A DNA stretch of 64,000 bases from Spirosoma fluviale (lineage in GTDB: Bacteria > Bacteroidota > Bacteroidia > Cytophagales > Spirosomataceae): contig NZ_OCNH01000002.1 in the NCBI RefSeq assembly GCF_900230225.1, positions 1,150,793 through 1,214,792 on the forward strand. Direction: 5' to 3'. The notes beneath the pieces were generated by a model that was not told where the DNA came from, ran no database searches, and saw only the letters and a list, made by a program, of their open reading frames with translations. Made by a program: the position numbers and the translations under genes. How positions within the stretch are numbered: position 1 is the stretch's first letter; every line of letters begins with the position of its first letter. This document shows, one piece after another, positions 1-64,000 of this stretch.

Positions 1-732
1 TACGGGAGTGGGGGCGTGGTGCTGGGCACGGTCAGTCCGATGGGCAACCGGGCGGTGCTGGCTCAGCCCCGGCTCAACACAGTTAACGCCAGTGGGAGTC
101 CTCTCAAGCAATACATTTATGCCTTGATTTACCCCACCCCCGCCAGCGCCGAGTGTCGGCAGTCGGCCGAGCAGGTGGTGAGTGTTTTGCCGTCTCTGAA
201 GGCGGTAGCTACGGGTGGCACGTTGACGTGTTCAGTGAAGAGCCTGACCCTGACGGGGCAGGCCCAGTACGGCGATGGCAGCCCGGCCAGCTCGGCGGTG
301 TACAGCTGGAAAGGGCCAGCCAGTCCAGGCGGGGCCAGCTTCAGCAGCGTGGTGGCGAACCCGACTGTATCGGTAGCGGGCAGCTACACCTTAACAGTGA
401 GCGACCCGGCTTGTCCTTCTACGATGGCCACCATCACTACCAGCGTGATGGCTGATACAATCGCGCCCATTCTGCAAACCTCGATGGTAGCTAAATCATG
501 TGTTACCTGCGCTGCTACGATCAGTGCCCAATCAGTGGGAGCTACGCTAACCTGGACCGGTCCTGATGGGTTTTTAGCCACTGGCTTCAGTCAGAACGTT
601 ACTACCAACGGTCTCTATACCGTAACGGCCACTGGATCCAATGGGTGTACTAGTCGCTCAACCGTAAACATAACGCCTTTTAACTGTCCGCCCGCCGTGT
701 GTGTACCTTTCGTTATAAGACGAACCAGGTAA
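1..732 (+). CDS. Secreted PKD/Ig-like repeat protein, C-terminal part (5' end outside window)
   Basis: The frame is open from the first base, so the gene starts upstream of the window and only about 240 C-terminal residues are seen. At least two Ig/PKD-like modules are visible, each with paired cysteines and a W-x-G-P core (YSWKGP near residue 100, LTWTGP near residue 185), as in SprB-like and other large surface proteins of Bacteroidota. The protein ends CPPAVCVPFVIRRTR, a short Cys-rich, basic tail that may be a sorting signal; this is a guess. It is probably an adhesin or structural exoprotein. No enzyme motif is visible. A strong hairpin terminator follows. Confidence 0.6.
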   Translation, partial: YGSGGVVLGTVSPMGNRAVLAQPRLNTVNASGSPLKQYIYALIYPTPASAECRQSAEQVVSVLPSLKAVATGGTLTCSVKSLTLTGQAQYGDGSPASSAVYSWKGPASPGGASFSSVVANPTVSVAGSYTLTVSDPACPSTMATITTSVMADTIAPILQTSMVAKSCVTCAATISAQSVGATLTWTGPDGFLATGFSQNVTTNGLYTVTATGSNGCTSRSTVNITPFNCPPAVCVPFVIRRTR

Positions 733-749
733 ATCAACATCTAAAAAAT

Positions 750-799
750 AACAAGTAAAAAGTCCTCAAAGCGCAACCTTTGAGGACTTTTTACTTGTT
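750..799 (+). terminator. 22-bp perfect hairpin after the PKD-like protein gene
   Basis: The arms 750-771 and 778-799 are perfect reverse complements around a 6-nt loop (CGCAAC). Both arms carry A- or T-runs, so the hairpin can end transcription from either strand. It begins 17 nt past the stop codon at 732. Confidence 0.8.
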
Positions 800-852
800 A
801 AGCAATAGCTCATAGACTAGTCTAGTGGACAATCGGGCAGACTTATTACGCT

Positions 853-1857
853 ATGCAGATATACGATGTCATTATTGTTGGAGGAGGTCCTTGTGGATTA
901 GCGGCTGGTATCGAAGCGGCTAAAGCGGGACTCAGCCATTTGATTCTGGAAATGGGTAGTTTGACGGAGTCAATCCGTCAGTATCCGCGCCGAATGCGGT
1001 TTTTCTCGACGGCCGAGAATATTGAGATAGGTGGTTTGCCGTTTGCCATATCGGATGTAAAAGCCGGTCGTGACGAAGCGCTCCAGTATTACCGAAAAGC
1101 AGCCGCCTACTATCACCTGAATTTTGAGTTGTTTCAGGAAGTCTGGCAGGTGCAAAAAGAAGGTGAACTCTTTACGGTGACCACAAAAGCCGGTGCTGCC
1201 TACCACGCCCACAAGGTGATTATGGCAACTGGGTACTTTACCCGGCCCCGCTGGCTCAACATACCGGGTGAGAACCTACCCCATGTCTCGCACTATTACG
1301 ACGAGCCCTTCAAGTATTCGTTTACCAATGTCGTTATCATCGGAGGTTCTAATTCGACGGTCGAAGCGGCTTTGGAACTGTACCGCCATGATGTAAATAT
1401 CACCGTTGTTCATCGGGGCGACGATTTCAGGAGTACGGTGAAGTACTGGCTCGTTCCCGATGTGAAAAATCGGGTGAAGGAAGGACGCATAAAGACCGCG
1501 TTTAACTCCTGCGTAACGCAGATCGATGCCAAATCGGTAACGATCAATAACCTGAAAACCGGCGAAGAAACACAATTACCGGCTGATTTTGTCTTTGTCC
1601 TGACGGGCTATATCCCCGATGCTGATCTGTTGCGCCGGTGTGGTATTGAACTGGATACCACCACGCAGGTACCGGTTTATAACAAAGAAACGTTTGAGAC
1701 TACGATTCCCGGCTTATACGTTTGCGGAACCGTCATGGCGGGGATTTTTACCGAGAAAGTCTTTATTGAAAATGGTCGCGAACACGCTCAGGCCATCATC
1801 GACCACATCGTGGGTCGTGAAGTACATAAAGTCGCTGAGCTTATTCAGCGCATTTAG
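853..1857 (+). CDS. ypdA: YpdA-family bacillithiol disulfide reductase (FAD/NAD(P)-dependent)
   Basis: This 334-residue flavoprotein has an N-terminal FAD-binding Rossmann fold (VGGGPCG, residues 9-15) and a second dinucleotide-binding motif in the middle (VVIIGGSNSTVEAALEL, about residues 158-175). Length and layout match YpdA/Bdr, the NADPH-dependent reductase that recycles oxidised bacillithiol in the cytoplasm. The usual thioredoxin-reductase CxxC pair is not seen, which fits YpdA rather than TrxB. A Cys sits beside the first glycine motif (C14), where YpdA enzymes have one. The gene appears monocistronic, lying between two hairpins, and converges on the LytTR gene. Confidence 0.85.
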   Translation: MQIYDVIIVGGGPCGLAAGIEAAKAGLSHLILEMGSLTESIRQYPRRMRFFSTAENIEIGGLPFAISDVKAGRDEALQYYRKAAAYYHLNFELFQEVWQVQKEGELFTVTTKAGAAYHAHKVIMATGYFTRPRWLNIPGENLPHVSHYYDEPFKYSFTNVVIIGGSNSTVEAALELYRHDVNITVVHRGDDFRSTVKYWLVPDVKNRVKEGRIKTAFNSCVTQIDAKSVTINNLKTGEETQLPADFVFVLTGYIPDADLLRRCGIELDTTTQVPVYNKETFETTIPGLYVCGTVMAGIFTEKVFIENGREHAQAIIDHIVGREVHKVAELIQRI

Positions 1858-1938
1858 TGGAGTAAGTGAAATGGGTGGAGTAGGGGAAGTGAGGCTAACA
1901 ACTCATTCCACCTACTCCACCCATTTCACTTACTCCAC
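1857..1938. terminator. 28-bp perfect inverted repeat between convergent genes
   Basis: The arms 1857-1884 and 1911-1938 are exact reverse complements separated by 26 nt. The arm carries two TGGAGTA motifs. The hairpin starts at the last base of the ypdA stop codon and ends 7 nt before the stop of the opposite LytTR gene. It most likely serves as a bidirectional terminator, although it is longer than needed for one and may be a dispersed repeat. Confidence 0.7.
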
Positions 1939-1945
1939 CCATTAA

Positions 1946-2335
1946 CTAATTTGCAAGCTTATTTTGCTGGAAAAGCCGTTTAGCCGCAAACCAGCGCCGA
2001 CGCGATACCGGCAAAACAACACCCGAACGTAAGTAAACAAGGCCGCCTTTGTCTGGGTCGTCCCGCTCCATTCGCTCGATGTAATTCAAGTTGACGATAC
2101 AGTTCCGGTGTAGCCGAACGAACAATTTAGCCGGTAACTGGGGTACGTAATATTTTAACGTACGCGGCATTAACATGCGTTGCCCATCTTTCCAGTAGAG
2201 CCAGCTATAATTGCCAGTAGCTTGTAAATAGATTAAATCCGACACCGGAAAAATTAGCTGACCGGCTTCACGGACGTACATTTTGATGCCGTCTATAGGG
2301 ATTGGCGTTCTTGCATGGGGAGGATAGGGTATCAT
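1946..2335 (-). CDS. Stand-alone LytTR-type DNA-binding protein
   Basis: The 129-residue protein is essentially a single LytTR domain: LIYLQATGNYSWLYWKDGQ, then a T-L-K-x-Y segment, then LFVRLHRNCIVNLNYIERM, all family hallmarks. There is no receiver domain, so it is not a canonical response regulator. Such free-standing LytTR proteins are common in Cytophagales. Residues before about 15 look non-conserved, so a slightly later start is possible. A sensor kinase gene lies 221 bp upstream on the same strand, and an inverted repeat lies between them. Direct partnership with that kinase is only an inference. Confidence 0.8.
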   Translation of the reverse strand: MIPYPPHARTPIPIDGIKMYVREAGQLIFPVSDLIYLQATGNYSWLYWKDGQRMLMPRTLKYYVPQLPAKLFVRLHRNCIVNLNYIERMERDDPDKGGLVYLRSGVVLPVSRRRWFAAKRLFQQNKLAN

Positions 2336-2367
2336 GATTCGCTACTTTTAAAGTTGGATTGGATTAA

Positions 2368-2408
2368 GTCTATCATGCAAAAAGAGTAATGTCTTTTCTG
2401 TGATAGAC
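2368..2408. repeat. Imperfect palindrome upstream of the LytTR gene
   Basis: GTCTATCA (2368-2375) and TGATAGAC (2401-2408) are perfect complements. Inside them AAAAGA and TCTTTT can also pair around GTAATG. The element lies 33 bp upstream of the LytTR start and about 150 bp past the kinase stop. It could be an operator or a weak terminator for the kinase gene. Confidence 0.4.
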
Positions 2409-2556
2409 CAAATCTAATCAGTCAGGCAGCTGAAATGTGATTTTTGTTGTCAACAACCGTGCATGGTAGCTGAATAGCGCTAAAAAGTAAGTGAATGAAC
2501 AAGCTTACCTTAAGCCAGGCTCTTTAAAGATGCAGGCCGAACGGATATTCCGTTTT

Positions 2557-3924
2557 TTATCCCTTTCTTAAACTTATCTTAAAGGTACTGCCCTCGTTTA
2601 CTACGCTTTCCACTTGAATTTGACCCTCATGTAAGTCGATTATGCGGGCACAAACGGCCAGGCCAACGCCAAAACCCGTGAAGTTAGAAGCGCCCGGCGC
2701 CCGGTAAAAGGGCTCAAAAATATGTAGTTTCTCTTCGGCGCTAAGGCCAATACCTGTATCGGTTACACTCAGCCACACACGGTTGTTGTGCGTCCCAATT
2801 CGCACCTGTGCGCGGTGATCCTGAGCGTATTTGCAGGCATTGTCGAGCAGGTTAAAAACAACTCTTACCAATAGTGCTTCGTTACCTATTACGGATGTGT
2901 CGGTATCCGAATCCGGAATTTGTTCGTATTGAACGTGTACGGCGTAGTCGGGGTGTGTGGTAAGCAGTTCATCCTGCGCCGTAAACAGCACATCGTCGAG
3001 CCGTACAATACTCATTGTAACGGCCTCCAGGTTTTCCAGTGTACGCGCTAGTACGAGTAGACTGTTGGATAGCGCAATGAGCCTGTCGGTATCGGTGAGC
3101 AGGTTCTGAAGAATTTCGGTGTGCCGTTCTGCAGAGAGGGGCCGCCGGAGACCGAGCTGAATTTCGGATTTAAGGGCTGCCAGGGGGGTGCGTAATTCGT
3201 GCGATGCGTGCGATACAAAACTACGCTGCTGCTCAAAGGCCTGTTCGAGTCGTTGCAGCACCGCGTTGAAGTTGATGGCGAGTTGATCAATTTCATCCTG
3301 CCGATTTCCTTCATCGAGCCGTTGACGAAGGTTGCGCGCTGTAATGGTTTGCACCTGCCGATTAATGTGGCCGATAGGCTGAAGTGACTGCCCGGCAAAG
3401 AAAAACCCCAGGCCTACGGTTAGTGCAATGCCGCCCAGAAGACCCCAGAAAAGAGTTAGCCGTAGATTAGCCAGTTTACTTTGTCCAAACTGATCGTAGG
3501 CCGATGCCAGCACAACCAGTCGTTGGCCGTTGGCTTCGTACAAAATACCGACCAGTTCATTCTCTCCATTTGTTGTTTCTACTTCATGGGTTTTGCGAAT
3601 GGCATCGAGTAAACCAGATTGGTAGCGGACGGGGTGATCGTCTACACTGCTGTACACCAACTCATTCTTCTCATTGAGGATAAGTACTTTTTCATCGATT
3701 AAGGCCGTTAAGGTATTCCGGTCTATAATTCGTAGCAAATCGTTGTCTACTTCTTTTACTTCGACCAGAAACCGCACCGTGGTACGCGCTTTGCTTTTGA
3801 GCCGATCATAGAACTCCTCTCGCCGGTACGTAGCTGATACTAAGTAGATAAGCAACGAAAATCCGATCAGAATGGAGGCAACAATTAACGTAAACTGGCC
3901 CGAAATGCGGTTGCGTATGGTCAT
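2557..3924 (-). CDS. HAMP-containing membrane sensor histidine kinase (orphan)
   Basis: This 455-residue kinase has a first membrane segment at about residues 12-31, a periplasmic sensor region of about 130 residues, a second membrane segment at about 158-180, a HAMP linker, a HisKA dimerisation domain with the phospho-acceptor H242 in SHASHELRTPL, and a C-terminal HATPase_c domain (N-box LLDNACKYA, G-boxes DTGIGLS and GFGVGLA). It resembles the CusS/ArlS-like class that normally pairs with an OmpR-type regulator. No such regulator is adjacent; the only neighbour on the strand is the receiver-less LytTR gene downstream. The ligand cannot be inferred. Confidence 0.85.
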   Translation of the reverse strand: MTIRNRISGQFTLIVASILIGFSLLIYLVSATYRREEFYDRLKSKARTTVRFLVEVKEVDNDLLRIIDRNTLTALIDEKVLILNEKNELVYSSVDDHPVRYQSGLLDAIRKTHEVETTNGENELVGILYEANGQRLVVLASAYDQFGQSKLANLRLTLFWGLLGGIALTVGLGFFFAGQSLQPIGHINRQVQTITARNLRQRLDEGNRQDEIDQLAINFNAVLQRLEQAFEQQRSFVSHASHELRTPLAALKSEIQLGLRRPLSAERHTEILQNLLTDTDRLIALSNSLLVLARTLENLEAVTMSIVRLDDVLFTAQDELLTTHPDYAVHVQYEQIPDSDTDTSVIGNEALLVRVVFNLLDNACKYAQDHRAQVRIGTHNNRVWLSVTDTGIGLSAEEKLHIFEPFYRAPGASNFTGFGVGLAVCARIIDLHEGQIQVESVVNEGSTFKISLRKG

Positions 3925-3993
3925 GGTTGGTCATTTGTTAGCTCTGGGCTGGTCAATGGGCATCGTCGGCGGGCCGGATTGTTTCTGTATATG

Positions 3994-4020
3994 CAAAAAG
4001 CCCGGCTGTAGGGCCGGGCC
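3994..4020 (-). terminator. Rho-independent terminator of the 59-residue gene
   Basis: GCCCGGC (4000-4006) pairs with GCCGGGC (4013-4019). Read on the minus strand it is followed by a run of five T, the classic intrinsic terminator layout, about 40 bp after the stop codon of the small gene at 4058-4237. Confidence 0.75.
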
Positions 4021-4057
4021 ATGTTATTACAAACAAATAAGTCACGAACTCCGACCC

Positions 4058-4237
4058 CTACCGTTTACGCTTAGGCGATGTTCTGGCGGCAACCTCAGCT
4101 TGAAACTTAACTTTTAATCGCCGATCAAGCTCTTTATCCCGAGGCACAAAAATGCTGGTTTTCCCATCCGAAGATTTGAGCATCCAGTAGACGCTATCAG
4201 AGGTAGGGGGGATGGAGGTGTACGTTTGTTGGCTCAT
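4058..4237 (-). CDS. Small basic protein of unknown function (59 aa)
   Basis: An ATG at 4235-4237 opens a 59-codon frame ending in TAG at 4058-4060. The protein begins MSQQTYTSIPPTSDSVYWML, has a K/R-rich middle (VPRDKELDRRLKVKF) and ends in KRKR. An intrinsic terminator follows at the expected distance, which supports it being a real gene. I do not recognise a family. Its size, charge and lack of membrane segments would fit a small nucleic-acid- or ribosome-associated protein, but that is speculation. Confidence 0.55.
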   Translation of the reverse strand: MSQQTYTSIPPTSDSVYWMLKSSDGKTSIFVPRDKELDRRLKVKFQAEVAARTSPKRKR

Positions 4238-4358
4238 AACTTAGGGGATAATAATGAGTACATGCGCCCGCATGGCTCGATGTATAAAACACATAACCCC
4301 ATTTTCTTCCGAATAGTGTCATGTTGTGGCGTGTAAGACCACATATTATTTTGTACAG

Positions 4359-4805
4359 TTAGGCAACCAGCTTTTTTACATCAACTGCATTGGGCCCTTT
4401 TGGGGTCATTTCAGTTGTAAACGTCACTTTATCCTGTTCGCCAATGGGTTCTTTTACTCCATTGATATGGACAAAAATACTTTCCTGACTTTGTAAATCT
4501 CTAATGAAACCGTAGCCTTTGGAGTCGTTGAAGAACGTAACTACACCCTGACGAACAAGGTCCTGTGGCTCGCCTGCCTGCTGTTTCGCTACACCAATCT
4601 GGATATCTTCCTGATCAATGCGCTTCTTCTTGCGGGGGTCGGGTGGGGTAGATGATATATTTCCGTTCTCATCCACATAGGCGAGCATATCATCCAGGCC
4701 AAGTCCTTTGGTGGCGTTGGCTTTTCTATCTTCTCTCTTTTCTTCTTTGTCTTTTCTCTTTTTCTGTCTTGCCTTCTCTTTTTCTTTTTTACTAAATGTC
4801 TCCAT
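4359..4805 (-). CDS. Cold-shock domain protein with charged N-terminal extension
   Basis: Starting at METFSKKEKEK (ATG at 4803-4805) the protein is 148 residues. A frame open further upstream adds residues with no cold-shock resemblance, so the internal start is chosen. The first 35 residues are almost all Lys/Glu/Arg. A linker follows, and the C-terminal 65 residues form a cold-shock fold with RNP1 (KGYGFI) and RNP2 (IFVHI). It should bind single-stranded nucleic acid and act as an RNA chaperone. The Lys-rich extension is typical of Bacteroidota CspA-like proteins and absent from the 70-residue enterobacterial form. The gene is monocistronic. Confidence 0.85.
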   Translation of the reverse strand: METFSKKEKEKARQKKRKDKEEKREDRKANATKGLGLDDMLAYVDENGNISSTPPDPRKKKRIDQEDIQIGVAKQQAGEPQDLVRQGVVTFFNDSKGYGFIRDLQSQESIFVHINGVKEPIGEQDKVTFTTEMTPKGPNAVDVKKLVA

Positions 4806-5493
4806 CCCTTGGTTTAATTCGTATGAGGTTAATATGCCCGGAAAGGCACGGTATTGGTAGAGGGCTTGTCCAGAAAGAGTGAAAACGTGACTGTCCATGC
4901 GGATTTAGCCGCCCCATCATCTAATGAACCCCAAATCACTAAAATAAGTTGATGATGATCAGATTGATTCGTAATCCATCTCACAAAGAGAGACCGAAAA
5001 CGATAGTTATCACCCTGTAAATGAGGCTTACAGAAAGAATAATGCCCAACTGCAAGGCAATTGGGCATTATGTTACTATACCTAATTTTATTTTAATCTT
5101 TTAGAAATTCCGGGCAATATAGGTTAACCTGGTAAAATTATCAATGTGGCTGACTTGGCTACTTTAATGGTACAAACAACCTCCTGCTATTAAAGCAAAC
5201 GCTGTCTGATTGCGTACATCTCATGTGTAGAGCTTTGCAGGTGAGTTTATGATAAATTGATATGCTTTACCTGCTAAAAAGTACTTTAATTATGCTGTAT
5301 TCAGGTTAACAGGTTTGATTTGACTGCTACCAATTAAAATTTGATTAAAATTAAACCTCTGTCTATCTTCAAATTAAACTTATTGTATATAAATGTGCAA
5401 ATTTGGGTACTTTTAAAATTAAATCCTTGGTGGGTTAAGTTTCGTTTAACTTTTTTACTTATTTAGGGATAAATTATTAGACAAAACTCTCAA
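4806..5493. other. AT-rich intergenic stretch with one hairpin
   Basis: This 688-bp stretch has no convincing gene. A minus-strand frame at 4829-5068 exists but runs through a hairpin and has no recognisable composition. The A+T content rises sharply from about 5080, with many AATTAAA-like runs, up to the unknown gene at 5494. The upstream third probably holds the cold-shock promoter and a long 5' leader, which is usual for cold-shock mRNAs; the leader is inferred. Confidence 0.4.
5039..5071. terminator. 11-bp hairpin in AT-rich intergenic region
   Basis: ATAATGCCCAA (5039-5049) and TTGGGCATTAT (5061-5071) are perfect complements around an 11-nt loop. No clear gene ends next to it, so its role as a terminator is uncertain. 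Confidence 0.35.
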
Positions 5494-5886
5494 ATGAATA
5501 ACCCATCACCCTATAACTATTCTCATAATGTAAGTACTGCGGAAATTGAAATCGTATTGGCTGAGTGGCTAAGTGCCATGTCTGACTTTCATACCTACTA
5601 TAAGATATTAACCATTTGTATTAATAAGAGTACTAGTGAACAAATTCTTACCTCAGATGGTAACCTACGGGTTGGGCAGTGTTCAATCAATGAGTTGAGA
5701 GATCTAATGAGTATGATGAAGAGTGAACTGGGAAAGTTATTTCAGCATGTTGATCAAATAAATACTATTGGAGATGATTCATCCAGGGTGGATTACAAGA
5801 CGATTGTTGGACACACTACTGTGTTACAACAATTGAATAAAGAAGTAAAAGAACACCTCTATCTGGTAGCTTTGCCCGCTTCATAA
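5494..5886 (+). CDS. Hypothetical protein, AT-rich gene
   Basis: This is a 130-residue soluble protein with no signal peptide or membrane segment. It looks largely alpha-helical (AEIEIVLAEWLSAMSDFHTYY; LRDLMSMMKSELGKLFQHV) with a C-terminal helix rich in Lys and Glu. I do not recognise a family. Base composition and codon choice are clearly more AT-rich than in neighbouring genes, which suggests horizontal acquisition. It stands alone, with more than 300 bp free on both sides. Confidence 0.55.
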   Translation: MNNPSPYNYSHNVSTAEIEIVLAEWLSAMSDFHTYYKILTICINKSTSEQILTSDGNLRVGQCSINELRDLMSMMKSELGKLFQHVDQINTIGDDSSRVDYKTIVGHTTVLQQLNKEVKEHLYLVALPAS

Positions 5887-6202
5887 CAGTTTATTAGCTT
5901 GCTCATAACTATAAAAGGATGGCCCCCATGATGTAAGGGGGAATAAAATCGTAAAGTCCAAAAATGTAGATAGGCCTATTGGTAAGCTGGTTAAGTTAAT
6001 CCAGAAGGGATTGGTACGGTGTTTTATCAGTCATCGCCCAGGAGTTCAGTTTTGATCTTTGACCGCGTAGGTAAGGCCTGATGCCTGTTTTTCACTACCC
6101 TAAACGTGTCAATCATAAAAACTACAGCCTGTGTTTTTTTATTGAACTATTGCACTGTAGTTTTGAAACCCATCCCTGTTAATCGTTTACTTAAGTCGAT
6201 TT
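5887..6202. other. Intergenic region upstream of yifB with promoter-like elements
   Basis: No gene is seen in these 316 bp. AAAACTACAG (6117-6126) and CTGTAGTTTT (6155-6164) form a 10-bp inverted repeat whose right arm overlaps a Bacteroidota -7-like motif (6158-6165). This could be a protein-binding site that overlaps the yifB promoter. Confidence 0.35.
6158..6165 (+). promoter_or_regulatory. Putative Bacteroidota -7 element of yifB
   Basis: TAGTTTTG matches the TAnnTTTG consensus of Bacteroidota housekeeping promoters and lies 37 bp before the yifB start codon. A T-rich and TTG-containing stretch (6132-6144) is upstream, at a spacing shorter than ideal for the -33 element. Confidence 0.4.
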
Positions 6203-7744
6203 ATGTTAGCCAAAACGTTTGGTGCAGCCGTCTATGGCGTCAATGCCAGTCTTATTACCATTGAAGTTGTTGTTGCGCAGGGTTTGCATTTCCATTTAGT
6301 GGGCTTGCCCGACAGTGCGGTTAAAGAAAGTGAACAGCGGGTTGAAGCTTCCCTCAAGTTCTTTGGCTATCGAATGCCCCGTCAGAAGGTAGTGGTCAAC
6401 CTTGCTCCGGCCGATATACGCAAAGAGGGGTCGGCTTACGATTTGCCCATTGGACTCTGCGTCTTGCAGGCTTCTGAGCAAATAACGACCACCCGCAATC
6501 TGGAAGAGTATGTCATCATGGGCGAACTGGCCCTCGACGGTACGCTTCGACCCATAAAAGGCGTATTACCCATTGCAATTGAAGCCCGAAAACGGGGTTA
6601 TAAAGGGTTTGTGCTTCCCGTTGAAAACGCGCAGGAAGCGTCCATTGTGAATCAGCTGGATGTGATTGGCGTAACGACGATTCAGGAAGCCATTGAGTTT
6701 TTCGAAGGAAAAAAAGACATCACCCCGCTCGAAACCGATACCCGCGATTTATTCATGACGCAACTCAATGCCTACGATGCTGATTTTTCGCACGTGCAGG
6801 GGCAGGAGAATATTAAGCGGGCTATGGAAATTGCCGCAGCGGGCGGACATAACGTAATTATGATTGGGCCGCCGGGCGCTGGTAAAACCATGCTGGCCAA
6901 GCGTTTGCCCACCATCCTGCCACCGTTGACGTTGCAGGAAGCACTGGAAACAACAAAGATTCATTCGGTAGCGGGGAAGCTGGGAACCCGGGCAACCCTG
7001 ATTGCGACCCGTCCATACCGGTCACCGCACCATACCATTTCCGATGCGGCTTTGGTAGGTGGCGGGAGCTTTCCGCAGCCCGGCGAAATATCACTTGCCC
7101 ACAACGGGGTGCTTTTTTTGGATGAGTTACCGGAGTTTAAACGGTCGGCGCTGGAAGTGATGCGTCAGCCGCTCGAAGATCGTAAAGTAAGCATCTCGCG
7201 GGCCAAATGGGCTGTTGAGTTTCCTGCCAGCTTTATGCTCATTGCCAGCATGAATCCCTGCCCCTGCGGGTACTATAACCACCCCGAAAAAGAGTGCGTT
7301 TGCGGGCCGGGCGTTGTGCAGCGATACTTAGCCAAGATCAGCGGCCCTCTCCTCGACCGAATTGATCTCCACGTAGAAGTAACCCCGGTGTCGTTTGATC
7401 AGATGACGGCCAACCGGCCTGCCGAACCCAGCGAGGTTATTCGCGAACGGGTGATCCGGGCAAGAGAACGACAAACGGCCCGATTTACCGATCATCCGGG
7501 CGTCTACTCCAACGCCATGATGCCGTCGCAGCTGGTGAAAGAAATCTGCGTGATTAGTGACGCCGGTCGGGCGTTGCTCAAAACGGCCATGGAACGACTG
7601 GGCTTATCGGCCCGCGCCTACGACCGTATCCTGAAAGTGTCGCGCACCATCGCCGACCTAGCCGCCACTGATGATATCCGCATCGAACACCTCGCCGAAG
7701 CCATTCAGTACCGGAGCCTGGACCGGGAGAACTGGGCAGGGTAG
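6203..7744 (+). CDS. comM: YifB/ComM-family Mg-chelatase-like AAA+ ATPase
   Basis: The 513-residue length and all landmarks match the family: an N-terminal Lon-protease-like ChlI domain (MLAKTFGAAVYGVNASLITIE start), a Walker A motif GPPGAGKT at residues 222-229, a Walker B-type LFLDELPEF, and a C-terminal domain with a Cys cluster (NPCPCGYYNHPEKECVCGP) that probably binds zinc. In other bacteria ComM is a hexameric helicase that drives branch migration during integration of transformed DNA. The gene is alone on its strand and converges on the AraC gene 17 bp downstream. Confidence 0.92.
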   Translation: MLAKTFGAAVYGVNASLITIEVVVAQGLHFHLVGLPDSAVKESEQRVEASLKFFGYRMPRQKVVVNLAPADIRKEGSAYDLPIGLCVLQASEQITTTRNLEEYVIMGELALDGTLRPIKGVLPIAIEARKRGYKGFVLPVENAQEASIVNQLDVIGVTTIQEAIEFFEGKKDITPLETDTRDLFMTQLNAYDADFSHVQGQENIKRAMEIAAAGGHNVIMIGPPGAGKTMLAKRLPTILPPLTLQEALETTKIHSVAGKLGTRATLIATRPYRSPHHTISDAALVGGGSFPQPGEISLAHNGVLFLDELPEFKRSALEVMRQPLEDRKVSISRAKWAVEFPASFMLIASMNPCPCGYYNHPEKECVCGPGVVQRYLAKISGPLLDRIDLHVEVTPVSFDQMTANRPAEPSEVIRERVIRARERQTARFTDHPGVYSNAMMPSQLVKEICVISDAGRALLKTAMERLGLSARAYDRILKVSRTIADLAATDDIRIEHLAEAIQYRSLDRENWAG

Positions 7745-7761
7745 GGGGTAATGGAGTAGTG

Positions 7762-8646
7762 TTATAGACTGCTGACAGAATGAGCACGCTGGTACATCAG
7801 CGGGCTTTTGCCCGTTATGAGCTTGAACTTCTTGTAGAAACAGGTAAAGTTGTTGAAGCCGCTTTCGTAGCAAATCTGCTTGATGCTCATTAGTTCGCTG
7901 ATCAGAAGCTTACAGGCGTTACCAATCCGGATTTCCAGCAAAAACTGCGAGTATGACTTTCCCGTCCGGGATTTAAAGTACCGGCAAAAGGAATTGGGTA
8001 CCAGACCTGCAATCGACGCTACGTCCTGTAACCTGATTTTGTCGTGGAAATGACTTAGGGTGTAAGCATAAATACGGTTGATCCGTTCGTTTTCCACTTC
8101 TGACGACTCGTACCGAAAGCCCAGGGAGGAGAGGTAACTGCGTTCGTCGGACTCATTCGCGATCAGCAAACACTCCATCAGGGCCATAAGTCTGAAGGTA
8201 CCTTCTACCTGGCAGAGTATCTCCATTTGTTTGGCCACCCGCTGCCCGATCGACTCGGTGAGTATCAACCCACGCTTCGCCTTGTCAAGCGCGGCTTTGA
8301 GCGATTTGTTTTCGGGTAAGCAAAGAAACGAATCGCCCCAGAAGTTTTCCGTAAAATGAACGACTGTGGCGTACGGAAGCCGCTCCGATTTGTCCGCGTT
8401 ACACGCATTTTCGTCCCGGTCGTAATGCCAGTAATGCGGTAGGTTGGCACCTACCAGTACCACATCCCCGGCTTTGAACCGGCGGATGCTGTCGCCCACA
8501 AACTGGGTGCCGCTGCCCCGGTGAAAATGAACCAGTTCAACCTCTTTGTGGCAGTGCCAGCGGTTGTTAATGTTGGGGATGGACTCCTGCCGAACGCTGA
8601 ATGATCGGTTAGGGGCCGTTGCTACCTGCAAAAGATGTGCTTTCAT
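7762..8646 (-). CDS. AraC-family regulator, probable controller of the adjacent PUL
   Basis: This 294-residue protein has an N-terminal cupin-like sensor domain (NRWHCHKEVELVHFHRGSG and DVVLVGANLPHYW) and a C-terminal pair of helix-turn-helix motifs (IRLQDVASIAGLVPNSFCRYFK; ICYESGFNNFTCFYKKFK). The cupin and AraC pairing is typical of sugar-responsive regulators. It is divergent from SusC with a 248-bp AT-rich gap, in which a TTGTAG/CTACAA inverted pair (8677-8682, 8706-8711) might be part of an operator. Control of the SusCD-GH2 genes is inferred from position. Confidence 0.85.
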   Translation of the reverse strand: MKAHLLQVATAPNRSFSVRQESIPNINNRWHCHKEVELVHFHRGSGTQFVGDSIRRFKAGDVVLVGANLPHYWHYDRDENACNADKSERLPYATVVHFTENFWGDSFLCLPENKSLKAALDKAKRGLILTESIGQRVAKQMEILCQVEGTFRLMALMECLLIANESDERSYLSSLGFRYESSEVENERINRIYAYTLSHFHDKIRLQDVASIAGLVPNSFCRYFKSRTGKSYSQFLLEIRIGNACKLLISELMSIKQICYESGFNNFTCFYKKFKLITGKSPLMYQRAHSVSSL

Positions 8647-8894
8647 GACGTGAGTTGACCAGCTATGTACATTGAATTGTAGAAAATTAAGTATAGTTGA
8701 ATAGTCTACAAAAATATATGATTACTCCTACTGATGTTAAAATAGCTTAGTAATCAGATAAGATCAACGCATTATTGTTTTATAAATAATTTTCCTTTGT
8801 ATTCTTCAAAAACTTAATCTATAGATAAAGACTAATAGTGTTTTTGCAAGCGCGTTTATGACCAGTTCTTTTCTTTTAAACTCATTCTTAGCGT

Positions 8895-11800
8895 ATGAAA
8901 AACAGACGATTACGAACGGCCGATCTGGCTTTGTTACCCAACAGGGTTTGTCGGGCCTGTCGGGCAGGGGCAATACCTGCTCTAACAGCGATAGGTTTAC
9001 TGATAATACCCGGCGTATCGGTGGCGCGTCATGCCGACGTTCTTAAAACGCGGCCGGGCCGTCTGGCTACTGTATGGGCAGACCGCCCCCTTAGCGGAAA
9101 AGTAACGGGCGATAACGGCGAGGTGTTGCCGGGAGTCAGTATTCAACTGAAAGGAACAAACCGCGGGACAACCACCGATGCTACCGGGAATTTTCGGTTA
9201 ACACTACCCGACGAGGCCGGAGCGGTGCTGGTATTCTCCTTTATCGGGTACGTTTCTCAGGAAATTACGGTTGGCAATCAATCCACGATCAACGTTACGC
9301 TGGCATCGGACAATAAAGCTCTGGCCGAAGTTGTGGTGGTGGGGTACGGTACTCAGAAAAAAGCGGACCTGACGGGGGCCGTTTCCGCGATCTCCGCAAG
9401 CGATTTCGACAATACCATTAATACCAACGTCGGGCAGGCGCTTCAGGGCCGGGCGGCTGGGGTTCAGGTCACGCAAAACACCGGTAAACCGGGCGACAAC
9501 GCCATTATTCGGGTGCGGGGCGTAGGAACGACCGGGAACAGCAACGCGCTTTATGTTATTGACGGCGTGATTACCGACGGCGGTATTGCCAACATCAACC
9601 CCGATGATATTGAGTCGATGACCGTTCTGAAAGATGCGGCTTCGTCGGCCATTTATGGGGCGCGGGCCGCCAATGGGGTGGTGCTGATTACCACTAAACG
9701 GGGCAAAACGGGTGTGGGTCGGGTGAGTTTTACCATGTACTACGGTACCCAGAAAGCCTGGCGATTGCCCCGAATGGCCAACGCCCGCGAATTTGCGACC
9801 CTGCAAAATGAGGCCAGAGCCAACGCCGGGTTAGCGCCTTACTGGAGCAATCCGGATTCGCTGGGGGTGGGTAATGACAAGATTGGTGAAATATTCCAGA
9901 CCGCTCCCATTCAGAACTACCACCTGTCGGTATCGGGGGGTTCCGAGAAATCGCAGTACGCCGTTTCGCTCGGGTATTTCAATCAGGTGGGTATCGGCAT
10001 TGGCGTTGGGTACGACCGGTACTCGCTCAATGTGACGTCCGACCATCAGGTGCTCAGGAAATTGAAGTTCGGCAATAGTCTGTCGCTCACGCGGGGTAAG
10101 CAAACCAGTGGGCAATGGAATGAAACGTTCGTGAACGCCATTCGCTTTTCGCCCACGATTCCCAAATACATGCCCGATGGCAACTACGGCTACGGCAGTC
10201 GTCCGGGGGAGCAAATAGGCTATCTGTCTTCTCTGGGAAGTGCCTACCTGTTCCAGAACGACATGACGCGTTACCGGCTATTGGGCAATATCTACGGCGA
10301 ATACCAGTTTACGCCCGAACTCAAACTGCGGGCAACCATTGGTGCTGACTTTATTCTCGACAACGGGATCAACTTCGCGCCCACCTATGCCTTCGGTGGT
10401 CGGACAAACGTGGTCAACACCCTCGACCGCTCGAACGTGATCAGCACCACCTGGCTGAACGAAAACCTGCTTTCCTACGATAAAGTCTTTGGAAAACACA
10501 GCATATCCGCCCTGGTGGGTATTACGCAGCAGGCCAACCGCTACGACAATTTTGCGGCCCACCGGGAAAGCTTCCCCAATAACGACATCCGGGTGCTGGA
10601 CGCCGGTGCGCTGAACGACCGGGCGCGGGGCAGTGCTTCGGAATGGTCGATTCGGTCGTTTCTGAGCCGGGTCAACTACAACTACGACGAAAAGTACCTG
10701 CTCTCAGCCAACCTTCGGGTCGATGGTTCGTCGCGCTTTGGAACGGGCAACCGGTATGGTATTTTCCCCTCCTTCGCGGCTGGATGGCGTATTTCGGGGG
10801 AGAAATTCATGGAGAACATCCGCGCCGTCAACGACCTGAAACTGCGGGCCAGCTGGGGGCAGTTGGGCAACCAGGAAATCGGTCTGTATTCCTTCACCAC
10901 GGGGCTGAACCTGGCCCAGAACTACGTGCTCGGTAGCGGCCAGACGGTGGGTCCGGGCGTAGCACCAACGGCCCTCGGCAACCCGAATATCAAATGGGAA
11001 ACAACCACCATGCAGGATGTGGGTATCGACCTGGCGCTGCTCAACAACCGGGTGTCGGTAACGGCCGATTACTTTATCAAAGATACCCGCGATATGCTGG
11101 TTCAGGTGCCCATTCCCGGAACAACGGGCGTAACGACGGCACCTTATCAGAACGTGGGGGCGGTGCGTAACTCCGGTTTCGAACTGGCCATCACCTACCG
11201 GAAAGCCAGTGGTGATTTTAAGTACGATATCAGCGCCAATATGGGAACGATCAAAAACCGGGTGACGGCTTTGGCCGGTTTGCCCATCATTTCGGGCGTG
11301 TTCAAAACCGCCGAAGGGCAGCCCATCAGTTCCATTTTTGGCTATGTGCAGGAAGGCGTATTTCAGAACCAGTCCGAAATCGACGCGCACGCTACCCAGC
11401 TCAATGCCAAACCCGGCGACATCAAATGGAAAGATTCCAACGGCGATGGCATTATCAACGACCTCGACCGCGATTACATTGGTAATACCATTCCCCGCCT
11501 GTCGTACGGGTTCACCGGCAATGCCAGCTACAAAGGGTTTGACCTGAGCGTTTTCATTCAGGGCATTCAGGGTCGTGACCTGTATCTGGATGGTACCGGC
11601 GGTCGGCGGTTGATGGATAACTTCGACAATACCACGGCCGACTACCTGAGTCGCTGGACGGGTCCCGGTACGAGTGATCGAGTACCTCGTCTGGTCTGGG
11701 GCGATCCCAGCAACAACCGGCGCACGTCGAGTTTCTGGGTCTATGACGCCAGCTACCTGCGCATCCGCAATGTGCAGTTGGGCTATACGCTGCCCAAAGG

Positions 11801-11975
11801 AACGCTGGGACTGGGTCGCCTGCGGGTCTATGCCAGTTGCCAGAATCTGCTGACGATCACGCCTTATCCGTGGTTCGATCCGGAAGTGGGCGCGGGCATT
11901 GATAACAACTTCACTGATCTGATGACATACCCGCAACCCCGGACAATTCTGGGCGGTATCAACATTGATTTTTAA
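8895..11975 (+). CDS. SusC/RagA-family TonB-dependent outer-membrane transporter (beta-galactoside-type PUL)
   Basis: This 1026-residue protein has an atypical, basic N-terminal leader (about residues 1-45). A carboxypeptidase-D-like regulatory domain follows (LSGKVTGDNGEVLPGVSIQLKG..., about 66-145), then the SusC junction motif VVVVGYGTQKKADLTGAV, a TonB plug (GNSNALYVIDGV, AASSAIYGARAANGVVLITTKRG) and a long beta-barrel that ends in an aromatic-rich strand (GGINIDF). It forms the pore that imports oligosaccharide captured by SusD. The susD gene begins 24 bp downstream. A divergent AraC gene lies upstream. No STN domain is present, so it is not sigma/FecR-coupled. Confidence 0.93.
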   Translation: MKNRRLRTADLALLPNRVCRACRAGAIPALTAIGLLIIPGVSVARHADVLKTRPGRLATVWADRPLSGKVTGDNGEVLPGVSIQLKGTNRGTTTDATGNFRLTLPDEAGAVLVFSFIGYVSQEITVGNQSTINVTLASDNKALAEVVVVGYGTQKKADLTGAVSAISASDFDNTINTNVGQALQGRAAGVQVTQNTGKPGDNAIIRVRGVGTTGNSNALYVIDGVITDGGIANINPDDIESMTVLKDAASSAIYGARAANGVVLITTKRGKTGVGRVSFTMYYGTQKAWRLPRMANAREFATLQNEARANAGLAPYWSNPDSLGVGNDKIGEIFQTAPIQNYHLSVSGGSEKSQYAVSLGYFNQVGIGIGVGYDRYSLNVTSDHQVLRKLKFGNSLSLTRGKQTSGQWNETFVNAIRFSPTIPKYMPDGNYGYGSRPGEQIGYLSSLGSAYLFQNDMTRYRLLGNIYGEYQFTPELKLRATIGADFILDNGINFAPTYAFGGRTNVVNTLDRSNVISTTWLNENLLSYDKVFGKHSISALVGITQQANRYDNFAAHRESFPNNDIRVLDAGALNDRARGSASEWSIRSFLSRVNYNYDEKYLLSANLRVDGSSRFGTGNRYGIFPSFAAGWRISGEKFMENIRAVNDLKLRASWGQLGNQEIGLYSFTTGLNLAQNYVLGSGQTVGPGVAPTALGNPNIKWETTTMQDVGIDLALLNNRVSVTADYFIKDTRDMLVQVPIPGTTGVTTAPYQNVGAVRNSGFELAITYRKASGDFKYDISANMGTIKNRVTALAGLPIISGVFKTAEGQPISSIFGYVQEGVFQNQSEIDAHATQLNAKPGDIKWKDSNGDGIINDLDRDYIGNTIPRLSYGFTGNASYKGFDLSVFIQGIQGRDLYLDGTGGRRLMDNFDNTTADYLSRWTGPGTSDRVPRLVWGDPSNNRRTSSFWVYDASYLRIRNVQLGYTLPKGTLGLGRLRVYASCQNLLTITPYPWFDPEVGAGIDNNFTDLMTYPQPRTILGGINIDF

Positions 11976-11999
11976 CGGTCATTCCTAAACGCATTGGTT

Positions 12000-13433
12000 A
12001 TGAAAAAGATAGTGTTTGCGGTAGCCCTGCTGTTAGCCGGATGCCAGAGCGATTTTCTCGAAAAACAACCCCTCAACGCCGTTACGGCCGATAATTACTA
12101 TAGAACCTCGGACGATGCCATCCGAGCGGTCAATGCGGCTTATAAGCCCCTGATGTACAACGGCATCGGTCAGTTCGGGATTGCCTATTACGGCAACAAC
12201 CAGGCGGGCGATTCCAACACCTACGGGGACGATGCCAACTGGGTAGCCGTCGATAACTTTACCGTTACGTCCGACAATCCGGCCATTCGAAGCTCCTGGT
12301 CGTCGTTTTATCAGGTCATCTTTCGGGCTAATCTAGTGTTGGACCGGGTTCCGGGCATTACCATGGATGCTACCCTGAAAGGCCGTGTATTGGCCGAAGC
12401 CTCGTTTTTACGGGCCATTTCCTACCATTATCTGGTGCTGCTTTTTGGCGATGTGCCCCTGATTACGAAGCCCCAGTTCAATGCCAGTGAATTTCTGGTA
12501 GCGCGAACGCCCGTTGAACAGGTGTACGCGCAGATCATCACCGACCTGCAATCGGCCGAGAAAAGTCTGCCGCTTACCTACCCCGCGTCCGATCTGGGCC
12601 GGGTTACGCAGGGCGCGGCCAAGTCGTTTCTGGCCAAAGTCTACCTGTACCGGAAACAGTGGCCCGAAGCCGCTGCCAAAGCCAAAGAAGTGGTCGACTC
12701 GAAGGTGTACAGCCTCTTCGACCGCTATTACGACAATTTCGAACTGGCAACCGAAAACGGGAAAGAGTCCATTTTCGAGATTCAGTATGCGTCGTTTCTG
12801 GGCGGCCTTGGCAACCAGACCAACAACTACGACGCACCCCGCGGATCGGGCTTTACGCTGGACGGCGGCTACGGATGGGCACAGCCAACGCAGAATTTCG
12901 TGAACTCATTTGCTGCCACCGATCCGCGCAAAGGTTACACTATTTTTCAGGCAGGGGATGTCTTTCAGGGGATTACGTTCAATCCGGCAACGTCCTCAAC
13001 GGGTTACGGCTCGCGCAAATATGTGGTTGGCAAAGGGACGAACATCGGCAAGAGCGACGATCCGAAAAACTTCATCCTCATGCGCTATGCCGATTTGCTG
13101 CTGATGTACGCCGAAGCCCTGAACGAGTCGGGGAAAACGGCCGAAGCCCTGGCACCCATCAACCAGGTACGGGCGCGTAAAGACGTGAACATGCCGCCCT
13201 TAGCCGCTACGCTCACGCAACCCCAACTCCGGCAGGCCATTAAAGATGAGCGCCGGGTGGAGCTGGGCATGGAGGGCCACCGCTGGTTCGACCTAGTTCG
13301 CTGGGGCGATGCGGCTGCGTTCGCAAAGTCGATCGGCAAAACCAGTTTCCGGGAGGGTATCAGCGAGCGTTTCCCTATCCCCCAGGCCGAGCGGGATATA
13401 AACCCGCAACTGACGCAGAATCCGGGGTATTGA
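12000..13433 (+). CDS. RagB/SusD-family surface glycan-binding lipoprotein
   Basis: The start is taken at ATG 12000 (MKKIVFAVALLLAGC). A TTG two codons earlier is also possible but would weaken the signal peptide. The lipobox is LLAGC. The 477-residue protein shows the SusD N-terminal helical repeat region (YRTSDDAIRAVNAAYKPLM) and the C-terminal RagB/SusD block (RYADLLLMYAEALNESG, ERRVELGMEGHRWFDLVRWGDA, FPIPQAERDINPQLTQNPGY). It caps the SusC barrel and binds glycan outside the cell. It is translated with susC and is followed by an intrinsic terminator. Confidence 0.93.
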   Translation: MKKIVFAVALLLAGCQSDFLEKQPLNAVTADNYYRTSDDAIRAVNAAYKPLMYNGIGQFGIAYYGNNQAGDSNTYGDDANWVAVDNFTVTSDNPAIRSSWSSFYQVIFRANLVLDRVPGITMDATLKGRVLAEASFLRAISYHYLVLLFGDVPLITKPQFNASEFLVARTPVEQVYAQIITDLQSAEKSLPLTYPASDLGRVTQGAAKSFLAKVYLYRKQWPEAAAKAKEVVDSKVYSLFDRYYDNFELATENGKESIFEIQYASFLGGLGNQTNNYDAPRGSGFTLDGGYGWAQPTQNFVNSFAATDPRKGYTIFQAGDVFQGITFNPATSSTGYGSRKYVVGKGTNIGKSDDPKNFILMRYADLLLMYAEALNESGKTAEALAPINQVRARKDVNMPPLAATLTQPQLRQAIKDERRVELGMEGHRWFDLVRWGDAAAFAKSIGKTSFREGISERFPIPQAERDINPQLTQNPGY

Positions 13434-13479
13434 GTAGAACATACCCAACGCTCGCGCCGACTCAGTATTTTTAGTGTGG

Positions 13480-13520
13480 AATGGCCTTGAAACAGATATA
13501 CCTGTTTCAAGGCCATTTTT
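13480..13520 (+). terminator. Intrinsic terminator ending the susCD transcript
   Basis: ATGGCCTTGAAACAG (13481-13495) pairs perfectly with 13502-13516 around a 6-nt loop and is followed by a T-run. It lies 47 bp after the susD stop and directly upstream of the GH2 start, so GH2 either has its own promoter or relies on read-through. Confidence 0.8.
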
Positions 13521-13537
13521 ACGTGACGCTGATTGCA

Positions 13538-15973
13538 ATGAAGATAAAGCTGCTGGCTTTAATTATACTGACCGCCAGTCAGGCGCTGGCTCAGTCCGGC
13601 CCGACCCGAACCCGACTTTTTGACGCCGATTGGTACTTCCTGAAAGACAGTACCGCCAACGGTCAGCAACCTGGTTTTAAGGAATCAGGCTGGCGGAAAC
13701 TGCATCTGCCGCACGACTGGAGCATCGAAGATTTGCCCCATCAGTCGCCGGATCAGGTGATGGGGCCGTTCTCGCGGGCGAGTGTTGGCAACACCTCCAC
13801 CGGCTACACCGTTGGCGGAACGGGCTGGTATCGTAAAGCCTTCGTTCTTAAGGCAGCCGAAGCCGGTAAAGTGGCCCGCATTCAGTTTGACGGCGTCTAC
13901 ATGGAGTCCGATGTGTGGCTCAACGGCCATCACCTCGGCTATCGGCCAACTGGTTACACCTCGTTCAGCTACGAGCTGACGCCCTGGTTACTACCCGCGG
14001 GGCAGACGAATACGCTGGTCGTTCGGGTGAAAAATAGCGGTCAAAATTCCCGCTGGTACACGGGCTCGGGCATCTACCGGCACGTGTGGCTAACTCTGAC
14101 CGAAGCCGTACATATTGCGCCGATGGGTGTGACCGTCACGACCCCGAAAGTGTCGGCTCGGTTGGCTCAGATAGTGGTTAGAACCGCTATTGACAATACT
14201 AAAAAGACAACGTTACCCATTCGATTGATCACAACCCTGATTAAACCAAACGGACAACCCGCCGGGGCAGATCAGCAGGTATTTACCGTATCAGGTAACG
14301 GGAAAGTCGAACGCTCGCAAACCCTGACCGTAGCCAGCCCGGGCCTGTGGTCGCCCGAAACGCCAACGCTGTATCGGGCTAAAGCGGTGTTGGTGGCTGG
14401 TGCGAAACGGCTGGATAGTGTAACCACCTCGTTCGGTATTCGCTCCATTGAACTGGATGCCAGTCGGGGCTTTGTCCTGAACGGCAAGCGGCTCCTCCTG
14501 AAAGGCGGAAGTGTCCACCACGACAACGGCCCATTGGGTGCCCGCGCCTTCGACCGGGCCGAAGAACGAAAAGTCGAGCTGCTGAAAGCCAACGGATTTA
14601 ACGCCGTTCGAACCAGTCATAATCCACCATCGCCCGCCTTTCTGGACGCCTGCGACCGGCTGGGGCTGCTGGTCGTTGAAGAAGCATTCGACATGTGGCA
14701 ACGACCCAAAAAACCACAGGACTACCACCTCTTTTTCGATCAGTGGTGGCGTACTGACTTACAAGCCATGATCGAGCGCGACCGCAACCACCCGTCGGTA
14801 TTTCTGTGGAGCATCGGCAATGAAATCAACGAGCGGGCCGATTCGTCGGGTTTGGTATTGACCAAACAACTCGCCGACGAAGCCCACCGACTGGACCCCA
14901 GTCGGCCCATTATGGAAGCGATGTGCGTGTTTTGGGAGCATCCCGGCAAGGTTTGGGAAGATGGCGATAAGGCCTTTGCCCTGCTCGATGTGGGTGGCTA
15001 CAATTACGAGTGGAAACACTACGAATCCGATCACCAGCGCCACCCAACCCGGATTATGGTAGGCACGGAGTCGTTTGCCCGAGAAGCCTTCGAAAACTGG
15101 CAGCAGGTGGAAAAACACCCGTACGTACTTGGCGATTTCGTTTGGACGGCCATGGATTACATGGGCGAAACGGCCATTGGCCACGCGCTTCTGCAACCGA
15201 AGGCCGATAAGGATAGCGTGAAGGCGGTGTTGCCCTGGCCGTGGTTCAATGCCTGGTGTGGCGATCTGGATTTGATCGGTACGAAAAAGCCGCAGTCCTA
15301 TTACCGCGATGTGGTCTGGCGCAACAGTCCCATCGAAATGGCCGTTCACAGCCCCATTCCCAATGGCATGAAAGAAACCGTTACCAACTGGGGCTGGCCC
15401 GATGAGCGGCAAAGCTGGTCGTGGCCGGGGCAGGAGGGAGTACCACTTCAGGTGCGGGTTTTCTCTCGGAGTCCGCTGGTGCGGCTGGAACTCAACGGCA
15501 AACTGGTGGGGGAGCAGCAATTGGCAGATACCACCATTACGGCTTCGTTTACTCTGCCGTACCAGCCGGGCGTGCTGAAAGCAACGAGCTTTGCCAACGG
15601 CAAGCCAACGGGATCGGTAACCTTTCGTACCGCCGGGAAACCCCACCATCTTCAACTCACCACCGACCGCCTAACCCTGCACGCTGACCATAATGACCTG
15701 GCTTATGTGACCGTTGACGTCGTGGATGAGCAGGGCCAGATTATTCCCTGGCTCGACACACCTGTAACGTTTGCGCTCACTGGAGCAGGCGAGTTGGCGG
15801 GCGTAGGCAACGGAAATCCCACGGATTTGAGCAGCTTTCAACGAACGCAGAAATCAACGTTTCGGGGGCGCTGTCTGGCTGTTATCCGGTCGGGAGGAAA
15901 GGCCGGTCAGATTAGCCTCAAGGCTACAGCACCAAGCCTGGGAACCCACGAAATAAGGATGGTAGTGAAGTGA
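13538..15973 (+). CDS. Secreted glycoside hydrolase family 2 enzyme (beta-galactosidase-like)
   Basis: The start is placed at 13538 (MKIKLLALIILTASQALAQ, a clear signal peptide). The frame is open from 13481, but those codons lie in the terminator hairpin. The 811-residue enzyme has the GH2 order: sugar-binding jelly roll (about 30-190, with HLPHDWSIED), an immunoglobulin-like domain, then a TIM barrel with the acid/base E429 in IGNEINE and the nucleophile E511 in GTES. C-terminal Ig-like domains follow (about 610-811, including WLDTPVTFALTGAGELAGVG). This architecture is common in exo-beta-galactosidases of Bacteroidota PULs, but beta-glucuronidase or mannosidase activity cannot be excluded. 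It probably acts in the periplasm on oligosaccharides imported by the preceding SusCD. Confidence 0.88.
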   Translation: MKIKLLALIILTASQALAQSGPTRTRLFDADWYFLKDSTANGQQPGFKESGWRKLHLPHDWSIEDLPHQSPDQVMGPFSRASVGNTSTGYTVGGTGWYRKAFVLKAAEAGKVARIQFDGVYMESDVWLNGHHLGYRPTGYTSFSYELTPWLLPAGQTNTLVVRVKNSGQNSRWYTGSGIYRHVWLTLTEAVHIAPMGVTVTTPKVSARLAQIVVRTAIDNTKKTTLPIRLITTLIKPNGQPAGADQQVFTVSGNGKVERSQTLTVASPGLWSPETPTLYRAKAVLVAGAKRLDSVTTSFGIRSIELDASRGFVLNGKRLLLKGGSVHHDNGPLGARAFDRAEERKVELLKANGFNAVRTSHNPPSPAFLDACDRLGLLVVEEAFDMWQRPKKPQDYHLFFDQWWRTDLQAMIERDRNHPSVFLWSIGNEINERADSSGLVLTKQLADEAHRLDPSRPIMEAMCVFWEHPGKVWEDGDKAFALLDVGGYNYEWKHYESDHQRHPTRIMVGTESFAREAFENWQQVEKHPYVLGDFVWTAMDYMGETAIGHALLQPKADKDSVKAVLPWPWFNAWCGDLDLIGTKKPQSYYRDVVWRNSPIEMAVHSPIPNGMKETVTNWGWPDERQSWSWPGQEGVPLQVRVFSRSPLVRLELNGKLVGEQQLADTTITASFTLPYQPGVLKATSFANGKPTGSVTFRTAGKPHHLQLTTDRLTLHADHNDLAYVTVDVVDEQGQIIPWLDTPVTFALTGAGELAGVGNGNPTDLSSFQRTQKSTFRGRCLAVIRSGGKAGQISLKATAPSLGTHEIRMVVK

Positions 15974-16069
15974 GGGCTACCCCGGAGGTAAGCCCCGTTG
16001 CTGAACACGGCCAACTAATTTAGTGACAAAGTCATGGTTCAACTGTTATGCTAGAAACAACATACAACC

Positions 16070-17077
16070 ATGAACGAAGAAAGTCACCTTAACAGACGCC
16101 AGGCCCTTCAGGGATTAGGTACCGGTATCGCCACCGTAGTCGCTACACCGGTATTAGCCGCTTCGGGCGTTGCTCCTACGAATGCCGCTGCGCCACCGGC
16201 CCTGGAAAATCCAACCAGTAAATACCCTAAACCACCGTTTAAAGAGCAGCCCCAACCCTGGCCGGGGCTGGCCAGTAAAATGGACCCTAAACCCGATCAC
16301 GGCGAAACCAGCTATAAAGGATCGGGTCGGCTGGCGGGCCGGAAAGCCCTGATCACCGGAGGGGATTCGGGAATGGGTCGGGCTGCCGCCATTGCCTACG
16401 CCCGCGAAGGGGCCGATGTGGCCATCAATTATCTGCCCGCCGAGGAGCCGGACGCCCGTGAGGTAATTGCGCTCATTAAAGCCGAAGGACGTAAGGCCAT
16501 CGCCATCCCCGGCGATATTCGCGACGAAGCCTTCTGCCAGCGGCTGGTAGCCGAGGCCGTTCGGGGTCTGGGTGGATTGGACATCGTGGTGAGCAATGCC
16601 GCCCGGCAACAAACTCATGCATCCATTCTGGATATATCGACCGAGCAATTCGACTGGACGATGAAGACCAATATCTACGCGCCTTTCTGGATCATTAAAG
16701 CCGCTCTGCCGCACCTGCAACCGGGGTCGGCCATTATTGGCACCACGTCTGAGCAGGCTTACGATCCTTCGGCAGAATTGTATGATTACGCCCAGACAAA
16801 GGCAGCTACTACGAGCTTTGTGAAGTCGCTGGCCAAGCAGCTTGGTCCGAAGGGTATTCGGGTCAACGGCGTGGCTCCCGGTCCGATCTGGACACCCTTG
16901 CAGCCCAGTGGTGGGGCCACGCAGGAAAAGCTCAAGACATTTGGTGGGCAAACGCCCCTGGGTCGTCCCGGTCAACCCGCCGAACTGGCGTCTATTTATG
17001 TGCAGCTTGCCGCCAGCGATGCCAGTTACGCAACGGGGCAGGTTTATGGAGCCGCTGGAGGCAGTGGACAGCCGTAA
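16070..17077 (+). CDS. Tat-exported short-chain dehydrogenase/reductase
   Basis: This 335-residue SDR has a Tat-like signal (NRRQALQGLGTGIATVVATPVLA) and a Pro-rich linker. The Rossmann motif is TGGDSGMGR, and the catalytic residues are a Ser in GTTSEQ and Y240-x-x-x-K244 (YAQTK). The core resembles the YghA/glucose-1-dehydrogenase-like group that has a 40-50 residue N-terminal extension (KMDPKPDHGETSYKGSGRLAGRKALITGG). Export is unusual because the cofactor is NAD(P); it may travel folded with its cofactor bound, as some Tat oxidoreductases do. The gene is alone. The substrate is unknown. Confidence 0.82.
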   Translation: MNEESHLNRRQALQGLGTGIATVVATPVLAASGVAPTNAAAPPALENPTSKYPKPPFKEQPQPWPGLASKMDPKPDHGETSYKGSGRLAGRKALITGGDSGMGRAAAIAYAREGADVAINYLPAEEPDAREVIALIKAEGRKAIAIPGDIRDEAFCQRLVAEAVRGLGGLDIVVSNAARQQTHASILDISTEQFDWTMKTNIYAPFWIIKAALPHLQPGSAIIGTTSEQAYDPSAELYDYAQTKAATTSFVKSLAKQLGPKGIRVNGVAPGPIWTPLQPSGGATQEKLKTFGGQTPLGRPGQPAELASIYVQLAASDASYATGQVYGAAGGSGQP

Positions 17078-17175
17078 GGTGCATTCCTGATTGAGGTAAC
17101 GTGAATAATGGGTTGACCAGATCAAAATTTAGCTCATACGCAACTGTTATTCGCGTTATAAAGGTGATCAACCAG

Positions 17176-17250
17176 TTAACCACAGAGCTACGAAGCGCAC
17201 AGAGACTAAGTGGAAAAAATACCTCCATAAATCTCTGTGCGCCTTGTTGC
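17176..17250. repeat. CACAGAG-type intergenic hairpin repeat, copy 1
   Basis: GCGCACAGAGA (17195-17205) pairs with TCTCTGTGCGC (17232-17242), preceded by AACCACAGAG. It resembles the elements at 21014-21090 and 31890-32000 and lies just downstream of the minus-strand patatin gene, so it may double as a terminator. Confidence 0.55.
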
Positions 17251-17284
17251 AAGTCAAAATTAGTATTGGTCTTTAACGACATCC

Positions 17285-20200
17285 CTACGGAGTGGTGGGC
17301 TGACTTTTGGCGTTTATGTGTTCCCAATGTCTGGCAAGTCCATCTTTCGTGAATAGATCATCCAATTTTACACCGGTTTCCTTTTCAAAGCTGGAGTAAA
17401 TGGTCTCAAAGGCATATCTGCCCAACGCCCGGTAGCTCTCGAACTGACTTTCTGAAAAGAATTGGTCGGAGGTCGATTCGTGGGGGAAGGCGCTTTTGGT
17501 GGAGCCATAATTGAATATGTCGCGGGGTTCATTACCGTAGAAAGCGGGTTTAATATAAAGCAACAGACCGTCTACATCGTTGGGAGGGGCACCAGCGGGT
17601 TTATCAACGGCCGAATAGCCAATACGGGCCAGCGCCCAGTATTTTCCATCGGTATTGAGTACAGTCGTTGACCGGGCCTGAATCTGGAATTTGCCCTGAA
17701 ATTCAATCGGTATGCCCAGGTCGATCCGGATTTTACGGATGGCATTGCCCAGGTCCTCCAGCGTACAGCTTTCATCGCAGCCGGCATCGCTCACGACAAT
17801 GAACCGGTTACGCCGTAACACCATTTCATACAGGCCTAAGTTCTCGAAGTGACCACCATCCGACAGGTATACGTATTCGTTGGTATCGTCGGTATTGGCC
17901 CGGAGTTCGTCCCAGATCGGTTTGACAGCCAGGGTAGGTGTCGACTTATCGAACGTCTTATCCCCCGCCGGGCCTGGATTACCCAGCCACCAGCCGAGCC
18001 GAACGTTGAACAGGGTCATCAGAAAAGCAACCAGGGTGGATGAATGATAGCCCATGTTCGGGCTGGCAGCCGCCCCGGATATGGTTATTGCCGTGCCCAG
18101 ACTGATGCCTTTTTTACCTCCATAACAGCTATACTTCTGCGTTGGTACATTCGCTTCCTGATCCTGGTAATAGACATTGGCAGAACCGGCGTTGTCGCGC
18201 GTTCGTCGATACCCTAAATTCATGGCTCCGGCGTGCAGGGGCGAAATGGAAAACGCTTCTGCTTTTCGCTCCTGCCAGGCCAGATTCTGCCCATTTACCA
18301 GATTGAGAGCCAGATTTACAATGTGAAAAAGCGGTTTCCTGGGTGTCGTCGTGCCGGGTGACGGATAGGCATCCACCTTCAACTGGCCCATGGGTATGTT
18401 ATCTCCTTCATCAAAGCCGGTGAACGGATCGGGCGAGCGGGTCTCTTGTGGGCGCGAGGCTCCCAAATAAGCCCGAATAAGCCGGGCTCTGTACATAGCA
18501 TGAAGCGAAAAACGGTTTGTATCGATCATCAACGCCAGTAGCCAGCCCGCCAACAGGAAGAAGGTAAGCAGGAATAAGGGGGCAAAAACGGTCAGGACCC
18601 GGCCATATGTATTATCACCAAACCAGCCGTAAAATTGATCCGCCAGTAGTCTGGTGAGGGTTTGATTCAACAGCGAAAGCATGACGATCAGGATAAAAAT
18701 AGTCAGTGTGGCCGCAATGGGCAGACTGTAACTGGACAATAAGCCAATAATACCTGATGCATTGCCTTTGCCCTGCCGCGATCCGGCCCCCTCGCCCCGC
18801 CCGGCACTCTGCGCACTTCCGCCGAGCAGGGCCGTTAAAATACCTGATCCCAGGCCAATACTGGCGATTTGCAGTTTTATGGTGTCAACAAGGCCAGGGC
18901 CGAACAGGACGACACTCGATAGAACGAGCCAGCCCAGCCCCGCAATCAATAGCCAGGCACTGTATCGGGCCGTCCATTCACGTCGGGCATCGTCGAGGTG
19001 GCGGCTTACAACGCCCTCAAAGAGATAACCAACCAGCAAAATGGCCAGCATGAAACAGGGAAAAGCCAGGCAGGTGTATAATTCCATAGAGGATGAACGC
19101 AGAAACTTGGCCGTCAGCAGCAGTAAAAAGCCTGCAATAGCCCCTACCAGGGCTATTACAAGAAACATCAGGACTTGCAGATAGAGCTTCTTTGGGGTTG
19201 GCTTGGCCAGCAGCCAGCCTATAACATGGGCCAGCATCGTGCCCCCCATGATCCAGTAGCCCCCCGCCGATAAGATGTTCAGTCCGGTTCGCTGGTCGAG
19301 TCCCAGCGATTTATAAATGTCGGATGCCCAGTGCGAACGGGTGGGGTCCAGTTTACTGAACCAGATCCATACCAGGATCAGTAGAAGAACAGCTACTGAG
19401 AACGGCAGCAGGCACTTATTAATAAACGCGATCTGATCCCGATCCGATTTCAGGGGCGTGTCGGAGAGTTTGTTTTCGGGTGGTTTTATCGTGTCAGGGG
19501 TTGGGATATAGGCATGGACAAACCGGACGGCCATGATGGATAACACACCCGCCATAACCAATAGCACCCCCATAATCCAGAACCCGGTTGTACCTGAATC
19601 AGCTACTTTGGCGGAGGCCAGTGTGACGCCTACCCAGGGAACGGCCGTCAGCGCTGCCAGAAAGGGCAAGATAACCAGCCAGATTAGCAGCAGGTTACGC
19701 ATATAGGTAGCGACGAGTGTCCAGGTATCGGCGGAGAACAGACCCAGTTGCGGGCTGAGGTAGTTGCTGAACTGGCGTAGATGCCGGATTGGATCGGCTT
19801 CGCTGGCAATGGGTGTACTGCTGGTCGTTTTAAGTCTGGTGATTACTTTTTCCAGCCCTTCATGATGGCGCCAGGCACTAAGCCATCCGCCCACATACCC
19901 ACCGCCCGATACGGTAGACAGGTAGGAGAAGCGTCCAAGCAGATTGTGCTGAGCCAGCCCCTGCATCACACCCAGCGCAAATGTAGCACTCCGAATACCC
20001 CCGCCCGACAGGCATAACGCACTCTGGTAGGTATCGCGCATTTTATTGAAAACAGCATCTAAAGACGATTTTTCTTTAGGTACAATGTGCTCCGCGAAGG
20101 CATCTTCCAGCAAAAGCTGGTTCAACTCAGCTGTTGAAAAATGGGATGCCTTTGGCTTGTGGCCATCTTTCCATTCCAAATAACGTTTAAGCAATCCACG

Positions 20201-20638
20201 GGTGTAGGGTCGTAAGGCCGCGTTCAGCAGCCAGGGTTCTTCAGTCAACAAATTAGGACGCTCTGCCTGCGCAATGAGGGTATTCCGGATGAGGTCTTCC
20301 GTTAGTATTTTTTCAGCAAGCCACTCGGCTAGCCGGGTGTAGGGCGTTTCGGTGTGCGTCTTTTCAGACGGCTCTGGATTTGACGTTGGAAGAAGATTAT
20401 CATTTCTCCCGGCTTTAGCCTCCAGGTACCTGCGTTCGGCCTCCAGTTTTCCGATTAATTCCGTTGGGTCAATAAGCCTGAACAGGTCGGCATTTTCTGC
20501 CGTCGTCTTTCCTGCAGAGAAATCGGTACTTTCTGGGTTAATGAACGCATACTCTTCCCGGAGTACATCACTTAAGTGAAAGGAAGGGGAACTGGATTCA
20601 TCGGAGTGGTTCAAGGGGTCGGGCATGGTTACGCTCAT
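17285..20638 (-). CDS. Large polytopic membrane protein with split patatin-like phospholipase domain
   Basis: This 1117-residue protein begins with a soluble region of about 200 residues. Next comes a patatin oxyanion-hole motif SGGGIRS and a nucleophile elbow with S244 (TVSGGGY, where the usual first Gly of GxSxG is Thr). The patatin Asp is D927 in YLSDGGHFENLG, nearly 700 residues later. Between them lie roughly nine hydrophobic segments (about residues 310-740) and a Gly-rich linker (GGSAQSAGRGEGAGSRQGKG). Ser-Asp dyad hydrolases of this family act on acyl lipids. Here the catalytic halves would meet beside a membrane bundle, suggesting action on membrane lipids. It is a single-gene unit; no partner is evident. 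Confidence 0.8.
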   Translation of the reverse strand: MSVTMPDPLNHSDESSSPSFHLSDVLREEYAFINPESTDFSAGKTTAENADLFRLIDPTELIGKLEAERRYLEAKAGRNDNLLPTSNPEPSEKTHTETPYTRLAEWLAEKILTEDLIRNTLIAQAERPNLLTEEPWLLNAALRPYTRGLLKRYLEWKDGHKPKASHFSTAELNQLLLEDAFAEHIVPKEKSSLDAVFNKMRDTYQSALCLSGGGIRSATFALGVMQGLAQHNLLGRFSYLSTVSGGGYVGGWLSAWRHHEGLEKVITRLKTTSSTPIASEADPIRHLRQFSNYLSPQLGLFSADTWTLVATYMRNLLLIWLVILPFLAALTAVPWVGVTLASAKVADSGTTGFWIMGVLLVMAGVLSIMAVRFVHAYIPTPDTIKPPENKLSDTPLKSDRDQIAFINKCLLPFSVAVLLLILVWIWFSKLDPTRSHWASDIYKSLGLDQRTGLNILSAGGYWIMGGTMLAHVIGWLLAKPTPKKLYLQVLMFLVIALVGAIAGFLLLLTAKFLRSSSMELYTCLAFPCFMLAILLVGYLFEGVVSRHLDDARREWTARYSAWLLIAGLGWLVLSSVVLFGPGLVDTIKLQIASIGLGSGILTALLGGSAQSAGRGEGAGSRQGKGNASGIIGLLSSYSLPIAATLTIFILIVMLSLLNQTLTRLLADQFYGWFGDNTYGRVLTVFAPLFLLTFFLLAGWLLALMIDTNRFSLHAMYRARLIRAYLGASRPQETRSPDPFTGFDEGDNIPMGQLKVDAYPSPGTTTPRKPLFHIVNLALNLVNGQNLAWQERKAEAFSISPLHAGAMNLGYRRTRDNAGSANVYYQDQEANVPTQKYSCYGGKKGISLGTAITISGAAASPNMGYHSSTLVAFLMTLFNVRLGWWLGNPGPAGDKTFDKSTPTLAVKPIWDELRANTDDTNEYVYLSDGGHFENLGLYEMVLRRNRFIVVSDAGCDESCTLEDLGNAIRKIRIDLGIPIEFQGKFQIQARSTTVLNTDGKYWALARIGYSAVDKPAGAPPNDVDGLLLYIKPAFYGNEPRDIFNYGSTKSAFPHESTSDQFFSESQFESYRALGRYAFETIYSSFEKETGVKLDDLFTKDGLARHWEHINAKSQPTTP

Positions 20639-21134
20639 TTTATAGTGGAGACTAGGGGTGGATGTGTTGAGCCGAAGTTGGTTGCTGGAAGATTAAATAG
20701 GTTTCCGAGCCCTCAATGAGTACCCAGAACGCAGGTAAATGTGTTTAATGGTGTTTATGAACGCAGGTCTATAAACGTAAGCCGGAAAAGCAGGAATTGA
20801 CTCTAGTGTAAAAGGCCGTCAATCTAAGCTGATTCGTTGACGACCGGTTGCTACTATCAGGCGATGAAGATATGAAAAACGAGAACCTCCTTATCGCCCA
20901 TATTATTTAAAGGTAGATCAAGTTGTGAGCTGGGCGGTCGTTGTACAACGGACAGGGTCGCCCGCGTGGTGGTAATCCGTATGGCCAGAATGCCGGTGAT
21001 AGATTTTACTTTTTCACCACAGCGCCACGAAGGGCACGAAGATCAATAGGCGTATTTTTTAGCCTATAAACCTCCGTGCCCTTCGTGGCATTATGGGTAA
21101 TTTATTTCGGTCCGAAATAGGGTAACAGACAGAG
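20639..21134. other. Intergenic region, patatin upstream region with a hairpin repeat
   Basis: These 496 bp hold no convincing gene. The left part must contain the patatin promoter, and the right part holds the repeat at 21014-21090. A short Gly/Arg-rich frame near 20930-21010 is open on the plus strand, but it has no start and is probably chance or the remnant of an old gene. Confidence 0.4.
21014..21090. repeat. CACAGAG-type intergenic hairpin repeat, copy 2
   Basis: CCACGAAGGGCACG (21025-21038) pairs perfectly with 21075-21088, and an inner stem ATAGGC/GCCTAT (21046-21051, 21062-21067) stacks inside. It is preceded by TTCACCACAG, like the other copies. It lies 45 bp beyond the stop of the ThuA-fusion gene on the minus strand. 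Confidence 0.6.
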
Positions 21135-24100
21135 CTACTGATTAAACCGGATGCTGTTCAGCTGAATAATGTCATTGTTAGGTTTGCTCCACTTTACCAC
21201 AACCACGTACACATCATGCCGACCGGTAAAGGGTTTGTCGAGCTGGCCCGTTACCTGATTCGTTGCCTTCCAGTCGCCGGTAGCTTTGTAAGGAACGCGA
21301 CTTACCACCGGCCCCGCGTAAGAATCGAGCCGGACTTCAATTTCACCGTCTTTGTTGAGCGATGAATAGTCGTACGTCAGCGATTTGATGGTCGTCATAT
21401 CGATGTTTTTCAGAAGTACATACGCCTTGTTGCTTCCTGCCGACAGGCGACTGCCAAAGCGGGGGAAACCAACGTACGCATCAGCATTCAGGGTCTTAAC
21501 GGTAGCATTCCGCAACGTGATCACCTCCGAACTGGTGAGCGGGTCCACGCTTTTTGACCCCTTGTCGGTATAGCTGGCCAGCAGAGTGTACTGCCCGCGG
21601 GCGTCTTCCGGCTTGTGTTCGTTGAGGGCGAGGGTTCCCTGTAACGGCACGGCTTTTTGTTTGCGGGCATCGGTTAGCGAGAAGATGTACTTCACCATTT
21701 CCTGCGCATCCTGTACCGGAACCTGCGGGTGGGCGCTCATCAAATGGTCTTTGCTCCAGTTGCCGCCCCCGCCTTCAATAATTTTCCGGGCCAGCCGTTC
21801 CACACTGCCCGCCTGCCCTTTGTAGCGGTCGGCAACGGCCAGAAACGTAGGGCCAACGGAAGGTTTATCAATCGTATGGCAGGCTTTGCAGTCACTACCG
21901 GCAACCAGCGTTTTTCCGAGCGAGCCACCGCCCAGTTGGGCTACTTCCTGGTGTCCCTGCTGCGGAGCCGCCAGCAGAGCGCCGTTGGGCTGGGCACTGT
22001 ATTCGTAAAGCACCTTAATGCGTTTGGGGTCAATTTTTTTATCTTCCTGGTCGGCCACTTTCACCGCATAGGTGAAGGGTTTGTTCTCCCAAAAGAACGA
22101 TTTGTTGTCTGGCGTGGTAATGGCTACCTCTGGTTTGGCATTACCAACTTTTACCGAAATGGTATCCATTCCTACCTGCCCTGCCAGATCGGTCACTTTC
22201 AGGATGGCGTTGTACACGCCGGGTTGCGTATAGGTGTAGGTGGCCATGGGTTTGGTTGAGCCTACCGTTTTGCCGTCAAACAGCCATTCGTACGTTACCT
22301 GATCGTCATCGTCCAGGTCGGTGCCGCGCCCGGCGAACTTCACCCGCAACGGAGCCAGACCAATGGCTTCGCGAAGAACGGGGGCATTCCGACCGTCGGA
22401 GGTGAGGTAGGAGCGGGCACTATGCTGGGCTGCTGCCACGGAATCGACCACACTGGCGCGGGCAATGGGCGGGCGGTTGCCGGTATTGTATTCGATTTTC
22501 ACCAGCCGGGCGTCGTCATTATCGGCTCCATACACGGAACCGTACTCCAGCATATACATGACCCCATCCTTGCCGAAAGACAGGTCGATAGGTCGCCGAA
22601 AATCGCCCTGAGCGGCCATGAACGGCTCGGTACGGATGTAGTTGTCATCTTTATCGACACGCAGTGCCAACACCCAGTTGCGCATCCAGTCGAAGATGAA
22701 CAGGGCGCCATCGTAGTAGTCCGGGAATTTGTTTTTCGACGGCGAGTTGCGATCGTAGGCGTAAAACTCACCGGCCATGGCACTGCGCCCCCCCTGTCCC
22801 AGCTCCGGAAATTCTTTCGAAGCTGCGTACGGATACCAGATCATAGCCGGGTTCGTTGGCGGCAGGTTCTTCAGCCCGGTACTCTTGGGCGAGTTATTGA
22901 CTGGCGCTTTTGGGTCGAAGCGGGGGCCAACGGCATTGGTCGCAAAGTCCAGATCGCCATACGGCTGGCTATTGCCAATGAACAGTGGCCAGCCGAAGTT
23001 ACCGGCTTTTTTAGCCTGATTAAATTCGTCGTAGCCGCGCGGGCCTAATGTGCTGCTGTCTTTTCCGGCATCGGGGCCAATTTCACCCCAGTACAAAACC
23101 GACGATTTCGGGTTGAGGGCAATGCGGTACGGATTCCGCAGTCCCATGGTGTAAATTTCGGGCTTGGTCTGGGCTGTTCCCTTCGGGAATAGATTGCCTT
23201 CCGGAATGGTGTAGGTACCGTCGGGCTGAGGGCGAATCCGCAGAATTTTACCCCGTAAGTCGTTGGTATTGGCGGCTGTACCTCGTGCATCGGCCGCCAG
23301 ATGATCGGGGCGGGCGTCGATGGGCGCGTAGCCGTTGGAGGGAAAGGGGTTGGTATGGTCGCCGGTGGACAGGTACAGGTTTCCGGCTTTGTCGAACGCC
23401 AGCGAACCGCCGTGGTGCGATCCGGGCTGATCGATACTCGGCACCGTCAGCAGGATTTTCTCGGAAGCCAGATCGAGCGTATTGTCATCCTTCACCACAA
23501 AGCGGGACAGGTTATAGGACGGGTCCTGCGTAAACTGAGGGGAATAATAAATGTACAGAAAATGGTTGGTCGAAAAGTTAGGGTCAAGGGTAATACCCTG
23601 CACGCCATGCCCTGCTTTGGTAGGGACATCGAAGCGATGCACCAGCTGACTTTTGTTGGTCTGGCTATTGTAGACGGATAGGTTGCCACTCCGTTCGGTG
23701 AAAAATACGCGCCCGTCCGGTGCAACGGCCAGTTCCATCGGCTCGTTCAGGTCATTGACGAGCACCGTTTTCACAAACCGGTTCTCTTCTGGGGTAACCG
23801 TTGCATAGGCTTTGCTATAATCGAGTGGTTTGCCACTGCCCATCACCCAGTTCAGGGCTCCCAGCAGGTGCTGCACAAAGAGCGGTTCGCTGAAGCTGGC
23901 ATCTTCATGACCGCCACCGGTATAGTAAGCGCGCCCTCCGTCGAACTCATGGTACCAGGCAATGGGGTGATTGCTGCCGTTAATGCCGCCATCGTAGGTG
24001 CTTTCGTCCAGATTGGCCACCACCGTCAGGTCGGAGTAGAGCGACCGGTAGTTGTACCATTCGTCGGTACGCTCCCAACGGTCGGGGAGGTGGGCGGTGG

Positions 24101-24665
24101 ATGGGTGATTTTTGTCTGTTACATCCACCGTTGCTTTGCGCACGTTGGAATTGCTGGGGTGGCTGGCAAAATACCCACCGGCGAGTTTGTTGTACCACGG
24201 CCAGTCATACTCGGTATCGGCCGCTGCATGGATGCCCATGTACCCGCCACCGGCCTGGATGTACCGCTCAAAAGCCGCCTGTTGTTTCTGGTTCAGCACA
24301 TTGCCGGTCGTACTCAGGAAAACAACGGCGGTATAGTGTTTGAGGCTGTCGTCATTGAAGTAATCGGCATTTTTGGTCGTGTCGACCCGAAACGCGTTCT
24401 CACGGCCCAGTTTCTGAAGGGCGGCAATCCCGAACGGAATGGACGTGTGTTTCCAGCCTTTGGTCTTCGAAAAGACAAGTACCCGTTTGGGGCCGACCGG
24501 AGCTGAAGGAGCTGTTGATGGTGCGGGTGCTGCCGACGAAACCGTCGATGGTGTGTTTTGTATCGTCGTTTTTTGATTGCTGACGCAGGCATAAATCGCC
24601 AGGCTAAGCCCGGCAATACCCAGAAAACGAATGGACGAATTGATTGAGCGTGGTAACCAGATCAT
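21135..24665 (-). CDS. Lipoprotein fusion: ThuA, sugar dehydrogenase propeller, PKD, cytochrome c, CBM-like
   Basis: This 1176-residue lipoprotein (signal ending LAIYAC) has these domains in order. A ThuA-like amidotransferase fold spans about 58-280 (VLVFSKTKGWKHTS, GGYMGIHAAADTEYDW). A glucose/sorbosone dehydrogenase-type beta-propeller follows (about 300-725; FFTERSGNL, GSHHGGSLAFD, LRNPYRIALNP), then a PKD domain (about 765-860). A class I cytochrome c carries heme motif C926-K-A-C-H930 (GSDCKACHTIDKPSVGPTF). The C-terminal beta-sandwich resembles CBM6 (about 1050-1176). Such fusions are known in Bacteroidota and Planctomycetes and are thought to oxidise sugars at the cell surface; the on-board heme would take the electrons. 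The gene is divergent from GH125 across a shared palindrome. Confidence 0.88.
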   Translation of the reverse strand: MIWLPRSINSSIRFLGIAGLSLAIYACVSNQKTTIQNTPSTVSSAAPAPSTAPSAPVGPKRVLVFSKTKGWKHTSIPFGIAALQKLGRENAFRVDTTKNADYFNDDSLKHYTAVVFLSTTGNVLNQKQQAAFERYIQAGGGYMGIHAAADTEYDWPWYNKLAGGYFASHPSNSNVRKATVDVTDKNHPSTAHLPDRWERTDEWYNYRSLYSDLTVVANLDESTYDGGINGSNHPIAWYHEFDGGRAYYTGGGHEDASFSEPLFVQHLLGALNWVMGSGKPLDYSKAYATVTPEENRFVKTVLVNDLNEPMELAVAPDGRVFFTERSGNLSVYNSQTNKSQLVHRFDVPTKAGHGVQGITLDPNFSTNHFLYIYYSPQFTQDPSYNLSRFVVKDDNTLDLASEKILLTVPSIDQPGSHHGGSLAFDKAGNLYLSTGDHTNPFPSNGYAPIDARPDHLAADARGTAANTNDLRGKILRIRPQPDGTYTIPEGNLFPKGTAQTKPEIYTMGLRNPYRIALNPKSSVLYWGEIGPDAGKDSSTLGPRGYDEFNQAKKAGNFGWPLFIGNSQPYGDLDFATNAVGPRFDPKAPVNNSPKSTGLKNLPPTNPAMIWYPYAASKEFPELGQGGRSAMAGEFYAYDRNSPSKNKFPDYYDGALFIFDWMRNWVLALRVDKDDNYIRTEPFMAAQGDFRRPIDLSFGKDGVMYMLEYGSVYGADNDDARLVKIEYNTGNRPPIARASVVDSVAAAQHSARSYLTSDGRNAPVLREAIGLAPLRVKFAGRGTDLDDDDQVTYEWLFDGKTVGSTKPMATYTYTQPGVYNAILKVTDLAGQVGMDTISVKVGNAKPEVAITTPDNKSFFWENKPFTYAVKVADQEDKKIDPKRIKVLYEYSAQPNGALLAAPQQGHQEVAQLGGGSLGKTLVAGSDCKACHTIDKPSVGPTFLAVADRYKGQAGSVERLARKIIEGGGGNWSKDHLMSAHPQVPVQDAQEMVKYIFSLTDARKQKAVPLQGTLALNEHKPEDARGQYTLLASYTDKGSKSVDPLTSSEVITLRNATVKTLNADAYVGFPRFGSRLSAGSNKAYVLLKNIDMTTIKSLTYDYSSLNKDGEIEVRLDSYAGPVVSRVPYKATGDWKATNQVTGQLDKPFTGRHDVYVVVVKWSKPNNDIIQLNSIRFNQ

Positions 24666-24723
24666 GGAGAAAAGGGTTGGATGTCAGGCTGGTAAAAAGG
24701 GGTTTGAGTAGTCTTGCCGGAGG

Positions 24724-24743
24724 TATCTGCACCGGTGCAGATA
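24724..24743. promoter_or_regulatory. 20-bp perfect palindrome, LacI-type operator candidate
   Basis: TATCTGCACCGGTGCAGATA reads the same on both strands. It lies between the divergent ThuA-fusion gene (start 24665) and GH125 gene (start 24892). Even-spaced palindromes with a central CG are typical of LacI-family operators. No lacI gene is present in the window, so the regulator would be encoded elsewhere. Confidence 0.6.
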
Positions 24744-24891
24744 GTTGCTTTTTATAAGGCGTACGAGCCGGTAAACTACCTGTTTAGCGAACGGTAAAAT
24801 GGCATACGATGAAGAATACGGCGTTTTGATTTTTCTTTGTGTTTTTAGTGCCGCAACGGCAGACCGTCTCCGTGTTCACTATCTTTACTTC

Positions 24892-26334
24892 ATGAATCGT
24901 CGTACGTTTATCAAGCAATCAGCCGGGGCAAGCGCTGGCCTGATGGTGGGTCAGTCCCTATGGGCAGCGCCAGCCGCCGACTTCCCCGTTGTGCGGACAG
25001 CCGCAGCCCAACGCAATTTCACCAGCTCGGCCGTTGAGCAGACCATCCAGCGAATGCACAAAACCATTCGCGACCCGGAACTGGCCTGGCTTTTCGAGAA
25101 CTGCTTCCCCAACACCCTTGATACCACCGTGCAGGTGAGTACCGGCAATGGTCAGCCTGATACGTTTGTCATTACCGGCGACATCGACGCCATGTGGCTG
25201 CGCGATAGTACGGCGCAGGTGTGGCCTTATTTGCCACTCATTAAGCAGGATAAGCCCTTACAGCAGTTAATTGCGGGCGTTATTCGCCGGCAATCCCTGT
25301 GCATTCGGCGCGATCCGTACGCCAACGCCTTTTACGCCGATGCCAATAAAGAGGGCGAATGGAAGAAAGACGTAACGGCCATGAAACCCGGTCTGCACGA
25401 ACGCAAGTGGGAACTCGATTCGCTTTGCTACGCCATCCGGCTGGGGTATCACTACTGGAAAACAACCGGCGATACCAGCCCATTCGATGCCGACTGGCTA
25501 CAGGCCATGCAACTCGTTTTGCAAACCTGCCGGGAGCAGCAACGTAAAACCGGTCGCGGACCTTATAAATTCAGCCGCGAAACGTCCTGGTCGACGGATA
25601 CCGTGCCGGGCGATGGCTACGGGAATCCAACGCGCCCCATTGGATTGATCAACAGCATCTTCCGTCCATCCGACGATGCAACGGTTTTTCCGTTTTATGT
25701 ACCCTCGAACTGGTTTGCGGTAGTATCGCTTCGGCAACTGGCTACGATGGTCGAACAGATCAAACCGACTGCAACGGCTGCCGGGACCGCCTTATCGGCT
25801 GATTGCCGCGCCCTGGCCGATGAGGTGGAGCGGGCGCTGAAACAATACGCCATTTATACGCACCCTAAGTACGGGAAAATGTATGCTATGGAAGTGGACG
25901 GGTACGGCAATCACCTGCTTCAGGACGACGCTAACGTGCCGAACCTACTGGCTCTGCCGTATCTGGGTGCTATGCCTGCCAGCGATCCGATCTATAAAAA
26001 TACCCGTCGCTTTGTGCTCAGTCCGGACAATCCTTATTTCTTCAAAGGAAAAGCGGCCGAAGGCGTCGGCAGTCCGCACACGCTGGTCAATAACATCTGG
26101 ACCATGAGCCTGACCATGCGCGCTCTTACGTCTACCGACGATCAGGAGATTTTGGCGCAGCTTCGTCTGCTGAAGAAAACCCATGCCGGAACGGGCTTCA
26201 TGCATGAATCATTCAACCAGGACGACCCGGCCAAGTTTACCCGAAAGTGGTTCGCCTGGGCCAACACCCTCTTCGGCGAACTGATCCTGAAAGTCGCCAA
26301 CGAGCGCCCGCAATTGTTGAGCAAAGTTCTGTAA
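24892..26334 (+). CDS. GH125 exo-alpha-1,6-mannosidase, Tat-exported
   Basis: The start is chosen at MNRRTFIKQSAGASAGLMVG, a textbook Tat signal; the frame is open further upstream but those codons look random. The 480-residue protein matches the metal-independent GH125 alpha-mannosidases: FVITGDIDAMWLRDS near residue 95, RRDPYANAFYADAN, ERKWELDSLCYAIRLGY, and W-S-T-D and PSDDATVFPFYVPSN blocks in an (alpha/alpha)6 toroid. It should release non-reducing alpha-1,6-mannose in the periplasm. The last 24 codons are duplicated, with changes, about 830 bp downstream beyond a toxin-antitoxin pair. Confidence 0.9.
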   Translation: MNRRTFIKQSAGASAGLMVGQSLWAAPAADFPVVRTAAAQRNFTSSAVEQTIQRMHKTIRDPELAWLFENCFPNTLDTTVQVSTGNGQPDTFVITGDIDAMWLRDSTAQVWPYLPLIKQDKPLQQLIAGVIRRQSLCIRRDPYANAFYADANKEGEWKKDVTAMKPGLHERKWELDSLCYAIRLGYHYWKTTGDTSPFDADWLQAMQLVLQTCREQQRKTGRGPYKFSRETSWSTDTVPGDGYGNPTRPIGLINSIFRPSDDATVFPFYVPSNWFAVVSLRQLATMVEQIKPTATAAGTALSADCRALADEVERALKQYAIYTHPKYGKMYAMEVDGYGNHLLQDDANVPNLLALPYLGAMPASDPIYKNTRRFVLSPDNPYFFKGKAAEGVGSPHTLVNNIWTMSLTMRALTSTDDQEILAQLRLLKKTHAGTGFMHESFNQDDPAKFTRKWFAWANTLFGELILKVANERPQLLSKVL

Positions 26335-26335
26335 G
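26258..26335 (+). repeat. Direct repeat, left copy (GH125 3' end)
   Basis: These 78 bp match 27088-27165 at 72 positions (six substitutions, no gaps). The copy lies inside the GH125 coding sequence and includes its stop codon. Confidence 0.9.
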
Positions 26336-26377
26336 AGAAGGGGCAAGTGTAATAGCTTGTTATTTACAGTTGAAACT

Positions 26378-26394
26378 GTTTACTATGAGTAAAC
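26378..26394. promoter_or_regulatory. Inverted repeat upstream of higB, candidate HigA operator
   Basis: GTTTAC-TATGA-GTAAAC forms a 6-bp perfect inverted repeat 17 bp upstream of the higB start. Antitoxins with helix-turn-helix domains commonly repress their own operon from such sites. Confidence 0.5.
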
Positions 26395-26411
26395 TTTCTC
26401 TAGATTACTAA

Positions 26412-26723
26412 ATGTTTAATATCATAGCACGCCGTATGTTACTTGACTATTGTCGGTTGTATCCTCAGGCGTCCAGTGCCTTAAAACAATGGTATGCTGA
26501 ATTGTACGAGCAGGAGTTTGCGAATTTTAATGAACTAAAGGCAACTTACGGAAACGCGAGTGTTGTAGCTGATGATAGGGTTGTGTTTAATATAATGGGT
26601 AACAAGTATCGACTGGTTGTCCGGATGGTATTCGCGTTTAAGACAATTCAGATTAAATGGTTTGGTACTCATGCTGAATACGATAAAATTGATGTAGCGA
26701 CTGTACAATACGAAAGACCATGA
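26412..26723 (+). CDS. higB: HigB-type mRNA interferase toxin
   Basis: This 103-residue protein has the HigB-toxin layout: MFNIIARRMLLDYCRLYPQA at the start, ALKQWYAEL, a central VVFNIMGNKYRLVVRMVF strand pair and a C-terminal IQIKWFGTHAEYDKID. HigB toxins of the RelE superfamily cleave mRNA on translating ribosomes. The stop overlaps the start of the next gene by 4 bp (ATGA), so toxin and antitoxin are translationally coupled, with the toxin first as usual for higBA. The base composition is more AT-rich than in the flanking GH125 gene. Confidence 0.88.
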   Translation: MFNIIARRMLLDYCRLYPQASSALKQWYAELYEQEFANFNELKATYGNASVVADDRVVFNIMGNKYRLVVRMVFAFKTIQIKWFGTHAEYDKIDVATVQYERP

Positions 26724-27076
26724 CACTTAAGACGATAAAGAACGAACAGGAATACGAGGAGTTAATGGCGTGGGTTGACGAACAGTTTGACAAAAAAGTC
26801 CAGCCAGATAGCCCTGTAGGGGAGACCTTACAGGTAGCGCTCCTGCTGATAAAGTCGTACGAAGATGAACATTATCCTATTCCTGCTCCTGACCCCATTG
26901 ACGCCATTCGTTTAAAAATGGCTGAAAATGGCTATAAGAATAAGGACTTTGTTGGTAAGCTAGGTAGCAAAAGTTACGTTTCTGCGGTATTAAACAAACG
27001 CAAGCCGCTGACGCTCGAAATGGCTAAATTCTTTCACAAAGAATTAGGGATACCCGCCGGGGTTCTGCTTGCCTAA
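26720..27076 (+). CDS. higA: HigA-type antitoxin with C-terminal helix-turn-helix
   Basis: This 118-residue partner of HigB has an N-terminal helical region (NEQEYEELMAWVDEQFDK), a middle stretch with Pro-rich linker (YPIPAPDPIDAIRLKM), and a C-terminal XRE-like helix-turn-helix (NKDFVGKLGSKSYVSAVLNK, then LTLEMAKFFHKELGIPAGVLL). It should bind and neutralise HigB and repress the operon through a palindrome upstream of higB. The gene ends 13 bp before the duplicated GH125 tail. Confidence 0.88.
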   Translation: MTLKTIKNEQEYEELMAWVDEQFDKKVQPDSPVGETLQVALLLIKSYEDEHYPIPAPDPIDAIRLKMAENGYKNKDFVGKLGSKSYVSAVLNKRKPLTLEMAKFFHKELGIPAGVLLA

Positions 27077-27087
27077 ATGAGTGAATA

Positions 27088-27165
27088 GGGCCAACACCCT
27101 CTTCGGCGAACTAGTCCTGAAAGTCGCCAACGAGCGCCCGCATCTGTTGAGCAAAGTGGTGTAAG
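27088..27165 (+). repeat. Direct repeat, right copy beyond higBA
   Basis: This is the second copy of the 78-bp GH125 3' end, exactly 830 bp from the first. All six substitutions fall in three pairs (27113-27114, 27143-27144, 27158-27159). Confidence 0.9.
27090..27164 (+). pseudogene. Orphan 3' fragment of a GH125 gene
   Basis: The fragment encodes the same 24-residue C-terminus as the intact GH125 gene, in one open frame to TAA at 27162-27164. The changes are Ile to Val, Gln to His and the final Leu to Val. Because the changes are conservative and the frame is intact, it looks like the tail of a diverged GH125 allele rather than a randomly decaying copy. Confidence 0.75.
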
Positions 27166-27273
27166 TGAATACAGGCTGAGTAATTTCCGATGACAATGCG
27201 ATTAAATTACTCATGGATGAATGAGTAGTATTGCATTAGTACGCAAGGAACGATATTTTTAGACGTTAACTAA

Positions 27274-27310
27274 AAGGGTTATGTATCGAACATACATAAC
27301 CCTTATTTTT
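27274..27310 (+). terminator. Intrinsic terminator downstream of the higBA insertion
   Basis: AAGGGTTATGTAT (27274-27286) pairs with 27292-27304 around CGAAC and is followed by ATTTTT. It probably ended the original GH125 transcript and now ends the higBA transcript. Confidence 0.75.
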
Positions 27311-27335
27311 CTGCCCAAACCGCTACTTACTACTC

Positions 27336-27863
27336 ATGAACCGATTAATTACCTGCTTTCTGCTTTTAACAGGCATTTGCTCCTCTCTTTTTGGCCAGCA
27401 GGCCTATGATGCACAGCCCGGCAAACCAGCTCAGTTCAATGGAATTGATTACGGCTTCGAAATACGAAACGAACGTCGTGTCGATATTGGCGGGGAGCGT
27501 TTCATGCGCTACGAACTGTCCGTTTATGCGACAAACAAGAGCAACTGTACCAAGATCATGTTCCCCCGTCAGGCGTTGCTGGATCAGAATGACCAAAATG
27601 AACTGGCCCATTTCGATTGTCTGAACGCCACCGGAAAACGCCTGACCTCTAAAAGCGCAAAGGTTCTGGCGCGGCCATTCACCGTGCCTTATCGGCAACG
27701 GGTAAAGAACGCCGAGGGAAAAGAAGTGGTAACGATAACCAACATTCAGGCCGGGCACATGCTGCGAAACGGCGAAACCGTGAGTAACTCCCTTATTGTC
27801 ATCGTTCCCGATGGCGAACAACCGGTCATGAAGGTTCGGATCATGGAAATCCCTGACTTATAG
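27336..27863 (+). CDS. Secreted protein of unknown function
   Basis: This 175-residue protein begins with a signal peptide (MNRLITCFLLLTGICSSLFGQQ). The mature part is predicted mostly beta (RRVDIGGERFMRYELSVYATNKS, VTITNIQAGHMLRNGETVSNSLIVIV) and has two isolated cysteines. I do not recognise a family; the shape suggests a small periplasmic beta-sandwich. It has its own start just after a terminator and converges on the next gene with only 7 bp between the stops. Confidence 0.6.
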   Translation: MNRLITCFLLLTGICSSLFGQQAYDAQPGKPAQFNGIDYGFEIRNERRVDIGGERFMRYELSVYATNKSNCTKIMFPRQALLDQNDQNELAHFDCLNATGKRLTSKSAKVLARPFTVPYRQRVKNAEGKEVVTITNIQAGHMLRNGETVSNSLIVIVPDGEQPVMKVRIMEIPDL

Positions 27864-27870
27864 GTTGCCG

Positions 27871-28272
27871 TTACCGACTCGCTTGCCAGGTTCCCGTTGC
27901 CTGACCACCATCCAGCTCCCAGGTTCCTTTGAGTACTGATTTAGCGTAATTTCCGGATAGGTTAATGTCTCCGCCTTCCGGATAGGCGTAGGTGATCGTT
28001 AATTTGCCGTTTTGCCAGACAACCGTTTTCAACTCAGCGGTATACTGGTCACCACTATTGTTGATCGCGGTAATCTTTCCTGTTATTTTTCGATTGCTGT
28101 CCTGACTAAGGACCAGTTCGAGTTTCCCGGTTGTCGGGCCATCAAATGTGCCCACCCATTTGCCGGTTAGGGTTGTTAGTGAATCGCTCGTGGCGGGCGC
28201 AGTTTGTGCTTTTACCGCCTGAAAGGTGAGCGTAAGTAGTACGACTACTGAGAGTAATGTTCTGATTGCCAT
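27871..28272 (-). CDS. Small secreted beta-barrel-like protein of unknown function
   Basis: This 133-residue protein has a signal peptide (MAIRTLLSVVVLLTLTFQAVKAQ). The mature part alternates short strands and turns: LTGKWVGTFDGPTTGKLELVL, RKITGKITA, LKGTWELDG, ATGTWQAS. The repeated GxW motifs (GKW, GTW, GTW) recall calycin/lipocalin-like barrels. The ligand is unknown. Confidence 0.6.
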   Translation of the reverse strand: MAIRTLLSVVVLLTLTFQAVKAQTAPATSDSLTTLTGKWVGTFDGPTTGKLELVLSQDSNRKITGKITAINNSGDQYTAELKTVVWQNGKLTITYAYPEGGDINLSGNYAKSVLKGTWELDGGQATGTWQASR

Positions 28273-28377
28273 TTTTTGTTAGGGAAAAAATTAAGTGATT
28301 GGAGCCACTGTCTGACGCCTTGATGCAAAAGAGAACAATTTAGGGCGAATACTCCGTACATGCTTGTTATCAATTCG

Positions 28378-29313
28378 TTACGCCAGCGGAACCTGAATCT
28401 CGGCCGCTTTCTTTATGACAAAGGTTCTGGCTTCGTCATACTCCTCGGCGGTACGTAAATGCTCCAGCATCAGCGGTACTTCCTGGGGTAAGGACGTGAC
28501 GTTACGGATATAAGCGGCATAATCCAGCCGACCTCGGCCCGGCATGGTCTCCATAAAATGACCATCTTTCGGCGCAATGTCTTTGGCGTGAGCCGAAATA
28601 ATCCAGCGTCCTAATTTCTGAAAGGTGTCATTGATGAGGGCCGTATTCGTGAAAAAACGCGCCGGACTGTTAATGATGTTAGCAATGTCTACGTGTGCGC
28701 CAAAGGCCGGACGGTCAATGGCTTTGATGAATTTGAGGTAGGCGTCGGGACCATCGGGCAGGCTCCACCCCATCATTTCGAGCGCAAATTTGGCCCGCTT
28801 TGGTTTCACGGCATCGATAACCTTCCGACAGTTCTCGACGGTAGCGTCAAAGTAGTCTTTGCTCAGGTCGCGCGCGTCGGGACCATCCCAGTTCGTGGGG
28901 CTGAACGACCCGCCAATGTTGACACAAACCCGCGCGCCAACGGCCTCCGCCAGCGCCAGCCGATCGGTGACGTACGCGAGGTTTTTGCGCCGTTTTTCAG
29001 CATCCTGATCCAGCATATTCACCCAGGCACCCACTTCGGCAATGAGCACATTCTGAGCAGCAAACGCCTTGCTTATGGCTTCAATTTTGTTTGTATCGGT
29101 CAGCTCGACCGCAGGAACATAGGCCGCACTGTACTGCAACCGCCGATGTTCGCGCGCCAGCTCGTCGGGGTCTGTGCTTTTCAGGAAGATAGGGCCGCCA
29201 AGTCGGAGCGGTTTCGGGGCTGCGCCGAAAATCGGCCGATAGGAGGGCAGTACGGCGCTGCTCGCCAATAGCGCCGACGACTGCAAAAAGGTGCGACGGG
29301 AGAAAGATTTCAT
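28378..29313 (-). CDS. Tat-exported sugar-phosphate isomerase/epimerase-like TIM barrel
   Basis: The start is set at MKSFSRRTFLQSSALLASS, a Tat signal; the open frame upstream lacks one. The 311-residue protein is of the AP-endonuclease-2/xylose-isomerase-like fold (EVGAWVNMLDQDAEKRRKNL, VCVNIGGSF, FALEMMGWSLPDG, FGAHVDIANIINSP, ISAHAKDIAPKDGHFMETMPGRGRLDY). The metal-binding pattern E...D/H...H...E looks present. The family includes sugar epimerases, 3-keto-sugar enzymes and 3-dehydroshikimate dehydratase. It lies 83 bp after the aromatic-acid genes on the same strand, so a role in feeding that pathway is possible but unproven. Confidence 0.75.
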   Translation of the reverse strand: MKSFSRRTFLQSSALLASSAVLPSYRPIFGAAPKPLRLGGPIFLKSTDPDELAREHRRLQYSAAYVPAVELTDTNKIEAISKAFAAQNVLIAEVGAWVNMLDQDAEKRRKNLAYVTDRLALAEAVGARVCVNIGGSFSPTNWDGPDARDLSKDYFDATVENCRKVIDAVKPKRAKFALEMMGWSLPDGPDAYLKFIKAIDRPAFGAHVDIANIINSPARFFTNTALINDTFQKLGRWIISAHAKDIAPKDGHFMETMPGRGRLDYAAYIRNVTSLPQEVPLMLEHLRTAEEYDEARTFVIKKAAEIQVPLA

Positions 29314-29396
29314 TAGGGTAGGAGGGGAAAAAGTACAGAACTTAAAGCTAGCAAAAATCGCCCGATACAACAGTCCACTACTTCTTTTTCGTTGAC

Positions 29397-30500
29397 TCAG
29401 CCCAGCAGTGGCACCAGTACCTCACCCCGGCTCAGCAGTCGTGCTGTTCGGATAACGCCCGACTTACCAATCTCCATCATCCCATTTTGAACGTTTTGCT
29501 CCAGCCGGACCGTAAACTCACCCGTGGGATGTTCCACAGAATAACCGGAATCGTCATTTTTAGGTAAAACGGCAATTCCGTCGGCCACGGAGCCGGGCAA
29601 CAAACAGGCCGTAGCGGTAGAAACGGCTCCCAATACGCCAATAGCTTCGTGAACCCGGTGCGGAATGAACGTTCGTGTACTAATCATGCCGCCCGCTCGG
29701 GGTGGCGCAATTAAACACAGTTTCGGTACGGTTTTGTTAGTCACATCACCCAGGTTCATGAGCGGGCCAACGGCGAGCCGGATGCCTTCGAGGGTTCGTT
29801 TCAACGACTCATCGGCTTCGAGTTCGGCGGGGGATTCGTAGCCGGTAACGCCAAAATCGGCCGCCCGAAGAATCACCTCCGGCATCCCGTTGTCAATGCA
29901 GGTTACCTCAATGCCGTTTACCCGGTTCCGGATTTGGCCCGTGGGTAACAATGCACCGCAGGTCGACCCGGCAATGCCCAGATAGTTACAGAGAATCGGT
30001 GCGCCCGTTCCCGGTACGCCATCGACTTTGGCACTGCCTACGGCCGGGTTACTCGCATACTCAACAACCCCGCCGGGTGTTTGCACCGTTACTTCGCAGA
30101 TGCCGCCCGTATTCACCATGTTGATGCGGGCTGTAGTCGTTGGACTACCGGCTGGAAACAGCCCCGATTCGATGGCGAAGGGCAGGACGGCCGCCAGTAT
30201 GTTTCCGCAGTTTTGTCCGTCCGATACCCGCCCGGCTCCCACGACTACCTGTAAAAACAGGTAATCCAGATCGGTATCAGGTTTGTCGGATAAACTGACG
30301 ACCGCCACTTTGCTGGTCAGGGATGTAGCGCCACCCAGCCCATCAATCTGCCTGGGATCACCACCGCCACCGCCCTCCATTGCGGCCAGAATCAGGCGGT
30401 GGCGTTCAGTTTCATCGGCGGGAAGGTCAGTTGCCTTGAAGAACAGCCCTTTGGACGAGCCTCCTCGAAACTGCATGACCGGAATGGCACGTTGTGGCAT
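29397..30500 (-). CDS. galD: 4-oxalomesaconate tautomerase, PrpF/GalD-type
   Basis: The 367-residue length and motifs fit the PrpF-like isomerases: MQFRGGSSKGLFF near the start, PRQIDGLGGATSLTSKVAVV, GRVSDGQNCGNILAAVLPFA (catalytic Cys region) and the C-terminal IGKSGVIRTARLL. GalD interconverts the keto and enol forms of 4-oxalomesaconate in gallate breakdown; PrpF itself isomerises aconitates. The gene is chosen as GalD-like because its neighbours supply the next two pathway steps. It starts 3 bp after the stop of the upstream dehydrogenase gene, a tight operon junction. Confidence 0.82.
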   Translation of the reverse strand: MPQRAIPVMQFRGGSSKGLFFKATDLPADETERHRLILAAMEGGGGGDPRQIDGLGGATSLTSKVAVVSLSDKPDTDLDYLFLQVVVGAGRVSDGQNCGNILAAVLPFAIESGLFPAGSPTTTARINMVNTGGICEVTVQTPGGVVEYASNPAVGSAKVDGVPGTGAPILCNYLGIAGSTCGALLPTGQIRNRVNGIEVTCIDNGMPEVILRAADFGVTGYESPAELEADESLKRTLEGIRLAVGPLMNLGDVTNKTVPKLCLIAPPRAGGMISTRTFIPHRVHEAIGVLGAVSTATACLLPGSVADGIAVLPKNDDSGYSVEHPTGEFTVRLEQNVQNGMMEIGKSGVIRTARLLSRGEVLVPLLG

Positions 30501-30503
30501 GGT

Positions 30504-31277
30504 TTATCGCTGAGTAGGATCAATTAGATTTTCAAGGCTGGTTAGGGTGGCCCGCGACATCACCGGCTCAATATGCTGTGCGCCGAGCATGGCGACAACG
30601 GCTTCGAGTTCATGGCTTCGGCGGAGGGCGTGGGTTTTGCTGCCTTCCAGAAACCGGTCGATCAGCGCGTCGTTGCCACCAACTACCGACAGAATCTGCG
30701 CTCGAATGTACGGTTCCAGCCCAAACGAGCGGCCCGCGTCTACAGCTTCGCCAATTACGGCGGCAATGCCCTTGTACACAATGGACCGGAGCAGCTTTCG
30801 CGTGGCAGCCTCGCCCGTCTGATCGCTCAGTACAGCAATATTCAGTCCCAATGGCAGTAGCAACTCCGCATACCGATCGGCACCGGGACCCGATACCAGA
30901 AACGGCGTTAAAATGCCTTTGGGCGGTACGGGTGCCATGATGGCAACATCCACGACCTGAGCGCCGGAAGGACTGATGATGGCTTCGACCCGGCGTTTGG
31001 TATCGGGTGAAGCCGTGTTCATTTCGGCGTATAACTGCCCCGGTCGAAGAATCGGCAATACCTCGGCAGCAACGGTTTCCGCCACTGCCGACAGGTTGAC
31101 GCTTAGAATTACATCGGCGTTCAGGACCGCTTCGGCATTGCTGCCGACCAGGGTTACGGTCGGTAATAGATCTCGTTTAAGCGCCGGGTCATAGCCAACA
31201 ACGGTTACGCCCAGGCTGGCTAAATCATTGGCGAAACGACTCCCCGCTTCACCCAGACCAAGTAGTGCGATTTTCAT
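30504..31277 (-). CDS. NAD(P)-binding dehydrogenase with DUF1932 domain
   Basis: The start is taken at MKIALLGLGEAGSRFANDLA because the preceding 37 codons (Lys/Pro/Arg-rich) overlap the end of the upstream gene and are not Rossmann-like. The 257-residue protein has GLGEAG (dinucleotide binding, residues 7-12), a beta-hydroxyacid-dehydrogenase-like core (LYAEMNTASPDTKRRV) and a C-terminal DUF1932 helical domain (ATRKLLRSIVYKGIAAVIGEAV). The exact reaction is unknown. In an operon for tricarboxylic meta-cleavage intermediates it could act on a hydroxy- or semialdehyde intermediate. Confidence 0.75.
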   Translation of the reverse strand: MKIALLGLGEAGSRFANDLASLGVTVVGYDPALKRDLLPTVTLVGSNAEAVLNADVILSVNLSAVAETVAAEVLPILRPGQLYAEMNTASPDTKRRVEAIISPSGAQVVDVAIMAPVPPKGILTPFLVSGPGADRYAELLLPLGLNIAVLSDQTGEAATRKLLRSIVYKGIAAVIGEAVDAGRSFGLEPYIRAQILSVVGGNDALIDRFLEGSKTHALRRSHELEAVVAMLGAQHIEPVMSRATLTSLENLIDPTQR

Positions 31278-31281
31278 TTGT

Positions 31282-31881
31282 CTAGTTCCACCCGTAAATT
31301 TGAATGGATGTTTTGCCCTGCCGGAGTTGTTCGCGGATGGATTCTTCGCGGGCCTCGCGGGCGGTTGCTTTTTCGAATACGTCCTCAATACGGTCCTTGG
31401 GCACGACTACCACGCCATCGCGGTCCCCCACAATGATGTCGCCGGGGTGAACCACTACGCCACCAATGATGATGGGTTCGTTCAACGTGCCGCCTTCTAT
31501 ACTTGACGTACCCTTGATGCACAGTCCCCGGCTGAACACCGGAAAACCCATCGCTTCGATGTCGTCGGCATCGCGGACGCAGGCATCGATCACCAGCCCG
31601 GCAAGGCCTTTCGTTTTGGCACCCAGACTCATTAAATCACCCCAGTAGCCCGCTTCGTAATAGTCGGAGCAGTGGGCCACGAGTACATCACCCGGCTGAG
31701 CATAGGCATACGCCCGATGCAGGATCTTGTTGTCGCCCGGTATCGTCTGCACGGTATACGCTGGGCCACAGATCTTCATACCGGGCGCAATCGGTTTGAT
31801 GGCCGAGGGTAGATTACCGGCCTTGCCGAGTGCTTCGTGCAGGGTGGCGGTAGAGAATGGTGCGAGGTTGGAGTGGTTCAT
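31282..31881 (-). CDS. galC: RraA/LigK-family class II aldolase (4-carboxy-4-hydroxy-2-oxoadipate aldolase-like)
   Basis: The start at MNHSNLAPFSTATLHEALGK matches the usual family start. The 199-residue protein has the RraA-like fold with the metal/pyruvate-binding pattern G-D-L-M ... R-D (YWGDLMSLGAKTKGL, VIDACVRDADDI), plus GGVVVHPGDIIVGDRDGVVVVP. In gallate and protocatechuate 4,5-cleavage pathways this enzyme splits 4-carboxy-4-hydroxy-2-oxoadipate into pyruvate and oxaloacetate. RraA-like RNase E regulators are shorter and are not found in this context. It is in an operon with galD- and galB-like genes; the dehydrogenase starts 4 bp downstream. Confidence 0.83.
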   Translation of the reverse strand: MNHSNLAPFSTATLHEALGKAGNLPSAIKPIAPGMKICGPAYTVQTIPGDNKILHRAYAYAQPGDVLVAHCSDYYEAGYWGDLMSLGAKTKGLAGLVIDACVRDADDIEAMGFPVFSRGLCIKGTSSIEGGTLNEPIIIGGVVVHPGDIIVGDRDGVVVVPKDRIEDVFEKATAREAREESIREQLRQGKTSIQIYGWN

Positions 31882-31889
31882 TTTGTGAG

Positions 31890-32000
31890 TTGTTACACGG
31901 AGATGCACGGAGAAAAAAGAGATACACAGAGTTTTTTTGATATTTCTCTGTGTATCTCCCGCTCCGGCGTACCGGTGTTTTCTCTGCGAATCTCTGTGGC
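31890..32000. repeat. CACAGAG-type intergenic hairpin repeat, copy 3
   Basis: GAGATACACAGAG (31919-31931) pairs perfectly with 31946-31958. An outer imperfect pair is formed by ACGGAGATGCACGGAGAAAA and the TTTTCTCTGCGAATCTCTGT region. It lies between the galC- and galB-like genes, inside the presumed operon. Confidence 0.6.
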
Positions 32001-32007
32001 ATAAAAT

Positions 32008-32730
32008 TTAAAAAATACTCTCCGTCACTCTTGGCACCTGACGCTGATGCGCTTCGGCGAATTGAATGTGCTTTTGCCCGGAAATCCGGCGGGCGTGGTT
32101 GGCGCGTCGGGAGGCCAGTTCGGCGTAGTAATCACGCAGGTAGGTTTGCGCACCCATACAGGCCATAGCCGCTCGCTTCTTTTCCATCACCGACGTAATA
32201 TCCACAAAGGTGTCTGGTACGAAACCACACAGTTCGGGCTGGTGCGGCTCAAACGAATACCAGACGGGTGGGTCGATGTTCTTGAAAGCGCTCGGAACCC
32301 CCGCACCCGACGACAGCAACCGCGCCCGTTGCACCGCCTGAAACGCCAGTGGGTGATCGGGATTGAATGGATCTTTTTCGCTGTGCGTCAGGATAACGGT
32401 CGGCTCGAAATCGCCGATGAGGTTGGTCAACTGCTCCACCCGCTGGTCGGTCAACAGCATTGGGTAGTCACCCCAGTCCAGGAATTGAATCGGTGTACCG
32501 AGAATGTCGGCGGCCTGTTGCGCCTGCTCGTGCCGTATCGCTTTCACGCTGTCGACACTGCGTTTGGGGTCTTCTTTCCAGAGTTCGCCCGACTCGCCCC
32601 GTTCGCCATACGACAGGGCAACGACCAGAGTTTCGGCCCCTTCTTCCAGAGCCTTGGCAATTGTGCCAGCCGCCCGCCAGACGAAATCGCCGGAGTGGGC
32701 ACCGATAATGAGGAGTTTGTTCATGTTCAA
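32008..32730 (-). CDS. galB: PIG-L-family hydratase, GalB-type (4-oxalomesaconate hydratase-like)
   Basis: This 240-residue protein of the LmbE/PIG-L fold has zinc-site motif AHSGDFVWRAAGTIA near the N-terminus, LSYGERGESGELW, and LTHSEKDPFNPDHPLAFQAV. Most PIG-L proteins have AHPDD at the first site and are deacetylases. AHSxDFVWR followed by the GERGES block is instead the pattern I associate with the zinc-dependent GalB hydratase of Pseudomonas putida gallate degradation. It would hydrate 4-oxalomesaconate to 4-carboxy-4-hydroxy-2-oxoadipate, the substrate of the next gene's aldolase. It is flanked on both sides by intergenic repeats. Confidence 0.78.
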   Translation of the reverse strand: MNMNKLLIIGAHSGDFVWRAAGTIAKALEEGAETLVVALSYGERGESGELWKEDPKRSVDSVKAIRHEQAQQAADILGTPIQFLDWGDYPMLLTDQRVEQLTNLIGDFEPTVILTHSEKDPFNPDHPLAFQAVQRARLLSSGAGVPSAFKNIDPPVWYSFEPHQPELCGFVPDTFVDITSVMEKKRAAMACMGAQTYLRDYYAELASRRANHARRISGQKHIQFAEAHQRQVPRVTESIF

Positions 32731-32731
32731 T

Positions 32732-32877
32732 GTAGAGACGCAATACCTTGCGTCTCATTTCCGGATGGTTTCTAACCTGTTAATGTATTGCTGACGCGTG
32801 AGGAGACGCCAATGGCTGACGCGTGAGGAGACGCCAATGGCTGACACGTGAGGAGACGCAAGGTATTGCGTCTCTAC
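32732..32877. repeat. GAGACGC-type composite: 25-bp inverted ends plus 25-bp tandem units
   Basis: The segments 32732-32756 and 32853-32877 are exact 25-bp reverse complements, and each is itself near-palindromic (GAGACGCAA/TTGCGTCTC). Between them a 25-bp unit starting GCTGACGCGTGAGGAGACGC is repeated at 32790-32814 and 32815-32839, with a third partial copy from 32840 merging into the right end. The element fills the gap between the dioxygenase and galB-like genes, and the dioxygenase stop codon lies within it. Confidence 0.85.
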
Positions 32878-33842
32878 GGGGATGGCATGGGCGTGCCTTG
32901 TGTGTGAAAACTGGGGATGGTGGGCAAACCCCAGGCCTGCCCGCGTTTTCGTTCTTCCATGGTCCAGAAAACGGTTTTGTAATCGGGGTCGGTGATGAGC
33001 CGGGCGGTGGTGTTGGCAATCTCAATGCGGTTGCCGCCGGGCTCGTAGACGTACAGAAAAAACGTTTGCTGAATGATGTGCTTGTGCGGCCCCGTCTCGA
33101 TCTGGATGCCGTTTTCAAGGCAAATGTCGGCAGCGATCAGCACCTCCTCCCGACTGTTCACGGCGTAGGTAAGGTGGTGAAACCGCCCCTGAAGAGCCAG
33201 ATAGTCGAGCGTGACGGCCAGATCGTAGGATTTTGAATTGACCATAAACCACACGGCACGCGGGTTCATGTTTTCTAAATCATCCACAATACTTTCGCTC
33301 ATAATGCCGCCCAGGGTTTCCAGCTGAAAATCGCGGTACGCCCGTACATCACTGGCAAACAGGTTGAGGTGGTCGATACGCCGGACGTTGATGCCCCGAC
33401 CGGGAAAGCGGCTCGCCGTGTTTTTCAGCGCCGACTGATCCTGCGGGCCGCAGCGGTACTTTTCGGTTTCGAAGTAAATTTCGGTCAGGTGCCCATCGGG
33501 CGAGCGAAATTCAAATGCCGGACCGTGGCCCAGGTCGCCGTCATTCCAGCCGATGGCGTAGGGCGTTTGCCGAATAGCTTCTACCCGGCGCTGGAGGGCT
33601 TGCGGACTACGGGTACGCCAAGCAAAGTGACGCATACCGGCCTGTGGACTGGCCGTTAGCTTCAGGGTATGGTGCTCGTAATCATCGTAAGCCCGCAGGT
33701 AGATGGAATCACCGGCGGTAGCCGTGATCGACATACCCATGATCTCCGTAAAAAAGCGGGTACTTTGGTCGAGTTTGGGCGTTAGTAGTTCGACGTGGCC
33801 CAGGTGAGCCAGATCCCAGATAGTTTCGTTCATGGTTGGCAC
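32874..33842 (-). CDS. Type I (VOC) extradiol dioxygenase
   Basis: This 322-residue, two-domain VOC protein has the size of catechol 2,3-dioxygenase. The C-terminal domain carries the full iron triad: H158 (RIDHLNLF), H223 (FHHLTY) and E274 (NRIEI). The ligand spacing matches XylE-type enzymes, so a glyoxalase or other VOC assignment is unlikely. It would open an ortho-dihydroxylated aromatic ring next to the diol. The downstream genes process 4-oxalomesaconate, so a gallate- or protocatechuate-like substrate is inferred, although the known gallate dioxygenase (GalA) belongs to the unrelated LigB family. The last codons run into a repeat. Confidence 0.85.
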   Translation of the reverse strand: MPTMNETIWDLAHLGHVELLTPKLDQSTRFFTEIMGMSITATAGDSIYLRAYDDYEHHTLKLTASPQAGMRHFAWRTRSPQALQRRVEAIRQTPYAIGWNDGDLGHGPAFEFRSPDGHLTEIYFETEKYRCGPQDQSALKNTASRFPGRGINVRRIDHLNLFASDVRAYRDFQLETLGGIMSESIVDDLENMNPRAVWFMVNSKSYDLAVTLDYLALQGRFHHLTYAVNSREEVLIAADICLENGIQIETGPHKHIIQQTFFLYVYEPGGNRIEIANTTARLITDPDYKTVFWTMEERKRGQAWGLPTIPSFHTQGTPMPSP

Positions 33843-33849
33843 GAAAGGT

Positions 33850-34173
33850 TTATTTCAGGTGCTTGTCCAGGAAGATGAAAACCGTCTCCAGATTCTCCGG
33901 CGCTTCGAACTGTGGACCGCCATGCCCCGCGCCTTCAATGGGGGTGTAGGTCACCTTGCCTGTGGTACCGGCCAGTGCGGCCAGATTTCCTCCAGCGGAG
34001 CCGCCCCGGGTAGCCATTTTATCTGCGTTGTCCGTATTGGCTTTAGGCATTGGGCCACCTCGTTGTGTGCCACCGGGAGGAGGACCACCCGAAGGCATGC
34101 CCGGCGGCTGGGCAAATGTCAGGCTGTAACTCAGCAGGAAAACAGCGACGAGACTACAATGAGATATGGACAT
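33850..34173 (-). pseudogene. Collapsed alpha/beta-hydrolase (esterase) remnant
   Basis: From MSISHCSLVAVFLLSYSLTFA the 107 residues comprise a signal peptide, a Gly/Pro-rich linker (PPGMPSGGPPPGGTQRGGP), a serine-hydrolase elbow-like piece (RGGSAGGNLAALAGTTG), then at once the C-terminal end of such an enzyme (YTPIEGAGHGGPQFEAPENL, with the catalytic His). The two pieces are normally about 100 residues or more apart, and the upstream half of the fold is missing as well. Reading frame is kept, so in-frame internal deletions are likely. It stops 7 bp before the dioxygenase start and may be the decayed first gene of the operon. Confidence 0.65.
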
Positions 34174-34478
34174 GGCGATGGGCGATTTGTTGTGCAACAA
34201 AGGTATCTGGCTTCCCTGGGGCCATGCCGAAACTCTTCATTGTTTTGTGGAAACAAATCGAACATATGAGTGGCTAAATAACTAGCCAGCAAAATATCTT
34301 CGCCCATTAAACGTAGTACCGGCATCATCAGTACCTTGCGTTTTTATCGAAATGAATCAGCACAGTAGCAATTATTTCACCTTTTATGTTCTTTTTTCGT
34401 GTGTATAAGAACGGTTAGCGCTACTTAATCGAGAGCAGATGGTAAAATAAGTGTGGAAACAAAGCAAACTTGAAGTCT
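34174..34478. promoter_or_regulatory. Divergent control region of the aromatic-acid operon and its AraC gene
   Basis: No gene is seen in these 305 bp. TGTGGAAACAAA occurs twice as an exact 12-bp direct repeat, at 34246-34257 (73 bp upstream of the minus-strand operon) and at 34452-34463 (15 bp upstream of the AraC start). Two separated half-sites of this kind would suit an AraC-family protein that binds both and loops the DNA. This is an inference from position and repetition only. Confidence 0.45.
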
Positions 34479-35357
34479 ATGCAGCGAATTACCCAATATG
34501 ATGGACTTTATGGCGAGGCAAACACCCGGCCCGATGCGGAGTATCTGTTCTCCGAATTGCTGGAAACTCGTAGTCAAAGCTTCGACTGGGTTATTCAGCC
34601 GCATATCCATGCCCGGTTGTTTCAGGTATTTTTTGTAGAAACCGGTCAATTTAACTTTCAGGAAGCTACCCGTACCCGTCAACTCACCGGCCCGTGTTTG
34701 TTGCTCATTCCTCCTACGGCTCTGCATGGATTTGTGTATAATTCCGATGTGAGAGGGCGTATCCTGACCTTGTCCGACGCGCTCATCGATACGTTGTTTC
34801 CCGGTGGATCGCCCGTTGCGGCCATGCTGGGCAGCCTGCAATGTCTCTCAATAGTTCAGGAGCCCTACTCGGCCAGGCGGGTTAGCGAATTGATCAAAGC
34901 GATTCACGACGAATTATTTGACGACCAGCCCGAAAAACGGATGATGTTACAGAGTTGTCTGCAACAGTTTTTTTTGGTCGTCTACCGACTATGGCAGCAA
35001 AGCGAACAGACAAGTGCCGGAACAAACAATCTATCGCTCCACTATTTTCGGAAGTTTCAGCAGCGGGTCCGGCAGGTTGGTACAACGCACACTATTGCCC
35101 AACTCGCCGACGATCTGGCTATTACACCGGTCCACCTGAACCGGATTTGCCAGGCTGTTTCGGGTAAATCGGCCAGCCAACTGGTACAAGTGCATATTCT
35201 GGACGAAGCCCGCAAATACCTGACGTACACAACCTATTCCGTTTCAGAAATCGCGTACCTGCTCCACTTCGAATACCCAAACTATTTTGCCAAATTTTTT
35301 CGAAAGCATACGGGTCTGTCGCCGTCCGAATTTCGTGAGGGGCAAATGAAGGGGTAG
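34479..35357 (+). CDS. AraC-family regulator, probable controller of the aromatic-acid operon
   Basis: The ATG at 34479 is preferred to a TTG three codons earlier. The 292-residue protein has an N-terminal cupin with HIHxxLFQVFFVETGQFNF and LLLIPPTALHGFVY, and a C-terminal AraC domain (TIAQLADDLAITPVHLNRICQ; SVSEIAYLLHFEYPNYFAKFFRK). The N-terminal pattern recalls the HpaA/PobC group that senses hydroxylated aromatic acids, which agrees with its divergent position next to the meta-cleavage genes. The effector is unproven. Confidence 0.8.
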   Translation: MQRITQYDGLYGEANTRPDAEYLFSELLETRSQSFDWVIQPHIHARLFQVFFVETGQFNFQEATRTRQLTGPCLLLIPPTALHGFVYNSDVRGRILTLSDALIDTLFPGGSPVAAMLGSLQCLSIVQEPYSARRVSELIKAIHDELFDDQPEKRMMLQSCLQQFFLVVYRLWQQSEQTSAGTNNLSLHYFRKFQQRVRQVGTTHTIAQLADDLAITPVHLNRICQAVSGKSASQLVQVHILDEARKYLTYTTYSVSEIAYLLHFEYPNYFAKFFRKHTGLSPSEFREGQMKG

Positions 35358-35397
35358 AGTGGACTAGATTTGGTGAATTTTTTAAACCACCCAATCA

Positions 35398-35463
35398 ATG
35401 AAAAAGCTGTCCATGTGGCTTCTGCTTACGGGAGCGTTATTGTTGAACGGGGCCAGGCTGTAG
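35398..35463 (+). pseudogene. Orphan 21-residue signal-peptide reading frame
   Basis: ATG at 35398 encodes MKKLSMWLLLTGALLLNGAR and then stops. This is a complete signal-peptide pattern with nothing to export. It is probably the start of a secreted-protein gene whose body was lost, although a short leader peptide for the downstream esterase gene cannot be excluded. Confidence 0.35.
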
Positions 35464-35621
35464 ATTACCGGGTAAAAAGGTAAGGTTACGCCTTTACGAA
35501 TTATTGATTCATTGATAGTCAGTCATAAATCTATCCGTCCGGAATAGTAAAAACGTCCCATTATGTCTCTTTTACGTAAAGTCATATGTGAAGTTCTCCT
35601 TTACCTTTTAACAGATAGATA

Positions 35622-37280
35622 ATGAAACCGTCAAGACGAAATTTCTTACAGTCACTCGGCGTCGGCGTAGCCAGCCTGGGCGTGGCTGAACAATCCATGG
35701 CGGCTGGTGTGAAACCACCGAAAGTAGCTAAGCCAGTCGGCGACGAGCAGGCTTTGTTCGTGGGCGACAACATAGCCATTGCCAAAACAGAATACGGCAA
35801 GGTGAGGGGATTTATTCTGCGGGGTATTCATCAGTTTTTGGGCGTACCCTACGGAGCCGATACGTCGGGGAAAAATCGCTTCATGCCTCCGCAAAAGCCC
35901 GCAGCCTGGACCGAGATTCGGCCTGCTCTCTGGTGGGGGAACTCCGCTCCACAGATCATGGAAAAGCGGTACGCCAACCCCTATGCCTCGTTTGTCGACC
36001 ACTGGAACTACGACGACGTATCGGAAGACTGTCTGAAACTAAATGTCTGGACCCCGGCGCTGGATACGCAGAAACGGCCCGTAATCGTGTGGTTGCACGG
36101 GGGCGGATTCGTCAATGGCAATGCGATTGAGCAGGACGGCTATCATGGCGAGAATATTTCCCGACTGGGTAATGTCGTGTTCTGCTCCATTAACCACCGG
36201 CTCGGCGCGTTGGGCTACACTCACCTGAAAGCGGCTGGCGGTCACGCGGCATCCGGCAACGTGGGGAATCTGGACATGGTGGCGGCTCTGGAATGGGTGA
36301 AAAACAACATCGCCAATTTCGGTGGCGATCCTAATAATGTGACCATCATCGGTCAGTCGGGGGGAGGAGCCAAGGTGACGACCCTGATGAATATGCCTTC
36401 GGCCAAAGGGCTATTTCATAAGGCGGTAGCCTTGAGCGGCAGCTCGCTGGCCGGAACTAACAAGGAGTATGCCGAAAAGCTGGGGCTGAAAGTGATGGAA
36501 GAAGCTGGTTTGAAACCTGGCGAAATCGACAAACTACAGCAGATTCCGTGGCGCGAATACATCGATATTGCCAACCGGGCCGTCGAAAAAATGTCCGACG
36601 AAGCTAAAAAGATGGGTCTGCTGCGCGGTGGTTATTCGCCCGTAGCGGATGGCGCGACCCTGAACGACGGCAAGTTCTTCTCGGATGCTAACCACTTCTC
36701 GGCCAATATCCCGCTGATGATCTGCTCGACTTTCCACGAGCAAAACCCCGACCGGACCGATGCTTCTCTGGAGAACATTTCACTCGCTGAAGTAAAAGAA
36801 AAGATCAAACCCCGCTTTGGCGACAAGACCAGCGACATCGTGGATGCCTACGCAAGAAATTTCCCAAAAGCGCGTCCTATTGAAATCTGGGCCTTAATTG
36901 TGTCGAACCGCAAGAACGTGGTAGCCGCTGCCGATGCGAAAGCATCGCAACAGAAATCACCCGTTTATGTGGCCTGGTTTGGCTGGCAGCCCCCGCTCTT
37001 CGACGGTCGGATGCGGGCGTTCCACTGCGACGATATCTGTTTCTGGTTTTACAATACCGACCTGATGCTGACCCACACGGGTGGCGGCAAACGCCCCCGT
37101 GCTTTGTCGGAGAAGATGGCTGGTTCGTTCCTCAATTTTGTGAAAACCGGCAATCCTAACGGGGGCGGCTTACCCAACTGGAAGCCCTACACAACGCAAA
37201 ACGGCGAAACGATGATTCTGGACGATACCTCTGCACTGGCCAACGACCCCGACCGCGAGGCTAGAAAGACACTGGTTTAA
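35622..37280 (+). CDS. Type B carboxylesterase, exported (alpha/beta hydrolase)
   Basis: This 552-residue protein starts with a Tat-like signal (SRRNFLQSLGVGVASLGVA). It has the type B carboxylesterase order: FLGVPYGADTSGKNRFMPPQ, EDCLKLNVWTP, the oxyanion-hole VIVWLHGGGFVNGN, the nucleophile S246 in GQSGGG, and the catalytic His block RAFHCDDICFWF near the C-terminus. It hydrolyses ester bonds outside the cytoplasm. Its position one gene from an aromatic-acid operon makes phenolic or gallate esters possible substrates, by inference. It has its own leader and is followed by a hairpin terminator. Confidence 0.88.
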   Translation: MKPSRRNFLQSLGVGVASLGVAEQSMAAGVKPPKVAKPVGDEQALFVGDNIAIAKTEYGKVRGFILRGIHQFLGVPYGADTSGKNRFMPPQKPAAWTEIRPALWWGNSAPQIMEKRYANPYASFVDHWNYDDVSEDCLKLNVWTPALDTQKRPVIVWLHGGGFVNGNAIEQDGYHGENISRLGNVVFCSINHRLGALGYTHLKAAGGHAASGNVGNLDMVAALEWVKNNIANFGGDPNNVTIIGQSGGGAKVTTLMNMPSAKGLFHKAVALSGSSLAGTNKEYAEKLGLKVMEEAGLKPGEIDKLQQIPWREYIDIANRAVEKMSDEAKKMGLLRGGYSPVADGATLNDGKFFSDANHFSANIPLMICSTFHEQNPDRTDASLENISLAEVKEKIKPRFGDKTSDIVDAYARNFPKARPIEIWALIVSNRKNVVAAADAKASQQKSPVYVAWFGWQPPLFDGRMRAFHCDDICFWFYNTDLMLTHTGGGKRPRALSEKMAGSFLNFVKTGNPNGGGLPNWKPYTTQNGETMILDDTSALANDPDREARKTLV

Positions 37281-37295
37281 CGAGTAGCGTTCAGA

Positions 37296-37353
37296 AGCCA
37301 GCCGGTTTGTTGTACACCGAATTTCGGGAGTGACAGCAGACCGGCTGGCTTTA
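37296..37353 (+). terminator. Hairpin terminator after the carboxylesterase gene
   Basis: AGCCAGCCGGT (37296-37306) pairs perfectly with ACCGGCTGGCT (37340-37350), followed by TTT, 16 bp past the stop codon. Confidence 0.65.
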
Positions 37354-37473
37354 CGTTAAGAACCGGAATAGGCTATACTGTTGTCGCAAAAACTCAGATG
37401 ATGTGAAGAAAATGAGGTATTGTTAAGTGAGACGACGATTTGAGACATCATTTGCTTTAAATTGTTACTGATA

Positions 37474-37629
37474 ATGAAGGCCTGGCATGAGTCCCACAAA
37501 ACGGGCGAATACATAATCTGCCTCGCCGGGAGCCTAAGACAGGTCAGCCAGCCGTTCAGCCGTGCGGGTGTCGCCGAAAATCAGCTAGCCCTGGAATCTG
37601 CCAAAACGTACGAAAGCTGGTTGGCGTGA
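37474..37629 (+). CDS. Tentative 51-residue reading frame
   Basis: ATG at 37474 opens a frame of 51 codons ending in TGA at 37627-37629, beginning MKAWHESHKTGEYIICLAGS. It is the only plausible frame in the 390-bp gap between the esterase gene and the response regulator. No family is recognised and no promoter is evident. It is as likely a remnant as a gene. Confidence 0.3.
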   Translation: MKAWHESHKTGEYIICLAGSLRQVSQPFSRAGVAENQLALESAKTYESWLA

Positions 37630-37673
37630 GCACGAGCCGACCCAAGCTGCGGACTAATCGAGTCGGTGGGCTT

Positions 37674-38123
37674 TCAGGCCTCATCGGGGGGGAAAGCCGG
37701 TAGGTACCGGAGCACGAGCTGGCTAAGTTGTTGGCTTAGCTGCTCCACACCCGCCACTTTTGACAGATACTCACTGGCTCCCTGAGCCAGGCAAGCCTGT
37801 TGGGCCTGAGCGCTCGCCTGGGCGGACCAAACCACCACCGGTACCTGTTCCCGACCCGCCTGGGCCCGGATCAAGGGGATTAACTCCCTGGACGTCGTAG
37901 GGGGTAGATGGTAATCCAGCAGGATCAAACTGACTAGTGGTTCGCCAGGGGCCAGATGGGCCAGAAAGTCGGCCTGGCTGGTGGTACAAACCAGCGACAG
38001 CCGCTCACCAAAGCGTGTTTTGATCAACTGGGTGAGCATCACGCAGTCATCGTCATCATCATCCAGCACCAGTAGCAAAGCACTTAACGTTTTTAGTTTA
38101 CAAAGGAGGAGAAGACGAGCCAT
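37674..38123 (-). CDS. Single-domain response regulator
   Basis: The start is set at MARLLLLCKLKTLSALLLVL; the frame is open 64 codons further but those residues are unrelated to receiver domains. The 149-residue protein has an acidic run DDDDDD, the phospho-acceptor Asp in LILLDYHLPP, the Ser/Thr switch in VVWSAQ and a Lys in YLSKVAG. It has no output domain, like Rcp1/CheY-type relay proteins. The first 18 residues are unusually hydrophobic. No kinase is adjacent. Confidence 0.72.
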   Translation of the reverse strand: MARLLLLCKLKTLSALLLVLDDDDDDCVMLTQLIKTRFGERLSLVCTTSQADFLAHLAPGEPLVSLILLDYHLPPTTSRELIPLIRAQAGREQVPVVVWSAQASAQAQQACLAQGASEYLSKVAGVEQLSQQLSQLVLRYLPAFPPDEA

Positions 38124-38346
38124 CAACCTATATTCGCGAATGGCCTGCCCGATGAAGAATGAGAAACGCGGGCCACTCACTGTAAGCCCACTGGATAGCC
38201 AGTCACAACCCTGTTCCCGGAACGCTGGCCGACCGATGAGACTGATCGCGTTTGACAGATAGTAACAAGTCACGGGATTGGAAACCCTCTCTTGCGACGC
38301 AGAAGTGGTCATCAACAGACCCCCTAATGGGGGCGTTTGATGGGTC

Positions 38347-38380
38347 GGCTTGTTTTACTGCCTGTCAACGACAATTCGTA
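38347..38380. repeat. CTGTCAACGAC-type dispersed repeat, copy 1
   Basis: This 34-bp segment starting GGCTTGTTTTACT matches 53728-53761 at 29 of 34 positions. It lies in the gap between two minus-strand genes. Confidence 0.55.
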
Positions 38381-38432
38381 GCCTGCGAAAAAGAATTTAC
38401 GGGAGGGCTTCCTCTGCCGCTGTGACCAAACT

Positions 38433-38699
38433 TTAGTGCATAACTGAGTCTTCCAAAGCCTTCGCTGAAGATTGCCCTAGCTGAATGAAGCGGTTGCCGC
38501 AGGCATGACACTGGTAGCGGGCCGATGACAGCAGGAACTGCATGGATTTTAACCAGGCGGGTCGTTTGATTCGATCCGGATACGCATCCCCACAGATCGG
38601 GCATTGTCTTTGACTGGTCACACGACGGAGCACTTCACGAATGAAGACCACCAGGATTAATACAGAAAGAACAGCGCAAAAAACAGTAAACAAAGACAT
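38433..38699 (-). CDS. Small membrane-anchored zinc-ribbon protein
   Basis: This 88-residue protein has one N-terminal membrane segment (LFTVFCAVLSVLILVVFI), then CPICGDAY and, about 33 residues later, CHACGNRF. The two CxxC knuckles would hold one zinc ion in a zinc-ribbon fold on the cytoplasmic side. The family is not recognised. A similar CxxC pair with one helix occurs in small regulators and rubredoxin-like scaffolds, but no function is assigned. Confidence 0.6.
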   Translation of the reverse strand: MSLFTVFCAVLSVLILVVFIREVLRRVTSQRQCPICGDAYPDRIKRPAWLKSMQFLLSSARYQCHACGNRFIQLGQSSAKALEDSVMH

Positions 38700-39490
38700 A
38701 CGTCACGGTATATAAATAAGTCAACCAGGACAACGTGTATTCAGTATTTCGAGATGAACAGGCGATCGGATGGTTAGCCAGTCGACTCAAAATACCCCTT
38801 ATCTCCCAGGCAGCGGCCTTACTGGATAGTAACGATAACCTATCCGTTAGTTAGTGGGGAGTTGTACCCATTCGTGCCACAGGCTCTACCAAAGACAATC
38901 CGGACCGATAATCAACATGTCACAAGTCTGGTAGCGGAAACATTCGCTTCCTTTTCCGGCTTACGACATAGAAAGTTAAAAACGTTCAAGCCTGTTTTCC
39001 GGAAAGGAACTGAGTAAACAAATCAACGTAAGGTTACAGTCAGCTTAATTGAGCTAGTTTAACGGTACAATTGACATGATGGAACAGTTCACCGGAATGG
39101 TAGCCCTCTAACTTATCTGTTGTAGGCTTCTTTTGCCTTACAGGAGAACTGGTGAGGTAATTTGCTCAATTTTAGGGTAAACTTATGGTCATACGCTTGT
39201 TGTGTGTGGTGAACTGACCAAAATTGGGTTTGAAATAACCATATTCTCAAGTAAGTATTAAATGATGAGGTACATTTTGACGGTCCCATTTAGTACACAG
39301 TCCACGTGGACTATGGTTACGCGAGACAGAGTTTTACAAAACGCTCAGTTTTGTTATACGTTTTGTTCACGCTTCTAAACCCTGTTTTGTTGTACATTTC
39401 ATAGGGTATGCCTGACCACTACTAACTTGTTACCAACCCTTTAAAGTCATAGGGGGTCTTTGTCTAGTAAGTTATCTTTAACAAAACCTT
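38700..39490. other. 791-bp gene-poor region
   Basis: No convincing gene. A GTG-initiated frame at 38735-38854 (39 residues, with IGWLASRLKIPLISQAAALL) starts 36 bp from the divergent zinc-ribbon gene and could be real or a remnant. The rest is AT-rich, with repeated TTTTGTT motifs around 39330-39410, and must hold the promoter of the lipoprotein gene at 39491. Confidence 0.4.
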
Positions 39491-40300
39491 ATGCGCTATT
39501 TTTTTACGTTTATAAGCCTTTTACTGCTTAACGTTTGTTGCCGGGAGCAAAATAGAGTCGTCCCCTTAGGTGCTCCTGTTACATCCCTTGCCGACCTGCC
39601 TACTACGTACCAATCGTTTCAAGAGGGTAACTCTGCCGCCGGTCGTCTTAAGCGTGAAACCCAAAACGGCAAAACCAGTGGTGAATGGCGTTATAATGAG
39701 CGCGGCCAATTAATCGAGTGGCGACTTTTTCGTTTTGATGCCGTGGAATCAGCCGTTCAGTATCGTTACGACAAAGATGGCCGCTTACTTTATGTACAGC
39801 AATTCGCCAATAACTGCGGCTACTCAAGTGTGTATGATTGCACTGGCCCAGTGGACTGGACAAGTTACGACGAGTTATCAACTGATGCAGCCGGGCGTAT
39901 TACTGAGAGCCGGACGTATCTTACCCTTAATGGAAGCTGGGATTTTCGCAGTAAAAGCGTGTATGCCTATAACGCACAGGGGAAAGTAATCAAAGTGCTA
40001 CGGTACGATGCTAAGGGCGTATTGGCCGTTACTCAAACACTCACTTACGACACACGTGCCAATGTAATAGCGATTAGAGAACAAAGCAACGTAGCTTCGG
40101 CTGACCTCTCTGACCGCACGTTTACCTATGAATATGACACCGGCCGTAATCCCTATTTTAACACGGTTTACTATCCTGCTGCCCTGTTTCTGAGCCCTAA
40201 TACGCAGTTATCTCCGGGTTTAACTTATGAATACCGCTCTGATGGCTTGCCGTTACGTATCCGTCAAAACGGAAGCATTACGGAGTTGGAGTACTATTAA
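39491..40300 (+). CDS. Lipoprotein with YD/RHS-like repeats
   Basis: This 269-residue protein has a lipoprotein signal (FISLLLLNVCC). The mature part contains repeated Y-x-x-x-G-R/K-L/V units (WRYNERGQLIEWRLF, YRYDKDGRLLYVQQF, YAYNAQGKVIKVLRY, LTYDTRANVIAI, YEYRSDGLPLRI), the YD-repeat pattern of RHS-like beta-coil proteins. Without toxin or core domains it is more likely a short beta-sheet surface protein, a type widespread as single genes in Cytophagales. Function unknown. Confidence 0.65.
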   Translation: MRYFFTFISLLLLNVCCREQNRVVPLGAPVTSLADLPTTYQSFQEGNSAAGRLKRETQNGKTSGEWRYNERGQLIEWRLFRFDAVESAVQYRYDKDGRLLYVQQFANNCGYSSVYDCTGPVDWTSYDELSTDAAGRITESRTYLTLNGSWDFRSKSVYAYNAQGKVIKVLRYDAKGVLAVTQTLTYDTRANVIAIREQSNVASADLSDRTFTYEYDTGRNPYFNTVYYPAALFLSPNTQLSPGLTYEYRSDGLPLRIRQNGSITELEYY

Positions 40301-40362
40301 GAGTAGGGGTACACAAACTGAGCGTATGCGGTGGATTGTATTGGACAGATATTAATAAATCA

Positions 40363-40402
40363 GTGTCTCGCATAAACGCTCCCTGGTGAGACGAATGGGC
40401 TT
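40363..40402. repeat. GTCTC/GAGAC hairpin repeat, copy 1
   Basis: GTGTCTCGCATAAACGCTCC followed by GGTGAGACGAATGGGCTTT resembles 53661-53700. GTCTC and GAGAC can pair around the conserved AACGCTCC. It lies downstream of the lipoprotein gene and may act as its terminator. Confidence 0.45.
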
Positions 40403-40525
40403 TCACGGGTTTGCCAATTCGTTTAGGTGATTATTTAGATGGCTTCTTTTAATAACTGTTTACTTCTGTCCGTTGCATACGACTGGTAGGTTGTCCCCAA
40501 TTGATACCCTACTACCGGTTGTGAG

Positions 40526-40948
40526 CTAAAAATTGTTAGGGGCAGCGCATCGTTTCCAATACTCCATGATAAAATAGATGCTCTTCTCCAGCTCCTCCAG
40601 CGAGTTTTGCTTGACGAAAAAACCCTGGACTGATAAACTATAGGCATTGATCACCATCTCCTGGCTGGCGGCCGTGGAGAAAAACAAATATGGGATGCAC
40701 TTTAGTTGCAGGGCGGCATCGCGGTGCAGTTTCTCCCGCAGTTCAATCCCGTTTAAGCGGGGCATGTTGATGTCCGACAGGATCAGAAACGGCAATTCGG
40801 TCGTCGACAACAAGTAATCCAGGGCTTCTTGTCCATCCGGGAAGTACCTGACTTGATTTGGATAGTTTAACTTCCTGAAGACTTGCTCAAACAGGAATTG
40901 ATCATCGGCATCATCTTCAATGAGAATGACGGGTCCGTTTTTGTTCAT
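40526..40948 (-). CDS. Single-domain response regulator (Rcp1-like)
   Basis: This 140-residue protein consists of one receiver domain: IEDDADD acidic pair at the N-terminus, phospho-acceptor Asp in LILSDINMPRLNGIEL, Ser/Thr switch FFSTAAS and conserved Lys in GFFVKQNS. Such output-less regulators usually act in phosphorelays with bacteriophytochrome or hybrid kinases, but no kinase is nearby. Confidence 0.85.
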   Translation of the reverse strand: MNKNGPVILIEDDADDQFLFEQVFRKLNYPNQVRYFPDGQEALDYLLSTTELPFLILSDINMPRLNGIELREKLHRDAALQLKCIPYLFFSTAASQEMVINAYSLSVQGFFVKQNSLEELEKSIYFIMEYWKRCAAPNNF

Positions 40949-41016
40949 GGGACAAGTTAAGTGAATGGAGAGCCCTATTATCGGACAAATATGCTCAAAA
41001 CCATTGATCGGGCTGC

Positions 41017-41160
41017 ATGGGTCGATTAGAGATTCTTTTCAGTCGGTTGAACAACCTCCTGGCCGGAACGTTTACCAACTATTACTTGATGGCACTGCCT
41101 GGGGCACGTAAGCTCAATGTGACACTACGAATCAAACCGAACCACAAGCTTACCGGTTGA
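41017..41160 (+). CDS. Tentative 47-residue protein
   Basis: ATG at 41017 to TGA at 41158-41160. The product begins MGRLEILFSRLNNLLAGTFT and ends KPNHKLTG; it is basic, with a short amphipathic N-terminal helix. Family unknown. Its position 68 bp from the divergent response-regulator gene leaves room for a promoter. Confidence 0.35.
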   Translation: MGRLEILFSRLNNLLAGTFTNYYLMALPGARKLNVTLRIKPNHKLTG

Positions 41161-41183
41161 ATGAATTTTATACAACCGACTCG

Positions 41184-41294
41184 ATGAACATCAACCAAAC
41201 AAAACCTGCTCAGCCTACTCTGTCTCAACCCACTCAACCAAAACCCCCGGTTCGATCCAGACCGAAACGACCCCGTATTAAAAAAGGCAGTTGA
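41184..41294 (+). CDS. Tentative 36-residue Pro/Lys/Arg-rich protein
   Basis: ATG at 41184 to TGA at 41292-41294. The product is disordered and very basic (PKPPVRSRPKRPRIKKGS at its end). It follows the 47-residue frame by 23 bp. It may be a small nucleic-acid-binding peptide or chance coding. Confidence 0.3.
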   Translation: MNINQTKPAQPTLSQPTQPKPPVRSRPKRPRIKKGS

Positions 41295-41473
41295 GAGTTG
41301 TCTTGGTTGATAACCCAACCGATTTAAGCGGAGGGATAGCCCACGTTTTCAAACGTTGTCAGATGGACAGATTCCAAGTTCTGATCGAATTTTTAGCAGG
41401 GCCGTCTGAGCGGACGGCCGGTGCTGTATCGACCCGACTTTCTCAAACTCGTCCCGGTAAACACAACGCCTGA
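41291..41473 (+). CDS. Tentative 60-residue frame with TTG start
   Basis: A TTG at 41291 overlaps the previous stop codon, which would couple translation. The product reads RVVLVDNPTDLSGGIAHVFK, then a short basic tail. Family unknown; without an ATG the support is weak. Confidence 0.22.
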   Translation: MRVVLVDNPTDLSGGIAHVFKRCQMDRFQVLIEFLAGPSERTAGAVSTRLSQTRPGKHNA

Positions 41474-41512
41474 TCCGCCGGTTAGATGGATCCAACCTCG
41501 ACGCGAATTCCC

Positions 41513-42235
41513 ATGATCGTTCACCCCACCAGCCAGGGCTGGGATATTATTCATCAGCAGGCCCATGGCTTGCTGGCCTACCAGATTGCCACCCATTGGA
41601 AAACCAGCCAACGGCCTCTTTTCTGGCATCAAACCTTAACGGCCCTCCTCGAACACGACGATGGGCAACAACCCTTTGCGGGCAACAACCACCTCTCTCA
41701 AGCCGGTGCGCCGTTGTCATTCGAACCCTACTCGGTGCCTCAGTGCCACCGCATGATTGACATTGCCCTGCGAAAAAGCCGCTGGAATGCGCTTATGGTC
41801 TCCCATCACAGCACGTTTCTTTACCAACCCACAGGCGGAAAGGACAAAGCCATGGATGAGTTTCTGGAGCAACAAAAGAGCAATCAAAAAAAGTGGCGAG
41901 CCGCTTATGGTGCCAGCCAGAAAGAAGTTGTCTATGCCTACGACCTGGTGCAGTGGTGCGATGCGCTCTCGCTCATTCTATGCCGCAACCAACTGCCCCC
42001 CGAAGCCCGACAACTTGAAATTAGTAAAGGTCCCGATGGTGTAGCCTACTTTATTCACCAACGTGCTGACAACTCCCTGAGCGTCGATCCCTGGCCCTTT
42101 GAGTCGGCCGAATTCAGGGTTGGTGTTGAGGTATATCCGGTCGCTCAACTCCAGTTTATCGACGATGAGCAACTCTACCAGGCCATCAATGAAGCACCCG
42201 TCGAGCTGCGCGAATGGGTTTTCAGGTGTAGGTAA
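41513..42235 (+). CDS. DUF3891-family protein
   Basis: The start is set at MIVHPTSQGWDIIHQQAHG because family members begin with MIV and a helix containing the conserved QxxHxxLA; an in-frame ATG nine codons earlier is possible. The 240-residue soluble protein has conserved His/Asp features (HQTLTALLEHDDG, LMVSHHSTFLY, YDLVQWCDALSLILCR) that look like an HD-phosphohydrolase-like helical bundle. Function is not known. It lies upstream of the sigma-factor operon on the same strand, with 149 bp between. Confidence 0.75.
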   Translation: MIVHPTSQGWDIIHQQAHGLLAYQIATHWKTSQRPLFWHQTLTALLEHDDGQQPFAGNNHLSQAGAPLSFEPYSVPQCHRMIDIALRKSRWNALMVSHHSTFLYQPTGGKDKAMDEFLEQQKSNQKKWRAAYGASQKEVVYAYDLVQWCDALSLILCRNQLPPEARQLEISKGPDGVAYFIHQRADNSLSVDPWPFESAEFRVGVEVYPVAQLQFIDDEQLYQAINEAPVELREWVFRCR

Positions 42236-42384
42236 GCGTACCGATAAAGGCTTTTTATGACAAAATCGCCAGATGATGAAAATTTTTACTGAAAATATCC
42301 TGTTTGTCTTAAGGGTATTGGATAGGTTAATGTGTCATTTAGTTGGAATGGTTATTAATGATCATATCATTAATCAGACAGAAC

Positions 42385-43062
42385 ATGCAACTAATCAGTA
42401 CCTGGCAAACATACGACGCAGTGATTGATTCAGTACCTTTATCAACTATGGACGCATCAGCACCAGATGAGCTGGAGCCCTTAGCTACCGATAAAGAACT
42501 ATTTATCCGCCGAACGTTCAAAACTGACGTCCGATTGGGGTGTGAATTACTTTTTCGACAGCATTATGTCTTCCTCTGCAGCCATGCTGTGCGTTTTGTG
42601 GGGTCAAAAGCTGTTGCTGAAGACCTGGTCGCGGATATGTTCTGTCAGTTTTATGAACAGCAGATTTTTAGTACCATTACCACTTCTTACCGGGCCTATC
42701 TCTACAAAACCATTCGAAACAGGGCCTATAATTACATTCGGCAAACATTTCAACGAGATGTATCTCTTGATGAAGCCCAGTATCAGGCGACAAAAGAGCA
42801 TCAGCAACCAGACGCCATCACCCAGTATGATGAACTCTATCAGGATGTAGAAAAAGCGATCGAGTCTTTACCTGTACAGCGCCGACGCATTTACCTGATG
42901 TATCGCTTTGAAGGAAAGAAATACGGTGAAATTGCCGGTGAGCTTGGCCTTTCGGTTCGAACGATTGAAGTACATATCCGCCTGGCCAGTCATTCACTGC
43001 GGGAATTATTGAAAGATCGATGGTTTCTGCTGAGCATCGGTATCTTATTCGATTTTTTCTAA
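42385..43062 (+). CDS. ECF-type RNA polymerase sigma factor
   Basis: The start is placed at MQLISTWQTYDAV; earlier in-frame starts (TTG 42343, ATG 42358) and a later ATG (MDASAPDE) are also possible. Region 2 is visible as YVFLCSHAVRFVGSKAVAED with LVADMFCQFYEQ, and region 4 as LPVQRRRIYLMYRFEGKKY then GEIAGELGLSVRTIEVHIRL. It is a FecI-like sigma of Bacteroidota PULs. The FecR-type anti-sigma gene starts 57 bp downstream, followed by a SusC with an STN signalling domain, so it should direct transcription of this locus upon substrate binding. Confidence 0.88.
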   Translation: MQLISTWQTYDAVIDSVPLSTMDASAPDELEPLATDKELFIRRTFKTDVRLGCELLFRQHYVFLCSHAVRFVGSKAVAEDLVADMFCQFYEQQIFSTITTSYRAYLYKTIRNRAYNYIRQTFQRDVSLDEAQYQATKEHQQPDAITQYDELYQDVEKAIESLPVQRRRIYLMYRFEGKKYGEIAGELGLSVRTIEVHIRLASHSLRELLKDRWFLLSIGILFDFF

Positions 43063-43119
43063 ACTGTATTTAAGGGTTTTCCTGCACCAAATGTGTCATC
43101 CTACTAAATACACCTGGAC

Positions 43120-44130
43120 ATGAATCAACTCGTCAATAAACAACTCATTTTTGACTCTTTTGCGGGGAAGACAACATCCTTACAACGAAAGCTGATCGAT
43201 GAATGGTGTGAAGATCCTCGCCATGAAGAACTATTTTATGAATGGCTGGAAGAATGGGAACAATCTCATTTGCAGTATGTAGCCGAAGAGCAAAATGCGC
43301 TAAAAAACTACACCAATTTTTTAACCAGTGATCGCCCGGCAGACGTGCAAGCTAGTGATGCTATAAGTATACCATTCCCCAAGTCAACTACTCGACACTG
43401 GCTGCTTTGGGCAGTAGCGGCCTCCATAACTATCCTTGTGGGCAGCTTTATATTTCGACAACAGTTACTGAATCAAACCTATGAAACAGCGTATGGTCAG
43501 ACGCGCGTCGTTCAACTGGAAGATGGAAGCCAGGTGACGCTCAACGCTAACACCACGTTACGAGTACCCCGGTTTGGTTTCGGACGCGAAACCCGCCAGG
43601 TTTGGCTGGATGGCGAAGCGTTGTTTTCAGTCACACACATGGCTAACAATCAACGCTTTGTGGTTAAAACTGATAATGGGGCCGATGTTGTCGTGCTGGG
43701 TACAGAGTTCACCTTGTATGCCAGAGCCCGAGGTACACAGGTCGTACTGCAACGAGGGAAAGTTGAACTCCATTACCACCAGGCAGGCCAGAGCGAACGG
43801 CAGATTACCCTGAAACCGGGTGATCTGGTTAACCTGAAAAAAAATGGAGTTGCCCGTCTGAAACCAATCCCCCAACCGGCGAACTATGCGGCCTGGCGGG
43901 ACCATCGGTACGTCTTTGAGGAGACTTCACTCAGGGAAATCACGTACATGTTCCAGGAAAATTTTGGCATAAGCCTGGAAATTTCAGACCCAGAAACGGC
44001 TGCGTTAACGCTGTCAGGTGCCTACCCTGCTCAAAGTGCCGATGAATTACTGTCTATTATTGCTGAAGCTTTAAACGTTCAAGTTACCCGGCAGAGCGAT
44101 AAAGTGCTGCTGGCTCCTCAACCTATTTAA
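43120..44130 (+). CDS. FecR-family transmembrane anti-sigma factor
   Basis: This 336-residue protein has a cytoplasmic anti-sigma region (LIDEWCEDPRHEELFYEWLEEW), one membrane helix (about residues 91-110, WLLWAVAASITILVGSFIF), a periplasmic FecR domain (AYGQTRVVQLEDGSQVTLNA; WLDGEALFSV; VVVLGTEFTLYAR) and a C-terminal DUF4974 domain (YVFEETSLREITYMFQENFG; LSGAYPAQSADELL). The C-terminal part contacts the STN domain of the SusC encoded 11 bp downstream and transmits the surface signal to the sigma factor. Confidence 0.92.
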   Translation: MNQLVNKQLIFDSFAGKTTSLQRKLIDEWCEDPRHEELFYEWLEEWEQSHLQYVAEEQNALKNYTNFLTSDRPADVQASDAISIPFPKSTTRHWLLWAVAASITILVGSFIFRQQLLNQTYETAYGQTRVVQLEDGSQVTLNANTTLRVPRFGFGRETRQVWLDGEALFSVTHMANNQRFVVKTDNGADVVVLGTEFTLYARARGTQVVLQRGKVELHYHQAGQSERQITLKPGDLVNLKKNGVARLKPIPQPANYAAWRDHRYVFEETSLREITYMFQENFGISLEISDPETAALTLSGAYPAQSADELLSIIAEALNVQVTRQSDKVLLAPQPI

Positions 44131-44141
44131 CCCATCTCTTT

Positions 44142-47100
44142 ATGCTTTCTAGTTTTACTGGCCTCCTGGGGCTGGTAGTTTGCCTGACCTTACCCGGTCA
44201 ATCAGCTACTGCTTTGCCCTATTCAATCCCGCAGCCTGTTCATTCTACTGGTCGAACAACCGACAGTATGAACCGATTATTAACCGATGCGCTAAACGAT
44301 CTGAAGCAACTTTACGGAGTGGATATTCTTTATGGCGATCAGTTGGTACGGGGCGTAATGGTTCCTGCAATCCTCATCGATCAGAAAGCTAACCTGGAAG
44401 ACAACCTGAAGGTGCTGTTAAAAAACACGGGTCTTCAGTTTCGCAAAGTAAAAAATGGGGCTTATCTCATTACGGGGCAACGTGCTGATAAAAAGTTATC
44501 AGCCAGTATAAAATCAGTACCCGAGAGTCTGCCCCCAACTTCGTCTGCCGAGATCATCCTATCCGAAGCCGCAGAAAAGACCTATGCCGTCGCTGTTGAC
44601 CGGGCGATAAATGGACAGGTTCTGGATGAGTTGGGCGTTGGATTGCCAGGGGTCTCGGTGGTTTTGAAAGGAACCCAGCGGGGTACGGTGACGGATAAAG
44701 ATGGACTCTACCGATTATCCGTTCCGGATGGAGCCGCAACCTTAACCTTTAGCTTTGTGGGCTATATTAGCCAGGAAGTGCCATTCGCTAATCAATCGGC
44801 AATCAATGTCACCCTGAAACCTGAAGCAAAGTCACTGGAAGAAGTCGTTGTGGTGGGCTATGGAACGGTTCGAAAAAAAGATCTGACGGGTGCGATCACC
44901 TCGGTCACGGCCAAAGATTTTAACAAAGGTAATTTTACCTCCCCCGATCAACTCATTCAGGGCAAAGTTTCGGGTGTACAGATCATAAATAATAGTGGCC
45001 AGCCTGGCGGAGCGGCTACCGTAAAGATTCGGGGTAATTCGGCGATAACGGGTACAGGTCAGCCTTTATACGTTGTGGATGGAGTACCACTCGATAACCG
45101 CTCGGCCCGACCGGGACTTAATGCGAACGGACTAGGGAATACACCCGGTGGAAACCCACTGAATTTTTTAAATCCGGCGGATATTGCGAGTATCGACGTC
45201 TTAAAAGATGCCTCCGCCACGGCTATTTATGGTTCGCGGGCAGCCTACGGGGTTGTTATTATCAATACCAAACGTGGCCAGGCTGGACAGGCGAAAATTG
45301 ACATCGGCATGAATACGGGCGTTGCGTCTATTTTCCGAAAAATAAACGTATTGAATGCCGAGCAGTACCGGGAAGCCATCAAATACTATGGCGTGAGTGC
45401 GGCCAATGACCGGGGTGGCAATGCGGATGGCTTTGGTTCCATTCTACGCAAGGGGGTGCAGCAGAATTACACCCTGGCTATTAGCGGAGGGAATGAAACG
45501 GGAAAATACCGCATTTCGGCTGGCTATCTAAACCAGGAGGGCATTATCAATAGAACAGGTTTTAAAAAATATACGGCAAATTTTTCGGGTAATCTCAAAT
45601 TTTTAGAGAGCAAACGACTGGGCCTGGATATAACGGTTAATTCCAGCCAGTACATCGAAAATATTGCCCCTATTACCAACGATGCGGGTTCCAATGGGAG
45701 CCTGATTGGGCAAGCCTTGCAGTGGAATCCGACCGACTCACTCAGGAAAGCCAACGGTAGTCTGAACATCAAAGCCGGGGCCGTCATTAATCCGCTAGCC
45801 ATGTCGGAACTATACAGTGACGTATCGAAAGTGACAACCATCCTGGCCAGCATTTCCCCCTATTACAAGTTCACGGATTGGCTGGAGTACCGGATGCTCT
45901 ACAGTGTCAATTACAGTGCAGGCGGACGTCGGGCGTCCATTAATCAGGACATTAACAACTCGGCAACGCTGGGAAAAGGCTGGGCCAGTATCAGCAATAA
46001 TGAGCTGAGCACCCAGCAGTTTACCCACACATTAAATTTTAATAAAGACATTGCACCAGACCTGAACCTGAATGCCTTAGTTGGGTTTGAGTACATGAGC
46101 TTTGCCAATAAAGGCGCTGCAATGAGCGCGCTGGGACCCGCTTCCGGCTTTGGTAATTATGGTTTGGACTACACGGATTATATCCAGTATTCCAACACCA
46201 CAGGCCGCGTGCTTTCCTCGTTTGTTGATCCAAGCGCCGATCTTCAGTCGTATTTTGGTCGAGCCATTGTCAATTATAAAGATCGCTACCTGGTAACAGC
46301 TACCCTAAGGTCTGATGGGTCTAGCAAATTTGGGGCAAATAACAAATACGGCTACTTCCCCTCTTTTTCTGCGTCCTGGAACATTAGTAACGAGAAATTT
46401 TTTCAGCTGAATGCCATTACGTCTCTGAAATTACGGGGAGGTTGGGGCAAGACGGGCAACCAGGAATTTCCGTCGGGCTCCTCACAGGCTCGTTATTCGT
46501 TCACCGATAATGGCGGGCTGGGACAGACCAATAATCCCAATCCGGATTTAAAGTGGCAATCCGACAAACAGTATAATTTCGGTTTTGACCTGGCAGTACT
46601 GGGTAACCGAATTACGGCCACCGTCGATTATTTCAATAAAACCACCACAGACCTGTTGTTTCCAAGCCCCCCGATTCAGCCTGCTCCTCCTGGATCGGTT
46701 ATTCGATGGATCAATCTGGATGGCCGCATTGAGAACAAGGGTCTGGAAGTAGCCATCGACGGAAACATTATCAAGAAATCGAACTTTAGCTGGGATTTAG
46801 GGGTCAACGCGACCTTCATTAAAAATAGCGTTTCCGGCTTAACCGCACCGATCTTGACGGGTGCACTGAATGGGCCAGGACTCAGCGGTGTTACGGTGGA
46901 AGTTATTCGAAATGGGTTGCCCATTAATGCCTTCTTTACCCGTAGGTACCTGGGCATGAATGAATCGACTGGACTGGCCAACTATGAAGACGCAGGCAAC
47001 ACCTTTTTCTACGTAGGCAATCCAAACCCCAAAGCCTTATTGGGCCTCAGTACGACGCTCCGTTATAAAAAGTTGTCCCTCATTGCTAACATGAACGGGG

Positions 47101-47498
47101 CGTTCGGAATGGATATTTACAACAACACCAACAATGCGGTCATCAGTGTCGGCTTGATTAACGGGGGACGGAACATCGGACTTTCTTTATACCAGCAACC
47201 GGTTAAAGAGTCGATTGCCAACCCGGTGACGCCCTCTTCCCGCTTTTTGGAACGGGGCGATTATCTGAAAATGAACAACGCTACGCTCTCCTATGCGCTG
47301 GGTAACATCGCCAGGGTTATCCGGGGAGCGAATGTTTATGTGACGGGTCAAAATCTGTTTGTGATCACGAAATACACCGGCTTCGATCCGGAAGTCAATG
47401 TCAATAAAGCGGTGAACAGCGTTCCATCGGTCGGCATCGATTATGCAGCTTATCCGTCGGCTCGGACCATTACGTTTGGGGTCAATTTCTCGCTATAA
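44142..47498 (+). CDS. SusC/RagA TonB-dependent transporter with STN signalling domain
   Basis: This 1118-residue protein has a signal sequence (about 1-27) and an STN domain (about 42-115; LNDLKQLYGVDILYGDQLV, LKVLLKNTGLQFRKV). Next come a CarboxypepD-like domain (INGQVLDELGVGLPGVSVVL), the VVVVGYGTVRKKDLTGAIT junction, a plug (TGQPLYVVDGVPLDN, ATAIYGSRAAYGVVIINTKRG) and the beta-barrel ending TITFGVNFSL. The STN domain distinguishes it from the other two SusC proteins here and makes it a transducer as well as a transporter: ligand binding is passed to FecR. Confidence 0.94.
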   Translation: MLSSFTGLLGLVVCLTLPGQSATALPYSIPQPVHSTGRTTDSMNRLLTDALNDLKQLYGVDILYGDQLVRGVMVPAILIDQKANLEDNLKVLLKNTGLQFRKVKNGAYLITGQRADKKLSASIKSVPESLPPTSSAEIILSEAAEKTYAVAVDRAINGQVLDELGVGLPGVSVVLKGTQRGTVTDKDGLYRLSVPDGAATLTFSFVGYISQEVPFANQSAINVTLKPEAKSLEEVVVVGYGTVRKKDLTGAITSVTAKDFNKGNFTSPDQLIQGKVSGVQIINNSGQPGGAATVKIRGNSAITGTGQPLYVVDGVPLDNRSARPGLNANGLGNTPGGNPLNFLNPADIASIDVLKDASATAIYGSRAAYGVVIINTKRGQAGQAKIDIGMNTGVASIFRKINVLNAEQYREAIKYYGVSAANDRGGNADGFGSILRKGVQQNYTLAISGGNETGKYRISAGYLNQEGIINRTGFKKYTANFSGNLKFLESKRLGLDITVNSSQYIENIAPITNDAGSNGSLIGQALQWNPTDSLRKANGSLNIKAGAVINPLAMSELYSDVSKVTTILASISPYYKFTDWLEYRMLYSVNYSAGGRRASINQDINNSATLGKGWASISNNELSTQQFTHTLNFNKDIAPDLNLNALVGFEYMSFANKGAAMSALGPASGFGNYGLDYTDYIQYSNTTGRVLSSFVDPSADLQSYFGRAIVNYKDRYLVTATLRSDGSSKFGANNKYGYFPSFSASWNISNEKFFQLNAITSLKLRGGWGKTGNQEFPSGSSQARYSFTDNGGLGQTNNPNPDLKWQSDKQYNFGFDLAVLGNRITATVDYFNKTTTDLLFPSPPIQPAPPGSVIRWINLDGRIENKGLEVAIDGNIIKKSNFSWDLGVNATFIKNSVSGLTAPILTGALNGPGLSGVTVEVIRNGLPINAFFTRRYLGMNESTGLANYEDAGNTFFYVGNPNPKALLGLSTTLRYKKLSLIANMNGAFGMDIYNNTNNAVISVGLINGGRNIGLSLYQQPVKESIANPVTPSSRFLERGDYLKMNNATLSYALGNIARVIRGANVYVTGQNLFVITKYTGFDPEVNVNKAVNSVPSVGIDYAAYPSARTITFGVNFSL

Positions 47499-47504
47499 AT
47501 CCTT

Positions 47505-49088
47505 ATGATCATGTCTATTAAACATAAATTCCTTCAAATCGGCCTATCCGGACTTGTCTTAGGACTAGGTAGCTGTACCGACCTGGTCGAAAAATTTCAG
47601 GGCGATTTGACCGCCAATCAGATCAACTCGTCAACGTCGGCTAACACAGCGGCTTTGTTAACGGGTGTATACAATTCGGTACGCACTCCTTTCCAAGACC
47701 CGCAGCAAGTACATGCCCTGAGTGAAATGACTACCGATGCCTTGATGGGACCGACCCGTGGCCCGGACTGGGATGATAACGGCAACTGGCGCCAGCTGCA
47801 CCAGCACAAATGGGATGCCAACCACATCCGTGTCATCAATACCTTTAATGGAATGGGCGGAGGCATTTATGCCGCAACGGATATGCTACGCTTCAATCCG
47901 ACTCCGCAGCAGGCGGCCGAAGCTCGGTTTATCAGGGCCTGGTGTATGTATTGGTTACTGGATCTATACGATCAGGTGCCCTACCGCGAGCCGGGCGAAA
48001 GTGTGGTACAGGCGGCTAAGGTTCGTAAAGGCCTGGATGCGCTGAACTATATCCTCAGCGAAATAACGGCAGTGCAGGCGAATCTGCCGAATGGTCCGGC
48101 CGGTTTAGCCAACAAAGATGCCGCCAGGGTTTTCCTGATGAAAATCTACCTTAACAAAGGGGTTTATGCCAACCGGGCAGCTCCCACGTTTGCGGCCGAG
48201 GATATGAACAAGGTGATCAGTTTGGCCGATGAGATTATTAACAGCAATAAATACCAGTTTGCAGCCAATTATTACGACAATTTCGCGCCTGCCAATACGA
48301 CGATTGGCAAGGAAAACATCTGGACGCAGGAGAATGTGGGTGGGGTATCGCCCAGCGCCAACCTGCGGAGCCGGTGGGTAACCTACCTGCACCCGAACCA
48401 AAATCCGACGGGTAACAATGGCTGGGTATCCCTCCCGGATTACTATAATAAGTATGAAGCAACAGATAAGCGGCTGGGCGATGCCTATAAAAGTGCGGGG
48501 GGGCTGCCCAATCCAGGCAATCGCATCAACGTGGGATACCTACTTGGCCAGCAGTATAATCTGACGACTGATGTCCCATTGAAAGACCGCGCCGGTAATG
48601 CGTTAATCTTTACCAAAGAGGTAAAAATTATCGAAACAGGAGCCAACCTGGAAGAGCCGGGCATTCGTCCGCTTAAATATCCGATCGATTATGCCAACGA
48701 TGGTAGCCGCCTGATCGATAATGATTATGTGTATTTCCGAATGCCGGATGTGCTGCTGATGAAAGCGGAGGCCATTCTGCGGGGTGGAACCGCAACAAAT
48801 GCAGGTGGTTACGGCAATACAGCGCTTTCACTGGTGAATGCAATTCGTACTCATCCTTCCCGGGGAGCTAGTGCCCTGCCCTCAATCAACCTGGACGTTT
48901 TGTTGGATGAGCGGGGCCGGGAATTGTTTCTGGAAAACTATAGACGACAGGATTTGATTCGCTTTGGCAAGTACCTACAACCGTTCTACGAGAAGAATTA
49001 CGTAAGCGAGCCGAAGTACCTATTGTTTCCCATTCCTACTCAACAAATGGCCGTAAATGAAAATTACAGTCAGAATCCTGGCTATTAA
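47505..49088 (+). CDS. SusD-family surface glycan-binding lipoprotein (sigma/FecR locus)
   Basis: This 527-residue protein with lipobox LVLGLGSC starts 6 bp after the susC stop (an ATG two codons later is equally possible). Typical SusD blocks are present: ANTAALLTGVYNSVR, AEARFIRAWCMYWLLDLYDQVPY, YFRMPDVLLMKAEAILRGG, LLDERGRELFLENYRRQDLIRFG and the ending PIPTQQMAVNENYSQNPGY. It is the glycan-capturing lid of the preceding SusC. A hairpin follows at 49124-49155. Confidence 0.94.
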   Translation: MIMSIKHKFLQIGLSGLVLGLGSCTDLVEKFQGDLTANQINSSTSANTAALLTGVYNSVRTPFQDPQQVHALSEMTTDALMGPTRGPDWDDNGNWRQLHQHKWDANHIRVINTFNGMGGGIYAATDMLRFNPTPQQAAEARFIRAWCMYWLLDLYDQVPYREPGESVVQAAKVRKGLDALNYILSEITAVQANLPNGPAGLANKDAARVFLMKIYLNKGVYANRAAPTFAAEDMNKVISLADEIINSNKYQFAANYYDNFAPANTTIGKENIWTQENVGGVSPSANLRSRWVTYLHPNQNPTGNNGWVSLPDYYNKYEATDKRLGDAYKSAGGLPNPGNRINVGYLLGQQYNLTTDVPLKDRAGNALIFTKEVKIIETGANLEEPGIRPLKYPIDYANDGSRLIDNDYVYFRMPDVLLMKAEAILRGGTATNAGGYGNTALSLVNAIRTHPSRGASALPSINLDVLLDERGRELFLENYRRQDLIRFGKYLQPFYEKNYVSEPKYLLFPIPTQQMAVNENYSQNPGY

Positions 49089-49403
49089 TCGACTCGAAAT
49101 AAAACGATACGTCAATTAATCTGTGACCCCAGTGCGGCCTATTCCACTGGGGTCATGCTAACGTACCAAGACGATATATTTATCAGCGAGAAGCATGCTT
49201 TTGCCAGCCAACTTCGTCTACCCTGTTTAAGCTGCTGAAAAAAAATGAGTTAGACACTGTCGGTTGGTCGATGTATATATGCCACTGTACTTGTCAGAAC
49301 GCTCATTTATTAAAGAAATCGACACCAGGAGGTCCTGCTTGATTCATGGATGATAATCAGGAAACGGTCAAATTTTATCATTCATAAACTACTTATAAAA
49401 GCG
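49089..49403. other. Gap between susD and the DUF1080 gene
   Basis: These 315 bp hold a hairpin (49124-49155) and otherwise no gene. The gap and the hairpin suggest the DUF1080 and propeller genes may have a second promoter, or be expressed at a lower level by read-through. Confidence 0.45.
49124..49155 (+). terminator. 11-bp hairpin after susD
   Basis: TGACCCCAGTG (49124-49134) and CACTGGGGTCA (49145-49155) are exact complements. There is no T-run, so it may be an attenuator or an mRNA-stabilising hairpin rather than a full terminator. Confidence 0.5.
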
Positions 49404-51284
49404 ATGCGCATTACTGGTTGGCATAATCTTTGGCTCATCTTATTCACCGTCAGTAGGGGAGTAGCCCAACAAAGTGAATTAGCCTATACAGCCTTACCGC
49501 TTCAGAATCTGAATGAGTTTAGGCCGGTCGGTTCGAACTGGAAACTCGTTAGTGATGTCTTTTATGATGTCAATAAAACAGGTGGTGGGCAGACGAAATC
49601 GGGGGGCGGTATATTGGTAAATGATCCTTCCGGCAAAAGTAAAGAGCATCTGTTTACCAAACTGGAACACGGCGATCTTGACCTGGAATTGGATTTTATG
49701 ATGGAAAAGGGCTCCAATTCAGGGGTTTACCTTCAGGGCCGTTACGAAGTGCAACTATTCGATAGCTGGGGCGTGAAAGAGCCGAAATCATCGGACTGCG
49801 GAGCGATTTACCAGCGCTGGGATGACAGCCGACCTGAGGGGCGTAAAGGCTACGAAGGCCATCCACCCGCTCAGAACGTTAGCCGGGCTCCTGGGTTGTG
49901 GCAGCATCTTAAGATTAGTTTCCGGGCCCCTCGCTTTAACCAGAAAGGCGAAAAAATAGCCAACGCGCGCTTTGTCAACGTCGTACTAAACGGTGTACCT
50001 GTCCAACAAACGATTGAAGTGACCGGCCCCACCCGATCGGCTGCCTTTCAGGATGAAAAACCAACCGGCCCATTGATGATCCAGGGCGATCATGGCCCGG
50101 TTGCCATTCGCACTATTCGCTATAAAGCCTACAGCCTGGAATCGGTTACGCTGAGCAAGCTCCGGCTAAGCGCGTATGACGGAACGGTCAAGTCCCTCGA
50201 TGAAATCCATTCGCGTACGCCCAAACTGGAACAAGCCATTGATGGACTGGCCCACCAAACGCCGGGTAGCAAAGATAATTTTGCGGGTAAAATATCGGGA
50301 ACGCTGCATATTCCGAGCCCGGGCGAATACCTGTTTAATCTGAACCTACGCTGGATTCTGCCAAACGTGAACACGGCGATTCCCAATGGGGCGGGTGAGC
50401 TGAAAATTGATGGGAAGAAAATCATCGAAGTCTCCAACAAAACGGATGGAGTTGCTTCATCAAAGTTGACTTTACAGACCGGGGATTATCCCGTTGAGAT
50501 CACCTATTTTAAAAGCTTTGGCAAGCGATCAATGCCCAGTAATGATATTCTTTTAGCGGTCGAAGGGCCGGGTGTTCAGTATACGACACTCACCTCCGTC
50601 GTTGAAGCCGATGCCCCCGTTAGCCAGATCACAGTGCTGGCAAAAGAGGAACCGGTCATGCAACGGGGTTTTATAAATCATCACGGTCGCAAACATACGC
50701 ACACGATATCGGTCGGGGAGCCGGATCATATCAACTATACGGTTGACCTTCAAAAAGGGGAGTTTCTGCAAATCTGGCGAGGTGATTTCCTGGAAACAAC
50801 ACCTATGTGGCGGGGACGGGGTGAATCCCAGCTTTCGGTTCCGCTGGGTAGTCTTGTTGAGTTATCAGGGAAACCATCGCTGGCTTTCCTAACCGATCAG
50901 AATACGGTTTGGCCTGATTCCAATGCTACGTATGATAATCTGGGCTATGATGTGGATGCGGCTGGTCGACCTGTTTTTAAATATGCACTCGGTACAGCCC
51001 AGGTGCGGGAGTCATTCGCATCGACCGATGAGGGTCGAAAACTGCTGCACTCCTTTACCGTTACATCCGCTCCGCAGGACATTTGGTGCCGGGTTGCGGA
51101 AGGTCATGCTATCAGCCAACTCCCTAACGGGCTCTACGCCATCAATGACAAGCAGTATTTCATTGAACTGCCCAAAAACGGGAAACCAATCATTCGCACG
51201 ACGGCGACGAACACAAAAGAATTACTGCTACCTATAAAGTCAACCAGTGGAGCCAGCGCTGTCACGTATTCGATTATCTGGTAA
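49404..51284 (+). CDS. Secreted DUF1080 protein (3-keto-glycoside hydrolase-like) with C-terminal PA14-like region
   Basis: The start is chosen at MRITGWHNLWLILFTVSRGVA, the best signal peptide; an in-frame ATG 18 codons earlier exists. The 626-residue protein has a concanavalin-like DUF1080 domain (about 45-240; LDLELDFMMEKGSNSGVYL, YEVQLFDSWG, VVLNGVPVQQTIEVTGPTR, PLMIQGDHGPVAIRTIRYK). A PA14/CBM-like beta region follows (about 275-400), then a further beta-rich domain. DUF1080 proteins include 3-keto-disaccharide hydrolases that act after a sugar dehydrogenase. The next gene encodes a dehydrogenase-like propeller, which supports such a two-step role. Confidence 0.82.
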   Translation: MRITGWHNLWLILFTVSRGVAQQSELAYTALPLQNLNEFRPVGSNWKLVSDVFYDVNKTGGGQTKSGGGILVNDPSGKSKEHLFTKLEHGDLDLELDFMMEKGSNSGVYLQGRYEVQLFDSWGVKEPKSSDCGAIYQRWDDSRPEGRKGYEGHPPAQNVSRAPGLWQHLKISFRAPRFNQKGEKIANARFVNVVLNGVPVQQTIEVTGPTRSAAFQDEKPTGPLMIQGDHGPVAIRTIRYKAYSLESVTLSKLRLSAYDGTVKSLDEIHSRTPKLEQAIDGLAHQTPGSKDNFAGKISGTLHIPSPGEYLFNLNLRWILPNVNTAIPNGAGELKIDGKKIIEVSNKTDGVASSKLTLQTGDYPVEITYFKSFGKRSMPSNDILLAVEGPGVQYTTLTSVVEADAPVSQITVLAKEEPVMQRGFINHHGRKHTHTISVGEPDHINYTVDLQKGEFLQIWRGDFLETTPMWRGRGESQLSVPLGSLVELSGKPSLAFLTDQNTVWPDSNATYDNLGYDVDAAGRPVFKYALGTAQVRESFASTDEGRKLLHSFTVTSAPQDIWCRVAEGHAISQLPNGLYAINDKQYFIELPKNGKPIIRTTATNTKELLLPIKSTSGASAVTYSIIW

Positions 51285-51328
51285 GAACCACGATTCAACG
51301 ATCTGTTAAGCTTACCTACCCCAAGCTC

Positions 51329-53500
51329 ATGAACCTACTTCCTTCTACGATAAGCCACCTGGCTACAGCCGTCCTCATGGCATTAAGCCTTTCATGGATT
51401 GGTTCTCAGTCAGCTACGGCCCAAATTCAATCCCAAAGTGACCAGACCGTTAGTTTAAACAGCAAACAACCTGCTCCTAGACCCAAGAACCCGGTTAAAG
51501 CCGAACCAGATCCCGAGAAAGAAGACGATTTCTATCAACTAATTTCTCTGCCCGTACCCGAAGATATTATTCTGGAAGTAGGCGGTATGGCGACACTGCC
51601 GGATGGTAGTTTAGCTGTCTGTACCCGGCGGGGAGAAGTCTGGATTGTAACAAATCCGTCCATGAGTGGCTCTGTGCGTCCTACTTACAAGCGATTTGCC
51701 TCGGGCCTGCATGAGCCGTTGGGACTCGCTTACAAAGACGGTGATATTTATGTAACTCAGCGCAGCGAAGTGACTCGTCTGCGAGATGTGAACGGCGATG
51801 GCAAAGCCGATTCGTACGATAAAGTCTATTCCTGGCCTTTATCGGGCAACTACCATGAGTATTCGTATGGGCCTACGTTTTTGCCCAATGGGAATATGCT
51901 GGTTACGCTAAACGTAGGCTGGAGCAATAGTATGGGACATGGTGTTAGTCTGGCACCCTGGCGGGGTTGGACCCTGGAGCTCACCGCTGATGGTAAAATG
52001 ACACCCTTTGCCGCTGGGATGCGATCACCGGCGGGCTATGGAATGAATGCAGCCGGTGATTTTTTTTATACCGAAAACCAGGGCGATTGGGTAGGTTCAG
52101 GGCGTATCTCCCAGGTGGAAAAGGGCGACTTTCTGGGGAACGCCGAGAGCCTTCGGTGGACTTCCTTGCCTGGCTCTCCGCTGTCCCTAAAACCGCAAGA
52201 AATCCCTAACACGGGAGAGCCACTTTATGAGGTGGCCAAACGGGTTCCGGCGCTGAAAGCACCCGCCGTCTGGTTGCCCCACGGGATTCTGGGTATATCA
52301 ACGTCGGGATTCCTGAGCAACAATACGAGCGGCAAATTTGGACCATTTGCTAACCAGGTATTTGTCGGCGATCAGGGTCAGAGTATTGTTTCGCGCGTCG
52401 ATTTTGAAAAGGTGAAAGGCGTCTACCAGGGTGTCGTTTTCCCATTCCGGGAAGGCTTCTCGTCGGGGGTGTTACGAATGGTGTGGGGACACGATGCCTC
52501 GATGTATGTAGGCATGACCAGCCGGGGCTGGTCGTCAACAGGCAAAGAACTGTTTAGTTTACAGCGGGTAGTATGGACAGGTCGAATGCCGTTCGAGATG
52601 AAGACAATCCACGCCATGCCAGATGGTTTCGAGATTGAGTTTACCACGCCAGTCAATCCCGAACTCGCCACTGATCCAGCCTCCTATAAAGTGACCGGGT
52701 TCACGTATAGATACCATGCAACGTATGGTAGTCCAGTGATCAATCGAGCGGGTTGCCTCATTCGGGGTGTTGTCGTATCGAAAGATGGCCTGAAAGCGAG
52801 GTTAGTGGTTGATGATTTGCGGTTAGGGTATATCCATGAGATTACGGCGAATGGCGTTCGTTCGGAAACGGGTCGGGCTTTGCTGCACAATGTGGGCTAC
52901 TACACCCTTAATAACATTCCCGATGGTGAAAAACTGGCTATTGCGGCTACTGCTCCCAAGCCTGACCATGCCGGCATGGCCATGGCATCAACTTCATCAA
53001 ACCCGCTGGTGTCGGCAAAATCGACGGCTTCTAAAGCAAAGGGTATCGTTACAAAAGCAGGTACGGCGAAGGAGCTAATCAGTCATGCCGCTAAACGGGT
53101 CACCCAACTGCCATCGGGTTGGGGTAAACCTGATTACACCATTACGATTGGAACAAAACCCGGCTTAAAATTCTCACCAGAGCAGTTTCAGGTAAAAGCA
53201 GGCAGTAAAGTACGAATAGACTTTAACAACGAAGATGATATGTTGCACAACTTCGTTTTGGTGCAGCCTGGTGCTGCGGTTCAGGTGGGTGAACTGGCGA
53301 TGAAGCTAGGACTCGAAGGACAGGAGAAAAACTATATTCCAGCAACGGAAAAGGTGCTACATCATACGAATTTACTTCAACCGAACACCAATGAAGCAAT
53401 CTACTTTATAGCTCCCGAAAAACCCGGCGATTACACCTACGAATGCTCGGTACCCGGACATTTTTATGTGATGCAGGGGACTATGAAAGTAATTAACTAA
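51329..53500 (+). CDS. Sugar-dehydrogenase-like beta-propeller fused to a cupredoxin
   Basis: This 723-residue secreted protein (signal about 1-32) has a beta-propeller related to PQQ/sorbosone dehydrogenases (about 65-410; GGMATLPDGSLAVCTRRGEV, LGLAYKDGDIYVTQRSEVTR, VNGDGKADSY). An Ig-like domain and a low-complexity Ala/Lys/Thr linker follow. The C-terminal azurin/plastocyanin-like domain has a full type I copper set: H640 (MLHNFVL), C706, H711 (CSVPGH) and M715. The copper domain could take electrons directly from the propeller. The gene is the last of the sigma/FecR locus and starts 44 bp after the DUF1080 gene. Confidence 0.85.
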   Translation: MNLLPSTISHLATAVLMALSLSWIGSQSATAQIQSQSDQTVSLNSKQPAPRPKNPVKAEPDPEKEDDFYQLISLPVPEDIILEVGGMATLPDGSLAVCTRRGEVWIVTNPSMSGSVRPTYKRFASGLHEPLGLAYKDGDIYVTQRSEVTRLRDVNGDGKADSYDKVYSWPLSGNYHEYSYGPTFLPNGNMLVTLNVGWSNSMGHGVSLAPWRGWTLELTADGKMTPFAAGMRSPAGYGMNAAGDFFYTENQGDWVGSGRISQVEKGDFLGNAESLRWTSLPGSPLSLKPQEIPNTGEPLYEVAKRVPALKAPAVWLPHGILGISTSGFLSNNTSGKFGPFANQVFVGDQGQSIVSRVDFEKVKGVYQGVVFPFREGFSSGVLRMVWGHDASMYVGMTSRGWSSTGKELFSLQRVVWTGRMPFEMKTIHAMPDGFEIEFTTPVNPELATDPASYKVTGFTYRYHATYGSPVINRAGCLIRGVVVSKDGLKARLVVDDLRLGYIHEITANGVRSETGRALLHNVGYYTLNNIPDGEKLAIAATAPKPDHAGMAMASTSSNPLVSAKSTASKAKGIVTKAGTAKELISHAAKRVTQLPSGWGKPDYTITIGTKPGLKFSPEQFQVKAGSKVRIDFNNEDDMLHNFVLVQPGAAVQVGELAMKLGLEGQEKNYIPATEKVLHHTNLLQPNTNEAIYFIAPEKPGDYTYECSVPGHFYVMQGTMKVIN

Positions 53501-53660
53501 CAGGTCGATATGGGAAGCAGAGTTGTGCAGCAGGTGGTGTTTTTATGTGAAGCGAATGATGAGGATTAGGCTTGTAGGTCCATTTTTAGTTCATTTAGCT
53601 AACAAGTAGGCTAGTCCATGATTGAGATGCATTCCACGATCTGCTTTTTTTGTTCTCAAG

Positions 53661-53761
53661 GCGTCTCACTATAACGCTCCTAAACGAGACGTATAGGCTT
53701 TTAAGAGCATTTAGCATTTAATTGCCTGGCTTGTTTTACTAACTGTCAACGACTGTCCGTA
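53661..53761. repeat. GTCTC/GAGAC hairpin copy 2 and CTGTCAACGAC copy 2
   Basis: The first part (53661-53700) resembles 40363-40402, and the second part (53728-53761) matches 38347-38380 at 29 of 34 positions. The two motifs that occur separately in the 38-40 kb region are side by side here, which suggests one composite element that has been split or eroded elsewhere. Confidence 0.55.
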
Positions 53762-53817
53762 GAGTACGTACACGGAAAAATCTCTGTTGCCATCAACTAT
53801 TACTGGCTCTTTACAAA

Positions 53818-53879
53818 GGGGCACCTGCTTCTGCAACCTTCTCTAGCGTATTCGAAAAGGCTGCAGAAGCAGGTGCCCC
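53818..53879. terminator. 18-bp perfect hairpin (23-bp with one mismatch) between convergent genes
   Basis: GGGGCACCTGCTTCTGCA (53818-53835) pairs exactly with 53862-53879, and CCTT/AAGG extends the stem beyond one mismatch. It lies between the propeller/cupredoxin gene and the GH32 gene and probably blocks transcription from both sides. Confidence 0.65.
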
Positions 53880-53987
53880 AAAACTGTCTCCTAAATAGGT
53901 ATTTGAAAAACCAGGTACGGGATTTAGCCCTCAACAGGGTTTTCTATCGTTAGGCTAACGAGCTCAATCATGTGCTGATAATCACAC

Positions 53988-55505
53988 TTAAAGCCCCTTT
54001 TTGCCAGAACCGTCCAGTGACGTATAGGTTAGATCTGTTATCAAAATCCCGGTAGCCGACTTTAGGTATAACTTAGTCAGTTCTGTATTCGGGAAAAAGA
54101 TGTCCGTCATAACGGTAAGACCACTATCGGCAAACAATTCAACTGAAGCAACGTCGGCTAAGAGCGTGAGTGTAAGGTTAGGATTGACGGAAATCCGTGG
54201 GGCTGAATGTCGTTTACCAAAGCCTTTTTCAAAATTGACCTTACCCGAATGGCTCCGGTCTATGTAGTACTCATTCGCTTGTTTATCGTAACCGATTATC
54301 AATTCATCACCTTTTTTGTTGCCCAGTGTGATGGAAAAATCTGCCGTCGCCTGCGTGGCCAGCTCCAGTTTGAACAAGCCTGTTTTGTTATTGACTTTCG
54401 CCGTTAAATCGTAACCAGTATGAATGGATAAATTTTTCAGTGAAAGGCTTTGTCCTTTTAGCGCAGTCAATTCTTTAACGGGTTCAGACGTCAAGAACAG
54501 TTCCTGATTGATTTCTGTCAGGCCCAATTCACGAGCTATCGTATTGGCACTTCGCCAGGCATCAGTAGGCACTACTTCCGCATATTGCCAGTTGCTCATC
54601 CAACCCATCAGGATAACTCGATTGCCTGTATTAGAAAAGGTTACGCCAGCATAATTATCCGTTCCGTAATCCATCCACTTCGTCTTGGTTGAATAGGGCT
54701 TGAACGTTTTTCCGTCAAAATCACCCACAAAATATTGGGTAGCTGAACCACCGTTTGGACCACCGGGATTGATGCTAACCAGCAATACCCACGCCTTCTT
54801 GCCATTATACTCCAGCGGAAACAAATCCGGACACTCCCAAACGCCCCCGTGAGCCCCCACACTGTTACCGAAATCACTTTCCTTTGACCAGGTTTTTAAA
54901 TCTGGTGACGAATAAAAGGTAACACGGTCTTTTGTCGCCAGGGTCATGATCCACTTTTGCTGGGGTTCGTACCAGCGTACTTTAGGGTCACGAAAATCAC
55001 TGATACCCGGATTGGGTAATACTGGATTCCCTGCGTACTTGGTCCAGGTTTTACCTTCATCCAGACTATACGCCAGGCTCTGATATTGAAATTTGTCGGA
55101 TTTTTTCTTTTCCAGATCTTGGTTATGGTGGGTGAAAATAGCCACGATAGGGGTCTGCCCATTTTTGCCAAAGCCGCTGGTGTTCTTGACATCGACGACG
55201 GCACTGCCCGAGAATATCCAGCCCAAACTATCGGGGTACAGGGCAATGGGATGTTCCTGCCAATGAACCAGGTCTTTGCTGGTAGCATGTCCCCAGTGCA
55301 TGGGTCCCCACTTTGTACCAGTTGGAAAATGCTGGAAAAATAAATGATAGGTTCCCTTCAGATAGACCATCCCATTGGGATCATTCATCCAGCCCACTTT
55401 AGGGGAGAAATGAAACTGAGGACGGTGCGGCTCCAGTTGGGTCGTTTGGCCAAGTGTCTTTCCGATGGAAACCAGAACTGCCAGAAGAATAAGTATTTTT
55501 TTCAT
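53988..55505 (-). CDS. Secreted GH32 fructan hydrolase (levanase/invertase type)
   Basis: This 505-residue enzyme has a signal peptide (MKKILILLAVLVSIGKTLGQ). The five-bladed propeller carries the GH32 catalytic residues: nucleophile D42 in WMNDPNG, the transition-state Asp in FRDPKV and the acid/base E224 in WECPDLF. A C-terminal beta-sandwich follows (about 360-500). It hydrolyses beta-fructosides such as levan, inulin or sucrose; endo versus exo mode cannot be read from the sequence. It is the last gene of the operon that also encodes SusCD, fructokinase and a sugar porter. There is no lipobox, so it is probably periplasmic or secreted. Confidence 0.93.
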   Translation of the reverse strand: MKKILILLAVLVSIGKTLGQTTQLEPHRPQFHFSPKVGWMNDPNGMVYLKGTYHLFFQHFPTGTKWGPMHWGHATSKDLVHWQEHPIALYPDSLGWIFSGSAVVDVKNTSGFGKNGQTPIVAIFTHHNQDLEKKKSDKFQYQSLAYSLDEGKTWTKYAGNPVLPNPGISDFRDPKVRWYEPQQKWIMTLATKDRVTFYSSPDLKTWSKESDFGNSVGAHGGVWECPDLFPLEYNGKKAWVLLVSINPGGPNGGSATQYFVGDFDGKTFKPYSTKTKWMDYGTDNYAGVTFSNTGNRVILMGWMSNWQYAEVVPTDAWRSANTIARELGLTEINQELFLTSEPVKELTALKGQSLSLKNLSIHTGYDLTAKVNNKTGLFKLELATQATADFSITLGNKKGDELIIGYDKQANEYYIDRSHSGKVNFEKGFGKRHSAPRISVNPNLTLTLLADVASVELFADSGLTVMTDIFFPNTELTKLYLKSATGILITDLTYTSLDGSGKKGL

Positions 55506-55611
55506 ACAAGATAGAACGTTAAGTCAATGCCAGGATCAGGTAAGCTACCGTGGGGAGTCAGTCCATGAATGCTCCCCACGATAAAGCCGAACTACCAACC
55601 TATGTGATTGC

Positions 55612-57333
55612 TTAAAAACCAGGATTCTGTTTATAAAGGCCTTTGCTGAAGTTGATCTGGTTCAGTGGAATAGGTAAATACTCGTCGCGATTCTTAGTGA
55701 ACTTCGCTTCTTTTAAGTACTCGCGCTTGGTTTTCTCGGCCGAGAAATAAGTAGTCAAATACTCAGCAGCAACACCCCAGCGGACCAGGTCGAAGAAGCG
55801 ATTACCTTCCATAGCCAATTCCAGTCTGCGTTCCCAGCGCAGTGCCTGACGAGCCGTAGCCTGATTCCACACGATGTTGATACCTGGCTTGTAGGTGCCA
55901 ATGGCATAGTTCGACGTCGCTTTCCCCAAAGCATCTTTTAACAGAGACGTGCTTTTGCCTGCCCGTTCGCGGAGTTGATTAATAAGGGGCAGTGCTTCGT
56001 CCTGACGGCCCAGTTCAATAAGCGCTTCGGCTTTCCAGAGCAGGATATCGGCATAGCGGATGAGCACCGAATTTTTCGAGCTGCCCATAAAGGGGGGTAC
56101 TTTTCGAAAAGCCGGGCTATCGGGTGCCACGACTTCTTTCAGCGAAGCCGTAGCCCCATAAATTTCCGGTGCCCGCGCCCACTCCGCCTTGAAGATAAAG
56201 TTTGGTTTGTATTTGTAGGGATGCCCCGGAATAGCTACCGTATGATCGACGCGTGGGTCGACGGGGCTAGCATTAAAATCAGCAACTGTTTTAAGATCAT
56301 TTGCATTGTAGGTATCAAACAAAGGCAAGCCATTTTTGTCCGTTTTAAACGCATTGATCAGATTCTGACTGGGCAGATGGAAACCACAACAGCCAAACTC
56401 CTGGTTCATCGGATAATTGAGCGCACTGCTCCAGTCAAGTCGACCTTTGGGCGTTCCATCGTCGAGCGAGCGTTGAATGGCAAAGACCGATTCAGCTCCA
56501 TTGTCGTATTCGGGCAGGAAGTTTTTGGCGAAATCATCATACAGTGCGTACTTACCCGAGTTGATGATATCGTCGGTTACTTTAACGACCTCCTGCAATT
56601 TGGTCTGATCAATGCCCGTCACGTTGTAGCTGACATCCTGCTTATACGCCTGATACAGCAACGCTTTGGCCAGATACGCCTTCGCCGATAACTGATTGGC
56701 CCGGCCTATTTCCGGCTGCGTAACGGGCAGATCCTGCGCGCCAGCCCTGAAATCAGCGACAATTTTATCCCATAACTGATCGCTGGTCAACGCAACATTC
56801 GAAACGCCCGCATACTGGTCGTCAGCAACGGTCTCATCAATGTAGGGGATTAAATTGAACAGGATCTTTAATTCGAAATACGCATGGCCGCGCAGAAAAC
56901 GCATTTCAGCCTGCCGGACTTTCTTATTGGGTAGGGCCGTTTCGCTAACGGCGTTCAACCGGCGTAAGGCGTCGTTGGCCCGTGAAATGGAGACGTAGTA
57001 ACGAAACCAGAGTTCATCGGCCGGACCTAAATCAGGCCGGATATAGGCAAACGTTTCAAAAAAATGGAATTCGACAAGATCGGCCGTTCCACCACCGCCT
57101 TTGTAAGCATCGCCCGAACGCACATTGCCATAGGGCCAGAGCGTAAAGGGAGCCGTATAGTGATCATTACCCAGCGCCGAATAAGCCGCTACGCACATTT
57201 TATTAATATTTTCAGGGCTATTCAGATCATCCCCGCTGATCACGGCTTTGGGCGTAACATCCAGGGCATTCTGGCAGGAAAAGTTGACTGCCAGCAGCGC
57301 ACCCGTTAGAATCCAGTGTTTTATCGATTTCAT
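55612..57333 (-). CDS. SusD-family fructan-binding lipoprotein
   Basis: This 573-residue lipoprotein (signal ending LLAVNFSC) has SusD hallmarks: SPENINKMCVAAYSALG, RQAEMRFLRGHAYFELKILF, SVLIRYADILLWKAEALIELG, RWERRLELAMEGNRFFDLVRWG and the ending YLPIPLNQINFSKGLYKQNPGF. It binds fructan at the cell surface for the SusC encoded just upstream (93-bp gap). Specificity is inferred from GH32 and fructokinase neighbours. Confidence 0.94.
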   Translation of the reverse strand: MKSIKHWILTGALLAVNFSCQNALDVTPKAVISGDDLNSPENINKMCVAAYSALGNDHYTAPFTLWPYGNVRSGDAYKGGGGTADLVEFHFFETFAYIRPDLGPADELWFRYYVSISRANDALRRLNAVSETALPNKKVRQAEMRFLRGHAYFELKILFNLIPYIDETVADDQYAGVSNVALTSDQLWDKIVADFRAGAQDLPVTQPEIGRANQLSAKAYLAKALLYQAYKQDVSYNVTGIDQTKLQEVVKVTDDIINSGKYALYDDFAKNFLPEYDNGAESVFAIQRSLDDGTPKGRLDWSSALNYPMNQEFGCCGFHLPSQNLINAFKTDKNGLPLFDTYNANDLKTVADFNASPVDPRVDHTVAIPGHPYKYKPNFIFKAEWARAPEIYGATASLKEVVAPDSPAFRKVPPFMGSSKNSVLIRYADILLWKAEALIELGRQDEALPLINQLRERAGKSTSLLKDALGKATSNYAIGTYKPGINIVWNQATARQALRWERRLELAMEGNRFFDLVRWGVAAEYLTTYFSAEKTKREYLKEAKFTKNRDEYLPIPLNQINFSKGLYKQNPGF

Positions 57334-57426
57334 AAATAAGGTCTATCTATTGGATTATGTCTTTCCAGGCTTACCTGTTTATTGAGCAGGTGTTTGAGCT
57401 GGAATGAAAAAATGAAACGTCTTGGG

Positions 57427-60400
57427 TTAGAAAGAGAAGTTGATACCGGCGGTATACATGGCGGGCTGAGGATAGGCGCTATTAGGCGTTTCGGGGTCAA
57501 CCCCGGTGTATTTGTTTGCCTTACTGGCGGGCTTTAGTGTCAATATATTTTGGCCTTGTACATACACGCGGGCCCGCTGCATTTTTAGCCGCTGAATCAA
57601 TCCGTTCGGTAGCGTATAACCAATCTGAATGTTACGCAACTTCAGATACGAGCCATTCTCGACAAAGTAGGTAGAGGTGCGACCTTCGTTGTTCTTGTCG
57701 GTTAGCGTGACCGCCGGAATCGTCGAGCTGGTGTTGGTGGGTGACCAGGCATTCAGCGTCCGGGCGCCCCAGTTGGTACCGGCCCACAGGGACGAAAAAT
57801 CGGTCAGGATTTTGTTGTCGTTATATACGTCGTTACCCTGTATACCCTGGAAGAAGAAGGCGATATCAATGCCTTTATACGACGCACCGGCGTTGAATCC
57901 ATACAGGAATTTAGGGTCTCTGATACCAATCCAGGAACGATCGGTCTGGTCGATCTTACCATCGTTATTGAGGTCTTTGTAGCGAATTCGTCCGATCCCT
58001 TTGCCGATCTGCTGACTGGCCGCATCGACTTCACTTTGGTTCTGAAACAACCCGTCCGTTACGTAACCGTAAATTGAATTAATCGACCTTCCCAGAATGT
58101 TGTCGGTGGTGCCATTCCCGCCGTATGCATTGACCACTTCATCGGGCAGGCTAATCACTTTGTTGCGGTATGTCGATACATTTCCGGAGAGATTGTAACT
58201 AACATCCCCAATGCGGCTTTGATAACCCAGTTGGATTTCAATGCCTTTGTTCTGAAGCGATGCGCCGTTTACCCAGCGGCCGCCCCCGTCACCAACAACG
58301 GCCAGATACGGTGGCTGCACCAGAATATCCGTTGTCTTTTTTACAAAATAATCGACAGAGCCTGCCAGCTTTTGGTTGAAAAAGCCAAAGTCGATACCGT
58401 AGTTCGTCTGGGTCAGCGTTTCCCATTTCAGGTTGTTGTTGCCTAGTTGTGTGCGTCGAAATCCTGACGGCAGGCCGCCCGTGTTGGTACCGTTTAAGTC
58501 GTAGGCGGTTCCCGAATCTTCCGTCCAGGTGGGATCAATACCGTAGTCGGCTACGTACAGCGCATAGATGGCATTATTGGCAATGTTCTGGTTACCCGTT
58601 TGTCCCCAGCCGAAGCGCAGTTTCAAATCGGACAAGGCCGGAACCTGGTTTTTGATGAAAGCCTCTTCACTCAGGCGCCAGCCAAGTGACATGGCCGGAA
58701 ATACACCATAGCGATTGGCTTCCCCAAAACGGGATGAACCATCCCGCCGGACCGTTACCGAAGCAAGGTAGCGGTCGTTATACGCATAGTTCAGCTTGCC
58801 AAAAAATGACATCAGGCTGTAGGCAGTACCGTTGCCCCCATTATCTTTATTGCCCGAGCCAGCATCCAGGTACATGTAGTCAGGCGTTTGCTGGGCAAAA
58901 CTCTGTCGGCTAGCCGAAAACTGCTGGCTGGTGAATTTGATCTGTTCACTACCCGCCACCAGATCGAAGCGGCTTTTACCGGTCGTTACGGCATAATTCA
59001 GCGTATTCTGCCATACCCAGTTGCCGAAGAAATTATTGTTATTGGTAACCCGATTTGTTGGATCGGACAAAAAGCCTGATTTATACGATTTATACATCGA
59101 CCGCAAACTGGTCATGGTGTAATCGACCCCCACGTTCGAGCGCAGGTGCAAATTCGGGATAACTTCCAGGTCGATAAACGCATTACCGAATAGCCGCCCA
59201 CCGTAGGTTTTATTCTGTTTATTATCCTCAATGAGCCGTACCGGGTTGTGCCGATCCGTCATGCTGGGTGCCGGGCCGCCCCAACCTCCATCGACCGAAT
59301 GAACCGGTACAATGGGCTGTTGAACCAGCGATAGGTACATGATATCACCCGTTGGGATCTCGGTCTGACGGGTCTTGGTAAACATCAGGTTTTCGCCCAC
59401 TTTCAAGCGGCCGTTGAGAAAACTATAATCGGAATTCATCCGGGCAATGATCCGGTTCAGGTTCGACTCCCGAATGATGCCGTCATGGTTGAAGTAATTG
59501 AGCGAAAAGAGCATATTTCCCCGCTCACCCCCATTCGACAGATTCAGATTGTACGATTGAATGACCCCCGTTCGGGATACTTCGTCGAACCAGCGGGTAT
59601 CAGCCGGACGCATGGTTTTTTCACCGTCAATGAATTCGGGAAGCGTGATTTTGTCCAGTACTGGCTGACCATTGGGACCAACTTTGGATTGAAACTGATA
59701 GAGCGGGCTGGTGGGCGTAACGCCATCGTTGGTAGCGGCCTGCCAGAAAACGCGTCCCCGTTGCTCGGTGTTTAGAACATTTAGCTTGGAAATGTAATTT
59801 TGAGCGGTTGCGTAAGCGGTGAATTCAACGCGGCTTACGCCTTTTTTGGCTCGTTTGGTCGTAACGATAATGACCCCGTTACCCGCCCTTGAGCCGTAGA
59901 TACTGGCCGCCGAGGCATCTTTAAGAACCTGAATCGACTCAATATCGTTTTGATTGAGCGTTTGCAGCCCTTCTGTCGTAGGTACACCGTCGATTACGTA
60001 GAGGGGACCGGTGCCTCCACCGAGTGTTCCCACGCCCCGAATCTGCACATTGGCCCCGGCACCCGGATTGCCATCCGTCTGGATGTACACACCCGCTACC
60101 CGTCCCTGTAAATTCTGCATCACGTTGGCAGCAGGCATGTCTTTAATGTCGCTCACTTTAACCACGGCGACAGCCCCCGTTAAATCGGCTTTACGTTCTT
60201 CTTTATAGCCCGTTACAACAACCTCATTCAGATTTTGCAGATCATCTTCCAGGACTACATCGACCGTGCTGGCGTTACCAACCGGTACCTCTTTGATCTG
60301 CATCCCGACAAATGAGAAGGTTAACGTTGCCCCGTTCGATACCGAAATCTTATAGGTTCCGTCGGCATTGGTGGTCGTTCCGTTCTGGGTTCCTTTTTCA

Positions 60401-60534
60401 ACAATTGTCACGCCGGGCATGACCATATTGTCGACTTTGGAACGCACGCTGCCCGTGATATTTAATCGGTTTTGCGAAAACGCTAAATGGGTGCTAATCA
60501 GCAAGAATAGCAATCCTAATACATGTTTGTTCAT
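57427..60534 (-). CDS. SusC-family TonB-dependent fructan transporter
   Basis: This 1035-residue protein has a signal peptide (MNKHVLGLLFLLISTHLAFSQ), a CarboxypepD-like domain (NITGSVRSKVDNMVMPGVTI), the LNEVVVTGYKEERKADLTGAV junction, a TonB plug (GTGPLYVIDGVPTTEG, DASAASIYGSRAGNGVIIVTTKR) and a beta-barrel ending in TAGINFSF. It has no STN domain; regulation is through the hybrid sensor instead. It lies 18 bp downstream of the fructokinase gene and is clearly co-transcribed with it. Confidence 0.94.
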   Translation of the reverse strand: MNKHVLGLLFLLISTHLAFSQNRLNITGSVRSKVDNMVMPGVTIVEKGTQNGTTTNADGTYKISVSNGATLTFSFVGMQIKEVPVGNASTVDVVLEDDLQNLNEVVVTGYKEERKADLTGAVAVVKVSDIKDMPAANVMQNLQGRVAGVYIQTDGNPGAGANVQIRGVGTLGGGTGPLYVIDGVPTTEGLQTLNQNDIESIQVLKDASAASIYGSRAGNGVIIVTTKRAKKGVSRVEFTAYATAQNYISKLNVLNTEQRGRVFWQAATNDGVTPTSPLYQFQSKVGPNGQPVLDKITLPEFIDGEKTMRPADTRWFDEVSRTGVIQSYNLNLSNGGERGNMLFSLNYFNHDGIIRESNLNRIIARMNSDYSFLNGRLKVGENLMFTKTRQTEIPTGDIMYLSLVQQPIVPVHSVDGGWGGPAPSMTDRHNPVRLIEDNKQNKTYGGRLFGNAFIDLEVIPNLHLRSNVGVDYTMTSLRSMYKSYKSGFLSDPTNRVTNNNNFFGNWVWQNTLNYAVTTGKSRFDLVAGSEQIKFTSQQFSASRQSFAQQTPDYMYLDAGSGNKDNGGNGTAYSLMSFFGKLNYAYNDRYLASVTVRRDGSSRFGEANRYGVFPAMSLGWRLSEEAFIKNQVPALSDLKLRFGWGQTGNQNIANNAIYALYVADYGIDPTWTEDSGTAYDLNGTNTGGLPSGFRRTQLGNNNLKWETLTQTNYGIDFGFFNQKLAGSVDYFVKKTTDILVQPPYLAVVGDGGGRWVNGASLQNKGIEIQLGYQSRIGDVSYNLSGNVSTYRNKVISLPDEVVNAYGGNGTTDNILGRSINSIYGYVTDGLFQNQSEVDAASQQIGKGIGRIRYKDLNNDGKIDQTDRSWIGIRDPKFLYGFNAGASYKGIDIAFFFQGIQGNDVYNDNKILTDFSSLWAGTNWGARTLNAWSPTNTSSTIPAVTLTDKNNEGRTSTYFVENGSYLKLRNIQIGYTLPNGLIQRLKMQRARVYVQGQNILTLKPASKANKYTGVDPETPNSAYPQPAMYTAGINFSF

Positions 60535-60552
60535 AGGGTATCAATGGTTAAC

Positions 60553-61452
60553 TTAATGAATAGAAAGAGAGGTTTTTCTTAAAAAAGCCTGAACGGTGGC
60601 TTCTGAGAACGGGGACGTGGCGCCTGGTTGCGTAGCCATGTAAGCCCCCAGGGCACAGGCAAACTCCAGGATTTTCTGTGCGGATTCACCGGATAGTGTT
60701 TTGTAAAGAAAGCCTGCCAAAAAAGCGTCACCGCTGCCGATGGTATCCGTCACCTCGACGGGAAAGCCAACCTGTTGCACAAAGCCGGTGGTGTCCAGCA
60801 TCGCAGCCCCTTTTTCGCCTAGTGTAACACAAACGGTCTCCAGGGCATATCGGTCGCGGAGCTGCTTCATGGCCTGATTCAGGTCAGGCTGATCGCCATA
60901 CCAGCTTACTAACTCCGCTAGTTCATGCTCGTTGAGCTTGACGATATCAGCCTGGTAAAGAAGCTGTTCAACCGTATTTCGCTCGTAGTGGGGTGCCCGC
61001 AGGTTTACATCGAATACCTTCTTACGGGCGGCTCCCAACAGCGCCAGCAACGTTTCAAACGTCATCGGGCTGCGGGCCGCCAGGCTACCGTATACAAACA
61101 GATCGCTGGTTTGAACCACATCAATCAGGATTGGGTCCAGATGAATGTAGTCCCAGGCCACGGGCTGGACAATTTTATAGGTCACCTCGTTGGCATCCGA
61201 GATATTGGCTTTGGCTACGCCCGTCAGGTGAGTCTGGCCGATTTGGATCAAGTCGAGCGGCAACCCCTTGTCCTCCAGAAAGTCAAGCAGTTCCCGGCCT
61301 AACTCATCACTGCCAACGCGACTGATGATCTGAGCGTTGAGCCCCAGGTTTCGGAGATCTACGGCCACATTCATCGGTGCTCCACCAGGTTGTTTGCTGT
61401 TGGGGAGAACGTCCCACAGCACTTCCCCAAAACAGGTAATTTTAGGTGTCAT
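60553..61452 (-). CDS. Fructokinase (PfkB/ribokinase family)
   Basis: This 299-residue cytoplasmic kinase has FGEVLWDVLPN at the start, the N-terminal PfkB signature GGAPMNVAVDLRNLG and the C-terminal signature DTIGSGDAFLAGFL, with the catalytic Asp in GSGDAF. It phosphorylates fructose delivered by the co-encoded porter to fructose-6-phosphate. It starts 12 bp after the porter gene and ends 18 bp before susC. Confidence 0.92.
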   Translation of the reverse strand: MTPKITCFGEVLWDVLPNSKQPGGAPMNVAVDLRNLGLNAQIISRVGSDELGRELLDFLEDKGLPLDLIQIGQTHLTGVAKANISDANEVTYKIVQPVAWDYIHLDPILIDVVQTSDLFVYGSLAARSPMTFETLLALLGAARKKVFDVNLRAPHYERNTVEQLLYQADIVKLNEHELAELVSWYGDQPDLNQAMKQLRDRYALETVCVTLGEKGAAMLDTTGFVQQVGFPVEVTDTIGSGDAFLAGFLYKTLSGESAQKILEFACALGAYMATQPGATSPFSEATVQAFLRKTSLSIH

Positions 61453-61464
61453 GATTAAACGGGA

Positions 61465-62787
61465 TTAGTGAGCGAAAACGGTTCTTTCTATTTTTTCCAG
61501 GCTTGACCCTTTTGTTTCGGGCATCAGCCGAACTACAAACAGCAGTTGGAGCACCATCATGAAAGAGAAAAACAGGAAGGTGTTGCCTCCGCCGAACTGC
61601 TCGGCCAGATACGGAAAGGTGAAGGTGATGATGGCGGCCATGAGCCAGTGCGTAAAGCTGCCAAGTGCCTGTCCGCTGGCACGTACTTCGTTGGGAAAGA
61701 TCTCGGCAATAAATACCCAGATGACAGCGCCTTGTGAGAAACCGAAAAAGGCTATGTAGGCGAAGAGCAGAATGGGAACCGTCAGGCCGAAATCCTGAAC
61801 ATAAAAGGCGCGGGCAACCAGCCCCAACGTAATAATCAGCCCTACCGACCCGATTTTCATCAGCGTCCGGCGACCGTAGCGATCAATCAGGTTCATGGAG
61901 ATCAGCGTGAAGATCAGGTTGATCAACCCAATTCCTGCCGAAGAGAGTAGAGACGAACTTTTACCAAGCCCCGTCATCTCAAAAATGCGGGGGGCGTAGT
62001 AGATAATGGCGTTGATTCCCGATACCTGATTGAACACCGCAAACAACACGGCCAGCATAACGGGGGTCTTATACGTTTTCGAAAACAGACGGGGGGAAAT
62101 CGCCGAATCAACCTGACTCTGCTTAATAGCGCGGAAGGTTTGCTCGGCGGTGTCCGGATCAATCAGATTCAGCACCTCACGAGCCTGGGTCACATTCCCT
62201 CTTTTCAGCAACAGCCAGCGGGGACTTTCCGGAATGTAGAGTACCGCAAGCAGGAAAATAATGGAAGGCACTGCCTGAATGCCCAGCATCCAGCGCCAGG
62301 CTTCTGTTCCAATATCGGCGAGTAGAAAGTTGGACAGATACGCAATCAGGATGCCAAAAACGACATTGAACTGAAACATGCCCACCAGTTTTCCGCGCGA
62401 TTTGGCTGGTGAAATCTCAGTGATATACATGGGTGCAGCCACCGACGATGCGCCTACGCCCAATCCTCCCAGCAGTCGAAAGAGCAGGAAAACGCCCCAA
62501 CTGGGTGCCAGCGCTGTACCCAGTGACGCGATAAGGTAGAGAACGGCAATGCCAAACAGCGTTTTCTTGCGACCCAACTGTTCGGCTGGAATACCCCCCA
62601 GCATCGACCCAAGTACCGTACCGATGAGCGCAATGGATACGGTGAGGCCATGTTCCCAAACACTGAGATGCCATAGGGTCTGGAGTGACTGCTCAACCCC
62701 GGAAATAACGGCCGTATCAAAGCCAAAGAGGAAGCCGCCCAGCGCGGCAGTAACAGACCAGAAGAGGATGTTTGTTTTTCGATTCAT
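61465..62787 (-). CDS. MFS sugar porter (probable fructose:H+ symporter)
   Basis: This 440-residue, 12-helix transporter of the sugar porter family has GGFLFGFDTAVISG in helix 1, the loop motif LGRKKTLFG, GVGASSVAAPMYITEISPAK, PESPRWLLLKRG after helix 6, QVSGINAIIYYAP in helix 7 and the terminal PETKGSSLE. Fructose specificity is inferred from the fructokinase and GH32 neighbours. It is the first gene of the catabolic operon, 190 bp after the regulator gene. Confidence 0.92.
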   Translation of the reverse strand: MNRKTNILFWSVTAALGGFLFGFDTAVISGVEQSLQTLWHLSVWEHGLTVSIALIGTVLGSMLGGIPAEQLGRKKTLFGIAVLYLIASLGTALAPSWGVFLLFRLLGGLGVGASSVAAPMYITEISPAKSRGKLVGMFQFNVVFGILIAYLSNFLLADIGTEAWRWMLGIQAVPSIIFLLAVLYIPESPRWLLLKRGNVTQAREVLNLIDPDTAEQTFRAIKQSQVDSAISPRLFSKTYKTPVMLAVLFAVFNQVSGINAIIYYAPRIFEMTGLGKSSSLLSSAGIGLINLIFTLISMNLIDRYGRRTLMKIGSVGLIITLGLVARAFYVQDFGLTVPILLFAYIAFFGFSQGAVIWVFIAEIFPNEVRASGQALGSFTHWLMAAIITFTFPYLAEQFGGGNTFLFFSFMMVLQLLFVVRLMPETKGSSLEKIERTVFAH

Positions 62788-62977
62788 CGAGTTGAAAATC
62801 GTTTATGACGTTTTCGATGAATCAAATCTCCAGAAACTATAATGCCTTCTCCTTCAAACTCCTTTCAAAAAACACTAAAGTTGATACATTAACTAATGTG
62901 CTGATTATCAGCAGTAATATAGGTGGAGCTTTGTCTATTTAATGTAATTTTGATACAACGCCTGTAAAATTGATACA
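62788..62977 (-). promoter_or_regulatory. Control region of the fructan operon with TGTATCAA direct repeats
   Basis: Read on the minus strand, TGTATCAA occurs at 62970-62977, 62950-62957 and 62881-62888. The first two are exactly 20 bp apart (two helical turns) and share a following TTACA (TGTATCAAwwTTACA). Hybrid two-component/AraC regulators bind direct repeats of this sort upstream of their PUL promoter, so these are candidate sites for the adjacent regulator. The region lies between its stop codon and the porter start. Confidence 0.55.
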
Positions 62978-64000
62978 TTATGAATTTCGCCAGTCTGAAG
63001 GAGTTTGACCCACTTTCTGCCGAAAGAAGGTTGCAAAGTAAGCGGGGTCTTTAAATCCTAAGGCATAGGCGATTTCAGAGATATTCTTTGCCTGGTCACC
63101 CAGGAGTTGTTTGGCCTTCTTAATCCGGTAGTCCGCGATATAGTCGTTTACATTTTTGTTGGTCAGCGCCGTAATTTTCCGGTAAAGCTGTACTCTTGAC
63201 ATCCCCAGTTCACGGCTCAGGTTTTCGACCGATAACTGATTACTATTGATGTGTTTTTCGAGTAATAATTCAAAGTCGAGTAAAAATTTTCGCTCCTTCG
63301 ACTGCACTTGCTGTGGGTTCGTGATTTCATTGGAAAACCGCCTTCTCATGCGATCCCGATTGCCAAGCAGATTCCTGACCTTTACTTCCAGCAGCTGCTG
63401 GTTAAACGGCTTGGGGATATAGGCATCGGCACCGGCTTCGGTACCTTCCAGCTGATTTTCCAACCCTCCCTTGGCCGTTATTAAAATCACGGGAATATGC
63501 GACGTCCGGAAATCCTCTTTTACCCGCTGCGTCAGCCAGATTCCACTCTGACCGGGTAGGGTGACATCACTTAAAATGATGTCCGGAATATTCTGCAAAA
63601 TAAGCTCCCACCCTTTTTCGGCGGTTTCGGCGGGTAGAATACGGTAGCTTCCGGCGAACCGGCTTTGTAAAAAAGTCAATAACTCGCTATTGTCTTCAAT
63701 GATCACCATCGACTGATCGGCACTCGACGCTGCGTCAACAACCCGAGTGTCTGTCTCGGTCTCCACGCTATGATCAAACGCCGGAGTGGCTGTTAGCTGT
63801 ATTGGGTCCTGTGGCGGGCTGTAGGGTAAAGTGATTGTGAACGTGGTGCCTTTTCCCTGTTCTGACGTTAACGTTATTTCACCCTGATGGAGCAGCACAA
63901 ACTCCTGCGATAAGGCCAGGCCTAACCCGGATCCTAAGGAAGCGGATTGACTGCCCCGGTAGTATAAATCAAAGGCATGGGCTTTGTCGATAGCATCCAT
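62978..64000 (-). CDS. Hybrid two-component sensor/AraC regulator (HTCS), C-terminal part
   Basis: The gene runs off the right edge, and the Met at the edge is not a real start. The visible 340 residues comprise the end of a HATPase domain (FDLYYRGSQSASLGSGLGLA), a receiver domain (IIEDNSEL, phospho-acceptor Asp in ILSDVTLPGQSG, Lys in YIPKPFNQ) and an AraC DNA-binding domain (NLSRELGMSRVQLYRKITAL; ISEIAYALGFKDPAYFATFFRQ). This is the HTCS architecture, in which a periplasmic sensor directly controls a PUL, as for the Bacteroides thetaiotaomicron fructan locus regulator. It is expected to sense fructose or short fructans and activate the downstream operon. Confidence 0.9.
   Translation of the reverse strand: MDAIDKAHAFDLYYRGSQSASLGSGLGLALSQEFVLLHQGEITLTSEQGKGTTFTITLPYSPPQDPIQLTATPAFDHSVETETDTRVVDAASSADQSMVIIEDNSELLTFLQSRFAGSYRILPAETAEKGWELILQNIPDIILSDVTLPGQSGIWLTQRVKEDFRTSHIPVILITAKGGLENQLEGTEAGADAYIPKPFNQQLLEVKVRNLLGNRDRMRRRFSNEITNPQQVQSKERKFLLDFELLLEKHINSNQLSVENLSRELGMSRVQLYRKITALTNKNVNDYIADYRIKKAKQLLGDQAKNISEIAYALGFKDPAYFATFFRQKVGQTPSDWRNS

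Follow-up and report, generated by a model that had tools for sequence, protein, structure and literature searches.

A higBA toxin-antitoxin pair between two copies of a GH125 gene end, and the recurrence of this layout around other toxin-antitoxin pairs

The window, which is the whole 64-kb stretch of DNA analysed here, carries a higBA toxin-antitoxin (TA) pair lying between an intact gene for a GH125 alpha-mannosidase and a second copy of the end of that gene. The locus is composed of the following features.

24892..26334, + strand: intact host gene for a GH125 alpha-mannosidase, start codon chosen among the in-frame ATGs (Pfam PF06824, E 7.8e-172; near full-length matches in 24 of 58 other genomes)
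26258..26339, + strand: left, gene-attached repeat copy, consisting of the last 77 bp of the GH125 gene with its stop plus 5 bp (repeat alignment)
26340..26411, + strand: left edge of the insert, with the promoter region (sequence; similarity to locus L060 begins at 26377)
26412..26723, + strand: higB, RelE-like toxin of 103 aa (Pfam HigB_toxin, E 1.4e-28; PDB HigB chains, E 7e-5; PADLOC PD-Lambda-2_A)
26720..27076, + strand: higA, antitoxin of 118 aa, overlapping higB by 4 bp (PDB HigA chains, E 8e-4; PADLOC PD-Lambda-2_B)
27080..27087, no strand: AGTGAATA, first of two 8-bp repeats around the orphan tail, the second at 27164-27171 (sequence comparison)
27088..27169, + strand: right copy of the gene end, an orphan with reading frame and stop preserved, adjoining the native downstream DNA (repeat alignment; relatives L003 and L004)
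27274..27304, no strand: terminator-like palindrome, part of the native downstream DNA (within the part that aligns to L003 and L004)

The two copies of the gene end (26258-26339 and 27088-27169) form a direct repeat of 82 nt with 75 matching bases (91%), 830 bp apart, and no second such repeat was found in the 64-kb window at limits of at least 50 bp, a gap of 200-3000 bp and E 1e-5, with low complexity masked. The repeat search thus confirms the earlier note on this DNA in placing a repeat at the GH125 3' end, offset by 830 bp and just past higBA, although the length of 78 bp given there has to be corrected to 82 nt (77 up to the stop). The six substitutions in three adjacent pairs (26283-26284, 26313-26314 and 26328-26329) were found again within the 77 nt that include the GH125 stop; the seventh difference between the 82-nt copies falls after the stop. 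Each adjacent pair spans a codon boundary, and the six coding differences comprise three replacements, namely the Ile/Val, Gln/His and Leu/Val changes already reported, and three silent changes, with the reading frame and the stop intact in both copies. Six sites drawn at random from 75 nt would fall into three adjacent pairs with P = 3e-4, this being a post hoc test. The orphan tail is flanked on both sides by AGTGAATA, an arrangement not seen in the seven further cases compared; the three doublets and this 8-bp repeat are oddities of the window without explanation in the view favoured below. The palindrome noticed downstream of the right copy is present as well.

The proteins of the insert are ordinary, and the interest of the locus is its insertion footprint. 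Judged by sequence, the pair would be a type II HigBA toxin-antitoxin system, with which it shares the toxin-first operon, the HigB_toxin domain and a relative of HigA (higA is without a Pfam match), and no unusual feature was noticed in the proteins themselves. A palindrome, GTTTAC-TATGA-GTAAAC, at 26378-26394 is likely to be the HigBA operator. DNA similarity to the higBA locus of Larkinella humicola (L060) runs from 26377 to 27076. Between the repeats, the only ORFs of at least 60 aa are higB, higA and one antisense ORF, and neither a recombinase nor an integrase of the insert's own was found among the ORFs listed at that limit. Given that there is no inverted repeat at the ends of the unit, no transposase and no other notable ORF, the unit does not qualify as a transposon or insertion sequence. 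Carriage on a known plasmid or phage was considered and rejected, as the insert gave no plasmid or phage match.

Among the 59 genomes searched, 26 have a GH125 match (the window's own genome counted), and 24 of the others are matched over nearly the full length. The second GH125 match of the window's own genome is the orphan tail; the 25 other genomes with a match lack a second tail match. The two closest relatives, L003 (G026, 97% aa identity) and L004 (G035, 98%), carry a single tail that is followed directly by the DNA found after the right copy of the window, the 27274-27304 palindrome lying inside this collinear downstream DNA. Since a single tail joins the native downstream DNA in both relatives, higBA together with one tail is extra DNA here, an insertion polymorphism that is seen between species, not strains, and that occurs in one only of the genomes with GH125. 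The earlier note had proposed an insertion of higBA that left the GH125 gene intact, to be checked by aligning orthologous loci, and this alignment upholds it, the uninterrupted single tail running on into the palindrome DNA and the gene keeping its frame. An empty site could also come from recombination between two tails, so that absence in relatives alone does not date the event. The left copy has six differences from the nearest relative as compared with ten for the right copy, although it is the right copy that adjoins the native downstream DNA.

The layout is not confined to this locus. Out of 162 higB loci gathered, 147 were usable after 11 without a recognised higA frame and four with less than 300 bp of flank had been dropped. 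In 11 of these 147 loci, higBA is enclosed by a direct repeat of 50 bp or more that lies within 400 bp on either side of the pair, compared with 12 of 6,728 control windows of equal size taken from those loci, a rate that is descriptive because the control windows overlap. Upstream flanks were aligned to downstream flanks in the 137 loci that were left once 10 with a duplicate higBA sequence had been set aside. Of these, 14 scored at least 50, a value that no pair among 1,085 mismatched flanks attained; a single additional locus reached 35, and the others stay within the control range. Among the 11 enclosed loci, the repeats of L064, L066, L080 and L091 have more than two copies in the locus, that of L148 looks like a dispersed repeat, and clear pieces of host genes are seen only in L030, L086, L092 and L093, the last two being orthologous. 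Several of the 14 flank-alignment loci are likewise multi-copy repeats, with clear host-gene pieces in the window, L086 and L092/L093. A search for higBA between copies of other gene ends, as the note had advised, was thus successful, and both finds are 5' ends: that of a gene in L086 and that of dprA (Pfam) in L092/L093.

Other toxin families show the same arrangement. ParE loci are enclosed by repeats in 8 of 70 cases within the family (4/30 and 4/40) and in 5 of 29 across the phylum, where one match (L430) is of low complexity and seven of the 29 loci are short; HicA loci are so in 2 of 30, one of them weak (73% identity), and cold-shock control loci in none of 30, the 30-locus scans including two short ParE loci, one short HicA and one short cold-shock locus. 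These families were scanned at 40 bp and E 1e-4, as against 50 bp and E 1e-6 for higBA, and in the 30-locus scans and the phylum ParE scan the toxin was assumed to lie mid-locus. DUF4143 ATPases were tried as an equally enriched cargo and rejected; only 1 of 30 loci is enclosed, by a repeat that is hairpin-like, so L364, L365 and the G035 case described below stand as single examples. Repeats measure 82 bp in the window and 43 to more than 200 bp elsewhere, and no enclosing pair in the higBA, ParE, HicA and cold-shock scans is 100% identical (best 42/43), although draft assemblies may contain fewer identical repeats than the genomes themselves. The layout of intact gene end, TA pair and orphan gene end therefore recurs, and a phenomenon or mechanism specific to higBA is ruled out by the ParE, HicA and DUF433-DUF5615 cases.

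Six of the eight ParE matches within the family resemble gene 3' ends, and these are given here with a HicA case.

L194/L368: ParE at the 3' end of a histidine kinase gene (Pfam), the two copies diverging before the stop
L207: ParE at the 3' end of a GNAT acetyltransferase gene (Pfam)
L214/L369: ParE at the 3' end of a class-V aminotransferase gene (Pfam)
L318: ParE at the 3' end of an ABC transporter gene (Pfam)
L337/L367: ParE at the 3' end of a patatin-like phospholipase gene (Pfam)
L323: ParE at the 3' end of an ORF with no family assignment
L293/L366: HicA at the SNF2 helicase tail in the window's own genome

In these ParE and HicA cases an intact gene is followed by the TA pair and then by an orphan 43-87 bp of the gene end, and in most 3'-end cases both copies reach a stop at the same place or at most two codons apart. 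The orientation of the TA pair relative to the host gene is variable. The DNA past the orphan in L366 is collinear with G026. The helicase tail of Spirosoma has received such insertions in four species, as listed below together with a related ATPase insertion in G035.

Window's genome, helicase tail: HicA, 59-bp repeat
G013, helicase tail: DUF433-DUF5615 pair (Pfam), 58-bp repeat
G025, helicase tail: DUF433-DUF5615 pair (Pfam), 37-bp repeat
G003, helicase tail: DUF433-DUF5615 pair, orphan not detected
G014, helicase tail: DUF4143 ATPase (Pfam), 160-bp repeat
G035: ATPase of similar sequence, flanked by 81-bp repeats containing the end of the convergent neighbouring gene

The DUF433-DUF5615 pair is one that we take to be a TA pair. 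Matching single-tail sites were found in G026, G035, G008, G028, G016, G032 and G034, the loci being L343 and L344 for HicA at the helicase tail of the window's genome, L370-L372 for L364, and L351 and L347 for the DUF433-DUF5615 insertions of G025 and G013, respectively. The patatin tail has also been used twice, by ParE in G110 and by an ATPase in G122.

Two readings of the second copy have to be weighed most closely. The insertion may have brought, or been accompanied by, a tail from another lineage, or else it may have duplicated its target in place, break-and-fill copying 40-200 bp that would be identical at first and would then diverge by decay of the orphan and partial gene conversion, a layout that has been described, in the available portions of the papers concerned, for restriction-modification genes (PMC3874152, PMC3031569, PMC1643837). 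Across 12 coding repeat pairs, a chosen set of ungapped ones that does not include L086, L330, L200, G013 and G025, we counted 30.5 replacement (N) and 57.5 silent (S) differences, whereas all-neutral drift expects an N of about 65, and a value so low never came up in 5,000 simulations; this count leans on L365. The 10 pairs with TA cargo gave N 26.5 and S 31.5 as against 42.9 expected under pure drift, again with none of 5,000 simulations as low. A half-neutral model, in which half of the changes are neutral ones in the orphan and the rest silent ones in the gene, is not rejected by the 12 pairs (P 0.28) and fits the 10 TA pairs well (expected N 21.4, the observed value being above it, P 0.98). 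Those 10 pairs by themselves thus do not show two functional alleles, the allele signal in them is weak, and in-place duplication could account for them. The patatin pair L365, with ATPase cargo, speaks the other way, as only 3 of its 24 differences are replacements and the half-neutral model is rejected (P 0.0008).

The evidence from single loci is similarly divided. With L003 as outgroup, about five changes fall on the orphan branch of the window and one on the gene branch, as expected of in-place duplication with a decaying orphan. The earlier note had read the paired substitutions as two alleles, a reading that receives support in one respect and not in another: each residue of the window orphan is seen at its position in the 17 relatives compared (of 24, the more distant L020-L026 being left out), which random change would produce with P 0.002-0.005 and which counts against in-place duplication, whereas the 3 N : 3 S ratio is compatible with neutral drift (P 0.22). 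The two helicase tails of G000 are no closer to each other (5 differences over 37 sites) than either is to the tail of G035 (3 and 4), in favour of two alleles. Those of G013 differ at 1 of 37 sites, compared with 4-5 from G008, which fits in-lineage duplication or homogenisation, and the dprA copies are 90-93% alike within L092 and within L093 but 76-81% alike between them, both observations favouring in-place duplication. A drop in similarity toward the GH125 or helicase tail, as the mark of a crossover, is not visible. Set against the lack of any fully identical enclosing pair in the scans, duplication in place is a serious possibility for the window, if not a probable one. An origin of the second copy in another lineage is likely, though short of proof, since pure decay is rejected and a mixture of decay with silent changes is not; the loci as a whole may include instances of cross-lineage origin, of homogenisation and of in-lineage duplication.

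We therefore lean, at a little less than an even chance, toward the view that the insertion behind GH125 comprised a higBA unit of some 0.75 kb, which arrived with, or was placed beside, the tail of a related lineage's GH125 gene. Foreign DNA bearing a TA pair together with sequence homologous to the flanking gene would anchor in the gene end by homologous recombination, while the other junction would be illegitimate (homology-facilitated illegitimate recombination); alternatively, a circle of TA pair and tail could integrate through one crossover. Both routes would yield two tails that differ as alleles do and are not 100% identical, and the left copy could have come out nearer the closest relative if the crossover fell at the tail's far end or if the imported locus was already duplicated. 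Selection would keep only those insertions that regenerate the gene end, later recombination between the tails could either homogenise them or remove the unit cleanly, and TA addiction would select against such loss. Anchored recombination is favoured because it explains the never-identical tails, the intact gene, the absence of a recombinase, the reuse of one gene by different cargo and the bias toward gene ends, and in-place duplication is its close rival. No higB lies near GH125 in the loci of 24 relatives (flanks of up to 1.5 kb), hence no donor is known, which counts against capture by homology.

A third account is an old insertion inherited vertically and lost from related species through recombination between tails, the origin of the first insertion being set aside. 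The DUF433-DUF5615 pair does occupy the same place in G013, G025 and G003, and G013 and G025 are 75% alike over tail and pair while G008 and G028 are empty, but vertical inheritance leaves the repeats without explanation and the window insertion occurs in one genome only among those with GH125, so we consider it improbable. Site-specific integration, in which a trans-acting recombinase would use gene ends as att sites, in the manner of tRNA 3' ends, would suit insertions that are non-disruptive, often at gene 3' ends, and directed to the same helicase tail in several species. Nevertheless, the docking like that of tRNA-targeting elements that the note had suggested is not borne out: the insert has neither a recombinase nor an inverted repeat at its ends, and the longest word common to 10 duplicated tails, 8 bp over 43 different-gene comparisons, was reached in 188 of 200 shuffles, a degenerate core being possible. 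With repeat lengths of 43 to more than 200 bp, and with dprA and L086 representing 5' ends, this account appears very unlikely. A deletion scar of a tandem GH125 duplication, with the TA pair arriving separately, would agree with the open frame kept in both tails but is barely credible, being contradicted by the relatives with a single tail on native downstream DNA and by the lack of a second tail match in the other genomes, and demanding many coincidences to produce the same layout at several unrelated genes.

Returning to capture by homology, the proposal could be widened. TA pairs of Bacteroidota would then spread as recombinase-free units that bring along the 3' end of a conserved host gene as an integration arm. 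Homology would let them dock at that gene in a related species, where the gene end would be restored and the former tail displaced as an orphan, and a crossover between the two tails would release the unit for another round. In this general form the idea is speculative and, on balance, unlikely. Chromosomal TA pairs are thought to spread by horizontal transfer, and how they become fixed is not yet understood according to the available part of a review (PMC2654758). Among titles and abstract openings of the open-access literature, no work joining TA pairs with this insertion mechanism was found. To our knowledge, the entry of a solitary, recombinase-free TA pair into a chromosome is an open question. 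A recurrent, non-disruptive footprint at gene ends would provide a concrete and testable route, together with an insertion signature suited to genome-wide searches; it suggests that conserved gene tails act as landing pads for selfish genes, and the layout hints at how small TA genes enter genomes without disrupting genes.

Three known systems resemble the window unit. Unconventional circularizable structures are recombinase-free segments between long direct repeats that are able to excise as a circle with one repeat. The window unit shares the recombinase-free segment and the long direct repeats, through which it might excise in the same form, and differs in cargo and hosts. Homology-facilitated illegitimate recombination has been proposed for orphan immunity genes of T6SS and for orphan Rhs tips (PMC5361080). 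As set out in the available text of that paper, the incoming module is likewise anchored in a conserved stretch and the old 3' part displaced downstream as an orphan, but the displaced part differs in function (PMC5361080), whereas here the tail that is restored is the same one and the TA pair carried as cargo has no relation to it. The nearest known kind is the "insertion with long target duplication" of restriction-modification genes (Nobusato et al., 2000, via PMC3874152, PMC3031569, PMC1643837). As far as the accessible portions of these papers describe it, that system has in common with ours an addictive unit, presence or absence between genomes, and long, variable direct target duplications of the order of 100 bp; it differs in that the cargo here is a TA pair instead of restriction-modification genes, the gene-end copies differ by about 2-19%, and the duplications are often gene ends.

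In Spirosoma, insertions cluster in a hot spot at the 3' end of a single SNF2 helicase gene (loci L366, L364, L440, L441 and L442), and most of these are accompanied by duplications of the gene tail. The locus in the window's own genome lies as follows:

G000:C6:109500-113500, SNF2 helicase 3' end locus (L366)

Some of the insertions at this gene end carry HicA or a DUF433-DUF5615 pair, others ATPases assigned to the DUF4143 type, an assignment based on a Pfam run on L364 only. In relatives, a hairpin sits after the helicase gene that is similar to a dispersed element bearing CGACCGTCCCGGTCGGGTGTG, which recurs in the window's genome:

G000:C8:287086-287943 and 363207-364716, dispersed hairpin element with CGACCGTCCCGGTCGGGTGTG

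Another gene tail, from a patatin-like gene, is also duplicated:

G122:C12:1154500-1159500, duplicated patatin-like gene tail enclosing a lone ATPase gene (L365)

The two tails differ at 24 nucleotides, just three of these differences being replacements, and the ATPase, judged by eye, looks similar to the DUF4143 type.

In the window, the orphan GH125 tail is bracketed by an identical 8-bp repeat, AGTGAATA (27080-27087 and 27164-27171); no such repeat was found in the seven other cases compared. Both higBA loci enclosed by a duplicated dprA head carry, upstream, an extra fragment resembling the dprA interior:

L092 311-372 and L093 538-619, dprA-related stretch

Repeated hairpin-like elements surround some other higBA loci (L066, L080, L094, L096, L109 and L064), several of these elements containing GCTCCCC or CCCTAACTCACTG, and such loci could represent a different sort of cassette array.

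Given that PADLOC labels the window's HigB and HigA (26412-27076) as PD-Lambda-2 A and PD-Lambda-2 B, respectively, the pair may have a role in phage defence.
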